Position numbers and translations under genes: made by a program
The notes under the pieces: generated by a model
The model's input: the letters and a program-made list of their open reading frames with translations, nothing else
Databases searched by the model: none
What the model was told of the DNA's origin: nothing
NCBI RefSeq assembly: GCF_947623445.1
Contig: NC_135244.1
Location: forward strand, 8,680,001 to 8,744,000
Source of the DNA: Clavelina lepadiformis
Lineage: Eukaryota; Chordata; Ascidiacea; Aplousobranchia; Clavelinidae
Direction of reading: 5' to 3'
DNA length: 64,000 nucleotides
In this document: piece after piece, positions 1 to 64,000 of the stretch
Numbering within the stretch: the stretch's first letter is position 1
Layout: the number at the start of each line of letters is the position of its first letter

Positions 1-3000
1 TCATTTGGTACTTGTTTGGTGGGCTTCTTCACAATATCCGTTACTTCTGAGGTTTTACTAGCACCATGTGACGACATGCAGACAATATTACTTACTTCTA
101 AGTTGGTTGGTTTGGGAGACAGGTTTATTACTTTAGGTAAATCAACTACCAGGTTTGCAAAGCATTTTTCTTCAGTAGTTTTCTCTTCCACTCTTAAACT
201 AAAAAGTAACTTAAATTGATCATCTGATCATGACAAGATATTAGATAAGTTGAATGGAAGATGTACCAGGAAACATGTTTACCAGTGCTAAAACTGTTTT
301 AAAGTAAAATACCCCATCACAATACATCTTGTAACATTCTGTTCAAAGGATGCTACCTGTTTAAATTATTTGTTTTTCAAATGCTACAGCCAGTGGGCTA
401 CAGCATGGCCAGGTGAAATATGGACCACATCACAAAAGGTAGTATTTAGTACATTTAGGCATAACTGAGATGAGCAGATACACTAATTGACTTTCGAGGT
501 TGATGCAAAAGAGGTAACACAATTTGTAGAATGCACATTTACCACATAGCTCATTGTTACATTACAATACTCAATTCTTGCAACTAAATCTATACTGCCA
601 ATAAGCCATTTGCAAATTGTCATGTTGGATACTCACTAAAACACAAGTTTAAGCTATGTGTTGATCGTTTATCTGTTATTATTTAACTGATAGTGTTTTA
701 TATAATTTATAGTGTAGTGTAGCACACACAAACTACAAAAATTCATTAGGTAGTTCGTCCTCCATATTGTATCAAATGCTTATGTTGAGAACCACTGGGC
801 CAGATCTATAACACAACCACTACTAAGAACGGAATACACAAATAGATTTTCATGGCTAACCTCACTAAAGAAGGTATTGTTGGCATTGACGTTGACAAGT
901 CAACAGAACTTGTATGATTTTCATCCAAGTCAGCTGATTTTGACCAAGATGTCTTGGAATCAGCACTAGTAGAGTGTAATGTTTGGAGGTTGGGTGTAGA
1001 AGTCGAGATTGTAGTTTGCTCACTTGTAATGCTCTTACGAGTATCTTTACTGCGCTTGAGGTATTCTTGTAGCGAGACCTATTATTGTAAAGTCAATAAT
1101 TTTATAACTCCTGAAACACCACGAAAATATATTGCAAATGAGGATTAATACAAAACCTTTTTCTTGGTAGGCGCAGTCTGACCATCATCTTGTACAGGCA
1201 TAATGCATTGTGTAGAGCAGGTTACAACGGTGGTAGGTAATTTGTATGTTAAACTGTGGGTTTCTGAGGTCACAGGATACATGACTGGATGATTCTGTTG
1301 TGGTTGGATATCTCCATTCAATCGCTGTGTTATGATTGGTAAGCACTTATTTTCTTGAATAATCGCCGATGATGAGGTACTGGGCTTTATCTGTGAAAAA
1401 CATTGAACCATTTGCAAAACTTAAACCGACATACTACATGGTGGGACATACAAACAGACAAGTGAGTATAAATTTAGCATTCCCAACCTCAAAAGAAGTT
1501 GTGCTACATGATTATCACGAATAAAGTATTACTTCCTTCAGCAGTATCACATATACTGTCATGTATCATGTAATAAACAATGCCTTGAAAGTTTTTTAAT
1601 AGTTCAAGAGAAAACATAAATGCAGGCAGTGATAAGCAACAAGCATGCACATTCAGCTGTCAGTATTACATATGCAAATACACTGAGTACAGAAAACAAT
1701 TTGACCAAACCCTAACAAGGCAGCATCTTTATTATCAACTTAAATCAAAGGTGGTAACCCGATAACCATATTATGGCCATTTAGATAACTTAGTTATATA
1801 ACAAAGTGTGATAATGTCTTCACACAAAAAAACGACTGCACTGAATACCAATATAATGAAAATGAATAAGGGATCCCATTATTTCTAAGATACCTCAATT
1901 TCATCACTTCCAGTTGATGCATCTGGTAATCTAGTGGTATTGGTACATGAAGCCTCAATGATATCACTATCGTCATCAGAAATATTCTAATGTTGAAATG
2001 GTGATGCAAAAGATAACAAAAGATGTGCATTAGGCATACAGATGTCATCATGCAAATGGTATAGATGGCTAACATGCATGTGTTATTTATGGACAAATGC
2101 GCTGGACATGACAAAGCTGTATTATTGCACATATATCAACAAGGCTTAAGCATTTATTGTTAACTTTGAGTATCTCAAAGATGTATACTTATCAGTTATC
2201 ACTCAACAATCTAAACTTTCTTATTAATAAAATATCATGCATTATTTGAAGCAGCCAACAGCTAAGCTAAATCTAAAAAAAAGAAGTCTATTTTGCAAGC
2301 TTTCTGCAATTTACCCAAAGATACACCTGTACAACTAAATTTAGTAGGCTCTGCCAAGAGGTAAATGTTAATTTAACATAGACACTGCTTACGAAAAACA
2401 TCTTTACAAGTACAAGTCAAAATTCAATACAGATTATATAGGATGTGGGTCATATAGGATAATGACTTTGCTAAATACTTCCTCATAGCTGATAGGCAGA
2501 CTAAACCACTTACCTCATATTCCATTGCTGGTAGCACCCTTGATTCACCTAATACTTGTGGTAAACAATGAGTTTGACTTAATGAGTCAACATATTCAGC
2601 ACTGTCCATGCTCACGGAATCCATTTCCATTACATCCAAAATTTCATTTTCAGGAACAGATTCATTATCAATTGAATTAGTTTTGTTAGAGGCTGAAGGT
2701 TCAGCAATGGCACTTTGGTTGGAATCCACAGATAAATTGTCTTTGTTATCTGTGTCTTCAAAAGGCGGAGAGAAAATTTTCAACAAACGCTTTTTGAAAA
2801 ATGAACAAGTCTTGTTTTGCAGAACTTGTTTTTCATTGTCATCAGCAGCATGAAGTGGAAAAAGATCTTCTTTGGCCATATGTAGCCATTTCTACAAACA
2901 AACATCACACAACTTTGCAAAATTTAATTAAGGTGTAGCATATCTGAACACATTCACAGTGAAGACAAAGAGCAAAGGTGATTAAAAATGTACGAGAAAG

Positions 3001-6000
3001 AAAAGTAATATCTTACAAAAAATTATATACAAAGATTAAGCCAAATAATAAAAAATGATGAGAATGAAAAACTACTCTTCAGTAACGCAAACCTTTTTCA
3101 GGAATTTTTCACAGTCATATTTCTTTGAATGATTTGAGGTGGCTCTTATACGAACTTGACCACTAGGTATACCAGGCCTAAACATCCATGGCACAAAAGT
3201 ACATGTTGTGGCAGGATAACTAGTGGTGTATGAAACTGTGGTCACACGAGCATTTGCTAAAAAAAAACAATGTTGGCCATAAAATAGAAAAGTCTAATTA
3301 AATACCAATAATTTCAATATTTATGATGCTGAAGGAAACTCAACATATAAATATTTAGTTGAAATTTACGAGACCAATACCCTTAATACAACATTTTTGA
3401 AAAAATAAATTCTCAAACAAAGAAATACATCTCACTTTATCATGCTTAACTGGATACAACTTTTTGCAGAAGAGCAATTGATACCAATACGATGCATACC
3501 TGTTGTGGTGTCCAATAAGCTTGAGGTTTTTTTAGCTTTACCGGACTTAGTACTGCTGTTGTCATTTGTAGATAACTGCACAGTAGATTGAGTTTCAGAG
3601 GACAAACTTGTTGCACTTGACTTAACGACAGAGGACTCTTCTGTGTCTTTAGCTTCTCGCTTGACTGACTCACTTTCGTCATTATTCAATTCCTGTGACT
3701 TGAAACCATTGTCAAAGGAAGATTTGCTGGCAGCATCATCTTTCAATACTTCTAATAAAGAAAAGTCAGCACTAATAGGCCCTGAAATGGCAGCACTTGG
3801 GAGTGGAGAACTGTTCCTCGACAAGTTGTCACAGTTGGACAGAATGGTCTGAGCTGATGTTTCGTCATTGACCGTCTCGATTGGAGTACTATTACTGCAC
3901 GTATTTTCTGCAGAAAGTATACTTGGTTCAATTGTCAATGGTGGTAGCCAAGGTACTGAGTCCGATGATACTGTATCTGGCAAAGTCAAGTTATCGCAAG
4001 AATGATTCGAATCTTCTGCTTCCACTGACAGACTTGGTGACATGACATCTTCAAATGATGGGCCCCTGCTTTTCCTTGAGTGTCTGCGCCCACCTCGATT
4101 GGACTTTTTCCTGTATACAAAAATTTTTCGTGGTCATGTCAGTAAAAAGTGATCAATCAAAGTAAAAAAAATTTGGGTTGTTTTGTAATACCTGTTTACT
4201 CTTTTTATGGGAGCGACAGAAGCTGATGTAGTTGTGTGAACACTTTCACTTGATAAGAGGTTACTATTTGCAATACCAACCTGGATAGTTTAACACGTTT
4301 TTGTAAGAAAGACACTTCAGCGAAGAATTTTCAGGAAAAGCTAAATTGCAAAACAATTTAATTCTACATCAACTTACATCTTGCAAATTGTTGACAGAAC
4401 CTAATGAATGAAGTGATTCTAGCTTCAGAGGATGGGCTTTTACATCTAGTGGGGATGAGTTAGAATGGTGTAGTTCTTTTTTCTTTTCTTTCCGTTCCAT
4501 TCGTTCAAACGCACGAATATAAGCCTCCATTTTTCGATCTTCTCGAGACTGGTGTAGCGTTAAACACAATTAAGTTGTTTCATTTCAAATTATGTCATAA
4601 AATACAAAATTTCATTGCTTTGTTAAGCTACCTTCTTTCTTTGATTTTCATGGTTATGGTCCTCACAAGCATTATCACCAGTGACATTGTTCATGTCATG
4701 GTCAGAACTAATATAACCATTTGTCTGTTGAACAAACAATGACCACAAGTTAATCAATAACCACTACGCACACATCCATATACAAAAAATCATCCTCCAA
4801 CTTGAAAACTGGTTAAATTTTAATTCAAAATTTTCACTCACACTGTTGTGAATGCGTGTCAAACTGAGCCGTAACGGTGATACCTCCCTCCCTTTGTTAT
4901 GCTTTGTTTCATCTCTGTTAATCGAAGAAAATCAAAGATGAAAAGTAAGAATTGGAAAAAGAACAAAGCATTTCAAACATAAATTTCACTTTTTACTGTA
5001 AGAAAGAAATCAAGCTAAATTAAAAACATACTGTTTCAATGAGGAAAGCTTGAAAACAGGACAATCGTTGTATCTGCCACAGCTGCACTCAACATCGTAT
5101 ACACTGCAGAAAAGATAATTGGGTTGTTGCACTAATTAAAACTCACGCTAATTAATAGCGCTTAGTCAGTGCATGACTGACATGACGCATAAACCAACAA
5201 CAACTAAGAAAAACAGGAAATCTTTTATCCTCACAAAGTAAGGTAAAATGCAACTCACCAATTTTGGTACTGGTAATCAAACGGTATAGTTATTTCAGAG
5301 CCTATGGAAATGTTTTCTTTAGAGTACACTATTAGATGTGGCTTGTTGTCTTCTGTAACGTGGCGAAGCTAAGACAAATTTTTAACATAAAAATGTTGAC
5401 ATGTGTTACTGACAAAATACATCATCACTGATTATATACTAAAAATGGCAGCAAAGTTAATAAGCGCTTACCTCACAGTTTGGGCAGCAAGATCTTCTAA
5501 GATAACGGGCAATGTTTCCATATTTTCTGCTATCCACACATATCTTAAGACCATCACATTCATCGTAGAAGAAGACATATGGATATGGCCTAAACATACA
5601 GCAAAATACAACATATTGCAGCGCTGTATATGTTTATTGTAAACATAACAAATGAAGGCTTTTTAACCTCTTAAACAGTGCTGAATTGGCTGCTTCGGTT
5701 TCGTTTGACAACATGTAAGAGCCCTTAACTTCAACAACTGGCTTTGAAATACATATATCTTCCATTGCCATGATGCGACTTCGTAACTGCTTCACCTAAA
5801 TCAAAATAGAGTAAAAATGTGATGGCTAATGATAACACTGGCCAACAAAAAAAACATTTTTTTTGAGTGCCAAAGATATTTTGATGGTTTCTGGGTAATT
5901 TTGGGCTGCTGAGTCCGAAAATAACATTCGTTTCTTTGAATTGGCTCTAGTTTTTGAGATATCGATGTTTTTTATTTTTGACAAGAGAAAAATCGTTAAC

Positions 6001-9000
6001 TTTAGTATCTGCCAATTGTGAACACAAGCATCAGTAAAATACATATTGGAAATGTCTCTTAGGCAGTATGCATTACTTATTTTGGACCAGATACTCCACT
6101 ATGTCTATTTGTTATTGTAGCATCCCATTACTTCAGAAACAAGGCATTGAAAACACTCCATTTTCGGCATCATTCTGATAAGCTACAGTTTCTTTGTATT
6201 GTTCACCACATGTACAGTGTAGAGTACTCCCTTCAGTTATCACATCATATCAATATCTCATTTTATAGCTATATTGTTGTAGACTAAAGATGTTGTAATC
6301 AGAGTTTAATAGTTCTGTAGCCAGAGAAAGGAATACCACCAGTCAAGTTCAAGCTATTGCTCACATAACTAAGTTTGGAAAACGTGGAGGTTTTTTGTAA
6401 TTCAAGTGAGAATTGAGTTCATTAGTGGAAGTTTGACAATATGCTTAGGCCTTGTCACTGGGAGGATGCATTTTCCTGTGACTGAATTGACAACCTGTCA
6501 CATTTTCGTTCAGTATATATATGCTCTGCAAGTGAGAGCAGTGGAAGTGTGTTCGAAAGCAGTCCATTCATTCCAGAGCCATTCAAGCAGGAGGAGCTGA
6601 GCGATCTTATCAGGGATCTCAACTTATCCAAAGAAGCAGCAGAAATTTTGGCATCCTGACTCAAAGACAAAAACTGCCTTGGAACCGGAGCTTCAATAAC
6701 ATTCTACCGTACAAGAGAGAAAGAATTACTTCCGTATTTTAGCCAACAAGATGAACTTTTTTACTGCAAAGACATCGAAGGGCTTCTGCTGAAAATGGGA
6801 GTGCCACAATATAGACCTCAAGAGTGGCGCTTATTCATAGACAGTTCGAAAAGGAGTTTGAAATGTGTATTGCTACATAATGGTAACAGATATGCATCTC
6901 TCCCAATTGGCCACTCAACAAAACTAAAAGAAGAGTACAACAACATTAAAACGGTATTACAGAAACTGGATTATGACTCTCACCAATGGTTAATCTGTGT
7001 AGACTTGAAGATGGTAAATTTTTTGCTTGGCCAGCAAAGCGGCTATACAAAATACCCATGTTTTATCTGCTTGTGGGATAGCCGAGCGCGCACTGATCAC
7101 TGGGTGAAGAAAGGGTGGCCACTTAGAGATTCCATGAGAGTAGGTGAAGGTAACATCATAAATGAACCTTTAGTTGCTAGAGAGAAGATCATCATTCCAC
7201 CGCTTCACATAAAACTTGGTTTGATGAAGCAATTTGTGAAAGCCTTGCCTGCAACTGGGGATTGCTTCAACTATATTTGCAGAACATTTCCTGCTTTGAC
7301 CATCGAAAAGCTTAAAGCAGGCATTTTTGATGGCCCTCAGATCCGCAAACTCATAAAGGATGTGTGTTTTGTGCAGTCCATGACAGACACAGAGTCTGCT
7401 GCTTGGCAATCGTTTGTTTTAGTCACACAGAACTTTCTTGGTAACCGAAAAGCTGAAAATTACCAAGAATTGGTGGAAGATATGCTTTCCAAGTTGAAAG
7501 ATTTGGGTGTGAAGATGAGTATCAAGGTTCACTATCTCTTCAGCCACTTAGATCGTTTTCCTGCAAACCTTGGTGATCTAAGTGAAGAGCAGGGAGAAAG
7601 GTTCCACCAGGACATTAAGGTCATGGAAGAGAGGTATTAGGGCAGGTGGGATGCCCATATGATGGCCGACTACTGTTGGAGTCTCCAACGTGACTGCTTG
7701 GCTGCATCACATTCCAGAAATTCGTACAAAAGAAAATTTACAAGCATCGACTAATTTTTTTGTATTACAGTACCGATATATGATTGATTACCGTGCTTTG
7801 ACAGCTTACTAAATGTACTTTGAGCGTTTCTAAAAGTAGTGTTTGTGCTTTGACGTTGCCTGTTTTTGCGTTACAAAAATCTGTTGTTTACTGCTAACAT
7901 TGCCTAAGTTTTATAATTTTTGCTTGATTTTCACATGAAACATGATTCGCGTAAAGAAGGCTCTCTGTGTTAACGATTGCGTCTTTAACAATATCGCATC
8001 AGAAATAGAAGAATACTGTATGCACATGATTGAAAAGACAGATGTAGACTCATCAAAGTTGTAGTATAAAGAGAATTTTACCTATGTCAAAATTTGCGTA
8101 TTTTTAGCACTTTTTGAAACAAAAATATGGAATATCTCAAAAACTAGAGCCAATTCGGAAAAACTAATGCCATTTTTGGATTCAGCGACATAAAAATACC
8201 CTAAAACCGTTGAAACTTTCTTGGCACCAAAATGTGTGTTGACCAGTGTAATGCTAATAAAGTGAAAATCATTACACAAACCTTTGCAAGCTGCATACGC
8301 AACTGAGATAAGACAACATCCACTTGCTTTGCCTTTGAATTTTTATACGAAGATGATAAAACAGCTTGTAGTAGGTCTTGTGTATAGATGTTTTCATCTA
8401 TTTCCTGATAACTTTCATTCCATTCTCTGAAAAAAACAAAAGAATTATGTTTGATACAACAGAATAACTTATTACACAATTACCTTTTAATATAGTGGTA
8501 ATACAAAATTTACATAAAATACTCCATATTTGTTTCACATACGTTAGTTTCCTAGCCCAAGAAAAGTTGATTCCATTGGTATCATCTTCAACATTGTCAT
8601 TAAATGAGGACTGAAAACAATTAATAATAAAGAAAAAGATAAATATGTAAAAATACGTTATAATATCACACAATATCGCAGAGAAATAAGATAAAAATTA
8701 ACAGCCTCACAACATATCTCTATGCCCGACCATATATTACTAACAATTAACAAGATATTAGTGATTTTCAAGTACCTTAGACCTTGATCGAGATCGTTTA
8801 TGGTCCACTGAGTTTGCCTAAAATAAAGAGTTGAATTATTCAATACAGTAGTTTGGTAAAAAATATGACCTCACCACGAGAACACTTAAATATATTTAAA
8901 ATAGCACCTTTTTCGCAGGCTTTTTGTCATCTTCTTTACTTCGTTTTCGTTTTTTGCCAGAACCAAGAATACCGGATTTTTTCGCTGAGCGATTGGATGC

Positions 9001-12000
9001 TATTGTGAAAGTCAAGCTGGTTGGAGTTGACTGCACAGCACTGTATATTACTTTGCCTTTATCATCACCACTTTCTGTTCCACTGCTGTCTGGGTCAGAA
9101 CGCACTGAATAGAAATGTTTTGGTTTCTGTAACTATGCGAATAATAAATGAAAACAATAACTGTGAAATAGATGACACCGCTATTTTGCATTTGTTATAA
9201 AAAGATCTATATAATCCACACATGGCATACTTAAATCTTCTTTTTTCCGTGCTTGTAATTTGGCAGCCTCTTCTCTGTTAAGCACTCTGTAAGAATAACT
9301 TCACGCTTTAAAAACAAATTTAAACCAACAACAGCTGCGCTTGTTCTACATACAAGTAAAAAATATGCATCCTAAATCACAACACTTGGGTAATAACAGC
9401 ATATATTTTTGTACCTTGGATTGCATATCTCACATAGATAGATGTCTGGTATTCCATTTCGATCAATACCCATGCAATCAATATGCTGCCACACACTGCA
9501 CTTATCACAGCAGATCATATATCCATCATCATGTGAATACCTAATACATAGCAAGCAATTATTACTCAAGCTATATAAACATGTAGCAGAAATGTCAATA
9601 AAGACAAGAAAGGAGAAAAATCAGTTTCTTACCCACAAATACATCTTGTAACATCTCCATGAGCAATGCTAATGTCGGATGACAAACCATTTGTTTGGAT
9701 CAAAGCTGCAGCCTTCTGCAGTGAATTTTCCATATTTAATATTCCTAGCACAAATTTAGAAGAAATTATTTAAATAATAGAACTCTGTCATCTACCAAAA
9801 AATAAAAATGCATCCCAACACCAATTTACTTACATAAATAATTTATTTCAAAACTTATTAATGAGAAAATATAAATTATAGAAATGATCCATCGCAAAAC
9901 ATTTTGAAAACTGTGTATCCATAAAAAGTTATTTCCAATACATTGCTGTCCTTTCACTGTGCAAGATGGTTAAATTAGCCAGTAAAATAACGATCAAAAC
10001 AATACTAAGAACCACCAACAAACATACCATTTTTGGTAGAAAGTGATGAGGCTATGCAAGATGTAGCAGATACCAGTGCTGGGCTTTCCTTCAGACACAT
10101 TGTATTTTTTCTGCCACTTACTCCACTTGACAGCAGAGCATGAGAAGAATATTCAGAAGTTGGTGATAGAGGAGGAGACAGAGGTGTAGCTGGTGGGGGA
10201 AGGGGTGCCCCGTAATTGTGGTCCTACAAAAATGTTTCTTGTTATACTTTTGATTTCAGCTCAAACACACGTAACTGTTTTCATAAGAAAATCTTAAAGG
10301 AATGCATCTACTGTATAACTAAATCTTTTTATTTTACTCCATATATTAATTATGACAATCAAGTGTTCAGCACAAGACTATGCAATTAAATTACTTCAAC
10401 ATTAAAAAAAAACGAACAACTGAAGTGTGCACAAACTGACAGTCTATAAAGACTTTATTCAGTCAACATTTGACTCATAACTGAATAACAGAATTGTGTA
10501 TAATGAAAAGAAAATGGAATATATATAAATAATAAATATCAATAGCTACCTATCTACGTTGTCATAGGAGTACTGCAAGAAGCGCAATATGTAGTCAAGC
10601 AAGGTAAAAATACATTACCAGCTCTTTTACCTTCTGAGATATATAAATTATTAATTTTTTCTGTGCTTCTACAAATGTAGGACCATTTTCAACTTGAAAT
10701 GCTTTTCTATAGACATCAATAAGGTACATAGACTATATATATATAAATTTAGTGTTTTTGTAGCCAGCATTTGGGGCAGTAAAAACACACTTAAGGGGTA
10801 AAAAGTAAGCTTTCATTGAATGCTTGCTTATGGGTTTATGTTTCAAATTTTCAATAAACGAAACATGATAATTGATAAGTTATTATTATCCAACATTGAC
10901 TTTGATGTTTTACTTGTTTACTATAAAAACATACATATTTTTATGAACATTCTGCAAGATCGAAGAGGTTATGTCAGTAAAATGTTCTCATTATACGAAA
11001 TAAGAGACTATAAATATTGTGCAAATAACATCTATCCTAAATGCTGCAATTTATGATTTTTTTCTAGAATTTTTTGAAATATTTCTCCAAGATGATTTGG
11101 AAAACAAAGTGACTATTTAACCATATGTAGGTCATGTAGCCTATTGTTAAAGATAAGTGGTTAGGTTATGAAAATGGGTATGTAAAAAGTAGATTTTAGC
11201 TATTTAACGTTTCGTTTGAGGCAGATTTAGATTAGAAGGTAGATTTAGGTTACTGTGTTATAACATTCAGATTACGTTAACAAGAAACTGTGAAAAACAG
11301 CTTTGAGCACACGATTTTTTCCGGTGAAATAGTGGCAGCTTTTGGAAAAGGCCAATTTTTCAATCTCTAAACAAAGGGTTTTGATAAATTAAACTCAATA
11401 CTTTTTTTGAAACAATTTTCTTTGTGCGTTTACAGCTTAGACAGGTTTTAAGATATAACCGACCTGCAGCGTCCCAGAGAAATTTCTAGTGTTCAACTAC
11501 ATTTACGTTACAATTTGGTCCACAATACCAATTTCTCAGGTTCAATGTTCAAACTTAAAAGTGCTTGCTGAATTATGCTGTATTAACATTTATTAGGGAA
11601 TGCTACAGAATCCATCATGATAAAAAAAAGTATAACTGGGGGAAAAAAAACAATGTTTCACATCAATAGCTTGGATCAATGTTTATTAGACGATAGGTCA
11701 TACTTTCTAAGCCATGAACAAAAGAAAAAAAACAATAAATGAAGCCTATAAGCAATACATCCTATCACAACGGTCCACAACCACAGGTCCGCAAAGGTTT
11801 CACCTACCTAACATGAAACATTAAAATAGATACTTTTATCGTATAGAACAGTGGTTCCCAACTAGTTTTAGGCTATGGACCATCAGAAAAGGCTTTTGAC
11901 TTTCCTGGAACACTAAAATAATCTTCCTTATAAAAAATAATTCATTCCTTAAAAAATACACTTTAAACCCATAATGGCGGCTTCCACCTGCATGCTGACG

Positions 12001-14601
12001 GAAAAAGAATCCAAAAAACACCATCTAAATCATTGTAAACAAATTCAAATTATTTAAGAAAATACCATAGAAACTCTCATAGCCCACAAACATAAAACGA
12101 GGTTTATTCAAACCGGTAATTACCAAAAATGCAAATTTAAGCAAAAGGTTTTGGCAGAATAACAGGGTCAAAATTTAAACAGCATTTGATAAAAAGTTGC
12201 CTACAGTCCACATTGCTCCGGCCTAACTAAGAAATCCAAGTTGACCCTGCCTGATCATCTTTTTTATCTTACTCACAGACATAATGCAAACATCATGACA
12301 CGGATATTCTGTCGTAATGCATGATAATGTATCGGAACCAGAAAATTTACCACTGTATTTATTCTAAATAGCCATTATTTTGTCATTTAATTGAAACATT
12401 CAATTAATGACATATACGCTGGCTTTATTGATACAATATGCTTGGTGTATGGACACGTGCACTCACGTAAATCAAAACACACTTTGCATGTCACTGTTTA
12501 TGATTTAGGTTCGGTTCGTGATTTTAAACGTGCAGGCAAACAGACTATGTATTGAATGAATTATGGATAAAACCACCTTGTTGACAGTGATAGCATGTTG
12601 ATGTTTTCACTGAGGATATGACATGCTATAGGGAAATTGAATTCATTATAGTAATATATGGAAAAATGTTTAGCACAGCTTGGCAAAGATGCAGTAAATA
12701 TATAACAGGTTGATTTTTAAGAATATTTATCCTAAGTGTCAGACTATAGGTGTCATAATCACTCCAGTTGTTCCATTTCACTTTCCTTCGAGATAAAAGA
12801 AAACAAAAGCAAATGCACAGCAGTAGAACTAGCATATTTATTTCATATCGACACTTTCTGAGTTACCTTTACCATCTTGTTTTGGGTGGCGAGATTTTAT
12901 GGCTTAAAATAGTATAGCGGCAAGATTGCTTATACTAAATAATAGAAATTATCATCAGTGATACTTTTGCAAAAAAATGGAATGTGTTCGTTAATGATGC
13001 CTGCATAAGTTATCCCAAAAGTGGTGTATCTGTATTCTGCCATAGTCTTTGATACAGCGTGTTTAACAAAACCGGGAAATCAAAAACCACATGGAAACTT
13101 GTGTAAATCTTATTTGCAGAAAATACAACGCAAGAAATTGTATTACTGTAAGCATTAATGAGATTTGAGCAGTTTTTCTCTGTTTGTATTAGTTATTCAT
13201 TTTTTAGTGTAGCCATGACGACATGCGTAACAATTACGCAAACTGTGCATGTTGCCGCTCTCATTGATTTACGCAACTAAAATGTTTCTTGTTGTATTAA
13301 AACAACATGCTCTAGACTTGTCTAGACTTTTTTCTTTGCCAATTATAGAAAATAAAGAGATGACCATTTTTTATATCACAAAGCGAAGTTTTCAGTTGAG
13401 AAAAACAAATGGACTTTTGCCCAAGTATCCAACACCACCATCTGTCAATCAATCGTGGCCAGTGGGTCTGATAGGCAAGTTATTCAAATTATCTGGGCCG
13501 GCGTAGTATCATAATTAAATGACAATACCAAGGAAAAATGATAGAATTGCCATCAGTATATACAACGAGTGCAGAAATAGACATATTTATTAATGAAATG
13601 AGATAACCACAATGATAAACTACTAACCAGAAAATGCTATGGCAAAATGTGACATATCGTATCCGGTTTTATTTTTTGAAATCTACTTCGCTTGTAATGA
13701 CGCTGTAATTTAGCAAAATGTTGTCACCCATGTCTGATGGTAGTCTACATGCACACATCACAAAGGCTAAGCTTTCCAGTACCACAATTCATTGTGTTTA
13801 TCGTTTTTCCAAAGTAAAATGATGATGCAACGTCTAGAAGCCAACACAGGCCACAGACACACTTTGTGCGGAAAATTTTTAACCGCATTCCCGCAAGGCA
13901 TTGTTGATAATACCAACGAAGTTTCAATTGTCTCTGAACTGTGCTCAAACCAGATGCAAGTATTTAAAAGAGATGTAAGAAAAAAAATGTGTAATCAGCA
14001 CAGAGAAGGGTTGATAAAAATGCTCACCTCTTAACCTCTTGTCATGAAAGCGTTTTAGAAAATGCATTGTGTTGGAACGAAGTAATGGCGTTTTAACTTT
14101 TAACAAGCAAAATAAACTTTTAAGCAGTGCGTGCAAAAACTATTTTAACTACCAAAGGTGCTGTTGCAACATCTCAGCTGTATCTTCCCCTGGTTCCTTG
14201 CGATATTTAAAGGGCAACTTTTTAATTGAAAACCTAATTGGTCATTTGTATTTTTTACTCCTCCTTAGTCACAACTTTTTTTTGTATAAAACTTGTTGGC
14301 AATACTTAAACTAAGATAAAATTACATTAAAACATTCAGTAGGTGGCTAAGGTTGTTGAGAAAAAAAACAAATATATATGTGAAAAACTGCAGTACATGT
14401 GCTAGTTGTTTTAAATGGAATATGCATGAACAAATCTATATACGTTAGAGGTTAGAAAAAGTTTCAGATGTTTCCATTTCAGTGGCAAGAGATTCACATA
14501 TATTTACCTGATATGGTAAACCACAACAATGTTCTCCTTCACGATTTTTACATGACGATGTATGTTCTGGAGCTGAAGGAGTATCTGGTGTAGTATCCAC
14601 A
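1..14601 (-). CDS. KMT2E/SETD5: KMT2E/SETD5-type PHD-finger and SET-domain protein (partial)
   Basis: Likely a chromatin regulator orthologous to vertebrate KMT2E (MLL5) and SETD5. Coding exons, 5' to 3': 14508-14601, 10028-10223, 9633-9744, 9415-9540, 9231-9286, 8908-9104, 8776-8817, 8543-8610, 8282-8426, 5668-5795, 5472-5589, 5259-5368, 5032-5103, 4842-4914, 4632-4724, 4378-4548, 4192-4280, 3500-4110, 3093-3256, 2514-2891, 1894-1986, 1157-1390, 861-1078 and 1-198 (running off the edge). Junctions are GT-AG and phases agree. Seen: a [11 protein letters not shown] block, then DVTRCICG plus [12 protein letters not shown], the PHD finger of this family. The SET core follows ([35 protein letters not shown]), then a post-SET Cys cluster ([10 protein letters not shown]) and conserved [17 protein letters not shown]. 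As in KMT2E, RRSC replaces the catalytic NHSC-type motif, so methyltransferase activity is doubtful. The first coding exon, expected to end in phase 2, was not found; the 3' end is outside the window. Confidence 0.93.
5836..8248 (+). mobile_element. 2.4-kb DNA transposon inside a KMT2E/SETD5 intron
   Basis: Both ends carry long imperfect inverted repeats. The left end starts CACTGGCCAAC and the reverse complement of the right end starts CACTGGTCAAC. Similarity continues inward for well over 100 bases, including a shared block GAATTGGCTCTAGTTTTTGA. Both flanks show TAA, a possible 3-bp target duplication. The interior carries a broken transposase-like gene on the plus strand. The element fills the intron between exons 8282-8426 and 5668-5795: the intron is 2486 bp, and about 73 bp remain once the element is removed. 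I cannot assign the superfamily. Confidence 0.85.
6558..7754 (+). pseudogene. Broken DDE-like transposase of the 2.4-kb element
   Basis: One reading frame runs from about 6558 to a TAA near 7754. It resembles a family common as unannotated proteins in arthropods and other invertebrates, with [42 protein letters not shown] and [12 protein letters not shown]. Candidate acidic catalytic residues are the Asp in FIDSSK, the Asp in CVDLK and a Glu in [10 protein letters not shown]; this is inference. Two in-frame stops interrupt it: TGA at 6657-6659 and TAG at 7638-7640. The longest open part is 6795-7637 (281 codons), and coding continues after the TAG with [13 protein letters not shown]. No frameshift is seen, so decay is by point mutation and fairly recent. 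The superfamily name is unknown to me. Confidence 0.8.
10224..14507 (-). other. Large 5' intron of the KMT2E/SETD5 gene
   Basis: About 4.3 kb between the exons encoding [10 protein letters not shown] and DHNYGAPL. No convincing coding exon was found. It holds a TIR element at 11108-11337 and a hAT-type end at about 11849 (CAGTGGTTCCCAAC) whose partner end I could not locate. The rest is AT-rich sequence with no recognised feature. Confidence 0.6.
11108..11337 (+). repeat. TIR (MITE-like) repeat, family A copy 1
   Basis: It starts AGTGACTATTTAACC and ends GGTGAAATAGTGGC, whose reverse complement is GCCACTATTTCACC, so the ends form an inverted repeat. Interior landmarks shared with the copy at 14693-14914 include GTGGTTAGGTTATG-like sequence, TATAACATT and AAGAAACT. 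There is no coding capacity. Confidence 0.65.
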
Positions 14602-14692
14602 CTGAAACAAGATCAAGACATAAATAGACATACCTAGACTTAAAACAAAATCTTTGGTCTACCATAGTAATAAATCTTGAAATCAGTAACAA

Positions 14693-14914
14693 AGTGACTA
14701 TTTCACCGAATGTGGGTCACACAGCCTGTAGTGAAGACAGGTGGTTTGGAGAATGAGTATGCAAAAAGTCTATTTAAGTTATTAGATTTTATATTGAAAT
14801 TAGATTTCGTTTAGAAGGTAGATTTAGTTAACTATGTTATAACATTTTAGTTAGGTTAAGAAGAAACTATTAAAACTAACTTCGGACACACAATTTTTTC
14901 AGTGAAATAGTGGC
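14693..14914 (+). repeat. TIR (MITE-like) repeat, family A copy 2
   Basis: It starts AGTGACTATTTCACCG and ends CAGTGAAATAGTGGC, matching copy 1 at both ends and through the interior (GTGGGTCACACAGCCTGTAG, TATAACATTTTAG). The first 15 bases are close to the reverse complement of the last 15. Confidence 0.65.
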
Positions 14915-15295
14915 AGCAATCAGTTAAATGTGTACATCATTTCTAATGATATATTTTCTGTGTTGTGTGGTGATAAAAAAAGAATAGAATTGACATACTT
15001 AGAACCAACGGCCATATTCGAACACAGGGCCTGAGTTAATTGGTTGCTGGATGCCAGCTGAGTAGTCATGATAAAAATTCCTCCTTTGCACTTGTACAAA
15101 TGTTTTTAAATACATCCAAAAATACGAAAATTGCTCCATTACATACGATTGGTACAGCCTTCATCTAATTTAAACACTCAGATTTTGGTGAGTGACCATA
15201 ACAGCAAGCTGCACAGCCACATTCGCATTTATTAACTGACACTCATTTTCATGTAGTCTAAAACCTGCATAACAACCAATGTCAACATAGCATGG

Positions 15296-15440
15296 GCACC
15301 AGACTGCAGAGTTTGGCATAGGTGTACTCAATACAGCTTTTCATGAGCTTCAGTGCCGCCCTTAAGGTGCAGTATTTTGCACTTAATGACTTGGAAAGAA
15401 CTTCTGTGCACTCAATTTTCAATTGATTTAAATATCGAGT
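15296..15440 (+). repeat. Dispersed repeat, family B copy 1
   Basis: Shares a long stretch with 62930-63040. The landmarks are a TGAGCTT..GTGCCGC block, TTGCACTTAATGACTTGGA, AGAACTTCTGTGCACTCAAT and TCAATTGATTTAAAT. Related fragments with TTCTGCACTAAA or TCTAGTAT..AAA..ATCCTGTGGTTG sequence occur near 16180-16290, 33840-34130 and 57450-57600. Confidence 0.55.
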
Positions 15441-17602
15441 AAGTCAAACTGTGCAAATTACTGTGTCATTGCCCACCAAAGTGTGCACTTCCGTTGAGCT
15501 CTGAGCATTTCTGCACATCGTATTTGATATTTTTGGTTGTTTGGCGCACTCAAGATTTTGCTGAATATAACCATACTCTGCAGTCCGGCATGGACAGTCA
15601 AAAACATGCACAAACAAGAATTGCGAAGGAATTATTTTTCAAGAAATTATGCAAAAATATTTCACAGAACAGATGCTTTTTAAATGCAGTCACATTTTGC
15701 ACATATAAACTTAGTAAAACAACCTGCGACTGCAACAAGTGTTTAGTTTGCCAGTCCACTGACAATGAAAGTATGACCTAAAACCAAACACTGACTGCAT
15801 TCTTTGTATGTTTGAAAAATTTGAATAAAACAAACTGGGCCGACTGTTTTATGCGTATGATATACAGTATCATCAAAACAGAACAGAAATGTGTATTTTT
15901 TACTTTTTCATTCCCACATGAAGTCCTGAATGGGAAGAAGTTATGACTGATCTCCTCAATCCAGGATGGAAGGTTTGTTCTAATATATAAGTACAAAACC
16001 AAAAGATACGTTTGTATACTAGACCGAATAGTTTGCCCACCCCGTGTACAATTGTGTGATTTTATTTTATTTTGTGTGAAATTTTTTTCGGAAAAAATTC
16101 TGCACACAAAATCAAAACTTTTCAATCTGGTCCAGAATATATCTTATCCTATAATGAAAGCGCAGAAGCATATAAAAGACCTTAAAAATGTGGGTCTCGT
16201 ATACAAGTGCACAACCACAGGATGCCTTCATATACTAAACCCCTGCTACTCAAATTGTGACGTTATCTGGTTGTGCTCTTGCATACCCGACCCAAAACTA
16301 CAACATGAAAATTTCAAGCCAAAGCATGTAGTAGCCTATAGCTATTTCAAAATTATTGGGTAGGCCATATCCTAAGATACAGACTACCAGTACATAGTTA
16401 TAGGCTCTGATGTAAACATAAGTATTCCAATGTCTAACAGGTAACAAATCTTAACTTTCGTATCGAGAAAACTTCTTCCTAAATAAAACAAAATCACATC
16501 TTAGTGCACAAACCGGTACAAACGTAACAAGCTGTATTACAACACTGTCTGACTGTGAACAGATTTTGTTCAAAGTTCAAAAAAAAAGACATAAAAGTAG
16601 ACTGAAGGAACGCAAAATCCACCCATTATGCAACTAATCAACTTATAATTTATTGCTTGTCCAAATCCCTTAGCATAGATTCTTCAATTTATGATTACAC
16701 TGCGTCAAAGTTTATAAACAAACAGTAACTTCCAGATCTGTCATTTCTTATCCAATTATTTAAAGATGGCAGCTCGAGCCAACGCTAGAAATACCGTGTG
16801 ACGTCATAAAACAAATAATAAGAAATTAGAAGGCGCTGGCAGGGGCATCAGCTGATTCGAGACTAAAAGAGCTAATCACTTGAGTTTTCTTTCAATAGTC
16901 GTTAGTTTGTTGTGGTTGAGATCGTTGTGGAGCGCTCTGGTTTTAAAAAAGAATGTATTGCGGCAAGTTGGAACGAAATGTGTAGTTGTCAAATTTATTG
17001 AAATGCATCGCTTACCTATTCAGCGATGTTGTGCAATTATCCACCGTTTTGAGACCTACTGTATGATTGGGTTGTCACTGCAGTTAAAAAGGTGTGTTGT
17101 ATTGGAAACAATCGCACGCCTTCCACATGGTAAATGACAGGCTTGCAGTCTTTGTTGTTGTGTGGTCTAGTGGTTTTAATGGTGGCTGAGTAGTAGATGC
17201 GGTTTTATGAGCAAAACAAATCAATAGCGTAGTTGCAGTAAAATGTTAGGCTTGCAATTTCGGAATCTTATTGTAATTTAAATTTTATGAAAGCCATTGT
17301 CGATGATTTAATCATTGTTCAAAAAGGAAGTCGTTTTTACCTCAAAAGTTATTATGAATTTGTTGACTGCAGTGCGGAAAAAACATTAACTTGTTTTTTG
17401 CTTTCGTGATGAAAGTGTGTAACTTAGAAACCGTTTGATACTCGTGAACGGTTGTTGTGCTTGGTCAACATTCCCACGTGCTCGGTTTTCGGCCTCCAAC
17501 ATTATTGTCATATAAACACCGATGTATTGCTGACAATTGGCTATGCCTAGACATCACTACATGATATTTCAGAATTTTATGCAGAAGCACGCATAAGAAC
17601 TG

Positions 17603-17608
17603 TTTATT
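17603..17608 (-). other. Polyadenylation signal candidate for SEPHS
   Basis: AATAAA on the minus strand about 260 bases after the proposed SEPHS stop and about 95 bases after the SECIS candidate. The SECIS would therefore lie inside the 3' UTR if this signal is used. Confidence 0.5.
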
Positions 17609-17700
17609 CTAAATTTCTAGAAACAACACTAACGCATCACAAGCAAAATAGTAAATGAAATTTCCAACAACAGCGTAAAATGCTCCATCCTTTTCATCGG

Positions 17701-17747
17701 TCAAAACGTTTGCAAGAATTTTATCCCTGTTTTCAAACGGACGTCAT
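17701..17747 (-). promoter_or_regulatory. Candidate SECIS element in the SEPHS 3' UTR
   Basis: On the minus strand it starts ATGA at 17747 and ends TGA at 17701, as expected for the SECIS core quartet. CGTTTG pairs perfectly with CAAACG to form the upper helix. The strand then opens into AAAA, followed by a mini-stem CAGGGA/TTCTTG (with G-U pairs) closed by a small loop, which is the form II arrangement. The weak point is the lower part of helix 2: CGTC opposite TTT pairs poorly. It sits about 115 bases after the proposed stop at 17864, before an AATAAA, in a gene with an in-frame UGA. Confidence 0.6.
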
Positions 17748-17863
17748 GGTGGTGAAACAAACGTTACGGGGTGCCTGGAAAACACACGATTGTCTAAACC
17801 AAACAAGCTGCTCATTGTAGGCTCGGACATCATGCGCTGATCAACTATTTCCTTTAAGGCGGG

Positions 17864-20800
17864 TTAGTGATGGTTTTGATACTGCGCTTGCTGCTGCATG
17901 TGTTGATATTGCTGGGGATCTTCCACGATTACCTACACAACATACACAGCATTCGAGTCACCAACGCCATATGACATAATGCCTAGACGATTAAAAGACA
18001 AGGATTCACTACACGTATTTATGAATGACAAATATTAGATCACACGATACTGACCTGTTGAACTTGCTGAGAAGTTTGCAGAGTGACGGGCGTGATGTTG
18101 CATATCGTCTGCTGGTGCATAGATGCTGGCGTCTGTTCTATTTGTTGAATGATGGTCGGCAATTGCTGACTCACGACGGGCAGATCTGGTTGTTCTTGAA
18201 CGGCCTGTTACATTAAAAACTGCATCGTAGTAGAGCTGGGCGTAATTGAGTAATATGACATAAGTTTCACCAAGGTATTGGGAGCTATAAAAGTCGCTTC
18301 CGTGAGACCCCACCGCGTTACTCGCTGATGTTTTTAAGTAGATGCAACAATGTTGGCATTTTAAAGACGTTTTTTCATATAACAACCTTGAGCCAGTATT
18401 AAGCTGACAGAATCCATCGTACATTTTGTTCCGTGCATCAGCTGAACGTACCATTGGATTTGTTTAAGTTAGTAACGGTATCTCGAGGGAAGTGATTGTG
18501 GGTCCGTAGTAGCTTACTTTTACAAGATATAAAATCATATACTTAATAAAAATCTATGCTTTACGCTAATTTCTGAGGAACGGCAAAATTACTTAGAACT
18601 ATTTAATTACAATAAAAATAATTAAATCCTGCTTTATTGTGAGATAGTAATTAAGTTCAACCTTAGTAAAGGTATAGCTATCGTTAAATAGGCGATGCAT
18701 GACAAAGCAACGTGTTTAAACGTTGTTGTTGATAGTACTTGTTCCTTGATAAACAGTGCGCTATGAACTGTGTTCATAATGTGGCTGACATTGCTCGCGT
18801 ACTACCTGGAAAACCTTCGCGTACCTATAGCAGACCAGACAAAAGTATAGTACCATTGCACTAGTGGGGGAAAAATAGTGTGTTTATAGCTCTTTTTCGC
18901 AGTTTCTTGTTAACCTAACTTAAATATGATAACGTAGTAAACTAAGCTTAACCTAAATCTAACTTTCATTAAATGTAGTAGTGCGTGCAACACGTGATCC
19001 ACATAGATTTCTCATAGCGCAAATAGTCAGTAAGAGCATATGGTCAGGAACTCAGGCGTATGCTACGTAATGCACAGACCTCACGTAGACGTTATGCACG
19101 GTAATATTTACAAGTTCCCGACAAACAGCGCTATTTTGATTGAACGTAGTTACGAAGTTTTTAGAGACTTGTCCTTACTACTAACGTAGTAAGGACCGCT
19201 GGTGCGTAGCTGTAATTTGCAGTTATGTAATATTTTGAATTACGCCTAGCTCATACCATTGCCCAAAGCAAAACATAATTTATCGCTAAACTTTGACGTG
19301 AATTGACATCCGTTTTTTACACCAATATTAGCACAAAATGAAAACATTGACTTACCTGTGGTATTTGCTGCAAAACAACTTTTTGAGGTTCTTGGACCAC
19401 TGCTTTAGGATGATTCTAGATGGAAAATATCACTATTTAGTTTAAGCAGCATTGCAAATTTATACTTGCTAAATCTTTGCCTTCTTACTGGTCTGCGTGA
19501 AGTTGTTGTTGGCGGCACGCTTTGCACAGTCCCATCATCTAATGTTTCTACTTCAATTACACGTGGTTTGTCTATGATTTTCGCAGTTTGGTTACCTACA
19601 AACAAACGTATGATAACTAGCTGGAAAGAAGTGTACAAATAAATGTAATGCTTTATGCCTGAACAAAAGTACTGGAAAGATTCCAAGACAACGTTGTATT
19701 ACAAATATCTAGCGATCACAGCACCTCCTTCAACTATTCCAATTATCCATGCTTGATGGCCCTCAACTTTCTTTATTTCAGCACAATACTTTGCTGCTTG
19801 TTCACGTGGTAGGCAAATCAAAAGACCTCCTTATAACAAAGCAAAAATACAACATGAATTTATAACAAGAAAAAAAAATTGTTAAACGTCACCCAAAATC
19901 AATTTATAAGTATGGTAATATATACCTGATGTTTCTGCAGAAGTTCCTTGCAGTAATCCAAAGGTATTACCACAGCATTTAGCAATTGCAGCCATTTTAG
20001 CTATACATGGCAGGTTATGTATTATAAAATTAACTGCATTTTTCTGTTGCTTCACTAAATTCTGAGCGTGTCCAAGTATGCCGAATCCCGTTACATCTGT
20101 TGCACCATGGCTGTTGTGCGTGTGCATAAGCTGTGCAGCTGTAATTTTTTATTTATTTCTTCAAAGAAACTATTTTAGTAACAATCTTAATAATTTTAGC
20201 ATTGTAATAACTTCTTTTTACCGGTTTTATTTAGCCTGGCCATTATAAACATAGAGTCCTGGTAAGCCTTTTCAACTTCCTCTTCAGTGACAATCAGTTT
20301 GATTCTATTCCACTTATCACTTTTTTGTTCAAGCCATTGGTGAGCATTACAGCTGACTTGTGTTCCAAGTGGTTTTGTAAGAACAAGCACATCACCTGGC
20401 ACTGCATTGTTAGGCCTGTTAAGGTACAGTGTTAAACAGTGAGTGTGATGGGGTATTCATGCCATCACTGATTATTTAGTTAACTTGTTGCTAACATATC
20501 TTGTTGCTCCAATACTAATCGGGTTATGCAAAAAAACAATCTTGCGAAAACATGCAGATGTGAGATATAGCAGCCCACATTATCTGGCAGCTTAGCATCA
20601 GTGATCTGATGCATTGCACATTTGCAATACTTAAAAACTTTGCAGTAGCCACACACATTATGAATTCATTTAGTTGGCAAACAGCTGTGGCTACACCTCC
20701 AATTAAGCACCAAGGGTTTAGAACCGTTTGTCCGCCATTGACTGTTGTACCAGCTTCCTCTGCACAATCCTAAGTATCAAAACAAAATTTTACATTGCTT

Positions 20801-23253
20801 TACAATTTTCCTTTAATTCTTATTTTTGATCTTCTTCCACGCTATTAAACCAATATACCACAGTTTCATTACTATGTAATGTTAACCTTATAGGCCTATC
20901 TATCATAATGTAATATGCCCGGGGTGAGGAAAGTGCAGCCTTAAATTCATTTCCTTGTTCACTAATATTCTAATATTTAGGACCAATTAATCCTAAAATT
21001 AATAATGCTTAAATGAAACATCGTTTCATAAGGTAATGATAAACGGCCTTACTGTTGTCATTATGCTATCAATAAACAAGCTTAGAAATATTAGGTTAGC
21101 ATGACTACTTTTAAGTTTCGGCTTAACTGATTTCTAGCGAACTGAAATGCGACCATTGACTGGAAAAAGTTTCCCTCCCCACCCCTGCAATAGGCCAATG
21201 CTACCTTAAAACCACGCATCATTAGAGGTACAACAACATCACGAGCTTTTTCAGAGAATTTGGAACTGATGCCCAATAACATCAACATGTTGTCACATTC
21301 AGTTACTCCCATTGCATATAGATCACTAAGAACATTACAACATGCAATTTTTCCCTAAAAATTCAAAAATAAAAAATGATATCAAATGAAGGCTTAATCA
21401 TGAACTCAAAAAAGAATATTGTACCACAATTTTTACCATCATGTATGGATCATCAACAAGTGGATAAAAAAAATCTGTTGTCTGAATAAGAGAAAGTCCG
21501 CCAAATCGAAGTGGGATAACACAGCTGTCCAAGCCAATGCCTAAAAGCATGAAGTCAATAATGGTACATGACATAGATTAAGCAGCGAGTGAAATACCAT
21601 TACATACATAATTACTAAGTCTAAGCATTAGTGAAGGAAAAGCATGAATATATCTGCTTTCCATTAATATCCTAAGAGGATTCTAGGCCTAACAAGTAGG
21701 CTTAGAATTTGTCAACAACAGCAACTCTTGGAGACAAAAAATTGCTCAGATAAACCATTACTCAGATAAATGACCACGAAACATTCCAAAACCATCTTTT
21801 GATTCAACTAAAAGGTGATAGTGAACACTAAATGGCACTATCCACTAGTACAATAGTGAACATTCTATCCAGTCATTCTATCAAGTTTGCCAGTGTACTG
21901 AAAGCTGACAAATCTCAAATAAAAACACAGTACAAAACGAAAAATGTTTGTGGTGTAACAATCTACAGTAAAATGCAGTACTGCTTGTTACGTAATACAG
22001 AACTTTGTCTTTTACAAGAAAACAAAACTTAATGCCATTACAAAGAAATAAACACTACCCAGGGAACAAAGATGCCGTTATACGCAAAGCATCATTATAG
22101 ACAATGCTGTTATAGGCAAGATTTATACATGTAACAGATATGAATTTTGCCGAGACCAGGGAAAATGCAAGGCGAATTGACATAACAAACGAAGTCGTTA
22201 CAGACACTCTCTTGTACATATGAGAATGGTGACAGATATTATAAACATAGGAATGAAAGACCATGCTTCACTCCTACAGTAATTCTGGCATATTTTTCTT
22301 TACGTCCATAAACTAACCTGTCCCAAGGCTAATGTTTTCACTAGCAGAGTACGTTTGCAGCATAAATTATCTCAATATAAAACCGTTTAAATGACATTCG
22401 TTGCACCGCAAAACACTTGATCAAATCTTAAACCAAATTGGAAATTTTTCAATTAACTTCTTACCCATCTTGGGTATTATCATTCCTCCTAAAAATTGGT
22501 CATCCTGAAATTGATCTATTCCACCTAGTTCTTCAAGAAGTCTATTCAAAACATCACTAGGCACTTTGCAGGCACCTCCATGAAGGGCTACATTAGGTGG
22601 ACACAAAATATTACAATGAGATCGTATTACAGAGAAAAGAACCATTCTATGAATCAAGCAATTCCCCATCTTACCAGTATATTTGGTAAGGCGAAACTTA
22701 GCATCAAGTTCATGAGCTTCAGGGTTAAATTTAGTTCTCAAAGTCATGGTTTGTGCATACAAAGAAATCTGTGTGATAGTTTAAAACATTTCTTGTTGAG
22801 AAGATATTTTTATAATGCAAGAACGCAGGTGTCACAGAGGGAGCAATTAATCAACTCAAATTTCCCAACAAACATGGTCTCTCAAATATCTACATATAAA
22901 ACCTCTTGACCTGGCTACTGAATCTGAGGTAGCCCACAAAAGTTTTAGCCCAGTTCTAATTTTTTCGTATAACACAAAAGGACAGCAAGTCGAGCACATT
23001 CTGCGTGCGCTTCACAAATTCAGCAGTATAGCCTGTTAACAGGTTTAGAAGTTTGCTTACCAATTGAAGGCATTAAGTCTGCATTTTGATGATCATTCTC
23101 CTTTTCAGAATTAAGTCCCTCCAGAAGCTTGAGCAGCACCTTCTGGGGGACTTTGCACCCTCACCCCTTTAAACCCGTATAATCAGTGAGTCGAAAACTG
23201 TCATCCAGCTCATATAGAGCTGGATCAAATACACGATAATTTGCCTTTTCCAT
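17864..23253 (-). CDS. SEPHS: Selenophosphate synthetase with alternative Sec and Gly 5' exons
   Basis: Makes selenophosphate from selenide and ATP, the selenium donor for Sec-tRNA. Sec isoform exons: 23061-23253, 21437-21540, 21205-21354, 20657-20769, 20222-20415, 19926-20138, 19725-19829, 19489-19595, 19356-19415, 18055-18204 and 17864-17932, giving 486 codons with stop. Phases agree throughout. The first exon has TGA at codon 31 within LKG-U-GCKVP, the SPS2 active-site motif. The common exons encode [48 protein letters not shown] and [18 protein letters not shown]. The alternative start (22675-22747 plus 22465-22587) replaces Sec with Gly. The core is about 393 codons, like human SEPHS1; three further in-phase exons add about 92 Gln-rich residues, which is unusual. 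Reading through the donor after exon 19489-19595 would instead stop at 19405. Confidence 0.93.
18840..19030 (-). repeat. Degenerate family A repeat in a SEPHS intron
   Basis: The reverse complement starts near CTGACTATTTGCGCTATG and includes GTTAGATTTAGGTTAAG, similar to the family A copies at 11108 and 14693 but diverged and without clear ends. Confidence 0.35.
19171..19196. repeat. Perfect 11-bp hairpin in a SEPHS intron
   Basis: GTCCTTACTAC, a TAAC loop, then GTAGTAAGGAC. The stem is 11 bp with no mismatch. It lies in the 1.15-kb intron between exons 19356-19415 and 18055-18204. No function is evident. Confidence 0.6.
22465..22747 (-). CDS. SEPHS: Alternative 5' exon pair of SEPHS encoding the Gly isoform
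   Basis: Two coding exons, 22675-22747 and 22465-22587, separated by an 87-bp GT-AG intron. They encode [18 protein letters not shown], then RLTKYT, and across the junction [19 protein letters not shown]. Aligned with the Sec exon, the codon at the Sec position is GGT (Gly, 22574-22576), and the Cys two residues later is kept. The pair ends in phase 1, exactly like the Sec exon at 23061, so both can splice to 21437-21540. An isoform of 486 residues results. It lies inside the intron downstream of the Sec exon, so a separate promoter or an alternative acceptor is needed. Proteins with a non-Sec, non-Cys residue here (SPS1 type) are thought not to make selenophosphate. Confidence 0.88.
23161..23163 (-). 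other. In-frame UGA selenocysteine codon of SEPHS
   Basis: TGA at codon 31 of the first exon. Before it the frame reads YTGLKG and after it [16 protein letters not shown], matching the SPS2 motif on both sides. Readthrough is required because no splice site removes it. The same frame stays open to the donor at 23061. Confidence 0.9.
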
Positions 23254-26200
23254 TTACTATTACCAGTATTTTTCCTATATTATTCCTATAATTAACAGGT
23301 AAACAGGATTGTTAGCAGTTAGCCCAGTATTAAACAGAATAGATAAGAAACCAGTTGTGGGAGATCATTTATTATTAAAACATATAAAACTGCACAAATT
23401 GACTAGTAAAATCTTACTCATTGTGTAGCCTATGCTGTCGGATCTTGTAAATCTAAACCATTGTATAGGATAAATGATATTTCCAAAATTGGATATAGAA
23501 GGAAATCCCTTTAACACCAATTTGTGTTGAATGGTAAGAGTTTTGAATTAATGAACTCTAGCCTAACAAGACCCCACTGTATTATTATATGCACCAATGC
23601 TCTGTTGGTAACCAGGTTGGAAAATTTGCTAAGTAAGTGAGGATTTAAATTAATTGCGCATATAACGGTAATGGATATTGACTTATCGTATTGCGCAAGG
23701 GATTTCTCACCCAAAAACAGCAAAATTTCCAATCTGCGTTGGTACCGGTACCAAATAGTTAAACATTGCAATGAAGATTTGGACTGTCACCAATCACTTA
23801 CAGGATGCCATGGCCAGATTGGAAAGTGCATCAGTTTTCAACAAGAAAGCTTTATATATCTATTTTGAATTAGCATGAAGATAATGAAGTTTGGCATACA
23901 CCTTAATAGATCTCATGTCTGCAAGTGCCACACTTTCCAAAGTATTGCTATGAATCTATAGAATAGGCTATTTGCACATGTTTGTTTTGTTATATAGGGT
24001 TCACGTCTAACGAGGGGTTTATTCCTTATTATCTAAAACTAACACCAATCTTCTTCCATGTGAAGTGCATACTTAACTCAACTTGGTGTAAAAAAAAAAA
24101 TTCTACAAAAAGCACTCGTTCGCCCATTCCTTGAGTATGCTGCGTAACTTTACTTTGGGAGCATACTTTTTACTCTGCTATATGTTCCGCAAAGTTAGAA
24201 CAGCGAAAAAATAAACGATACAAAATTCGACCGTAAACGGTATTCTAGCCTAGAGCATGCTGGGTTTATCGATATATATTAGGTTTCCACAATTAGAGTG
24301 TGGTTCCACACTGTTTTTTCAGATTGGATCATATTCCGGTAGGCTTATTCAAAATACGACTTCTTATATTTGAACTGACGAACTCGTACACAGTTGTAGG
24401 TGAACTGTTTTATTATCTTGCGTCATTGCAATTGTAGCAATGCTAAATATAACCCTGTCTAAAGTCCACTTTTGCAAAATAGTGCAGTCTTGGCGATCAA
24501 TTTAAAGGAGGTTGGCCAATAGGGTGTAAAAGTAATACTTCCTCTGTGACACCATTTAAATGATATTAAGTCTGTAAGTACTACGTAGGCATAGGAACAG
24601 CACTTACAAATAACAACAAAATACTTCAACAAAAAACGACATTAAATGTTTCTAACATTTTATAAAAAATACTTACAGCAACATCAGTTTGTAACAACCT
24701 TCTTTAATATTTTATCTGAAGTAATCCGCACGAGGAATAGCCTACCCATGATGCAACATGCTTGATCAGACCATCCAATGGAGAACAAGAAACGTTTTAC
24801 GCTTTAACGGTCCATTGACTAGGAAAGTTCACTAGCCCAATTAAGGGAGGAACTATTTCTTTTTGAAATCAGAATTTTTATGATCATTTCTCGAACAGAT
24901 CAGCCGATTGTCTGGTATGACCAATTTCAGTCCAAAAACTAATGACTATGTCATTTTTCAAAAGCCGTATGTACTTTAAAATTGGTGGAAACTTATAGAA
25001 GAAGTTATAGTAAATGATCATCGCTGTGTAAAAATTATACTGCAGTCAATTGCAAGAAATGGGTACGGCGCATCCTATCCTAGGGTACGGCGCATGCTCG
25101 CCAGGAATACTTTTCGTTTAGAACAGTGGTCGACAAACTTTTATTACGATGGCCCAAATTTTCACTTCATTAGTAAATGAAGGCCCAATATTACTTGCCA
25201 AATATACATAATGCAGTAAATATTACTCACTAATAATTTCAATGTACTTTTTTGTTTTTCGCAGTAGACAATATTTTTTGAAGCTTTTGGATAAGTTCAG
25301 TTAAACTTTAATCTAGTTACGTGCTTTCCACAGGTTTTAGCGATAACGGTGACCTGCAATTAACAGACAGTTAGCAAATGAAAATACACTCCCATCACTA
25401 ATGTTGAGTTGTATTGCGGCCTAGAATCTAAAACGTGCATTTGTTTGTGCGAGCGTAGGTAGAAGTTCCGCTAGCTGACTATAGCAGTCAGTTCTCACTG
25501 CCCTAAATTTAACATGTTGATTATGAAATATGAAGTTTAGATTCAGCTTTCACACCTTGTTGGAAATTATAGAGTGTCTAGAATTATAGAGTTTAGAGTG
25601 TCTAGAATGGCGTAGAATGCATAAATTTTTGCTTTTCTTTGAAAAAAAGAAAAGAAAATTATACTTGTATCTGTTTATTGTAACTTATAAATTTTTAACA
25701 CTCAATTCATAACTATCTTGGATATTTACTGCCGACCGTCTTTATATATTTTCAAGATCAGGAACGAGTTACTGGATAGAGAATTCACCACCAGCGTCAC
25801 TCGACTCACTAACTTTGGAAAAAAGGAGTTTTCTTTCAACACTATCATCTATTGGACGGCATTGACATCTTTCTTCGTACATCACTGCCGATGTAGGCTA
25901 CCAGAGAAAATTTCATCTTGCAATGAGCAGCAACATTATCACATCTTTCGAGTACCATCATTGATGTGCACTTTTGCTGTACAAACTCGAGCTCGTTAAA
26001 AACGACCTACTAGACTCCTGTCCGGAATAGAGTTTGTTTTAACGTGTGTATTCTCTAGCCATCCACTGATGTACATCATTAAAGCAATTTTTGACCATCT
26101 GTTGCTTGACCACACCATCTGCTCGTCTGATTAACTTCTATTTTTTCAAACTTATGGCGGAGTTTTGGTGACACTTGGCAAATTTTGGACAATTGTGTGT

Positions 26201-29200
26201 CAATTCAAAAATTTAACGATGAAATATGTAATTACTTTTTGCAACTTTTGATTTGAAATTGAGCAAAAATGCAATTGAATACCTGTTCGATAGTGTATCA
26301 AGGAGGAGGGCCATCCCCCCAAAACTCACCGGTCACTAACCCAATTGTTTTAAATACTCTCATGAGCCCAATGATTAGCTACCCCATTGAAGCTTTTTTG
26401 CATCTTCGATCGCTCATTTTCATTTTATCGCATTCCCTTGTTTGCGACCACTTATCAGCTATAACATAACTGATAAAAATGTACAAAAAGCTGGTATGCG
26501 GCGTTTTGTACGGCGTTTCAAAATTGCATATTATACATTGCTAGTTTTTGTATGTATAAATATGGAAATATGTTTCATTTCGATGGATTCTAAAGCCGTT
26601 TTTGAGGCATAAAAGCACAAGATTTGCACCAATTTGCAGTTGCGACCGTATTTGCCTAAATTTTAGGCCCGTTTTAGGCGCTAAAGCATTGTCTGTATTT
26701 GAAATCATGTAATATTCTCCGCCAATAAATATTTACATTTGTGTGATGTCCATTTCTATTTTGCGGTGTTGGAATTTCTGTATTCATCACGGCTGACTTA
26801 ACTTGTCTTCAAAACTCACGAAACTGTTTTTCATTTGCACGTGGTTTTTTACTGTTTAGCTTTCCTATTGCATGACCTCATTGAAATTAATTAGCTCCTA
26901 TATAAATCAATGCTGAAACGTAATCAAAAACAACTGTCTCGAGACATTTCAAATGATGACTCGAGTCAAGTCAAGTCATTTATGTACTTTCTTGCAAAGG
27001 GGCTCGAGTCAAGTCGAGTCTTTGAAAACCGTCACTCGAATCATCACGACTCTGATTGCAGCCGACAAAGGATAAAAACCAAGTTCGTTGAAAACATAAC
27101 TTCCTTGGAAATTAGATTTAGGACCTTTTTACCATAACTATAATATTCCGTTTGCATAGAAAGTAAATCTAATACACATTTTTTGGGCTATGTCTCCTCA
27201 CAAAGCAACTTTCTAGGCGGTTTAAGTCTTCATACTTCATCGTTTATCACATTTCTTTTCTGCTACTCCATATCAGGTCTTAGCGATAGGAAATCATATA
27301 ATAGTCGTTACAAAATCGTACTAAAGCGAAACTTAAACGAAAGCGTAGTAAACGAAACTTGCTCAAATGACAAGGTTGGTAGCCCAGGCTCGAACAGTGA
27401 GAAATCATTGGCGAGTTTAAGTCGTGCAAAGACTTAATTCCTCAATCCGAGGACAAAAGATTGTGATACCATACCATAAACAGGAGAAACCATTTCGTTT
27501 GGAAGGGTTTTAAAAGCGGTTTTGAAGCATAAAAACCCGAAAATTGAAGTGAGGTGGACAAACACGGGAATTTTAGATCCAGCCTTTAAAAACGTTTGAA
27601 AACAACCTTAACTCTCCACTTTGGTCAATGCATTTATAAAACTTGCGGGGTTGAATACTTTAAGTTTAAGAACCACTGGGCTTTACATAGTGTGAGGTTT
27701 GAAGCATTAATATGTAAACATGTTCTTTTAATCGTGTATTTATGCCGAGCCAGCATAAAGCGCTGAATTACATAAACTTGCAAAGTTTATCTCCAATTTG
27801 CTTTTCAAATCTTCAAAGTTGGACTCTTAAGAAACCTTATATCTCATACAAACACTCCTGGCATTAACCGTTGATTAATTAATTATTTTTCTTTAAAATA
27901 TGGACTTCATTGATTGACATCGCACTTGCTATCAAAACCGCATACTATCAAAGCACCAAAACAAGCAAACATGAAAAAAACTTTTTTTATTTAATGTAAA
28001 ATGCAAAACTATGATTTACGAGCATTTATAAGCATTTGTTTGACGCCAGCCAACAATGCAAGAAAATACAGCCAAACATTTAATGCGAAGTACAAACAAT
28101 GCTTTGGCATCTAATCCATGCAATCGTGGAAATAATACAAGCTGGGTTTATCACAAAAATTGATCTTCAAGCCAGATAACTTTTATTTTAATTAGTTTTT
28201 AACCAAGCAGTATGAATTAAGAATAAAATACTGATTTCATAAGCCTAATCATGCTCCATGGCTGCTTGGGAATAATTCAATACATTCTACCGAAACGATT
28301 ACTGTATCCACTTGTAACTCGTTGGGAGAAAGCGGCTTAGGGCCTTTGGCCATTTCCATTAGCGTAATAGCACAGAAGGAAGCGTAACAGACTACACAGG
28401 AAGTGGTACTCAAGCGATGTAAAAAAGATGAAAAGCTTTTGTTCGTTACAGTCAACAAGATGTCTAAACGTAAGCAAGTTTATCACTGTATAGATTAACG
28501 GATGATGAGTCAAAACACACAAAACTTAAAGGAATCACTACGTTTGCCTCTGTCAGACGCACATGTTAAACATTTTTCACAAAACTTTTCAACTACCTTA
28601 TATCGAACGAGTGATATAATAATTTAAAAACAATTTCGCCACTTTCTTCTGAAGATTCACACAAGCTGTCAAAACTGAAATATCAAGCATAGGGTGGAAG
28701 GGAGCTGGAAACAAAGCTGCGGTAAATTTAAATACTGTTTCATTAAACGCTGTCTGCAGTGTTCTTGTTATATAGCAGGATGATACTAAAACTGAATCAA
28801 CAAATGCAAACAGAAATATGTTTGCGAAGAGAATTACAGTGATCGAGATTTAAAGACAAGAGCAGTAGAAAGTAAACAAGAAAAGGAAAATGAGAAAAAA
28901 CACAAAATATACCGCTAATGTACATATAACAAACGGTAAAATTGCAACATGTGTTGGCGGAAGCTGCTAAAACCAGTTACAGACACTCAATTACAGCTCA
29001 CAACCCCTGCAGATGGAAAGCAAAGGAAAAAACGTTTAAAACGCCTGTCATAGGAAGCAGAAAACATGCGCTAATGACGTCTCTTTCGTCCCATAATACC
29101 ACATGCGCGTTTAGAGATAATCACTGTTCTACCAACGCGAAATATGTTAAAAAATCTGCGGAAGTTGCGTTATTAGTTCAATGGTGACTACGCAAAAAGT

Positions 29201-30200
29201 TTTCGTCAATCGGCGATTTCCAGACAACTTAATTGTAGTAATCAAGGTTTTAGGTTGAGTATTGAAGTTACACATGGCCGTAGAGACATAGCAAGCACTG
29301 TACAACATGTAGTCAGTCTACGTTGACACACTTTATTCCACAACATACGTCATACGTGAATAAATGACGCAGGCACAAAATCAGCGTTCATTCTGTTAAA
29401 CAATTTTGGCTCAACAATATCTCATTACAACGTCATTTTACAAGGTGGTGTGTAAATAAACGTCAGACGTCTTTACAGTTTAGCTAGAATGATGGACAAC
29501 GAATGGTCTGGCTACAAGTCACTGATCGTCTGTAATATAAAGAGCACGTGAAATGCGACACACCACACCGCCATTTAACGCGTTCTCTATTTTATGTTAT
29601 TCGAAGAGTTCGGTTGAGGGACTTTAATAAATGTTGCCTAAACTGTGGTGTTCATCACGATGTTATTTAAATGATATCACCAGAAAAATGAGATATCCCA
29701 CGCATGATTAAAACAAACGGTGACGTTAGTGGAATGAAATCTTGTTTTGATTACTTTTCACAATCAACGTGTTCTACGAGCATATGTTGAAAATTTGATA
29801 TATTTGATATACGCAATATTTCATGGCTGTCGAAACAGTAACATGATTGGCGGAAGACTAATGAAGGCCGAGATTATATTGATCACGCAATCCTTTAAGA
29901 GCTTAGCTTGCAAGCAATGCAGTGATTGCTGCAGAGCACACGCAACTCGTTGTTCCAGTAGATATAGCCTCGTGATAGTATACCAAACTTTGTTCCGTTC
30001 GTACTGGATCCAGATTGTTTTGAGCAGCTTGTAAACTGTCTACAATAATCATTTGATCTAGCAACTCCGCCAACACGATATATTGGATGCGTAGTTAATG
30101 CAAAGCATATGCTGAATTCTGGCCAACCGCAAGACCTCTTACAAAAAGCGGAAGGTCATCTCAATGTTCCGTGTATAAAGCACCTGGGGTGTCGTAAGCA
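23254..30200. other. Intergenic region between SEPHS and the RING gene
   Basis: About 7 kb with no gene I can support. It contains a hAT-type end at about 25124 (CAGTGGTCGACAAAC) and another at about 27670 (reverse complement CCCAGTGGTTCTTAAAC). Around 26938-27050 are short iterations of GACTCGAGTCAAGTC-like sequence. Short ORFs such as 25718-25999, 26910-27137 and 28249-28458 match nothing I recognise and lack splice context. Confidence 0.5.
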
Positions 30201-32241
30201 TTACACCTGACTAGGAAATAGTCCTGCCGGTGATCCAACGGACGAAGGTATTGTAAATGAAGTAGCCGACGATCTAGCCGGAGTTTGATGCCGATGATAA
30301 TTCAAAGGTATTTGCGACATGCACATCGGACAGGTAGGTCGATGTTGCAACCATTTACAAAGGCATCTGCGAAACGATAGAGTACCATGTCAAGAGCGTG
30401 CGTGCTATTACGTAGACGCAATAGCAAAAACATCATGTCATTACACGACATGGCCAAACATGTCATAACGATTCCTGGCTCCAGCATCGGCCTAAGAACA
30501 CTCAGTTAAAAGAGTTACATTTAAGCTACTTTATGTCATGTGACTGGGTAGGATAAAATAATCAGCTAGCATAATTAGCTAATAACTGTGCAATTGCTTT
30601 GGAATGCAAACTTTACCAGAACTTTGGTAAATAATAACCTATAACTTCTGTGGTCAATGTGAAACACACTTCCAAATGTATATTACATAGAATGAAACAA
30701 ACCATTATGTAACTCAAATCATTTTAAACTGCTGACATGTGAATAGAAGTTAATGCAAACGTATTGTGGTCACTATGTCCACTTTGTATCATAAATTGGC
30801 ATGCAACAACTTTTTTCAGAAGTCAGTCTTTATATGGAAATTAGAAACTCACTTTTTATGAAAAACGTGACAGCAAGGACAAATGGCCAAAACTTCCTTG
30901 TTTTTAAAATCTTCAAGGCATACGGGACAGGTCTATAAATCACAATTCATTTTCATTTGTTTCCTACAATTATATGACAGGCTAAGGTTTATTTTCATGC
31001 TAAAGCTGGCATTTCAATTTGACACATTTAGTACAAAGGAAATTATGTCATGATATACTAGTTTTTAACATAAAACAAAACGCTGCATGATATTTTGTAC
31101 ATTGGATTTATCACAGAATGCCAGCATTTGTTGGTGAACGTTAAGTTACATGTTCCACAATATTACCTCATTTTTAGTTTCTTGTAAAGGGTTGTCTTTG
31201 TTTTTATTCAAAACAACCTAAACACAAGAACAGATGTTTCATTGTGGTGTGGACACCAAGAATGTATAGCTTGCTTACAAAAAATGTGTAGTTTTTTCAT
31301 GAAAATTATCTTAACATATATATTCAAATGAAACTGATAATTATAATTATTTATCATCTATTTATCACAGATACTACACAATAAAAGCTACTACTATTAA
31401 CTGAGCCATGCCATTTGTGGGATCATCAACTACTGTACTGTATTATCATTAAGTTAACATATAAAATCATCAAAGATGAATGAAAATATGTCATTGTGTT
31501 AACAATGAAGCATCATTCGCAAAAAGTTAATCAAAACAGAAATAATAAAATTTAAATTTCATGTAAACAAACTATCAATACACAAAAAATAAAACATTTG
31601 TATAATTTACACCAAAAATGACGGTTTAAAAGAAAGTTGAATGGCTTAAGAAAGTTGAATGTACTTGTTGAAACTGAAATTTTATTCTGATTTGAGATTG
31701 TTCATGAATTTCTATTGATATTCTCTACTTTATAGAAAAGAGATTTAATTCAACTGAAATATTAAATGCAAGATTTATGTGCAACCCATGATGAGTTTCC
31801 TCACACAAGACCTTGTTAAAACAGCATCCACAAAACCAATTACTTAAAAATGAATGCTATACTTAGCAGTGGTCAATTATTCATATATAAGATAATGTGC
31901 TTGAGGCAAACCTTTCTGTAGCCTTTAGTCTTAGTCCTCTGTCTCCTTAGTCTATGAATTAAAGAGACATTAAATGGATTAGCAGTATGTTTTAACATGT
32001 ATATCCTATACTACACACTAAATGCCATCAACCATTCCAAGAAGATCTTAAATACACTGTCATTAAAGTCAATGATGATGCAAAACTAAAATTTAATGTA
32101 TATAAACCTGAGAAGGTAGCAAAAAAAAGCAAAACAAAGTGCAATGATAAATGTTCCTACAGCAACCATGGGTAGGGCAAGATTGAACGGAAAGCTATAA
32201 TCTGATCCACTACTTGCATTGGGAGGTTGATCGTTTTTCTC
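30201..32241 (-). CDS. RNF24/RNF122: RNF24/RNF122-type membrane RING-H2 ubiquitin ligase (5' end not found)
   Basis: Likely an E3 ligase anchored in internal membranes by one helix, like vertebrate RNF24 and RNF122. Exons: 32108-32241, 31912-31951, 31167-31217, 30853-30932 and 30201-30366; 471 nt, all phases consistent, stop TAA at 30201. The first exon has an acidic/polar stretch followed by a transmembrane segment (ALPMVAVGTFIIALCFAFF, then CYLLR). A basic linker RLRRQRTKTKGYRK follows, then VVLNKNKDNPLQETKNE. The RING-H2 spans the next two exons: TCPVCLEDF, ICPCCHVFHKK, CLCKWLQHRPTCPMC. CLEDF, the CPC.H.FH spacing and KWL identify the family. The tail is Ser/Thr/Pro rich. The start codon must lie in an upstream exon beyond 32241 that I could not locate. 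Confidence 0.88.
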
Positions 32242-35200
32242 CTTAAAAAACACAAGGATAATTAATAGATTGTCTGTAAAACAACACAAGAAATGTATTT
32301 ATAGATACAACATTTAACCAAAAATTTTATCACCTAAAGCTAACTGCAAACTCACTGAGGAGTAAAAGATACACAAACAAACAAGTGATGTTTAACTGGT
32401 AACTGCCATTTATCTGGCAGTAGATGAACAGAACATAGCATAGCAAAACATAGGGCCATTGGGTTTGGCAACAAGACAAATATCCTTTGAATGCTAGCAC
32501 TTATTTCAACCTGCGATGTTTGAAATTACTCTTGAGTCATCAAAACAAAACAGAACAAGTGCAATTACGAAAAAACCCCTTAGGCAAACATCATCCACTT
32601 ATGAACTTACAAACCCATACATGAAGTGAGTTCAGGAAACAACAAATTTCACGACTATTATGGTGCAGTCTTTTGAAGTAAAAAAGTACATATTTGTTGT
32701 GGTGGAAAGGCAACCCGCATGTTCTACTAATAGTTGTAATAAAGGAAATGCTCCCAGTTAATCTCCTAGTACAAATAAATAAACATCATCTCACCATAGT
32801 TGTAGTTGTGTAAATATTGACTTGCAAGGAAGATACTACTTTGTAACAAAGCAAACTGCTTTTGTCTCTTACACAGTTTGCTTCAAAAATCACACCTAAA
32901 TAAACAATAGCTAAGATGTTAAAGCTTTTGAAAGTTTTATTAGGATTTAAAAAAGTGGCATTGGAGTGTAATTGATTAAAATTAACAGAATTAAAAAAGA
33001 TACGGGGACACTAATGTATAATATTATGTAAAATAAACAGTCATTCAATCATCACTGATAGAAATACGTGGTGACTAAACATCTATTAAAGCGGTATTTT
33101 ACAGTACTGAAATTATATGTGATATTGATATCAAAATGCATGCTTTTGCAGTACATTACACACTCTGACTAGATACTTCCGAATATTATGCAAGCTTTCA
33201 TAGATTTCCCTAATTCAGTTATTGAACACGGTCATTCCTTCCCAGACAAATATGTCATCACTCAACTAATATTTTCCTACATTGTGGAAATATTTGTATA
33301 TGATGTCAGCCAGAAAGTTTTACCAAAGTAGTATTTAATTTTATAATGAAGATTCTTTCATTTCAGCACATAACCACAGCCAAACGGCTCAGGCAAACAT
33401 TCACATTATACTAATAACTAATAGCTCACTGTACTAACTACAACCACTCCAAATAAACTTAACATATTGATTATTCTACAATGAAGTATATATTTAATTT
33501 GTATTATTTGCTGTAGCACAAAGTTCAAGACCTGGTTATAAATATTTGACAATTAAAACTAGTTTAGGTTTTTATGAAAAACTTGTACACAATCTTCAAA
33601 AAATTTATTATTTTTAAGTAAATCTATGAGCACTGTTGATCAAGGTTAAGCAACCAAAAGGTTAGTTAACCTAAAAAAATGTCAACATTTTTTGGTTAAA
33701 GAAAAAACATGCGAAACACAAAAGTAATGTAGTGAGAAGTAAATTTAATATATTCGATTTATAATGTTTCAAATTGTCCTGATGTCATCAACGCAATGGT
33801 GCAAGATACACTATATAACCTTATTTTATTGAATAATTGGGTTCGGTGCAAAAATGCACAACCAAAAAATGTCGTATTTTGAATACCAGGGTCCGGTTTC
33901 AGGAGTTTGGTATACAAATGCATTACGAAATTACAAGTACACTTCTGCACTAAGCCCTAAAATCTTGTGAACTCAAAAAAGGTAGGAAACAAAATGACTA
34001 CATAAAATAGCTTAAACCATCAGTAAAGATTTCGTTGGTTAGGGTTTAGTGCAAAAGTACACTTGCAACCAGATGACGTCACCAGATGAGTCGCTGGGGT
34101 CTAGTATTCAAAGACACCCTGTGGTTGAGATTTCTGCATTAGACCCGTTGGTTGTCCCAACAAGTTAATTTTCGGTCATAAATTTTGACTTTACTTCATG
34201 ACTGATGGTATAAGCCAGGGGTGTCAAACTCAGTCGCACCAGGGGCCAAAACTAAAAACTTATTTAACGCCGCGGGCCGTAAGGATAAAACTTGATTGAA
34301 CGTTTCGTGACACGAGTATATGAATTGGAACAGTCAGCGAAACAGCACCAAATTTTTGTTTTTTTTTGACGGTTTTGGCTGGGAATAAATCGATTTATTC
34401 TATCGTATGATGAGGCAACTGTTGTGCTGCTGTATTGTGCGATTTGTTATAATCTTGTTTCTTGCTTGAAAAAAGTAAGTTATACTGCACAATGATCTCG
34501 CGGGCCGGAAATAGTTCAATGTATAAAATAGCATTGCGGGCCAAGTTTTATTGTAAAGCGGGCCGGGAGTTTGACACCTATGGTATAAGCCTTTTATAGC
34601 TTTTAAAAACTTTATGTCCTGTAACTGTGTAAATATCAGTGTTTAAGTTAAGGCAAAATATACACAATAAACATTACTCTGCAACTGTTTGCAGGCCTGG
34701 ACGAGCAGACAAATGGCTCTTGGTTAATAACTACTGTACTATCAGTGTTATAACACTATAGTCTACAAGTCCTGTAGGCTACTTGTAGGTTGTATATCTA
34801 CAATTTTGACCGGTAACACAACTGACGGAATTTAGTCTGAAGATGTCCAGCGATCACAGTTATCCTCGTATATAAACAGTAAGCTTGTACACATTTATAA
34901 GAAGATAATGAGAAAACATTTCCCTTATCGGTATCGCTGTAACGACCTATCAATCAGTTGTACGGCTATCACATTCATAACTACAAACTATAATCGCATT
35001 ATACTACCATAGTTGTTCTTCTAAATTTTGGATGAAACTTGGTACTTTATTTTAGACGCTAAAAGACTTAGACGTGGTAATCGACTTGGAAACTATACCG
35101 TACGTTGTCAAGCAAATTGAGTTAATTTAAACAACAGGAAACCTCACATGCCGTGCTAAATTACCTTTATATGCATCATTAAATAAAGTCGTCAAACTGT

Positions 35201-37196
35201 ATACCTGACCTTGCTTGAACCGTATTAGTAGCACAAATAAAACTCCCACTTCGAAACAGTCTGCACGGCAATGACTAGTGAAAGGAAAGTAAGCTGTGGA
35301 TGACAGCCATGACTGACGGGCGTAAAGTATTTTTGTTTATCTGCTTTGTCCATCGACCGTCAGCTGATTCGGGCAAGTATGGCGGTCAATCAAGCATGGC
35401 CGATCAATATGACGTCACTCTGGCATTTTCCATTCGCCTTTTTCTCACAACTGATTCTTTGCAGGGCGAATTTGGCGATAAACACATATTCCGCACAGAA
35501 GCCGTCTCTCTACTATTCTAGTGTGTGGTGTTTGTTGCTTATTTTGTTACTTTTTAGCGTCAATTAGCGCTTTTTTGTATATTATGTTGCAAGTTTCACA
35601 CTTCCTTTTTCCTTCGCGGTTAAGCCTACTCATATTTCTGGCATAACTGTGACTGCTGAGGTATTTCATTACACACTTTTCCAAAGCAGAAAGCATTGTA
35701 GCTTTCATCACGTTTTACAAAAAAGCGATGGTGACTAAATGCAATCAATAATCACCAAACACAAAAGCACTAATTAGTATGGTCATTTTTGCGGTTATTA
35801 GCACGATTACCTTACAGAGTTACTAACTCTGTCAAGTTACAACTTACAAAAAAGGATTTCAAATTTTTATCGATACCTATCAGAGTAAATTAGACTATTA
35901 TGCATATAACGCTTTCCTGGAAAATAATTTCCACAAACCAGAAAGTCTCATATGTAACTATCCCGAATAACAATAACCTCGTAATTCCCAAATGCAGTAG
36001 TGTTCTTAGTTAATGGTTGGGAGAATAATATAATATAGTTGAGACTACCGTCATTCGAGATTTCGTCATGAAGAAAAGTGTATTTCCGGTGAGATCGCGG
36101 GTCGGAGTTTATTAATACGCAGGGCTGAAATGTATGGCAATGTTCGACAAGACGTGGATGCGATTTGTGCGGATGGCATGTGTACTGAAGCCTCAAATCT
36201 TTATCTAGTTCTAGGCTATTACAAATTGACCTTCAAAAATTATTTTGCCTTGATTGTTTGTTACTATTTGAACATTCTAGCCTATGCTGTAAGATTTTCA
36301 GTGAAAACTGGCAAGTAAAAGTATTTTAGAAAGCCTAAATATACTGTAAACGTTCTTCAGAAAACTACACGTGCAGATCGCTTTTTACACGTTGCGCAAA
36401 GTATTAGCCTACAAATTACGCACGTGTAGGCCAAAACATTGTAATGGTGTTGCATGGACCTTGGAATATAAATCAACGTTGCACACCTTTAGCTCAGCGT
36501 ATTTGACCGTATTATCGACCGCAATTTTCTCAACTGTTTGCTGCCTATCAAAATAATTGCCATTACACCGGACAAGAGTGCATACTTAACGAAAAACATT
36601 CCACTGAGCCGCGGCTCTACGTATCCCAGTTGTAATTCCCATATGCAGTTTGACAGTGAACAGCCTACCGTTCGTTCGTATAGCTTCCAGGTACGATTTT
36701 CAAATAAAAACATTTGGTACCATCAAGGACTATCCTTTGAAATGAAGGACATCCCTATTAGCTTGTTGTTCATCTAACGGTTAGATGATGTCTAACATCT
36801 AACGATGGGTTAGATTCTAACCCATCAAAAGAATACAACAAATTAAGAGAGCGCTGTCTAAAACCTAATTAAAAAAACTTTCCTTACCTGAAGGTTTTAC
36901 TTAGTATACCCACTGAAGGCACTGATACTTTGTTGGTTATGAGGAAAACAAATATTATTTTCTTCTTAAATATTGCTATATTTCAAGTAAATAAATTTTT
37001 GGTGTAAGTCGTCTATTTTATTCTGGTGTCAACTCAGCAAAAGTAATGTAACCAACTTTGGTTCCAATTAAATAGACCACTAACTCAATTATAGCTGGCT
37101 TCTCAAGTTACGCCATACAGTGAAGAGGTCGGTTACCTACAGGGAAAAACCGAGCTTTTGTCCAGAAGAGAGGCTTCGGACAAGAACACCAGCGCG
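32242..37196. other. Intergenic region between the RING gene and DDB1
   Basis: About 5 kb; probably includes the missing 5' exon(s) of the RING gene. It holds a hAT-type MITE (34216-34582), family B-like fragments (33840-33960 and 34020-34130) and an imperfect palindrome of TCTAAC/GTTAGA units near 36775-36830. No other coding feature is supported. Confidence 0.5.
34216..34582 (+). mobile_element. hAT-type MITE with 8-bp target duplication
   Basis: Starts CAGGGGTGTCAAACTC; the reverse complement of its end is CATAGGTGTCAAACTCCC. The flanks are identical 8-mers, GTATAAGC at 34208-34215 and 34583-34590. The interior has GCGGGCC repeats typical of hAT ends and no coding capacity. Confidence 0.9.
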
Positions 37197-37202
37197 TTTA
37201 TT
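37197..37202 (-). other. Polyadenylation signal candidate for DDB1
   Basis: AATAAA on the minus strand about 130 bases after the DDB1 stop codon. Confidence 0.55.
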
Positions 37203-37331
37203 TTAAAGGAAGATAAGTAGACCTTTAAACCAAATTGTCTCGCATAGCGTCTAGGTTGTTACATCCTTGATGACTATCTTGCTTTGCCAAGACCGATGAG
37301 ATTGGTATGTCAACAGGGTGCAAACGAGCGG

Positions 37332-45180
<7,849 letters not shown>

Positions 45181-45626
45181 TTTTCTTAGGTCTTGTAATG
45201 TTTTCACGAGCTTTGCAAGTAATGAGTGTTGTGATAAATTCAAAATTATCCAACATGCATTTTGCTGAAAATGCAGAAAACACTGGTTGAAGAATCGTGT
45301 TCCATGGATCAAAAAGAACATGAAAGACTGACATTTTCTAGGTCATTAAACTTGTGACTAATTCATATTTGACAATGGCAATAAAAAAAACAGAACTTCC
45401 AAAAAAAATGGGAAAGCAATCAGCATGATATAATGTACTTAAGCAAGAGTAAAGCAAGGTAACTGTGGCAGAAGCAAACTATTTCAAACTTACAGACTAA
45501 CTTTCGAAGCACAAGCAGGTTTTTTTAAATGCAAAACAATAAGCAATTATTCTAATAAGAATTAACTTCATAAGTCCAGTAAAAACAATTTAAGCAAGCA
45601 AATATTTTTATTTCAGTTTAATAAGA

Positions 45627-45632
45627 TTTATT
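45627..45632 (-). other. Polyadenylation signal candidate for NFKBIL1
   Basis: AATAAA on the minus strand about 26 bases after the NFKBIL1 stop and about 450 bases before the DDB1 start codon. If used, the NFKBIL1 3' UTR is very short. Confidence 0.5.
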
Positions 45633-45657
45633 TACGAGTTCAGATGAAAATCTCAAA

Positions 45658-46797
45658 TCATTGATTAAGCAGTTCATTCAAAGATTGCGATAAAACTTTA
45701 ACGGTTTGTAAAATACTTTCTTTATCACGATCATCTAACATGTCAATACAGCGCTGCATAAATTTGTCAGGATGCCATAATATTTGCTGTTTTAAAATAT
45801 ACTTTCTTCTTTCTTTTCGATCATCTCCCACAAAGCCCCTCATAATTACTTCAGTCATTTCCTTAACGTTTCCATGGCATGGCCAGGGAATATCTCTAAA
45901 GCGAAGTTTATGTAGAGAATCTTGGTTTGAAACATGTTTTGACATCTTTTCTTTGTAATTTTTATGCTTTGAGTCCAACACCTCTGACTTCTTAATTGCC
46001 ATCCGCTTGCGATATTTTTCTTGTTCCTTTTCAAGACGATCAGTCATGTCTCTTATTTCAGCAAATTTTCGCTTTCGATTCTCCTCTTTCCTTCTCTTAA
46101 GCTTTTCAGATGCAGATGGATACTTTCGCTTGTATTCAGCTGCCATTCGATCAGCCCACTGTTCAAAAGTTGGGTAATCAGGAACATTGTTTGCCCATTC
46201 TTTATCTATAAAGTATTGTTGGGAAAAACCTTGATCTGCACAATCATCTTCCCATTCATTCGCTAATTTCTCGTTCCAGGATTTATTTGTGATCATACCA
46301 ATACTTGAGTCATTAGCTTCCTCTTGGGGTTTGTAACAACTTCCAATCTCCTCACCCCAAGCCATACTTTCTTCCTCCAGAAACTGTTTATGTTTCTCCT
46401 TTGCTTCTTGCAAAATTTGACTTGGGGTTTCACCCCATTTATTTTTCATATGTATCGCATCGGGAAACTCCTTAATCAAAGGATCTATGAGGAGTTTGTG
46501 ATCCGAATAATTTCCCTCCTCACCAACATACTTTGCGGCCAAGTGTAGAGGAGTGTCTCCATCCCTATCCTTTCTCCCTGCATTTGCCCCAAACCGCAAC
46601 AGGCACCTTGTGACTGGGTCATCGCCTAACAGACAAGCCACATGCAGTGGTGTCCTGTGCATTTCTCCAGTGACAAAATCAACATGGAAATCATCACTGT
46701 TTTTCTGACAGGTTTCAAGATAGTGTTTTAGCTTCATCAAAGAGCCACTTTGCACATATGTAAAGATTTTCTGCTTGACGCGCTTTTGCACCATCAC
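45658..46797 (-). CDS. NFKBIL1: NF-kappa-B inhibitor-like protein 1
   Basis: Single open reading frame of 379 codons, close to human NFKBIL1 (381). Despite its name the family is associated with mRNA processing; its role here is inferred by homology. The N-terminal third has ankyrin repeats: HRTPLHVACLLGDDPVTRCLL (about residues 47-67) and RDGDTPLHLAAKYV (about 78-91), then WGETPSQIL. The middle is acidic and Trp-rich, then strongly charged (KLKRRKEENRKRKF), probably a long helix or coiled coil. The C terminus has FRDIPWPCHG and a J-domain-like segment with ILWHPDKFMQR, including an HPD motif. It starts at the first of two adjacent Met codons. The gene is intronless although its neighbour DDB1 has 26 introns; vertebrate NFKBIL1 has introns. 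Confidence 0.95.
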   Translation of the reverse strand: MMVQKRVKQKIFTYVQSGSLMKLKHYLETCQKNSDDFHVDFVTGEMHRTPLHVACLLGDDPVTRCLLRFGANAGRKDRDGDTPLHLAAKYVGEEGNYSDHKLLIDPLIKEFPDAIHMKNKWGETPSQILQEAKEKHKQFLEEESMAWGEEIGSCYKPQEEANDSSIGMITNKSWNEKLANEWEDDCADQGFSQQYFIDKEWANNVPDYPTFEQWADRMAAEYKRKYPSASEKLKRRKEENRKRKFAEIRDMTDRLEKEQEKYRKRMAIKKSEVLDSKHKNYKEKMSKHVSNQDSLHKLRFRDIPWPCHGNVKEMTEVIMRGFVGDDRKERRKYILKQQILWHPDKFMQRCIDMLDDRDKESILQTVKVLSQSLNELLNQ

Positions 46798-48676
46798 ATT
46801 TCAAAACAATAAGCCCTATTTCACAATCACAAGCTACAAGTAGCTGGAAAATAATTTCCATTTTAAATAAATGGGCATACGAATCCATTGTCAAAACCAA
46901 ATTGAAAGCGGATGTAACTGACAATAAGCTTAATAACATCAAGAAATTTTAACACCAAATTAGAGTCAGGAAAATGATTACCAAAAATTTATGGCTCAAT
47001 GTTAAACAGTTTGCCTACAACATGCATAAAAATGAACAATGCAACACCAAAAAGCATTTCCTTATGAGTAGCACTTAAAGGACCTAGTGATAAAAGGTAT
47101 TAAAATACAACATTGGATATAAATTTAACAATTATTTGAAACAGTATAATGGTTAAGTAATAGTGAACCATATTTCCAAAAAATGTCTTATGCGTTAATG
47201 TCAATTATTACCAAGCATGCAACCAGCAGAGGCACAAGTAAAGTGCATTACATTATTCACATTATTTATTCACTAGGGATGGAACAAAAATGAAAGTACT
47301 CAGACTGGTTGAGTTTGAGTATTGAAAGTTGCTACTTGGTTAAGCCCACACTTAGATATGACATCACAACTGAATGTCATTAATGATGTCACTTACTTAT
47401 ATTGCAACTATTCTGTGAGATTGTATTTTTTCAATAAAGAGTAGAGTAACAATCGTTGTCAGTGTAAGGATCATGACACCTTTGCAAGTTGGCTGTGTAG
47501 GCTAGTGTAAGAGCGGCTGGCTGATGTCGGAGAGGTTGTTGGTTCGATGTTCACTAAAAGCACATGACTGGGTCTTGGCAAGGCACTTAGCATGCCTGAT
47601 GGTGGACATGAAGTCACGACTTCACTCGGTTTTTAGTCTACTTGATCTAAATCTTCACCAACAGGCTTAAGTCACCATACAATAAAAAATGAGAGCTTTG
47701 TGAAATACTGGAAAACAGCACCTGGTGATATGACTTCTTGTTGATACAGTATTTTGTTCCACATTAAGCCTATGCTGACTCAATTAAATGCTCAAATGTA
47801 GAAATGCATAAAGCCAAGTCCTTTTTAACTTGGCTGAAAACGCATTGAACAGTCCATGATTGAAAGAAGTTATCACAACAGTTTTTAAGAAGGTTTTGAA
47901 AAGTAAGCTGTATGGTCAGATTTAGTAATTGTTGATATAGAAGGCGACTATAGATATGCAACAGTATCTCAGTATCAAAGAATTTATTGACTTGTTTACT
48001 TATCTAGGCTATTAAATTTTTGTTTATATCTAATTTGCCCATATTATTAATTTATCGATTTAATTCTTGTTGCATCTCATTTTTTTAAACAACCTGTATT
48101 TGTAATAAAAAATACTCACTACTGACTCTAGAAAACTTATGTCACAAATAAAACAAAAAACTAATCAAAAACTTTTGCTATTAAAGGCAACACTAGACTT
48201 AAAGATATGATTGTTCATTGATACAATCGAATATAAACTGGCTGTTGGTGTAAAAATAGTGACTATAATTAGTATGCATGATGCCAACTGCAAAGTATTG
48301 GGCAATATTCGACCAAGTCAGATTATAGAAAATATGACACTACACAACCGAGTACTTGGACTCATAATAATGAACTCATTCCATCCCTATTATTTACAAA
48401 TAAATCAAATTCATATACAGGTTTACAAATAAGAAAAAATAGCTTAAAATATGCTGGTATATTTATATCCATTATTTTTTAATTTGGAGTGTAAAACACA
48501 GATCTGCCATCGCCAATATGCTCAAATCACAATATTCACAAAATAACCACAACGTCAATTACCGGTAGTTATTCTGTACTCTCATTTTAATAATTCTAAG
48601 AATTGAGAATATTTCCAAAAAGATATTGTCAGCTTACTGAACACAAAACTTCCAAAGCACAAGGCATAAACTTAAT
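46798..48676. other. Intergenic region between NFKBIL1 and DRG2
   Basis: About 1.9 kb. It contains a tRNA-derived SINE-like repeat (47480-47680). The rest is AT-rich with no supported coding sequence. Confidence 0.5.
47480..47680 (+). repeat. tRNA-derived SINE-like repeat
   Basis: An A-box-like TAGTGTAAGAGCGGCTGG is followed about 35 bases later by a B-box-like GGTTCGATGTTC, as in tRNA-derived SINE heads. A TCTTGGCAAGGCACTTAG stretch follows, a motif seen in the body of many invertebrate SINEs. No intact tRNA fold is present. Confidence 0.6.
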
Positions 48677-49771
48677 TTATTTTTTTGCTATTAACACAAC
48701 ATCTTCATGGCACAACTTGTGAGAAAGCCCAACATGCTGTCCATTATATTTAGCGCTTTTTCCCCATAGCTGGGCATATTTAAAATTTTCAACAAGAGTT
48801 CTATGTATTGAATGACAGGCATGTTCTACAGTACAATTTGATCTTAAGATGAGTCCATCATCAAAGTCCGGCTTCTGTCCAGGTTTCTTTGTGTAAACAG
48901 TGATAAGGTTCAAATAGTTCCACACCATATCTTTCAGATAATCCAAATTAAGCAACATGTTACAACTAATCACAACACAGTGGGGCTGTCTTGCAATGCG
49001 ATCAACTTCTTCAATAGAAATTTGATCTATCTTGTTGTACACATACAAGCAAGGCATGTACTTACGATTCCCAACTACTACATCAATAAACTCATCAGTG
49101 GTATAATCACCACGAAAAACAACATCAGCATTAAATATCTTATATTCATGCAGAATAAGCTGTACCATTTTTTCATTGATTTTTGTTAAAGTGCAGGTGG
49201 CATTAAATGAAATACCGCCACCTTTCTTCTGCTTGAAATAAATACGAGGCTTGCTTTTGTTAAGACGAATTCCGACAGCTTCTAGTTCTTTTGTAAGGAG
49301 TTCCTTCTGGACGTCACCCTTGATCGCATCCAACATCATAACAACTATGTCAGCAGTTCGACCAACCGCTATAACTTGACGGCCTCTGCCCTTACCTGCA
49401 GCTGCCCCTTCGATAATTCCAGGCAAGTCAAGAAGCTGGATGTTTGCACCGTTATGCTGAATGACACCAGGAATACATGTCAAGGTCGTAAATTCATAAG
49501 ATGCACATTCACTAGTTGTTGAGGTAAGCGTTGATAAAAGCGTTGATTTTCCCACAGACGGAAATCCAATTAATGCAACTCTGGCGTCTCCCGATTTCAT
49601 AACATCAAAACCTTCCCCTTTTGCACTAGATGACTTTGGTCCTTCTAGCAGTTGACTTCGATACCTTGCCAACTTTGCTTTTAGCAAACCAAGATGATAC
49701 TCTGTTGCTTTGTTCTTCTGCGTTCTAGCTATTTCCCTCTCAATTTCAGATATTTTTTCCAAAATCCCCAT
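48677..49771 (-). CDS. DRG2: Developmentally regulated GTP-binding protein 2
   Basis: OBG/DRG-family GTPase tied to translation, normally bound and stabilised by DFRP2 (RWDD1). One exon of 364 residues, the same length as human DRG2. The N terminus MGILEKISEIEREIARTQKN matches DRG2 rather than DRG1. Motifs: G1 GFPSVGKS (69-76), switch region with YEFTTLTCIPGV, G3 DLPG (115-118), GKGRGRQVIAVGRTAD, G4 NKID (246-249), then a C-terminal TGS domain (about 290-363) ending HEDVVLIAKK. The frame is fully intact and well conserved, so it is a functional gene. Lack of introns is notable because DRG2 has many introns in vertebrates; it may be a retrocopy that replaced the parent, or lineage intron loss. 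Confidence 0.97.
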   Translation of the reverse strand: MGILEKISEIEREIARTQKNKATEYHLGLLKAKLARYRSQLLEGPKSSSAKGEGFDVMKSGDARVALIGFPSVGKSTLLSTLTSTTSECASYEFTTLTCIPGVIQHNGANIQLLDLPGIIEGAAAGKGRGRQVIAVGRTADIVVMMLDAIKGDVQKELLTKELEAVGIRLNKSKPRIYFKQKKGGGISFNATCTLTKINEKMVQLILHEYKIFNADVVFRGDYTTDEFIDVVVGNRKYMPCLYVYNKIDQISIEEVDRIARQPHCVVISCNMLLNLDYLKDMVWNYLNLITVYTKKPGQKPDFDDGLILRSNCTVEHACHSIHRTLVENFKYAQLWGKSAKYNGQHVGLSHKLCHEDVVLIAKK

Positions 49772-51022
49772 ATTGTCAAGTTTAATTTTGCAACACTGTT
49801 AACCAACAGATACACATAAAGCAGTCACCTAAAATGCAGAAATAATATGACATTGTTTTTATTTTTCATTGGGTGTATTGCTTTCAATGACATTATTTCT
49901 AATCGTTGTAAAAATGTTGAGCTGATGTTTAGCCAAGCTTTTGAATCCACGTTGTACACATTTCAAATAATAGTACTACCGGTAGGTACCTTCAGTCATG
50001 CCATACAAGATGCAGTGAATAACCTTAACTGTTTTTAGTAGATGCTCTGGGGCATCCTGGCACTTTGAAAATGGGTGCCTCACAAAAAGCTCCCCTCTTT
50101 TTCTCCCAAATGGTCTGATTACAATTGCCAAAGCCATTTCCTGTAAATACATCTCTTAAACAATCTCGTTATGCTGTATGCATAGCATAGCCTGGCACAG
50201 ATAACACCTTACACAATGGCATTATCCAGATATCAGTCACATGGGCAACCTTATTGCGCATTTAAGACCAATCATTAAAAAAACAATGGGTGCCCAGTGG
50301 GCACACATTCAGCTGAATGTTGAATGCCCAATTCAAAATTGCCAAGGCACCGAGACACCCACAAAAATCTGACACTGGGTATTGTGACACATTATACTCA
50401 GGTATAACTTAAGGTATATACATAATGTGATAAGTGTCAGTTGTCACACATACGAGCATTACCAGTAGTCAGCTTAGTAGTGAAGCAGCATACCTGACTT
50501 CATGTCACAATTATGAGAATTAGGGTAATACTGGGCAGTACAAAACTATCGGTGCAAATTGCAATGCCCTTGGGTAAGATAACGTTTCCTCCTGGTTTCT
50601 GGTCTGGTCATTCTGGTCTCCGAATGGAGGCGTGGCGTGTGAATATGCAGTAAAACTGCAAAGCAATGGCTCATGATGGCCGTTGCGATTGTTAATGGTT
50701 TTCTCTGCAGGTTGCCCACAATTGAAAGATTAAAGTGGAATGTTTGCATTATCAGTTTTGAGATGTCACAAAAAGAGAACTGTATTCATACGCGTTGTAC
50801 AATGCTCATTGTCCTCACAAAAACACGTTCCAGCGTTTTCCAGGGACAGATGTCAGGAGGTATCCACTCAAAAAAGTTGACGATATTCCCTGGCATATGT
50901 AATTTATGCCAATGCATAATTAGCCGTTTACAACAAAACCAAAATCTTAAAACAAAAAAGTGTCACAAACGTATATGGAGGAAAAATATATTTCGGCCAC
51001 ATTCATGATACATGCTTTAAAC

Positions 51023-51352
51023 CAGTGGTTCCCAAACTTTTTCAGCTTGTGGCACACTTAGAAAAATAATAAAACGCTCGCGGCAAACTTACAAAAGAAA
51101 AGTTGCTTTAAAAAAATTTATTTTCACGTGTTGATCACGTGGCAATTACCCTACTCTATCGGCAATATCATAATTGGTTTCATCGTCACATGTGCCTATT
51201 TATCAGCTATTGAAGCATTTAGAGCACTTTTAAGTCGTATATGCTTGTCTGCATGCCTTATATTAAATATTTATACAGTTCTTTTCCAAAATTCCAAAAA
51301 GATTCGCGGCACACCTGAGAATCTGTGGCGGCACACAGTTTGGGAATCACTG
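51023..51352 (+). mobile_element. hAT-type MITE with 8-bp target duplication
   Basis: Starts CAGTGGTTCCCAAACTTTTT; the end is its near reverse complement (CAGTTTGGGAATCACTG). Identical flanking 8-mers CTTTAAAC lie at 51015-51022 and 51353-51360. Subterminal CGGC(A)AAC and GGCACAC repeats are present on both sides. No transposase. Confidence 0.92.
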
Positions 51353-51375
51353 CTTTAAACTGATAAAAACATGAG

Positions 51376-51700
51376 AGTGACTATTGCTATTTCATTATTA
51401 AATATAACCATAGGTCACACTGGCTGTTGTTATAGGTAGGCGGTTAGGTTAGGAGAATGGGTGTGCAAAAAGTTGATTTTAGCTATTTATAGAGGTCATT
51501 TCAAGTTAGATTTAGATTAAAAGGAAAATTTAGGTTAAGTTCAGTTTACTACCGGTTGGCGGCCACACTGGGAAGCATGGTACTTTTTAACGAGATCTTG
51601 GGGGCAAAGGATAACCCATGTATGTATGTATGTATGTTAGAACATTTAAGTGAAGTTAACAAAAAATAGAGAAAAGCCTGTGAAAAATAGCTTTGAGTCA
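51376..51700 (+). repeat. TIR repeat family A, diverged copy 3
   Basis: Begins AGTGACTATTGC and shares GGTAGGCGGTTAGGTTAGGA, TGTGCAAAAAGT and TTTAGCTATTTA with the copies at 11108 and 14693. It contains an internal TATG microsatellite. The right terminal repeat is not recognisable. Confidence 0.5.
51617..51639 (+). repeat. TATG microsatellite
   Basis: Four to five tandem TATG units (ATGTATGTATGTATGTATGT) inside the family A copy. Confidence 0.7.
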
Positions 51701-52011
51701 GTGGATTGAATTGTATGCTAATTTTCAACTAAAAACGATGTAGCTTACTAATTTTTTCAAACTGTGTTTGTTTCAAAGTGTTATTGTTTCAACCTAAAAC
51801 TAATCCTCTCTGACCCAAATTTTCACTTTTCATGATTAAATTACTAAGCTATAGGGGAGGAATAGAACTAAACATTATTTTTCAAGTTAAAATCACAGTT
51901 TCTTCCAAAGTCTAATTTAATTTAAAACTAATCCCCTCCGACCAATCTCTTACCTCTCATGACTAAATTAGATATCAAACATGAATTTGAACAAAAAAAG
52001 AAGTCAAACAT

Positions 52012-52068
52012 TAGCAAGATTCGAACCCGAGACCTCCAGCATACGAGCTCTATCATTAACCACTACGC
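52012..52068 (-). repeat. tRNA-like SINE head, interrupted by a hAT-like element
   Basis: On the minus strand an A-box-like TAGTGGTTAATGATAGAGC is followed by a B-box GGTTCGAATC at 52019-52028. The acceptor arm does not pair, so it is a tRNA-derived repeat and not a working tRNA gene. Its 5' side is cut at 52068 by the neighbouring element. Confidence 0.6.
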
Positions 52069-52341
52069 CGGGCGCCAAACTTTTTTCACAAAGGGCCAGA
52101 TAACAGGACACACTAAAAGCCTGAAAGGGCTGAAATTGAAAACAGTGTTTTTAACTATTGGCCTATTTTCTTTGTTTCAGCCTTTTAGTGAGATCCCAGA
52201 TAAGCATCAGAGTTGTCGATCGCAGGCCGGATTATTGCTTTGTTTAATAGGCTACAATACAATAAGCTCATTTGTGGCCCAGTGAGCCGGGCCGGACAAA
52301 CTGATCTCGCGGGCAAGATCCGGCCAGTTTGGTGACTCCTG
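52069..52341 (+). mobile_element. Degenerate hAT-like element
   Basis: The left end reads CGGGCGCCAAACTTTTTTCAC; the reverse complement of the right end reads CAGGAGTCACCAAACTGGCC, an imperfect inverted pair. The flanks are CACTACGC and CACTAGCC, a plausible but mutated 8-bp duplication. The GCCGGGCCGGAC-like interior is typical of hAT ends. Confidence 0.45.
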
Positions 52342-52623
52342 CACTAGCCTACGCCAACGCATTGCTTTCTTCCACTCATCTAAAACGAGAGTGATAAACC
52401 CATCCGACCAATGGCGACCATCAGCGAAAATTTGCCGGTCACCATATTGTGATTCAGCAACTTTGGTAAACGGACGCCGGAGAAATAGTCACTTCGCGAA
52501 AAACAGCATGGCTAACCACATGGGTCGTTTTCATAGCCCATAAACATTTAAACAACGCCCTCTGCTGTGACTGTTTAAATTTGCAGAAATAATCTAAAAA
52601 CCAGTACCGGTAGGCTTATTAGG

Positions 52624-52670
52624 CTCGAAGTGACTATTTCACCATATGTTGGTCACGCAGCCCGTTGTAT
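52624..52670 (+). repeat. Family A repeat fragment
   Basis: AGTGACTATTTCACCATATG followed by TTGGTCACGCAGCCCGTTG matches the left end of the family A copies at 11108 and 14693. Truncated. Confidence 0.5.
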
Positions 52671-53781
52671 TTTGCAAGTATTATACTGCATCCACTCAAA
52701 ACAAACTCGCTTCATGCCGTCATACTATTCGCAGTTAAGCTACAGTACATTAGACTGTTCTACATGACTCTACCAACGCATCCACTGCTCGCATGAGTTC
52801 AAAGATCATAAAAGTCTTATAGAAATCATAAAGTTGAATGATGAAACCGTGTCATGATCGAATACTCGAATCATGACATAGACTGCAATAAGAGCAGTGG
52901 TGAAACTTGAATAATTTTCTTACAGGAACGATCCCGAAATTTGCTAATTCCGCTCCGAAATCCCAATCCTAACTGTAACAAAGCAATCAAGACTAAGTCT
53001 ACTCTTTCCCACTCAGTATTACAAATTTTGAAAACATGAAAAATATTATTTGAAAAATTTCCAGCACAAACGTTCATAGTAATTTTTCTCTTTTAACTTC
53101 TAACGAGCTATGCCACCTGTTGAGTGAACTGTTCTACTTCATTTTCCAAGCCATGTCTTTACGTATGACTCTGGATTCCATTTTTAGCTCGGCGACCCTC
53201 TATAATAGTGGTTTTCAGCCTCGTTTCGCGCATGAGGTTATTGGCTATGCTGTTTATCATTGAGAGAACATTTTCGATGACTAATACAGCCAATCAAGCA
53301 GATAGAACATTGCCGTCGTTGATATGAGTTTTTCATCAAATAATCGAGTTGGATAGATAGATGTTGGGAGGAAGAACGTTAAAAAACTCATTATGATGTG
53401 AGTACGGATATGGGCCATACGCAATACAAGCTTAGTTTATCAAAAACTTGGCTGACCTTTCTAAAACTTACAATAAATGGGTTATAATAAGGTGTTGAGA
53501 AAATTATTTTATATGGTTCTCAAAAGTGAACGTAAAAATAGTCAGCTCTTGTATGTACGCTACAAATATGAGAATACATTTCATTTTGAGGCGATTTTTG
53601 AAGCGTAAAGACACACAATTTGTGCTCTGAGCGAGGAAAAAATACTTTGATCAAACTTTTGAATTTCGGCTTCTTTAACGTAATCCTCAATACCACAGTG
53701 GGTCAATCCACTTGGAAAATGGTTCTGTCATCGCTGGTGCTACAGAGCAAGATGCAATTCGGGTGTCGCAAGGTGCATAAC

Positions 53782-54373
53782 GGTTTGGTGACACCTAATC
53801 ACGCGACACTTAATCACGCGACGCTAAATCACCGACACATTATCACTTGGACATTTAATCACGCGACACATAATTACTTGGACATTTAATCACTCGACAC
53901 ATAATCACACATTTACAGTATCGGAAATTGCATGTCTACACACGAAAAACAAATATAAACCTGAAAAGAAATTGTTAAAATGATTAAACATTGTTTGCGC
54001 AGAGAAGGCTACCGAACACACTAGGTAACAATGTCAGATAACGGTCAACTGTGTTTTGCACGCGCAGTTTCAGTGCCTTGTACCGCATTGGAATAGAAGG
54101 TTGAATACCAGCAATTCCTTGCAGAAACGTTGCACGTTGCATTTGAATGTATTTTTCAATACCCTGTATGAAAGTTCACAATGTCGGGTGGTGGCATTGA
54201 AAAAGCGCTAGGAGACCAAAATGCCAACCTTCGACAGACAGCGGCAGGCTATAGACAAAGGCGCTGTCCAAGTGATTATGTGTCCAAGTCGCGTGATTAA
54301 ATATCCAAGTGATTATGTGTCGGTGATTAAGTGTCGCGTGATTAAATGTCGCGTGATTAAGTGTCGGTACACC
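53782..54373. mobile_element. MULE-like element with TIRs made of 15-bp minisatellites
   Basis: The left TIR starts GGTTTGGTGACACCTAATCA and the reverse complement of the right end starts GGTGTACCGACACTTAATCA. Both TIRs are arrays of about 15-bp units (AATCACGCGACACTT, ATTATCACTTGGACA types), oriented inward. The flanks are identical 9-mers GTGCATAAC at 53773-53781 and 54374-54382. A 9-bp duplication is typical of Mutator-like elements. On the minus strand the interior can be read as YIQMQRATFLQGIAG and then KALKLRVQNTVDRYL, vaguely like the tail of FLYWCH/MULE transposases; that is weak. Confidence 0.75.
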
Positions 54374-55571
54374 GTGCATAACTGCCTACTTCGCCATTAG
54401 TTTCAGTAGGTCTTTAGAGATATAGGCGAACAAAAATGCACCGTTTGAACAACTATATTTAAGTGAAAATACGGTACTTGAAATGACAAATACAGATTGA
54501 CACATTTTATTTATCGAATGCAAACAGAAAACATTCAAGTGGCTGTCCTTAAAACAGCACAATAAAATACAAAAATATAATTTCGAAGCACGCAAACGAC
54601 GGCAGTTAAAAGCAGATATTCTATGTTGGTTCCACAATATGTAGCCAGAAACGAACCAAATCATTTGTAAATTTGTACCAATCAAAAAGTGTAATAAAAG
54701 TCTTTTGTGTAATTGTGATCAAAGTACGAAAATATAGCACTGTAAAATTACCAAGGCAGCACCAGCCTCATCTTAGAAACTAAAAAATACATCATACAAT
54801 ACTATTGATGTAGTTGAGTGCATAACAACTTATAGAGTTAGAAACTTCATACAGTGAAGTATAGTAAACAAAAATATGTTCTCTCTGAACCAAGCATACC
54901 ACGTACTAATTTACTAATCAGTTTACTAAAAAAAGTTGAGATATTTTTTAAAAAACTTTACAAGAGAATAAATCTGGCTACAGTGTAAAACCTTAATACT
55001 GGGGTGGGTAAACACAATGGTACCAATCGATACAGAATTTTCACTGGCAGGTTCAGACATAAAAATTCACACTCTCTTAAATATTTCGTGGTGTCCCTTG
55101 ATCTCATTTCTGACCCCCAAATTTCAAAAAACTTACAATGCTGGCTACAGCTTGTGGTAAAATAAGCTTTTACCGGCAAGTATGTTTAGTTTGAAGACCA
55201 TTTTCTTCTTGGGCAATAATTTTGTCTATACCGGTCACACTTGCAGTATCTTAAAAAGCGGGACATGCGACCTTAATTCACTGAAGATTTTATGGTCCTA
55301 TTGTAATTAGGTGTAGGTCAATGATTTTAGCAAGTAGAACTAATGTGCATAAGTAATTTGATTTTTGTCTCCATAGAATGTAAACATAAAACTCCATAAC
55401 AAGTTTCATAGAGGTTCTGTGCGGCCTCCCCTGACATTTCACCCTTAAAAACGTTGAAATTGTGTTTTTCAATAATAATTAAGTGCAATATATGGTTACA
55501 TAGAACTTCTATGCTTTTGGCATTGGGTTTCAGCCAACACCAGAAGTACAAAGCATTTTCATGACACGTAA

Positions 55572-57358
55572 TCATTGCACAGAACAAAGTATACTAGTCG
55601 GTTTCCTTTTTCTTTGCTTCAGTTTAGAGTTGTTAGCTTCACCAGTGCTTTCAATTTCAGCTTTAACAACTCTCTGGAAAAAAAAAACACAAAATAGTAT
55701 TTATCTCATTAACATACTGCATCTAACTAGTATCTCTTGGTTAATCAAATTTTTAACACTTACTTGGGTGGCATCTAACTCAGCACGAGACAGTTTTATT
55801 TTCAAAATATCGACTGCAATCTTTTTAAAACAAAGGGCCACCTACAAAAATAACAAAATCTTCATCAATAACATGGACGATAGAAAAAGTACTTGTATCT
55901 ATCATACAGCATTATTTCATGGACTAACATAAATAAACTTTATACGAATTATACTATCTACGAATATTAATAAAATGAGTAACAGAAAGTAATTCTTTGA
56001 TATATAACACCAACACTTACTGAATCTCCAGTTTTAGCCGAAATAAAATGACTGGACATTCCTTTATCAGAGGCAAATGACTCATGTTTTGATTTGGAAA
56101 CAACTCTCAAATGCTCTAAATCACCTAGGCAACACATAAAGGTTGCTTTTAGAGCAATATATGAGCAAAATAAACATACAGTCCATATGCGTGCATGCAT
56201 GTGCATCACAGTCTACAGCCATATTTATACTTCAGCAAAAATTTTAAGCTGAGGAAGAAAATAGGTATACTTTTTCAATGTACACAAACACATTTCAACC
56301 AGCTTGTTTAAAAAACTGTTTTAATAAAGCTTACCTTTGTTTCCAACAAGAGCAAAATGTGGTTGTTTGCCCTGAGGCACAGCCTTCACAGATGTAAACC
56401 AATCACTTATATTCTCAAAACTCTGACTATTGGAAATATCATACACAAAAAGAACACCCTGCAATGTTTAAAAGTATTACTGCATCAGTCGTCTTAATAT
56501 CAGTTTTTTGCATAAAAACTACTGGTATTCTAGATGAAATGAAAATTAATTTACACTACTAGTTTAGATTTAATCAACGGAAATGCAGCAGGAAAAAAGG
56601 AGGACTGGCAAAAAATACAAGTCTTACATGTGAGCCATAAATGTACTTGTCCAACATGTTTCCACCCAAAGTTTGACCTCCAATGTCCCAAATTTGCAAT
56701 GTCACATTTTTGTCACCTAGAGTACAATGCGTAGAAACAATATATAAATGTTTTTATGGCTTTATCTTTTGAATGGATATATTTACAACTGCATCAAAGA
56801 GAAGATTTCAAGCCAGTTCTATCCAGATAGTAGAATACACCAGTCCTAAACATGCCCACCTGGAAGAGATAATCTTTTCATAAAAAAGTCAAGACCAACA
56901 GTCTGATCATATTGTTTACCAAACTGATCTTGTGTAAAACGAGTTACAATCGAGGTCTGGAATATGAATATATTTAATACATAACCACAGAACATAACGT
57001 TGGAGTATGCTGTTGAGTTGAGTTGTACTAAAGTTGAGTTTTTTAACCATTAGTTAACAAATTAACAGAGTGCAAATTTACCAATTACAAACCTCTCAGA
57101 CTTGAGAAAATTTTATCACAGAAACAATATCGTGATGTAAAAGAACTGTATATATATCGACATTAATGCATTGTCATACATGATATGATCTATTTAACTT
57201 TATGACAAAAACCCTTGTTAAGCCAACATCACAATGCAGAAGCAAGTTTCTGCTGCAATGCAATCTTCGGCTTAAACTACCTTTCCGCAAGCACCATCAC
57301 CAACAACAATCAACTTTAAGCGACTGTCCAAAACTTCATCCTCCTCAGAATCAGACAT
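55572..57358 (-). CDS. RAB28: Ras-related protein Rab-28
   Basis: Divergent Rab GTPase linked in animals to cilia and intraflagellar transport. Complete in 7 exons: 57281-57358, 56860-56956, 56628-56716, 56335-56458, 56021-56124, 55764-55841 and 55572-55673; 672 nt, 223 residues (human 221), phases consistent. Starts [21 protein letters not shown]1 is GDGACGKTS, followed by [21 protein letters not shown]3 is WDIGGQ; G4 is GNKGDLEH (NKxD kept); G5-like FISAKTGDS. The C terminus is LCSVQ, a CaaX box as in human RAB28 (CAVQ), unlike the usual Rab double-Cys tail; it predicts single farnesyl-type prenylation. Confidence 0.96.
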
Positions 57359-57985
57359 GAAGACAGGTTAGTTTAATTTCTGAATATCTTTATAGTACAC
57401 TACTTTCACCAAATAATTATTTGACTTAAATATATTAAAGAATGCTTGGGTCTAGTGCAGAACTGGTGACGTTACAGTTTGGATAGCAGGGGCCAAGTAT
57501 ACAAATGCGTTACGCGGAACGCGGTTGTGCACTTCTGCACTAAATCCAAACTTTCCACTCTGGCCCTTCTGCACTAGCCTAGATCCCATTATTCCGTATT
57601 AGCAAGTGGTGTGTTTTACAATTACGTTAAAGCAAACCCATGTTTGATTCATAAAAAAAAGAAAGAGAAACACATTATGAAATAATGGAGCTTTAAACTT
57701 TATCTAGGCCTACTACAATGCTTTGTACAGGGCGACGGACATTAGACCGTAACCATAATAGAAATTGCGCTGTAGGCTGGCTTAGAGCAGTGGTTCCCAA
57801 CACGTTTTTAAGGCGACCCATTTTAAAAAAAAATTCAGATGTATAAAATCTTGCGACCCAAGTAAATTGTCGTAAGATTTTAAAAGTTACACAAGATTGC
57901 GTTGCAAATACACAGCACTTCAAAAGCAGCAACTTTTTCTGAAAATAATATGTTTATCAATTCATATATCACACTAATGAGATAA

Positions 57986-58820
57986 CAGGGTTACCATATT
58001 TTCGTGGCCTAAAATCCGGACACTCTTTAGTGCCCACTAGCGGTTTTTAAAATGAGGTATGAACACATTGTCTGTCAATATGACGTCACAGTAGCAATGC
58101 TTTGCCTATCCATTGTATACCGGAGTGGATTTTTGAACATAGTGTCGTGAATTCACTAGGCTATTGGGCCATCTCTGATTTGTCCTCTGGTGATCGGTTT
58201 GCAAACTAAACACTCTGCTTCCCATTTATTTCTACCCTTTCTGAAGCATGGATGTTTTGCTTGCATTTCATCCGTGAATTTACATTTTCGCTTAGCCATA
58301 TTCTACAGTAAAACAATAACAAAATTAAATTTTAGCACTTAACATATTCGGCTTGCATCTTCAACTAGAACAGGGGTTCTAAAACTTATGGAGAGGCGCC
58401 CCACCTTGACGGTGCGAACAAAACCCGCGCCCCACTTCGAAATCATTAAACATTAAACAAACGACAATTTCCTTGGTATTCTCATTCTCTTCTTGTTGCG
58501 CTATTTTTCTACTGCTTTATAATTTTCTTCAGCGAATATACGCTCTTATCGTTTCAGACATGTTCTAAATTTTGCAATAGCGACCAAGATATAAGACCTT
58601 CAGCTACTAGCCCAGCTCCACTCATCCATGTATCATTGTATCCCAAATAGAGCGCTTTATTGTCATTTATGACGTAACAATGAAATTATTACCCGTAACG
58701 CAACAAACAATTTAAAAAAATTCCGGACAATTAAGCATATTTTAGCATTTCCCCCCGGACGCAGTTTGAACACTAAAATTCCGGACATGTCCGGGGAAAT
58801 CCGGACGTATGGCAACCCTA
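57986..58820. mobile_element. TIR element nested inside the hAT element
   Basis: Left end CAGGGTTACCATATTTTCGTGG; the reverse complement of the right end starts TAGGGTTGCCATACGTCCGG. Subterminal CCGGACA/TGTCCGG sequence occurs on both sides. It interrupts the 3' end of the hAT transposase gene on the minus strand. The same right-end sequence recurs at 63466-63535. A hAT-like fragment (GGGGTTCTAAAACTTATGG, GGCGCCCCACC) sits inside it near 58374. I could not find a matching target duplication. Confidence 0.6.
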
Positions 58821-60337
58821 AAACTGTGCTCGCTTGCTGTCAGTGAGTTTTTGAAATCGAGGCTTATTTTACTTAAGCATAGCCGCAAATCGGCTTCAAC
58901 TTTCAGACGGTTTCGCTGTTTAGTTTTCAATGCACACATGGCGCTAAATCCAGTCTCACAAAGCCAAGTTGTTGCAAATGGAATCAGTTTTTGAATCACA
59001 TATTTTGAAAGTGTGGGATACACTTTGTGCATGGAAGCCCAAAAGTGGATATTTGCAGAATATTTGGGGTATTTGTCTTTGAAGGACGCAAAAGAAATAC
59101 GATTTGCTGCTTCTGTCGTCATGTCCATAAACTGTTCTGCTACATCGATGGGAAGTTAAGGCAGGTCCTTTCCAGCAAATGGATCAATTATCCAATCATT
59201 TTGGCTATTAGGTGTTAGAGATTCACCATGGTAGTGCACAAACTTTTGGGCAAGTTGTTCCAAGTGTCCAATTATAGTTTGCTTGATATCAACTTCCTTG
59301 CCACAAATATATTGCGTTAGCTCAGGAAACATATCGTACTCATCTCTAGTGACATAAATTTTCCAGAGTATGAGTTTTTTGTGGAAAGCAGAAACTTTGG
59401 CGGCGTGATCAATCACCGTAAAACAATTGCCTTGCATAGATAAATTTAGAGAATTCATACATTCAAATATATCGGCAAGGTAAGCAAATTTTGCGTTGAA
59501 ATTTTCTTTCCAAAAACTTCTCGGCTAATCCTACATAGTTGTGTTGCTTCAGGAAGATAGCAATCTCCTCCCGCAAACCACAAACTCGCTTTAAGACACG
59601 ACCTCGTGACAACCATCGCACTTCCGTGTGCAGCAGCAGAGCTTGATAATCCGAATCGGTGTCAGTGCACAAAAACGAAAACAAACGCTGATTTAGTGGC
59701 CTTGCTTTGATGAAGTTTACACACTGCACAACATTATTCAACACTTCGTGCGGCTCTTGAGACATATTTTTTGCAGCAACGGGCTTTCTGTGGAGAAAGC
59801 AATGAGTCCACAAAGCATTTGGGGCTTCGTCTTTGATTCGTTTTACCACACCAGACTTGATGCCAGTACAAGCTGCTGCGCCATCGGTGCAAATGACAGT
59901 ACATTTATCCCAAGGAATGGAATACTCTGTAAAGAAATAATCCAACAATTGAAAAATATCTTCACCTTTGGAGTGCAGTTTTAGCGGTTTGCAAAATAGC
60001 ATATCTTCATTCATACAGCTTCATTGTTGATAAAGCTGATAAAGACGGAAAGTTGGGGCAAACATTCAATGTGGGCAGATTCATCCAATTGAATGGAATA
60101 AAAGGGAGACTCCTTCACTTGGATAAGAATCAGCTCAAGAACATCATCAGTCATGTCTACTTTGCGTCTTTTCACTGTGTTGTTGGATGAAGAAATTGCA
60201 TTTAACTTTTCACTTTCTTTCTCACCAATCATTATTTTTACTACTTCTTTCATAACTGGCATTATCAAATTCTCACCATCTGTAGTTTTTCTGCTTAAAA
60301 ATTTGATAGGCCGCAACATACGAAGAGTAAACAGCAA
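58820..60337 (-). pseudogene. Decayed ZBED5-like hAT transposase
   Basis: Minus-strand fragments in order: a part with VKESPFYSIQLDESAH near 60110 (first catalytic Asp region); EDMLFCKPLKLHSKGEDIF, CTDGAAACTGIKSGVV and THCFLHRKPVAAKNMS; LLLHTEVRWLSRGRVLKRV; then SLNLSMQGNCFTVIDHAAKV; and finally the C-terminal dimerisation region with LIPFATTWLCETGFSAMCAL. Frames change near 60011 and 59500, and again near 59156, so several frameshifts break it. The end is cut by the nested element at 58820. Order and motifs match ZBED5-type hAT proteins, which are usually transposon-derived. Confidence 0.88.
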
Positions 60338-60742
60338 CGGTATTTTTAACAGTACTTTTTTGATCTTGAATCGATTTCAACTTGCTCTTAAAAAATTCAA
60401 CAGGCTTATTCACACAGTTTGGATCATTTGCGGATTGCATGAAATAAGTTCACACGACGCGCTCAAAACTTTTTCACTGCGGGAGCTCTTTGTACGACAA
60501 AATGCAACTGATGCGAAATTACTCAAGCGTCACGCAGAACAGCTTTCTCATTTCACGACATAAAATGCTTCATGTCTTGGAGTTTATATTTTCAAGTTTT
60601 GTGATCTCTTCAAGTTTTCAATATTTTTATTGTAATTTTTCGCTCAAGATACAATATGCCTAAAAAGCAAGCGACCCAAAACAATAACCTGGCGACCCAA
60701 CTTTGGGTCGCGACCCATGCGTTGGGAACCACGGGCTTAGAG

Positions 60743-61518
60743 GACAAGACTAATTCACGGAATGGGGAACGGAGGGATATTATATTTCAATCGTCTACAT
60801 TGATTCAAATACAGTACAACGTAGTTGTAGAGTTGCTAGTAAAGTAATGCAGAAATACTCGTAATAGGCTAACCACTAATACGTTTATCAGCACGTTACA
60901 AATTCAAAAAGACCTATACAGTTCAATAGTAGGCTACACCATAATTAGTGACATCAATGAAATTTTAATGCTTACTTCACCAATTACATTTAAAAAAATC
61001 TGGACATAACTCTCAACGAAGCTTGTATTGGGTAGTGCCGTAGCCGTACTCCTATCACAATAAGTTTTGTAATACCATTTCCTTTCAACATCTACTTTGG
61101 ACAACGTGGATAACATTATTTGCTTTTACAACTCGATCAAACAGTGAACAACTTAGTGTCAGAAACTGTAATGCTCAATTTGCATATAGTTGGAATTTGG
61201 CTCTTTAGAAGCTTTTTCTCGATGATTCAGTCTCAGTCATTTTATTTTTTGTCAAAAGCGCAATGAGGACGAAAAATCAAGCCAGTTGCTACTAACACGC
61301 GCCAATGAACAGGAAAAAGTGACAAAGCCGAAAAGGCTTAAAACGTGCTCAATAGAAATGACGTTAATATTTGCTGGTAGTTAAATTCATAAAACATAAG
61401 TTGAAAAAGGGAAAATTAAGCAGATGAGCAGGTGGTGTGTTCAAGCAACTGATAAATGAAAATTGCTTCAATGCTGTACATCAGTGGATGGGAAAAGAGA
61501 CCTACCGTAAAAGAAATC
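60743..61518. other. Intergenic, nothing recognised
   Basis: AT-rich sequence between the hAT target duplication and the left LTR-type repeat. Short ORFs only; I see no supported feature. Confidence 0.5.
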
Positions 61519-62617
61519 TGTGATGTACGGTGCATATTATACCACACAGATGGAAAATAATATATACTTCCTGGTTTGAGAAATCTACTTTGCGAAGCGT
61601 TGCGTTACGTGTCGCCTATGCATGACTTCCTGTGTATCGTTATAAATCGTGACGTGAGTTATTCTTTCATTTATAGCTATTCATTGCGTCACAGTCTACG
61701 AAGTTAACCCTAGAAAGTGGTCGACTTTATTATGTAGCTGTCCCAATGTTCTATCTTGATGTATTCGTTCAATGAAGCTTCAATATAATCAGAATATACA
61801 GTTGTCATTGTTGTGTAACCTTTGTAGTGAAGTGGGTAAACCTTACAGGTTAAGGTACCATACACCACTTTGCATTACAAACTGATGCAGCCGAGTGAGG
61901 ACTATAAAAGAAGACATTTTCACTACAAAGCTAGTACCCTGAGTTCGATGAGAAGTTGAGAACTACGCTTTTCTTTTATCGAGGAATCTATGAACAGTTA
62001 AATTTGAGGGTGAGAAAAGTCTAGTGATCTCAGACTACAAGTTTCGAAGATATGTCTTATCTACATCGTATGCAAGTGCTCAACGAAGACTCGTTGAATT
62101 CAGTCAACTATGAATGCAACAATGACCGACGAACAAAGCACGCTGAACTATCCACTAGTCGTGGGAGGCCAGTAAAGAGACTTTGTCGGTATTTGGACAT
62201 TCAGTAATGATTTTTTGTTTGTTTATTCTCTATATATCATAGCGTGTTATTTTGTATTTTATTGTATGTTTTGGTCAAGCCTATAAAGCATAACTTGAGT
62301 CTTATGCCTAGGATATTGTCCATTTGTCTCGCTGTCAAGTTGTCGTACCTCGCAAGGGTTTAAAACAGTGGTGACGAACCCGTTCGCTGTCGCGGGCCAC
62401 TTCATTAGTTACAGCTGAGTAAGCGGGCCGCACAACTTTTAAGTCATATGACTATGTAATTTTTTTATAAACGATTAGAAATAGTTTATCAACAATAAGG
62501 AACAACAAACAAAAGTAATAAAAATCCCATGCGAATCATACAGTTGAAGCTATTTTATGTAGTATTGAAACATAAAATAACAAAAAATAAAAAGAAAGAT
62601 TTAATAAAGTTTCTTGC

Positions 62618-62790
62618 TTAGTGAGATTTTTGGAAATTTTTTCTCTTGACTAAGCGTTCAATATTAGGTCGAACCGACGATGTAGCAACTCTCAACTGCA
62701 TATTAAGATTTTCGTCTGTTAACCTCGACCTGTAACGACTTTTTGTAATGTTCAGTTTAGAAAAGAACTGTTCGCATAGGTACGTGCTGC
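62618..62790 (-). pseudogene. C-terminal remnant of a hAT transposase (GTF2IRD2/ZMYM-like type)
   Basis: One minus-strand frame reads STYLCEQFFSKLNITKSRYR, then SRLTDENLNMQLRVATSS and ends in TAA at 62618. CEQ.FS.....KS..R.RLTDE.L...LRVA is the dimerisation region of hAT transposases of the GTF2IRD2/EPM2AIP1-like group. The upstream transposase is missing. Confidence 0.75.
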
Positions 62791-62929
62791 CGAAAACAGA
62801 TAACCATTTGAGAGCGAAAGCTGCTGCTGCTTACCACATAGAAAATCGAGTCATTTGATCAAAATGTACTGCTCTAGGCCTGCCCACCGAATGCAGCACC
62901 CAGCCACCCACACTCCATACCGGTACTGC

Positions 62930-63040
62930 TTTTCAGTTATCATGAGCTTTCGTGCCGCACTTAGCCTAAGTTGCGTGATATTGCACTTAATGACTTGGAC
63001 AGAACTTCTGTGCACTCAATTATCAATTGATTTAAATTTT
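62930..63040 (+). repeat. Dispersed repeat, family B copy 2
   Basis: Shares with 15296-15440 the blocks TTGCACTTAATGACTTGGA, AGAACTTCTGTGCACTCAAT and TCAATTGATTTAAAT. Here it lies inside the hAT element at 62366-63649. Confidence 0.55.
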
Positions 63041-63465
63041 AAAGTTTAGGTCTAACATACAAGTGTATGACCAGATGATGTCACGATATGAGTAGTTGGA
63101 GTCTAGTAAGCAAAAGCATCCTGTGATGCACTTGTATACTAACCTATAAAGTTTGAATAAATCAAACTGTGTACATTCCTGTGTAATTACGCACCTAAGT
63201 GCACACTTTCTTTGTGTCTGAGAATTTTTGTGCACTGCACTTGCGTGTGCACCCAAGATTTTGCTGAAAATCTTCATATCCTGCAGTCAGTCCTTGCCTG
63301 CCCTACTGCTCTACGGGAAGTCTATCATAAGCCAGAGATTTCTGGCGTGGCGAAGAGGCAAATTACTGTTATGCCACTGTAGTAAATATCAGCTTTGACC
63401 ATCCTAATGTGGTGTCACAAAATTTTGCAAGAAACACAAACATTACAAATGCAATTTAAAATTCC

Positions 63466-63535
63466 TCCCGGACGCAAAATTTAACCCTAAATTCCGGACA
63501 TGTCCGGAATTTTCCGGACGGTATGGCAACCCTAC
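63466..63535. repeat. End fragment of the nested TIR element family
   Basis: CCCGGACGCAAAATTTAACC followed by CCGGACATGTCCGGAATTTT and GTATGGCAACCCTA matches the right end of the element at 57986-58820 almost base for base. No left partner was found. Confidence 0.6.
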
Positions 63536-64000
63536 CTATAAGTCCTATATGCCTTGCATGTATGGGCGTTTGTCAAATCGTTTGGTGGGCCGCACAAAAT
63601 TGTTTGGCGGGCCGCATGCGGCCCGCGGGCCGCAGGTTCGTCACCTCTGGTTTAAAAGGACCTGTGTTAGGAATCTCTGACAATATGATGTTACATTTAT
63701 TTCCAAGTGAAATATTCACGCAGCTACACTGGGAAAACCAGATGCTGAAATATAATTCAATGGTCTATAGTTGAAATTGCCTATCGCGTATTTCTTTTAT
63801 GTTGATTATAAAATTGCTTTAAATTGCATTTTAAGCAATTTTCTGGGAGGAGGTTATGTGATGTACGGTGCATATTATACCACACAGATGGAAAATAATA
63901 TATACTTCCTGGTTTGAGAAATCTACTTTACGAAGCGTTGCGTTACGTGTCGCCTATGCATGACTTCCTGTGTATCGTTATAAATCGTGACGTGAGTTAT

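Follow-up and report, generated by a model that had tools for sequence, protein, structure and literature searches.

The 64,000-nucleotide stretch of the Clavelina lepadiformis genome analysed here, referred to as the window, harbours on its minus strand a selenophosphate synthetase (SPS) gene, for which we could confirm two alternative 5′ coding sets predicted to place either selenocysteine (Sec) or glycine at the active site. The Sec first coding exon (23253-23061; 193 nt, phase-1 end, donor GTAAGCAA) is translated as MEKANYRVF...GLKG-U-GCKVP...MPSI and carries an in-frame TGA at 23161..23163, which is codon 31 of the Sec isoform (GLKG-TGA-GCKVP). Apart from this UGA the frame is open, the donor is intact, and an in-frame TAA (first base 23256) is positioned immediately 5′ of the ATG. 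The Gly set is composed of exon 1 (22747-22675; 73 nt, donor GTAAGATG), which could be aligned with the proteins of Phallusia, Styela and Ciona savignyi, and exon 2 (22587-22465; 123 nt, acceptor TAG, donor GTAAGAAG), which ends with ...IPKM and contains the GGT codon at 22576-22574 for residue 29 of the Gly isoform (LHG-G-ACKVP). Frame and splice sites are intact in both exons, and a stop lies in frame upstream at 22783. Exon 21540-21437, preceded by TTTTAG, continues the Sec or the Gly set in frame. A previous sequence-only reading had described a TGA at the Sec position of LKG-U-GCKVP, a downstream exon pair with GGT at the equivalent site, and phase-1 ends of both sets that fit 21437-21540; all three descriptions hold and all checked coordinates agree.

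Both sets lead into ten shared exons on the minus strand (21540-21437, 21354-21205, 20769-20657, 20415-20222, 20138-19926, 19829-19725, 19595-19489, 19415-19356, 18204-18055 and 17932-17864 in a GT-AG gene model), and the end of the gene was traced beyond the region of the earlier reading to the stop codon TAA at 17864, followed by a likely poly(A) signal AATAAA at 17603..17608. The resulting proteins comprise 485 residues including Sec and 486 residues for the Gly form. Full-length homology and the active-site motif identify them as members of the SPS/SelD family: the protein matches carry PF00586 and PF02769, the Phallusia match spans 96% of the query, and the Gly isoform matches solved chains named 'Selenide, water dikinase 1' over residues 1-388 with 618 bits, structure 3fd5 presumably being the human protein. 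The Sec isoform, in addition, belongs to the selenoproteins, as the UGA is in frame at the Sec position of the family and is flanked by coding similarity on both sides. A Gln-rich C-terminal extension of ~90 residues, encoded within 19415-17864 on the minus strand, is found in Clavelina, Phallusia, Styela and Ciona savignyi and is missing in the fish sequence of the same alignment. A possible alternative last exon was noticed at 18824-18774 (minus strand), where a TATAG acceptor after exon 19415-19356 is followed by in-frame coding sequence, with an AATAAA at 18638-18633 on the same strand, 136 nt beyond it; transcripts using this exon would be devoid of the SECIS candidate described below. 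The Gly proteins of Phallusia and Styela have the long tail in its place.

The reading frame is no proof of junction use because two further splices are likewise in frame, namely a direct connection of Gly exon 1 to 21540, by which the active-site segment would be lost, and a connection of the Sec exon to Gly exon 2, by which this segment would be present twice. Further information is provided by the deposited Clavelina lepadiformis protein P0001 (425 aa), the best protein match with 99% identity to the query, whose sequence is exactly that of residues 61-485 in the Sec isoform. Its start is an ATG within the Sec exon, 3′ of the UGA, and the exon end is joined to 21540; the entry is therefore devoid of the first 60 residues including the UGA, and also of the Gly exons. 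Since P0001 is identical to the translated joins, the ten shared exons are confirmed and the Sec-exon junction is contained in it. According to the Clavelina genome note, an annotation with RNA-Seq data was to follow, with ERR10908613 named as the RNA-Seq set (PMC10884593).

The composition of P0001 could be taken to mean that the gene is a plain SPS2 whose Gly exon pair is either not used or a duplicate undergoing decay. We consider this extremely improbable on account of the intact frame and splice sites of both exons and of their conservation among relatives. Ten relatives were fetched out of 120 listed of 7724; six of them start downstream of the active site, and the four that reach it (P0002 from Phallusia, P0003 from Styela, P0081 from Ciona savignyi, and P0005) all carry LHGG[AG]CKVP. 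Over the first ~70 residues, of which seven are encoded by the shared exon, identity of the Clavelina Gly exons amounts to 49/72 residues with the Phallusia Gly protein, 47/70 with that of C. savignyi and 44/71 with that of Styela, compared with only 32/68 with the Sec exon of their own gene. For P0005, which also has Gly at the site, the similarity to the Gly exons (38/71) barely exceeds that to the Sec exon (34/69), and a fish SPS1 resembles the two to about the same degree (37/71 and 35/69, respectively). The SPS of Ascaris and P0121 are nearer to the Sec exon (36/64 and 34/66) than to the Gly exons (28/63 and 26/62), one identity in each of these Sec-exon counts being due to C substituted at the UGA. 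Protein searches with the first 70 residues alone returned one relative for the Gly and three for the Sec form, few because the search needs exact shared words.

The sequence following the UGA displays the properties of a Sec redefinition element. The candidate element (23113..23160, minus strand) consists of the hexanucleotide GGGTGC directly after the UGA (23160-23155) and a hairpin at 23153-23113 with a folding energy of -24.5 kcal/mol. Compared with dinucleotide shuffles the hairpin reaches only z -1.98 (8/200 as low). Synonymous resampling, in which the protein is kept and the codons are drawn from the gene itself, was deemed the better test and gave for the UGA plus 16 codons an energy of -23.8 versus a mean of -9.2 (sd 3.1), corresponding to z -4.7 with 0/2000 as low; with three further window sizes 1, 2 and 0 of 2000 resamplings were as low. 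The identical test at the Gly site revealed no signal (z +0.8 to +1.1), and in 67 other coding windows located beyond the first exon, each resampled 200 times, the minimum of z was -2.4 and that of the energy -14.0. A structured redefinition element after the UGA is thus indicated by thermodynamics in one species. Judged from these features of the DNA, both alternative starts look functional.

Sec insertion would further require a SECIS element, for which the segment 17758-17682 (minus strand) in the 3′ UTR is the likely candidate of this gene. It is built up by ATGA, a helix, AAAA with a short apical stem, the return helix and TGAC, and is the sole match of a pattern-and-fold scan in the 274-nt 3′ UTR, which is short up to the AATAAA at 17608. 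In 1000 dinucleotide shuffles of the UTR some match occurred in 166 and an equally good one in 5. With a whole-motif scanner the candidate ranks fifth of 52 places on both strands of the window, one of the four higher-scoring places overlapping the UGA hairpin, and when the places are ordered more crudely, by the energy of helix II, it ranks tenth of 14 in the window. The Rfam model SECIS_1 did not report 17758-17682 in three local searches, even at E 10 over 106 bases, and the candidate is not among the three genome-wide matches of this model, which score 32.4, 28.0 and 25.5 bits and are all below the cut-off of 35. SECIS_1 performs weakly on the Clavelina genome, and the SPS candidate is weaker than its three matches. 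Such sub-cut-off scores alone prove little because they also occur in 4/14 prokaryote control genomes. The whole-motif scanner, in turn, evidently misses real elements, since of the three Rfam-matched loci it recovered only the element at L016, the 32.4-bit match, where no gene was identified. The Rfam matches in 17000-25000 and 17300-17900 were dismissed as noise, as all are sub-gathering hits to unrelated families; the entire window contains no match at or above the gathering score of any Rfam family.

The genome outside the locus encodes components needed for Sec incorporation. One tRNA-Sec match exceeds the Rfam cut-off (75.3 bits; C6:239410-239495, anticodon TCA), the other 37 of 38 matches being below it. 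Two selenoprotein-like genes with an in-frame UGA were located at L017 and L018 (C1:23015708 and C4:20871332). One of the two is a glutathione peroxidase gene with the motif VNVASA-TGA-G, whose GSHPx pieces lie slightly under the Pfam cut-off, and the other a pyridine-nucleotide-disulphide oxidoreductase gene ending in QNGC-TGA-G-TAA, which we take to be thioredoxin reductase on the basis of this C-terminus. SECIS_1 matches of 28.0 and 25.5 bits are found downstream of the two genes on the same strand. These data bear on the alternative that the UGA of the SPS gene is decoded by an ordinary tRNA without insertion of Sec, the mechanism proposed for hymenopteran SPS1-UGA. The hymenopteran genes are likewise marked by GGGTGC and a stable structure at the site of the UGA (Mariotti et al. 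2015, PMC4561486), and the SECIS of the Clavelina SPS gene is only a candidate. On the other hand, the Clavelina genome contains a tRNA-Sec as well as further genes in which a UGA occupies a known Sec site. Moreover, animals making selenoproteins generally need an SPS with Sec or Cys, and no other SPS was found when the genome was searched with the shared protein part; we therefore attach a negligible probability to ordinary-tRNA reading.

The copy number of SPS was assessed by searching the genome (209.06 Mb in 95 contigs) with the shared protein part, which yielded six matches, all corresponding to exons of one SPS gene. The single AIRS-domain match elsewhere in the genome (C2:16643057) was rejected as a second SPS and assigned to GART because GARS_A, GARS_C and AIRS_C pieces flank it. 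A second SPS locus was thus not found in the genome by the shared-protein and AIRS-domain searches. The claim that one locus supplies the 5′ ends of an SPS2-type and an SPS1-type protein is accordingly supported at the level of the sequence. Conversely, the Sec exon might be a relic in a gene that makes only the Gly form, Sec synthesis being maintained by another SPS gene. This arrangement is the published state of Botryllus and Halocynthia (PMC4561486) and would agree with the failure of Rfam to report the Clavelina SECIS candidate, but it is highly improbable in view of the missing other locus in the genome searches, the frame open apart from the UGA, the intact donor, the strong hairpin and the deposited P0001, which uses the end of the Sec exon and not the Gly exons.

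We are therefore confident in assigning the sole SPS gene found in Clavelina to the SPS-ae type of Mariotti et al., i.e. one SPS locus with Sec and Gly 5′ sets fitting common downstream exons, in which an upstream start would lead to an SPS2-type Sec enzyme and a start within the intron to an SPS1-type Gly protein. We infer that both transcripts are made from separate promoters and that the UGA is read as Sec. In the proposed scenario, transcripts from the upstream start would carry the UGA, which the ribosome would read as selenocysteine by means of the hairpin after the UGA and the SECIS in the 3′ UTR; the Sec form would then act as the SPS2-type enzyme that makes selenophosphate. A second start within the first intron of the Sec transcript would give rise to the Gly transcripts and thereby to an SPS1-type protein with a different role. 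Alternative first exons are usually accompanied by alternative promoters. A possible separate promoter of the Gly transcript is TATAAAAATA at 22805..22814 (minus strand) within that intron, containing the only TATAAA on the minus strand in 22500-23600, 67 nt upstream of the Gly ATG; as the window has 107 copies of TATAAA on both strands taken together, the assignment is suggestive only. A division of function between the Sec and Gly forms would be expected by analogy with work on Ciona SPS-Gly in flies. In that study the Ciona Gly isoform is reported to rescue the fly SPS1 mutant significantly but partially, and a role of SPS1 proteins in producing selenophosphate is argued against (PMC4561486).

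As the sequence-only reading had stated, this layout has been discussed for ascidians: the arrangement of Ciona has been published, and Molgula tectiformis is reported to possess both isoforms (Mariotti et al. 2015, PMC4561486). Its use as an indication of an ascidian origin was justified too, the organism being Clavelina lepadiformis, and the notion of an intermediate between one gene and two turned out to be the published interpretation, with Clavelina fitting the single-gene side (PMC4561486). Ciona and Clavelina share a single SPS gene, Gly at the site and a common downstream part; however, they belong to different ascidian orders, and the SECIS is reported in Ciona but only a candidate in Clavelina (PMC4561486). 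The comparison concerns the overall layout. Botryllus and Halocynthia likewise possess a Gly isoform, and P0003 of the related Styela has the LHGG motif, but these species contain separate SPS1-Gly and intronless SPS2-Sec loci, whereas in Clavelina no second locus was found (PMC4561486). Vertebrates also combine SPS1-type and SPS2-type proteins in one animal; yet theirs are encoded by two genes originating from a duplication, and Thr replaces Gly (PMC4561486), as seen in our alignment for the fish protein P0018 (LKGTGCKVP). The main text of Mariotti et al. 2015 makes no mention of Clavelina, Aplousobranchia, Phallusia or thaliaceans (PMC4561486), and no other description of an ascidian or tunicate SPS-ae was among the listed matches in the open-access literature.

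The Gly exons can be followed across ascidian orders. Phallusia and Ciona are members of the Phlebobranchia, Styela and Molgula of the Stolidobranchia. The simplest reading of the residue identities, over a stretch too short for a tree, would be that the Gly exons arose once, prior to the split of Aplousobranchia, Phlebobranchia and Stolidobranchia. A separate question is which 5′ end came first. The Sec set is unsplit. In the Gly set, codon 25 is interrupted by an intron, four residues ahead of Gly29, and the ancestral intron layout is retained by the Gly-type genes published for Botryllus and Halocynthia (PMC4561486). On this basis the Sec first exon might be the derived one: the original 5′ end would have come to encode the SPS1 form, and a first exon acquired by fusion, possibly originating from a cDNA and equipped with a promoter of its own, would have restored the Sec form prior to the divergence of the ascidian orders. 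We regard such a course of events as rather unlikely. In a tree of 21 hand-picked rows, P0006-P0009 and P0063 grouped with the ascidian rows (100/99 for the group of ten); the inner order was mostly unresolved and P0063 formed a long branch. In four of these five proteins the first residue lies a short way upstream of the shared-exon junction, as is also the case for P0001; the start of P0009 is within the shared exon. The five might represent Sec forms truncated at the UGA and might, as a guess, come from pelagic tunicates.

What is new in Clavelina is the member of the Aplousobranchia, the map of the elements of the gene, and a deposited protein whose start lies 3′ of the UGA, so that the current entry comprises neither the UGA nor the Gly form. 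The Aplousobranchia are hereby added to a rare solution in which one gene with alternative starts substitutes for the two SPS genes of other animals, and the Clavelina case lends support to the view that the Gly exons predate the divergence of the ascidian lineages sampled.
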